In this document: positions 1 to 6,957 of the stretch, piece after piece
How the letters are laid out: every line of letters starts with the position of its first letter
Position numbering within the stretch: position 1 is the stretch's first letter
Source of the DNA: Deltaproteobacteria bacterium
Lineage (GTDB): Bacteria > JAUYMQ01
NCBI GenBank assembly: GCA_030698575.1
Contig: JAUYMQ010000239.1
Location: 1-6,957 of the forward strand
Length of the DNA: 6,957 bases
Direction of reading: 5' to 3'
Notes under the pieces: model-generated
What the model saw: only the letters and a program-made list of their open reading frames with translations
Told to the model about the DNA's origin: nothing
Databases searched by the model: none
Translations under genes and position numbers: made by a program

Positions 1-675
1 GACGAGGCGCGGCACGTCGAGGTCTACAGCCGCTACCTCCACGACAAGCTGGAGCTGGCCTATCCGATCCCCCCCACCCACCATCACTAGCTGAACGACG
101 TCATCACCGACAGCCGCTGGGACATTACGTACCTCGGCATGCAGATCCTAATCGAGGGGCTGGCGCTGGCGGCCTTCGGGCTCATCCGGGATCTCGCCCA
201 GAACAAACTGGCGAGCTCGCTGAATGCATACGTCATGCAGGACGAGTCGCGGCACGTGGCCTTCGGGCGGATGTCGCTGGCGGACTACTACCCGCAGCTC
301 AGCGATCACGAGCGGAAGCAGCGCGAGGAGTTCGTCGTCGAGGCGAGCTACCTCATGCGCGACCGCTTCCAGGGCGAGGAGGTCTGGGAGCAGCTCGGGC
401 TTCCCGTGAAGGAGTGCGTCGCCTGTCTGGACAAGTCCGAAATCATGAGGGAGTACCGAAAGATGCTCTTTACCCGCATCGTGCCGACCATCAAGCACAT
501 CGGGCTCTGGGGCCCCACGGTCCAGAAGGCCTATGCCGACATGGGCGTGATCGACTACGCGGACATTGATGTCGTCGGGCTGATGGAGCAGGACGACCAG
601 TACGCGATCAACCTCGACGCCCAGAAGCGGGATGTCGAGGCGACCATCGAGGCCGGCCGGGCGGTCAACGCCTGA
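1..675 (+). pseudogene. R2-like ferritin/diiron protein, 3' part, interrupted by in-frame TAG
   Basis: This is the C-terminal part of a ferritin-like, R2-type diiron-carboxylate protein; its 5' end lies outside the window. Frame 1 is open from base 1 except for a TAG at 88-90. The first codons read DEARHV and codons from 241 read DESRHV, the two ExxH iron-ligand motifs of such four-helix proteins. A helix with LIEGLALAAFG (Glu codon 154-156) lies between them and fits the usual E...ExxH...E...ExxH order. Sequence on both sides of the TAG (YPI.P before, DSRWD.TYLGMQ after) looks like one uninterrupted family protein with no length change, so I see a substitution rather than a frameshift. The ATG at 139 has no Shine-Dalgarno and would make a 178-aa product lacking the first ExxH. 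The gene ends in TGA just before a strong terminator. Physiological substrate is unknown; family members act as oxygenases or oxidases. Family call is fairly sure; whether it is truly broken or a sequencing error is open. Confidence 0.75.
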
Positions 676-705
676 AGCGGGCGACTTGAAGTAAACCGAA
701 CGCCG

Positions 706-740
706 AAAGGAGGGCCGGCGATGATGCCGGCCCTCTTTTT
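706..740 (+). terminator. Rho-independent terminator after the diiron gene
   Basis: A perfect 10-bp GC-rich stem (710-719 pairs with 726-735) closes a 6-nt loop (720-725). It is followed by TTTTT at 736-740 and preceded by AAA that can pair with the T tract. It lies 30 bp past the diiron stop codon. Only 17 bp separate the T tract from the hydrolase start, so the hydrolase must be read through this site or use a promoter inside the upstream gene. Confidence 0.92.
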
Positions 741-745
741 GATCC

Positions 746-752
746 AGGAGAG
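746..752 (+). promoter_or_regulatory. Ribosome binding site of the hydrolase
   Basis: AGGAGAG stands 5 nt before the ATG at 758. An in-frame TGA at 740-742 rules out any start further upstream, so this site fixes the start codon. Confidence 0.8.
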
Positions 753-757
753 ATACC

Positions 758-1567
758 ATGCCGAAGGTCAAGGTCAGCGACGTCTCGCTCAACTACGAGA
801 TGATGGGAGAGGGATCGCCGGTGCTCCTCGTGACGGGGCTGGGGGCCGACAGCCTGGCCTGGGCGATGAACGTCCCTAGCTTCATGGGATCGCACCAGGT
901 CATCACGGTCGACAACCGGGGCATGGGGCAATCCGACAAGCCGCAGACGCCCTACACGATCGAACTGATGGCCGACGACACCATCGGGCTCCTCCGCCAC
1001 CTCGACCTGGGGCCCGTTCATCTGGTGGGGCAGTCGCTCGGCGGCATGATCTGCCAGCAGGTCGCCCTCAAGGCGCCGGACCTACTCCGCTCGCTCGCGC
1101 TCGTGACCACGATCGCGCGGGTGCCGAAGGCCGGCGAGCTTCTCACCGGGCTCTGGTGCAGGAACCTCGAGGAGCTGGGCATCGAGGCCTTCACCGATTT
1201 CGTGATCGCCTTCACGATGGCCAGCGAGTACATCGAGAATAACTACGAGGGGCTGCTGGTATTCCGGCAGATGATGCTCGACTACTGGAAGATGAATCCG
1301 GTCGACCCCGTCTGCTTCCGCCGCCAGACGGAAGCGTCGCTCGGGCATGACGTGCTCGACCGGCTGAGCGAGGTGTCGACGCCGACGCTCGTCGTGGCCG
1401 GCGAGGCGGACATTCTCATTCCCCCGCGCTTCTCCGATGCGATCGCTGCGAAGATCCCCGGCGCCGAGTACACCATCATGAAAGGCGCCGGGCACGGGCT
1501 GAACGTGGAGCAACCGGGGCAGTTCAACCAGCTGCTGCTCGAGTGGTTCGCGAAGAACGAGAAGTGA
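758..1567 (+). CDS. alpha/beta-fold hydrolase
   Basis: A 269-residue, probably cytoplasmic alpha/beta hydrolase of full family length. The oxyanion-loop region reads TGLGAD (26-31). The strand after it carries DNRGMGQSD (52-60). The nucleophile elbow is GQSLGG with Ser93. The acid is Asp218 in GEADILIP, and the base is His246 in GAGHGLNVEQP, so the catalytic triad is complete. The residues between about 125 and 200 form the variable lid that sets substrate choice. The pattern resembles the broad group that includes 3-oxoadipate enol-lactonases, carboxylesterases and C-C bond hydrolases of ring-cleavage pathways; I cannot choose among them. No signal peptide is visible. The start is fixed by an AGGAGAG ribosome site and an upstream in-frame stop. 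It follows the diiron gene in the same direction but sits behind a terminator. A role in degrading an organic compound together with its neighbours is inference. Confidence 0.93.
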   Translation: MPKVKVSDVSLNYEMMGEGSPVLLVTGLGADSLAWAMNVPSFMGSHQVITVDNRGMGQSDKPQTPYTIELMADDTIGLLRHLDLGPVHLVGQSLGGMICQQVALKAPDLLRSLALVTTIARVPKAGELLTGLWCRNLEELGIEAFTDFVIAFTMASEYIENNYEGLLVFRQMMLDYWKMNPVDPVCFRRQTEASLGHDVLDRLSEVSTPTLVVAGEADILIPPRFSDAIAAKIPGAEYTIMKGAGHGLNVEQPGQFNQLLLEWFAKNEK

Positions 1568-1570
1568 CAA

Positions 1571-1588
1571 GCGGGTCGCCAGACCCGC
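1571..1588 (+). terminator. Short GC hairpin just after the hydrolase stop
   Basis: GCGGGTC (1571-1577) and GACCCGC (1582-1588) form a perfect 7-bp stem with a 4-nt loop, 3 bp after the TGA. No T run follows, so it is not a standard intrinsic terminator. It may slow polymerase or protect the mRNA 3' end. It overlaps the left edge of the first repeat copy and could belong to that element. Confidence 0.35.
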
Positions 1589-1678
1589 ATGTCATTGCGA
1601 AGCGGGCCGCCCGAGGTCCCGCGCGAAGCGCGGGCCGAGAACTGGCCGATACGACCCGACGAAGCAATCCCATGGCAG
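1584..1678 (+). repeat. Interspersed palindromic repeat, copy A (long form)
   Basis: Copy A begins with CCCGCATGTCATTGCGA (1584-1600), repeated exactly at 1682-1698, and ends GAAGCAATCCCATGGCAG (1661-1678), matched with two changes at 1718-1735. It is about 41 bp longer than copy B because of an internal GC-rich segment, which includes a perfect 7-bp hairpin (CCCGCGC 1618-1624 with GCGCGGG 1628-1634). The tcattgcgag...aagcaatc ends recall short intergenic repeats seen in many bacterial genomes, from memory. Confidence 0.8.
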
Positions 1679-1681
1679 CCG

Positions 1682-1735
1682 CCCGCATGTCATTGCGAGG
1701 CGGGCCGCAGGCCCGACGAAACAATCCCGTGGCAG
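1682..1735 (+). repeat. Interspersed palindromic repeat, copy B (short form)
   Basis: Copy B has the same 17-nt left end as copy A (1682-1698) and a near-identical right end (1718-1735), with a shortened middle sharing cgggccgc and cccgacgaa with copy A. It lies in direct orientation 3 bp after copy A. Confidence 0.8.
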
Positions 1736-1803
1736 CGCCACCGGTCCCGAGCACGAAGGGGATTGCTTCGGCGCCCCTCCAGGGCGCCTCGCAATGACAT
1801 GCG
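1684..1803. repeat. 19-bp perfect inverted repeat formed by copies B and C
   Basis: CGCATGTCATTGCGAGGCG at 1684-1702 is the exact reverse complement of 1785-1803, with 82 bp between the arms. In RNA this could fold into a long stem-loop; in DNA it may act as a composite mobile-element end pair. No open reading frame for a transposase lies between the arms. Confidence 0.75.
1758..1803 (-). repeat. Interspersed palindromic repeat, copy C (inverted)
   Basis: Read on the minus strand this copy starts CGCATGTCATTGCGAGGCG and ends CGAAGCAATCCCC, so it is the same element in opposite orientation. Its own middle is a small palindrome (GGCGCC-type arms around CTGGAG). With copy B it forms a 19-bp perfect inverted repeat. 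Confidence 0.8.
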
Positions 1804-1814
1804 CTTCCACCCGG

Positions 1815-1850
1815 TCTTTGCGAGGCCCGAGGTTCCGCGCGAAACCATCG
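1815..1850 (+). repeat. Decayed fourth copy of the palindromic repeat
   Basis: GCCCGAGGTTCCGCGCGAA (1825-1843) matches 18 of 19 bases of copy A at 1609-1627, and the preceding TTTGCGAG resembles the ATTGCGAG end. The remaining end motif is lost, so this looks like an old or truncated copy. Confidence 0.55.
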
Positions 1851-1966
1851 CACGCTTTGCGCCCGGCGCCTCCGTCCGTCTCCGAACGCGCAAGTTTTTC
1901 TCCAGCGATCCCCGCGTCATATTGTCGGCGCCCGTAAACATTCATCGTTTCCAGCGAAGTCGCGAT

Positions 1967-1982
1967 TGGCGCAAAAATTGCA
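1967..1982 (+). promoter_or_regulatory. Sigma-54 (RpoN) -24/-12 promoter of the molybdoenzyme operon
   Basis: TGGCGCAAAAATTGCA fits the sigma-54 consensus TGGCACRNNNNTTGCW at every defined position except one (G for A at position 5). The invariant GG (1968-1969) and GC (1980-1981) are separated by exactly 10 bp. Transcription would begin near 1993, leaving a leader of about 80 nt before the alpha start. Such promoters need an enhancer-binding activator, which would bind upstream; no clear activator site is visible, and the repeat cluster lies there. Confidence 0.75.
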
Positions 1983-2063
1983 TGAAATTGCCCCATTCGG
2001 AGGGGGTCGCTAGCCGCGGACGGCGCTGACGGGTCCGGGGTACACCAAGACCGGCTTCGAGCA

Positions 2064-2069
2064 GAGGGG
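2064..2069 (+). promoter_or_regulatory. Ribosome binding site choosing the ATG at 2075
   Basis: GAGGGG sits 5 nt before the ATG at 2075. A second in-frame ATG at 2084 would be 14 nt away, so 2075 is favoured. Both starts keep the twin-arginine signal intact. Confidence 0.6.
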
Positions 2070-2074
2070 TCCGT

Positions 2075-5038
2075 ATGAGGCCCATGGGTGACGATCGATC
2101 GCCGCAGCGGGGAATCGACCGGCGCGAGTTCCTGAAGGCCGCCGGCGCCGCGGGTTTGTCTCTCGCCCTGCTCCGTCTGGAGATCGGCTCGGCCCGCGCC
2201 GGAGCGGACGCTTCGGGGGCTGCAAACGCCGGTCCCGCCTACGAATCCTGGGAAGACATCTACCGGAACGAGTGGCGCTGGGACGCGGTTCACTGGGGCT
2301 CGCACACAAACCAATGCGCCCCGGGTGGTTGCTCTTTCCGCGTCTATTCGCGCGACGGTATCGTGTGGCGTGAGGAACAGGCGGCGCGCTCCGGCCAATC
2401 GAACCCCGCCTATCCCGACTACAACCCACAGGGCTGCCAGAAGGGCTGCGGCTTCCACCACCTGCTCAGCAGCCCGGAGCGCGTGCGCTACCCCCTGAGA
2501 CGCACGGGCGAGCGGGGCGAGGGGAAGTGGAAGCGCATCAGCTGGGACGAGGCGCTCACCGAGATCGCCGACGCCATCCTCGACGCCCACGAGAGCCACG
2601 GCACCGAGAGCTTCGTCATCGACGCCCCGCACATCCACGCGGGGACCGTGGCGCTCTCCGGCGCCGGCCGGCTCGTGCGCATCCTCAATGGGGTCATGCC
2701 GGATCTCAACGTCGCGATCGGCGACGATCTGAAGGGCCTGCTGCAGACCTTCGGGAAGATGCATCAGGGCTACACGGCCGACAATTTCTTCGACGCCGAG
2801 CTGATCATTCTCACGCAGACCAATCCCTCCTACACCTGGCCCTCGAGCTATCACTTCATGACCGAGGCGCGGTACAACGGCAGCGAGATCGTGCTGCTGG
2901 CGCCCGACTACAACGCGTCGGCGGTCATGGCTGACGTGCACCTCCCGCTGCGCGTCGGTACCGACGCGGCCTTCTGGTTGGGGGTCTGCCAGACGATCGT
3001 CGCCGAGGATCTTCACCAGCCCGACTTCATGCGGGAGCAGACCGATCTCGCGCTGCTCGTTCGAAAGGACACCGGTCGCTATCTGCGCGCTACAGAGGTC
3101 GACGGGGGGAGGGAAGATCAGCTCTATTTCCACGATCTCGCTTCAGACCGCATTGTCGAGGCGCCCCGGGGAACCTTGAAGTTCGACGGCGAGCAGGCCC
3201 TCGCCGGGACCTACGTCGCGAAGCTCTCTGACGGCAGCGAGGTCGAGGTGACGCCGGCCTTCACGCTGCTGCGCGAAAAGCTCGACCGCGAGCACACTCC
3301 CGAGCAGGCTTCGAAGATCTGCGGCATCCACCCGGACGTGATCCGCTCGCTTGCCCGCAAGGTGGCGAGCAAGCGCACCTGCAGCTTCATCGGGTTCAGC
3401 TCGGCCAAGCACTACCACGGCGATCTGATGGAGCGCGGCCTGCTGCTGGCGATGGGGCTGACCGGAAACTGGGGGAAGCCGGGCACGGGCTTCAACTGCT
3501 TCCTCATCCCCGACACGGGCTTCAAGCTTCTCTCCGCCATGGATGCGCCCACCGACCGACTTGGCATCCTGCGGCTCGCGGCGCCGGAATATGCGAAGAC
3601 CCTCATGATGAAGCTCAAGGACTGGACCATCACCGAAGAGCTGATGAGCATGGAGATCGAGTCGCAGGTCGGGCGCGATGCCGGCTCGATCCTTCCGGTT
3701 TACTTCCTGTACCACCATGCGGGCTACGATCAGCTCTGGAACCGCGCAGACTGGGACGACCCGGCCCTCGATCGGACCTTCGGGGAGTACCTCGATGAGT
3801 CGGTGCGGCGCGGCTACTGGGACCGGCAGCAGACCGGCCCGGGACCGGAAGAGCCGCCCCAGGTGCTGATGCTGATGGCGCACAACCCGCTTCGAAGGCA
3901 GCGAAGCGGCCGCCAGATGTACGTCGAGAACCTCTTCCCCAAGCTGAAGATGCTCTTCGCCATCGAGACCCGCATGTCCTCGTCGGCGATGTACTGCGAT
4001 ATCGTCCTGCCCGCCGCCTGGTACTACGAGAAGGCCGACATGACCCTGACCTTCGGCCTGAACCCCTTTACCTGCCTCATCGAGCAGGCAGTGAAGCCGC
4101 AAGGCGAGGCCAGGCCCGAGTGGGAGATCATGACGGCGCTGATGAGCAAGATCGGTGAGCGCGCCGCGAAGCGGGGCATGACGACCTTCAGGGACCGGAA
4201 GGGAAAGACCCGGCGCTACGCGGATCTCCACGACCGGTTCACGATGGGATCCCGCATCACCAATCACGAGGAGGCGGTGCGGGAGCTGGTTTGCATCTCG
4301 GAAGCCACCGGGGTGTTTCCCAAGGGGTACAACTACGAGAAGCTGCGCGAGGACGGACAGGTTCGCTTCAGCGGGCTCGGGAAGGGCTATGCGGCGCAGG
4401 CCGCCGCGAACGACGTCGACATCGGGAGGCCGTTCTACTCCCTCCGGTGGCACGTGGAGGACAAGCGCATATACCCGACCTACGCGCGACGGGCGCAGTT
4501 CTACATCGATCACGAATGGTTCATGGAAGCCGGCGAGGCGCTGCCGACGCACAAGGAAACGCCTCCGATCGGCGGCGTCCATCCGTTCAGGCTGGTCAGC
4601 GGGCATAGTCGAAACAGCGTTCACACGCTTCACGCCGCCACGCCCCACTTCCTCCGGCTGCATCGCGGGCAGCCGGTGCTCTTCCTGAACGACCGGGTGG
4701 CCGCGGAGCGGGGGATCGCCGACGGCGAGATGGTGCGCATGTACAACGACGTCGACGACGTGGAGATCATGGTCTCGACCTCCGCCGCCGTCGGTCCGGA
4801 CCAGGTCGTCATCTACATGTGGGAGCCCTTCCAGTTCAAGGGCCTGAAGTCGCACGACGCGATGCTGGTCGGCACGCCCAAATCGATCCAGCTCGCGGGC
4901 GACTACGGCCAGCTGCGCTACCAGATCACCTCCGGCTCACCCTCGCCCTCGAACGACCGGGGTTTGCGCGTGAACATCGCCAGGCTCGGAGCGGCGGGGT
5001 CGCTCTCGCCGGCCGGCGGAGCCCGGAGTCAGGCATGA
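2075..5038 (+). CDS. Type II DMSO-reductase-family molybdopterin oxidoreductase, catalytic alpha subunit (ethylbenzene/steroid C25 dehydrogenase-like)
   Basis: A 987-residue Mo-bis-MGD enzyme subunit, probably periplasmic. It begins with a Tat signal: DRREFLK with Arg16-Arg17, then a hydrophobic stretch to about residue 43. Next comes an FS0 [4Fe-4S] site with His77, Cys81, Cys86 and Cys121; Cys81 and Cys86 are four residues apart, where NarG has three. The molybdopterin domain follows (about 140-780), with IGDDL giving Asp217 as likely Mo ligand, then the dinucleotide-binding domain (about 835-955, starting HPFRLVSGHSRNSVHT). His186 lies 31 residues before Asp217 and Lys445 lies 228 after it. 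This closely matches His192, Asp223 and Lys450 of ethylbenzene dehydrogenase as I remember that numbering. Length also fits that enzyme better than the shorter selenate, chlorate and dimethylsulfide enzymes. The likely role is oxygen-independent hydroxylation of a C-H bond using water; substrate unknown. It is first gene of an alpha-beta-gamma operon behind a sigma-54 promoter. Family is near certain; dehydrogenase direction is moderately supported. Confidence 0.93.
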   Translation: MRPMGDDRSPQRGIDRREFLKAAGAAGLSLALLRLEIGSARAGADASGAANAGPAYESWEDIYRNEWRWDAVHWGSHTNQCAPGGCSFRVYSRDGIVWREEQAARSGQSNPAYPDYNPQGCQKGCGFHHLLSSPERVRYPLRRTGERGEGKWKRISWDEALTEIADAILDAHESHGTESFVIDAPHIHAGTVALSGAGRLVRILNGVMPDLNVAIGDDLKGLLQTFGKMHQGYTADNFFDAELIILTQTNPSYTWPSSYHFMTEARYNGSEIVLLAPDYNASAVMADVHLPLRVGTDAAFWLGVCQTIVAEDLHQPDFMREQTDLALLVRKDTGRYLRATEVDGGREDQLYFHDLASDRIVEAPRGTLKFDGEQALAGTYVAKLSDGSEVEVTPAFTLLREKLDREHTPEQASKICGIHPDVIRSLARKVASKRTCSFIGFSSAKHYHGDLMERGLLLAMGLTGNWGKPGTGFNCFLIPDTGFKLLSAMDAPTDRLGILRLAAPEYAKTLMMKLKDWTITEELMSMEIESQVGRDAGSILPVYFLYHHAGYDQLWNRADWDDPALDRTFGEYLDESVRRGYWDRQQTGPGPEEPPQVLMLMAHNPLRRQRSGRQMYVENLFPKLKMLFAIETRMSSSAMYCDIVLPAAWYYEKADMTLTFGLNPFTCLIEQAVKPQGEARPEWEIMTALMSKIGERAAKRGMTTFRDRKGKTRRYADLHDRFTMGSRITNHEEAVRELVCISEATGVFPKGYNYEKLREDGQVRFSGLGKGYAAQAAANDVDIGRPFYSLRWHVEDKRIYPTYARRAQFYIDHEWFMEAGEALPTHKETPPIGGVHPFRLVSGHSRNSVHTLHAATPHFLRLHRGQPVLFLNDRVAAERGIADGEMVRMYNDVDDVEIMVSTSAAVGPDQVVIYMWEPFQFKGLKSHDAMLVGTPKSIQLAGDYGQLRYQITSGSPSPSNDRGLRVNIARLGAAGSLSPAGGARSQA
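5025..5028 (+). promoter_or_regulatory. Ribosome binding site and ATGA coupling for the beta subunit
   Basis: GGAG (5025-5028) lies 6 nt before the ATG at 5035, whose last bases overlap the alpha stop (ATGA, 5035-5038). This sets the beta start at 5035 although the frame stays open back to 4819. The overlap implies coupled translation and stoichiometric production of alpha and beta. Confidence 0.8.
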
Positions 5039-6078
5039 GCGCCACGATTCCAAGCAAGCAGCAGCTCAAATCGTGCAAGCGCCAGCTTGCAACGGTGATC
5101 GATCTCAACAAGTGCATGGGCTGCCAGACCTGCAGCGTGGCCTGCAAGAACATCTGGACGCAGCGCGAAGGGACCGAGCACATGCGCTGGGCCAGCGTGG
5201 CGACCTGCCCGGGCAGCGGCTATCCGCGTGACTGGGAGAAGAAGGGCGGCGGGTTCGACGCCGAGGGTCGCCCCCGCGCCGGCCAGCTGACGACGATGGT
5301 CGACTGCGGCGACAGCTTCCAGTTCAACCACGAGGAGGCGCTGTCTCCCGGCGCCAGCGGCGGACGGCGGCTCGAACCCCGCTCGCTTCAGGGCGGCGCC
5401 CCGACCTGGGGCTACAACTGGGACGAGGATCAGGGGAAGGGCGAGTGGCCGAACCCGTACTTCTTCTACATGCCGCGCAAGTGCAACCACTGCACCAACG
5501 CGCCCTGCATCGACGCCTGCTCGCGCAACGCCATTTTCAAGCGCGAGGACGGGATCGTGGTGATCGATCAGGACCGGTGCGCGGGCCACCGTCATTGCAT
5601 CGAGGCTTGCCCCTACTCGATGATCTTCTTCAACCCCGTCACGCAGAAGAGCGAGAAGTGCATCGACTGCTTTCCGCGCGTCGAGCAGGGCATCGCGCCG
5701 GCCTGCAACCGCCAGTGCGTCGGGCGAACGCGCGCGTACGGCTATCTCGACGACCCTGAAAGCCAGGTGCACAAGCTGGTGCGCAAATGGAAGGTGGCCG
5801 TGCCGCTGCATCCAGAGTACGGCACCGAGCCCAACGTCTACTACGTGCCGCCGATGTCGCCGCTCTCCTTCGACGGCGAAGGAAAGCTCACCGAGGCCGG
5901 GCGGATTCCGATTGCCGCGCTCGAGCGGTACTTCGGCCCCGCCGTGCGGAGCGCGCTCGGCACGCTCGTGGAGGAGCGGAAGCGGCGGCAGCGAGGAGAG
6001 CCCTCGGAGCTGATGGATCTCCTGATCAGCCGGCGATGGAGTGACCGTTTCGCGGAGTTCACCCGCGAGCCGGTTTGA
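5035..6078 (+). CDS. Molybdoenzyme iron-sulfur beta subunit (four Fe-S clusters)
   Basis: A 347-residue electron-transfer subunit of the NarH/EbdB/SerB type. It shows four cysteine groups. Group I is Cys27, 30, 33, 37. Group II is Cys150, 153, 158, 162. Group III is Cys182, 188, 192, with His185 where a fourth Cys would be. Group IV is Cys209, 212, 224, 228. In this family groups exchange ligands between the two halves and the group lacking one Cys holds a [3Fe-4S] cluster, so three [4Fe-4S] and one [3Fe-4S] are expected. The long loop between groups I and II (38-149) carries GYPRDWEKKGGG and WGYNWDEDQG, and the tail has WKVAVPLHPEYGTEPNVYYVPP, all typical of the type II family. It has no signal peptide, as expected for a subunit exported with the Tat-tagged alpha partner. 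It would pass electrons from FS0 of alpha to heme of gamma. The start is chosen by the ATGA overlap and GGAG. Family call is very sure. Confidence 0.95.
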   Translation: MSATIPSKQQLKSCKRQLATVIDLNKCMGCQTCSVACKNIWTQREGTEHMRWASVATCPGSGYPRDWEKKGGGFDAEGRPRAGQLTTMVDCGDSFQFNHEEALSPGASGGRRLEPRSLQGGAPTWGYNWDEDQGKGEWPNPYFFYMPRKCNHCTNAPCIDACSRNAIFKREDGIVVIDQDRCAGHRHCIEACPYSMIFFNPVTQKSEKCIDCFPRVEQGIAPACNRQCVGRTRAYGYLDDPESQVHKLVRKWKVAVPLHPEYGTEPNVYYVPPMSPLSFDGEGKLTEAGRIPIAALERYFGPAVRSALGTLVEERKRRQRGEPSELMDLLISRRWSDRFAEFTREPV

Positions 6079-6130
6079 CGCCCAGGGCCCCGGCCCCTGA
6101 CAGTCGGGTAGGGCGGGATGAGGTAGCTTC

Positions 6131-6781
6131 ATGATGCGGATTCATCGTGTGGCGGTGAGTAACGCGGCGCTTCTCGAGATCGACGGGCCGGTCTGGTCGG
6201 TTCTCACGTCGCAAAGCGTCGCGCTCTCTCCATCGCCGGTGGCGATGGTGGCGGCCGTGTCTCCCCTGATGGCCCTCAGCACGAAGCACGGGAAGGTGAA
6301 GGGCTTGTCGGCGCGGATGGCGCATAACGGTGTGACCCTCAACGTGCGCATCTCGTGGGAGGACCCGGACAAGGACGATCGGATCGAGGATCTTGATCGC
6401 TTCGTGGACGCCGCGGCGGTCCTGTTCCCGCTGGGCGAGGACGCGAACCCCTTCACGATGGGCGACGACCGCAACCCCGTGAACGCCTGGTTCTGGAAGG
6501 CCGATCGGGAGGAGCCCTTCGACGTGATTGCGCGGGGCTACAGCACGAGCCAGCGGCGGCCGGGCGGCGCGAGCGGCCTGGTCGTGCGGGCCGAGCACCG
6601 GCAGGGCGCCTGGGTCGTCGTGTTCCAGCGCCCGCTCCGGCCTGCACCCGGCGAGTTCACACACTTCGAGCCCGGCGCCACGGCGCGCGTTGCGTTCGCG
6701 GTCTGGGAGGGAAACAATGCGGATCGGGGCGGCCAGAAGGCGGTTTCGGGCGCCTTCCTCGATCTGAAGATCGATTCCTAG
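6131..6781 (+). CDS. Heme b gamma subunit, ethylbenzene-dehydrogenase type
   Basis: A 216-residue subunit resembling the ethylbenzene dehydrogenase/DdhC/SerC/ClrC heme-binding family, a beta-sandwich protein holding one heme b with Met and Lys axial ligands. Visible hallmarks are ISWEDPDKDD (74-83), the FTMGDDRNPVNAWFWKAD segment with Met110 as probable ligand, and ADRGGQKAVSGAF with Lys203 as the probable second ligand. Length is close to the 23-kDa gamma subunit of ethylbenzene dehydrogenase. The family-like sequence begins near residue 15 (EIDGPVWS), and no signal peptide precedes it. An in-frame TGA at 6119-6121 with no start codon before 6131 excludes a longer form, so it probably travels with alpha and beta. 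Two adjacent ATGs (6131, 6134) exist; AGGT at 6121-6124 gives a modest ribosome site. It follows beta after 52 bp and ends in TAG. Role: last redox centre, handing electrons to an external acceptor such as a cytochrome c. Family call is sure. Confidence 0.9.
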   Translation: MMRIHRVAVSNAALLEIDGPVWSVLTSQSVALSPSPVAMVAAVSPLMALSTKHGKVKGLSARMAHNGVTLNVRISWEDPDKDDRIEDLDRFVDAAAVLFPLGEDANPFTMGDDRNPVNAWFWKADREEPFDVIARGYSTSQRRPGGASGLVVRAEHRQGAWVVVFQRPLRPAPGEFTHFEPGATARVAFAVWEGNNADRGGQKAVSGAFLDLKIDS

Positions 6782-6823
6782 GGGCGCCGGATCTCAGACG
6801 GAAACGGGATGCGCGAACAGGAA

Positions 6824-6829
6824 AAGGAG
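6824..6829 (+). promoter_or_regulatory. Ribosome binding site choosing the ATG at 6839
   Basis: AAGGAG ends 9 nt before the ATG at 6839. A second in-frame ATG at 6809 has only a weak purine stretch before it, so 6839 is preferred. Confidence 0.6.
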
Positions 6830-6838
6830 ACATCGACC

Positions 6839-6957
6839 ATGGGCAGCCCGGGCAGGAAGGAAATTCGCTACTGGAACATTCTCCAGCCGTTGCCGGCGCC
6901 CATCCTGATCGAGCTGGCGAAGCAGGCCGAGGCTCAGGGGATCCACGGAAGCTTCGC
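6839..6957 (+). CDS. Probable luciferase-like (LLM class) flavin-dependent oxidoreductase, 5' fragment
   Basis: Only the first 39 codons are inside the window, and the gene runs off the right edge. The N-terminus contains RYWNILQPLPAP followed by an amphipathic helix LIELAKQAEAQGIHGSF. This resembles the first strand and helix of LLM-class TIM-barrel oxidoreductases, where an early strand enters the flavin site and a helix with AE..G precedes the next strand. Members reduce or oxygenate substrates with FMN or F420. The gene lies 57 bp after the gamma stop on the same strand with its own good ribosome site, so it may be the fourth gene of the operon. A TorD-like chaperone was the other expectation at this position, but the visible residues do not suggest one. 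With so little sequence the call is moderate. Confidence 0.55.
   Translation, partial: MGSPGRKEIRYWNILQPLPAPILIELAKQAEAQGIHGSF

Follow-up and report, generated by a model that had tools for sequence, protein, structure and literature searches.

The stretch of DNA analysed here (the window; 6,957 nucleotides) is the complete contig C330 of a 4.13-Mb assembly, which comprises 653 contigs and is 91.6% complete. The following features were found in the window.

1-675: ferritin-like gene, weakly AurF-like; 3' part, truncated by the contig start
758..1567, plus strand: alpha/beta hydrolase, PcaD-like, scoring under the equivalog cut-off
1584-1845: intergenic repeat
2075..5038, plus strand: alpha, 987 aa, Mo-bisMGD catalytic subunit, predicted to be Tat-exported, sister of EbdA
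5035..6078, plus strand: beta, 347 aa, EbdB-like, ferredoxin-like electron wire with four clusters and 15 Cys
6131..6781, plus strand: gamma, 216 aa, heme b subunit of the EB_dh family (PF09459), EbdC-like
6840..6957, plus strand: LLM flavin oxidoreductase, luciferase-like; first 39 residues, the gene being truncated by the contig end

A preliminary description had assigned alpha, beta and gamma, with sizes of 987/347/216, to an enzyme of the type II DMSO-reductase family, and the open reading frames are present as described. The ATG of beta overlaps the stop codon of alpha, and the LLM flavin oxidoreductase gene starts 59 bases 3' of gamma. No gene for a delta chaperone, a feature of the EbdA operon, was found after gamma within the contig. 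The ferritin-like gene contains an in-frame TAG at 88-90, where its relatives have a coding residue, and this may be a true nonsense change or an assembly error. When we compared the alpha/beta hydrolase with the hydrolase preceding L017, the identity was 30%, and orthology of the two was rejected. In the intergenic repeat, positioned between the two upstream genes and alpha, TGTCATTGCGAGGC-type units occur together with an inverted repeat of 45 nt. This region forms a hairpin and folds far better than its shuffles (z -7.0), and its core 10-mer occurs once more among the other contigs examined, in L013.

The best solved matches of alpha, beta and gamma were the three chains of ethylbenzene dehydrogenase (EBDH), namely 2IVF_A (E = 0), 2IVF_B (E 2e-155) and 2IVF_C (E 3e-49). 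With such E values, the resemblance of the sequences to EBDH is not a matter of chance. Alpha is 52% identical to EbdA across 954 residues. The EBDH equivalogs were also the top NCBIfam models for all three subunits, each scoring below its curated cut-off. Against the EbdA equivalog NF042978 (cut-off 2000), the alpha subunit reached 1262.9 bits, whereas five canonical EBDH alphas scored 2012-2269 bits and all reached the cut-off. L210, L212, L016 (1295 bits) and L017 stay under it like the window alpha, and a Pro192-type sequence (L018) and an S25DH-like alpha scored 861 and 649 bits, respectively. Alpha also falls short of TIGR03479 (971 bits; cut-off 984.75), as do several undoubted relatives, and beta passes TIGR03478. 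The operon contains the gene set of an EBDH-like alkyl hydroxylase, with a Mo-bisMGD alpha, a four-cluster beta and a heme b gamma.

We then modelled alpha with AlphaFold2 from a 25-row alignment. The mean pLDDT was 84.4, and the low-confidence stretches include the FS0-loop residues 80-83 and 122-125. The top solved match in Foldseek was 2IVF_A (TM 0.90/0.97), and this chain was also ranked first by VIA-align, with a Z of 57.6 over 907 residues at 1.9 Å, followed by perchlorate reductase PcrA (Z 50.3) and NarG (Z about 37). Fold and sequence cannot establish function, substrate or direction.

In the alignment, His186, Asp217 and Lys445 of alpha correspond column for column to His192, Asp223 and Lys450 of EbdA, so that the EbdA numbering given in the preliminary description was correct. 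A position of His186 and Lys445 away from the active site had been named there as an argument against a hydroxylase; both residues fall on EbdA His192 and Lys450. The three columns were kept in 8/8 close orthologues added later. Asp217 is common to all 63 alignment rows, among them NarG and ClrA, and most rows, again with ClrA among them, have Lys445; only His186 is therefore discriminating. The earlier reading, C-H hydroxylation rather than oxyanion reduction, is supported, with the His as the one discriminating residue. The His within [AGS]PH[VIL]HAG was found only in nine rows of the 63-row alignment, all of the EBDH clade, and again in each of the eight orthologues added later; the S25DH-type, Pro192-type, ClrA and NarG rows all lack this motif. 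It has been reported that S25DH lacks the active-site His (PMC6153880) and that AhyA-type sequences have Pro at position 192 (PMC7803848). As far as the aligned sequences tell, the active-site His is a marker of the EBDH clade, not of hydroxylases in general.

The remaining cofactor ligands and the export signal listed in the preliminary description were recovered as well. Across 25 aligned relatives there is no variation at the FS0 ligands H77, C81, C86 and C121 or at D217 and K445. Between C81 and C86, four residues are present in the subclade of the window alpha compared with five in EBDH, and Trp87 is therefore absent; Phe476 stands at the position of EbdA Trp481. Trp87, Phe446 and Trp481 presumably line the EBDH substrate pocket, and a literature search for pocket roles of these three residues found nothing. 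The four cluster motifs of beta contain 15 Cys, every one of which is shared with EbdB. Met110 and Lys203 of gamma align with Met108 and Lys201 of EbdC and are invariant among six gammas. The EBDH heme is reported to be ligated by Met and Lys (PMC8840923), and Met110 and Lys203 of gamma are likely the axial heme ligands. A twin-arginine motif, DRREFLK, lies close to the N-terminus of alpha, though the Pfam TAT model scored 19.4 bits, slightly below its cut-off of 22.7. Since no signal peptide is apparent in gamma, this subunit is likely exported together with alpha.

To place alpha, we built a quick tree (63 sequences) and two careful ones (32 and 27 sequences). The references from Aromatoleum aromaticum EbN1 were EbdA (100% identical to 2IVF) and EbdA2, and those on the steroid side were the eight alphas of one genome, in which the pattern of identities corresponds to that of the set published for Sterolibacterium denitrificans (PMC6016249, PMC7411048). 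A tblastn search of plasmids for named references found ClrA and NarG and no hydroxylase; the trees cover these two reductases, and PcrA, SerA, DdhA, CmdA and AhyA were left out. The window alpha was placed in one clade with EbdA and EbdA2, with a support of 100 in the 63-sequence tree and 100/100 in the careful trees, while ClrA, NarG and the haloarchaeal rows branched outside. Clustering of alpha with reductases, which the preliminary description had set as evidence against its reading, was thus not seen, and alpha stands with hydroxylases rather than with the reductase references ClrA and NarG. A reductase or a DMS dehydrogenase of the type II DMSO-reductase family (SerA, ClrA, PcrA, DdhA) would have the superfamily and the subunit plan in common with the window enzyme, and DMS dehydrogenase is a member of this family too. 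However, alpha is only 31% identical to ClrA and lies apart from ClrA, NarG and the haloarchaeal rows in trees that do not include SerA and DdhA, and the predicted structure fits PcrA and NarG less well than EBDH. We regard this reading as very improbable.

Within the EBDH clade, the window alpha, eight orthologues, L017 and L016 form a sister subclade to canonical EBDH with a support of 95/93. The eight orthologues show 63-75% identity to the window alpha and come from one phylum (8/377 genomes), and L017 (56%) and L016 (55%) are two proteobacterial MAG sequences. The core of nine, consisting of the window alpha and its eight close orthologues, has a support of 100/99. In the AU test, a tree with L016 and L017 on the EBDH side was not rejected (p 0.085), which leaves only the core of nine firm and the inner boundary of the subclade less certain. 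A clade neighbouring the EBDH clade contains Pro192 sequences.

The window enzyme might be a true ethylbenzene/propylbenzene dehydrogenase, that is, a remote orthologue of EbdA/EbdA2 with the same substrate. This would agree with the single, fully supported clade, with the shared His motif, and with an SCP2-type thiolase that is encoded near ebdA2 in EbN1 and also near orthologues of the window operon. On the contrary, the 52% identity of alpha to EbdA is far from the 76-87% found among canonical EBDH alphas, which reach the EbdA cut-off that the window alpha, L210, L212, L016 and L017 miss. In addition, Trp87 is missing, and 71 columns that are fixed in EBDH are changed in the sister subclade. 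Finally, no 6-oxocyclohexenecarbonyl-CoA hydrolase (Oah) of the benzoyl-CoA pathway was found above the cut-off (107 vs 464 bits) in the 91.6%-complete assembly, which makes growth on alkylbenzenes via benzoyl-CoA less likely, though still conceivable with an assembly that is incomplete. A true EbdA is, in our judgement, unlikely.

When we examined the orthologous loci, nitroreductase, thiolase and acyl-CoA ligase genes were found to run directly into alpha-beta-gamma in L214, an acyl-CoA ligase precedes alpha in L213, and in L212 the ligase, thiolase, nitroreductase and an LLM gene are all close to the operon. The other orthologous loci lack the ligase/thiolase/nitroreductase set, and the genome of the window itself contains no close copy of the CoA ligase (best 37%), so the link to this gene set is partial. 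The 39-residue LLM fragment is 57% identical (35 aligned residues) to a Bac_luciferase protein near the L212 operon and 51% identical to the product of a gene in L029 that immediately follows a Pro192-type alpha. The latter bears on whether the window encodes a hydroxylase of n-alkane methylene carbons, like the proposed AhyABC. Besides this shared LLM flavoprotein, such an enzyme would fit with the neighbouring clade of sequences that have Pro192, the residue reported for AhyA (PMC7803848). However, this position is occupied by His instead of Pro in the window alpha, which falls outside the Pro192 clade, and we consider an alkane hydroxylase of this kind improbable.

Some further observations were made at these loci. 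In L154 (13022-15444), an orthologous alpha-beta pair has no adjoining gamma, and the next gene is instead a radical SAM/SPASM gene. A protein without a Pfam match is encoded directly 3' of gamma in L209 (12035-12811) and L212 (6336-7112), with 83% identity between the two, and a mere C-terminal remnant of it follows gamma in L211. In the genome of L034 (G076, MAG OFTM73), the EbdA model has 25 hits with E < 1e-100, an unusual expansion.

The host genome groups with deltaproteobacterial-grade MAGs by rpoB, and no 16S rRNA was found in the assembly. It carries four further EBDH/S25DH-like alphas: C145, on the S25DH side and with its own delta; C102a and C54, both on the DH8 side; and the truncated C102b. 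NarG/NXR-like complexes are encoded on contigs C514 and C235, and TorD-like matches in the genome were found only on C145 and C514. On C102 (L010, G000:C102), the DH8-side alpha adjoins an APH-type kinase gene, and the second, divergent alpha is truncated by the contig end. Anaerobic degradation of sterol side chains includes a kinase step (PMC8449060), which the pairing of this alpha with a kinase gene recalls. With an S25DH-clade alpha and two DH8-side alphas in the same genome, one of them by the kinase gene, the window enzyme could itself, like S25DH, S26DH or DH8, be a hydroxylase of steroid or isoprenoid side chains. Alpha is, however, only 32-38% identical to the eight Sterolibacterium-type alphas and lies outside the S25DH, S26DH and DH8 clades, and its active-site His is lacking in S25DH. 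This assignment appears quite improbable, and the sterol side chain, which stood in the earlier list of substrates beside an alkylbenzene, a terpene such as p-cymene, or something not yet described, becomes less likely because alpha lies outside these clades. We judged p-cymene solely via the literature, in which DH8 is linked to CmdA (PMC6016249).

We suggest that the window very probably encodes an EBDH-type molybdenum hydroxylase composed of alpha, beta and gamma, located in the periplasm and catalysing O2-independent C-H hydroxylation. It most likely works like EBDH without necessarily being EbdA itself. The order of the genes, the cofactor ligands, the exact match of the active-site columns, the place in the trees and the predicted fold were shown directly, and from homology to EBDH we infer the reaction, its direction and the cellular location of the enzyme. 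The complex would be exported in the folded state by Tat. At the Mo-bisMGD site, Asp217 would ligate Mo and be held by Lys445, Mo(VI)=O would activate a C-H bond of an alkyl side chain, and His186 could act as a proton relay. Rebound of OH would then give the alcohol, with its oxygen derived from water, and two electrons would pass from FS0 through the four beta clusters and the gamma heme b to a high-potential acceptor, e.g. cytochrome c. The CoA ligase and thiolase beside some orthologous operons suggest that the alcohol goes to a beta-oxidation-like cleavage. Against an EBDH-type enzyme speak the EbdA score under the cut-off, the loss of Trp87 and Trp481, and the absence of a close CoA ligase from the genome.

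EBDH-like enzymes need no oxygen to activate inert C-H bonds, and to our knowledge few of their substrates are known. The sister branch keeps the catalytic His and alters the FS0 loop, and its pocket is probably altered too. We see an even chance that the enzymes of the sister subclade are specialised in hydroxylating a substrate unlike those of the characterised members, e.g. a bigger or longer alkyl-substituted compound, and that the subclade is tied in several uncultured genomes to a CoA-ligase/thiolase pathway with nitroreductase-like and luciferase-like flavoproteins. With this branch, it can be tested directly which residues determine the choice of substrate, and the range of true EBDH-type genes now reaches beyond denitrifying betaproteobacteria to uncultured bacteria from further lineages.

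Compared with known systems, the window enzyme shares the family, the Asp ligand and the alpha-beta plan with PcrA (4YDD) and ClrA, but identity is about 30%, the reaction of these enzymes is oxyanion reduction, and ClrA belongs to a different clade, PcrA being compared by fold only. The plan of a type II alkyl hydroxylase is shared with the steroid C25/C26 dehydrogenases of Sterolibacterium denitrificans, which differ in forming separate clades at about 32-38% identity and in lacking the active-site His. It is shared also with AhyABC, the proposed alkane C2-methylene hydroxylase of Desulfococcus oleovorans, although AhyA, known here by description, has Pro at 192 (PMC7803848) where the window alpha has His186. 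EbdABC (2IVF) and EbdA2 of Aromatoleum aromaticum EbN1 are closest. The window alpha differs from EbdA in its 52% identity, its lack of Trp87 in an FS0 loop one residue shorter, Phe in place of Trp481 and a score under the equivalog cut-off, and the operon differs in its flanking genes and in having no delta (ebdD) directly 3' of gamma. Nevertheless, the two systems are alike in subunit order, in cluster and heme ligands, in His/Asp/Lys at Mo, and in clade and fold (Z 57.6).
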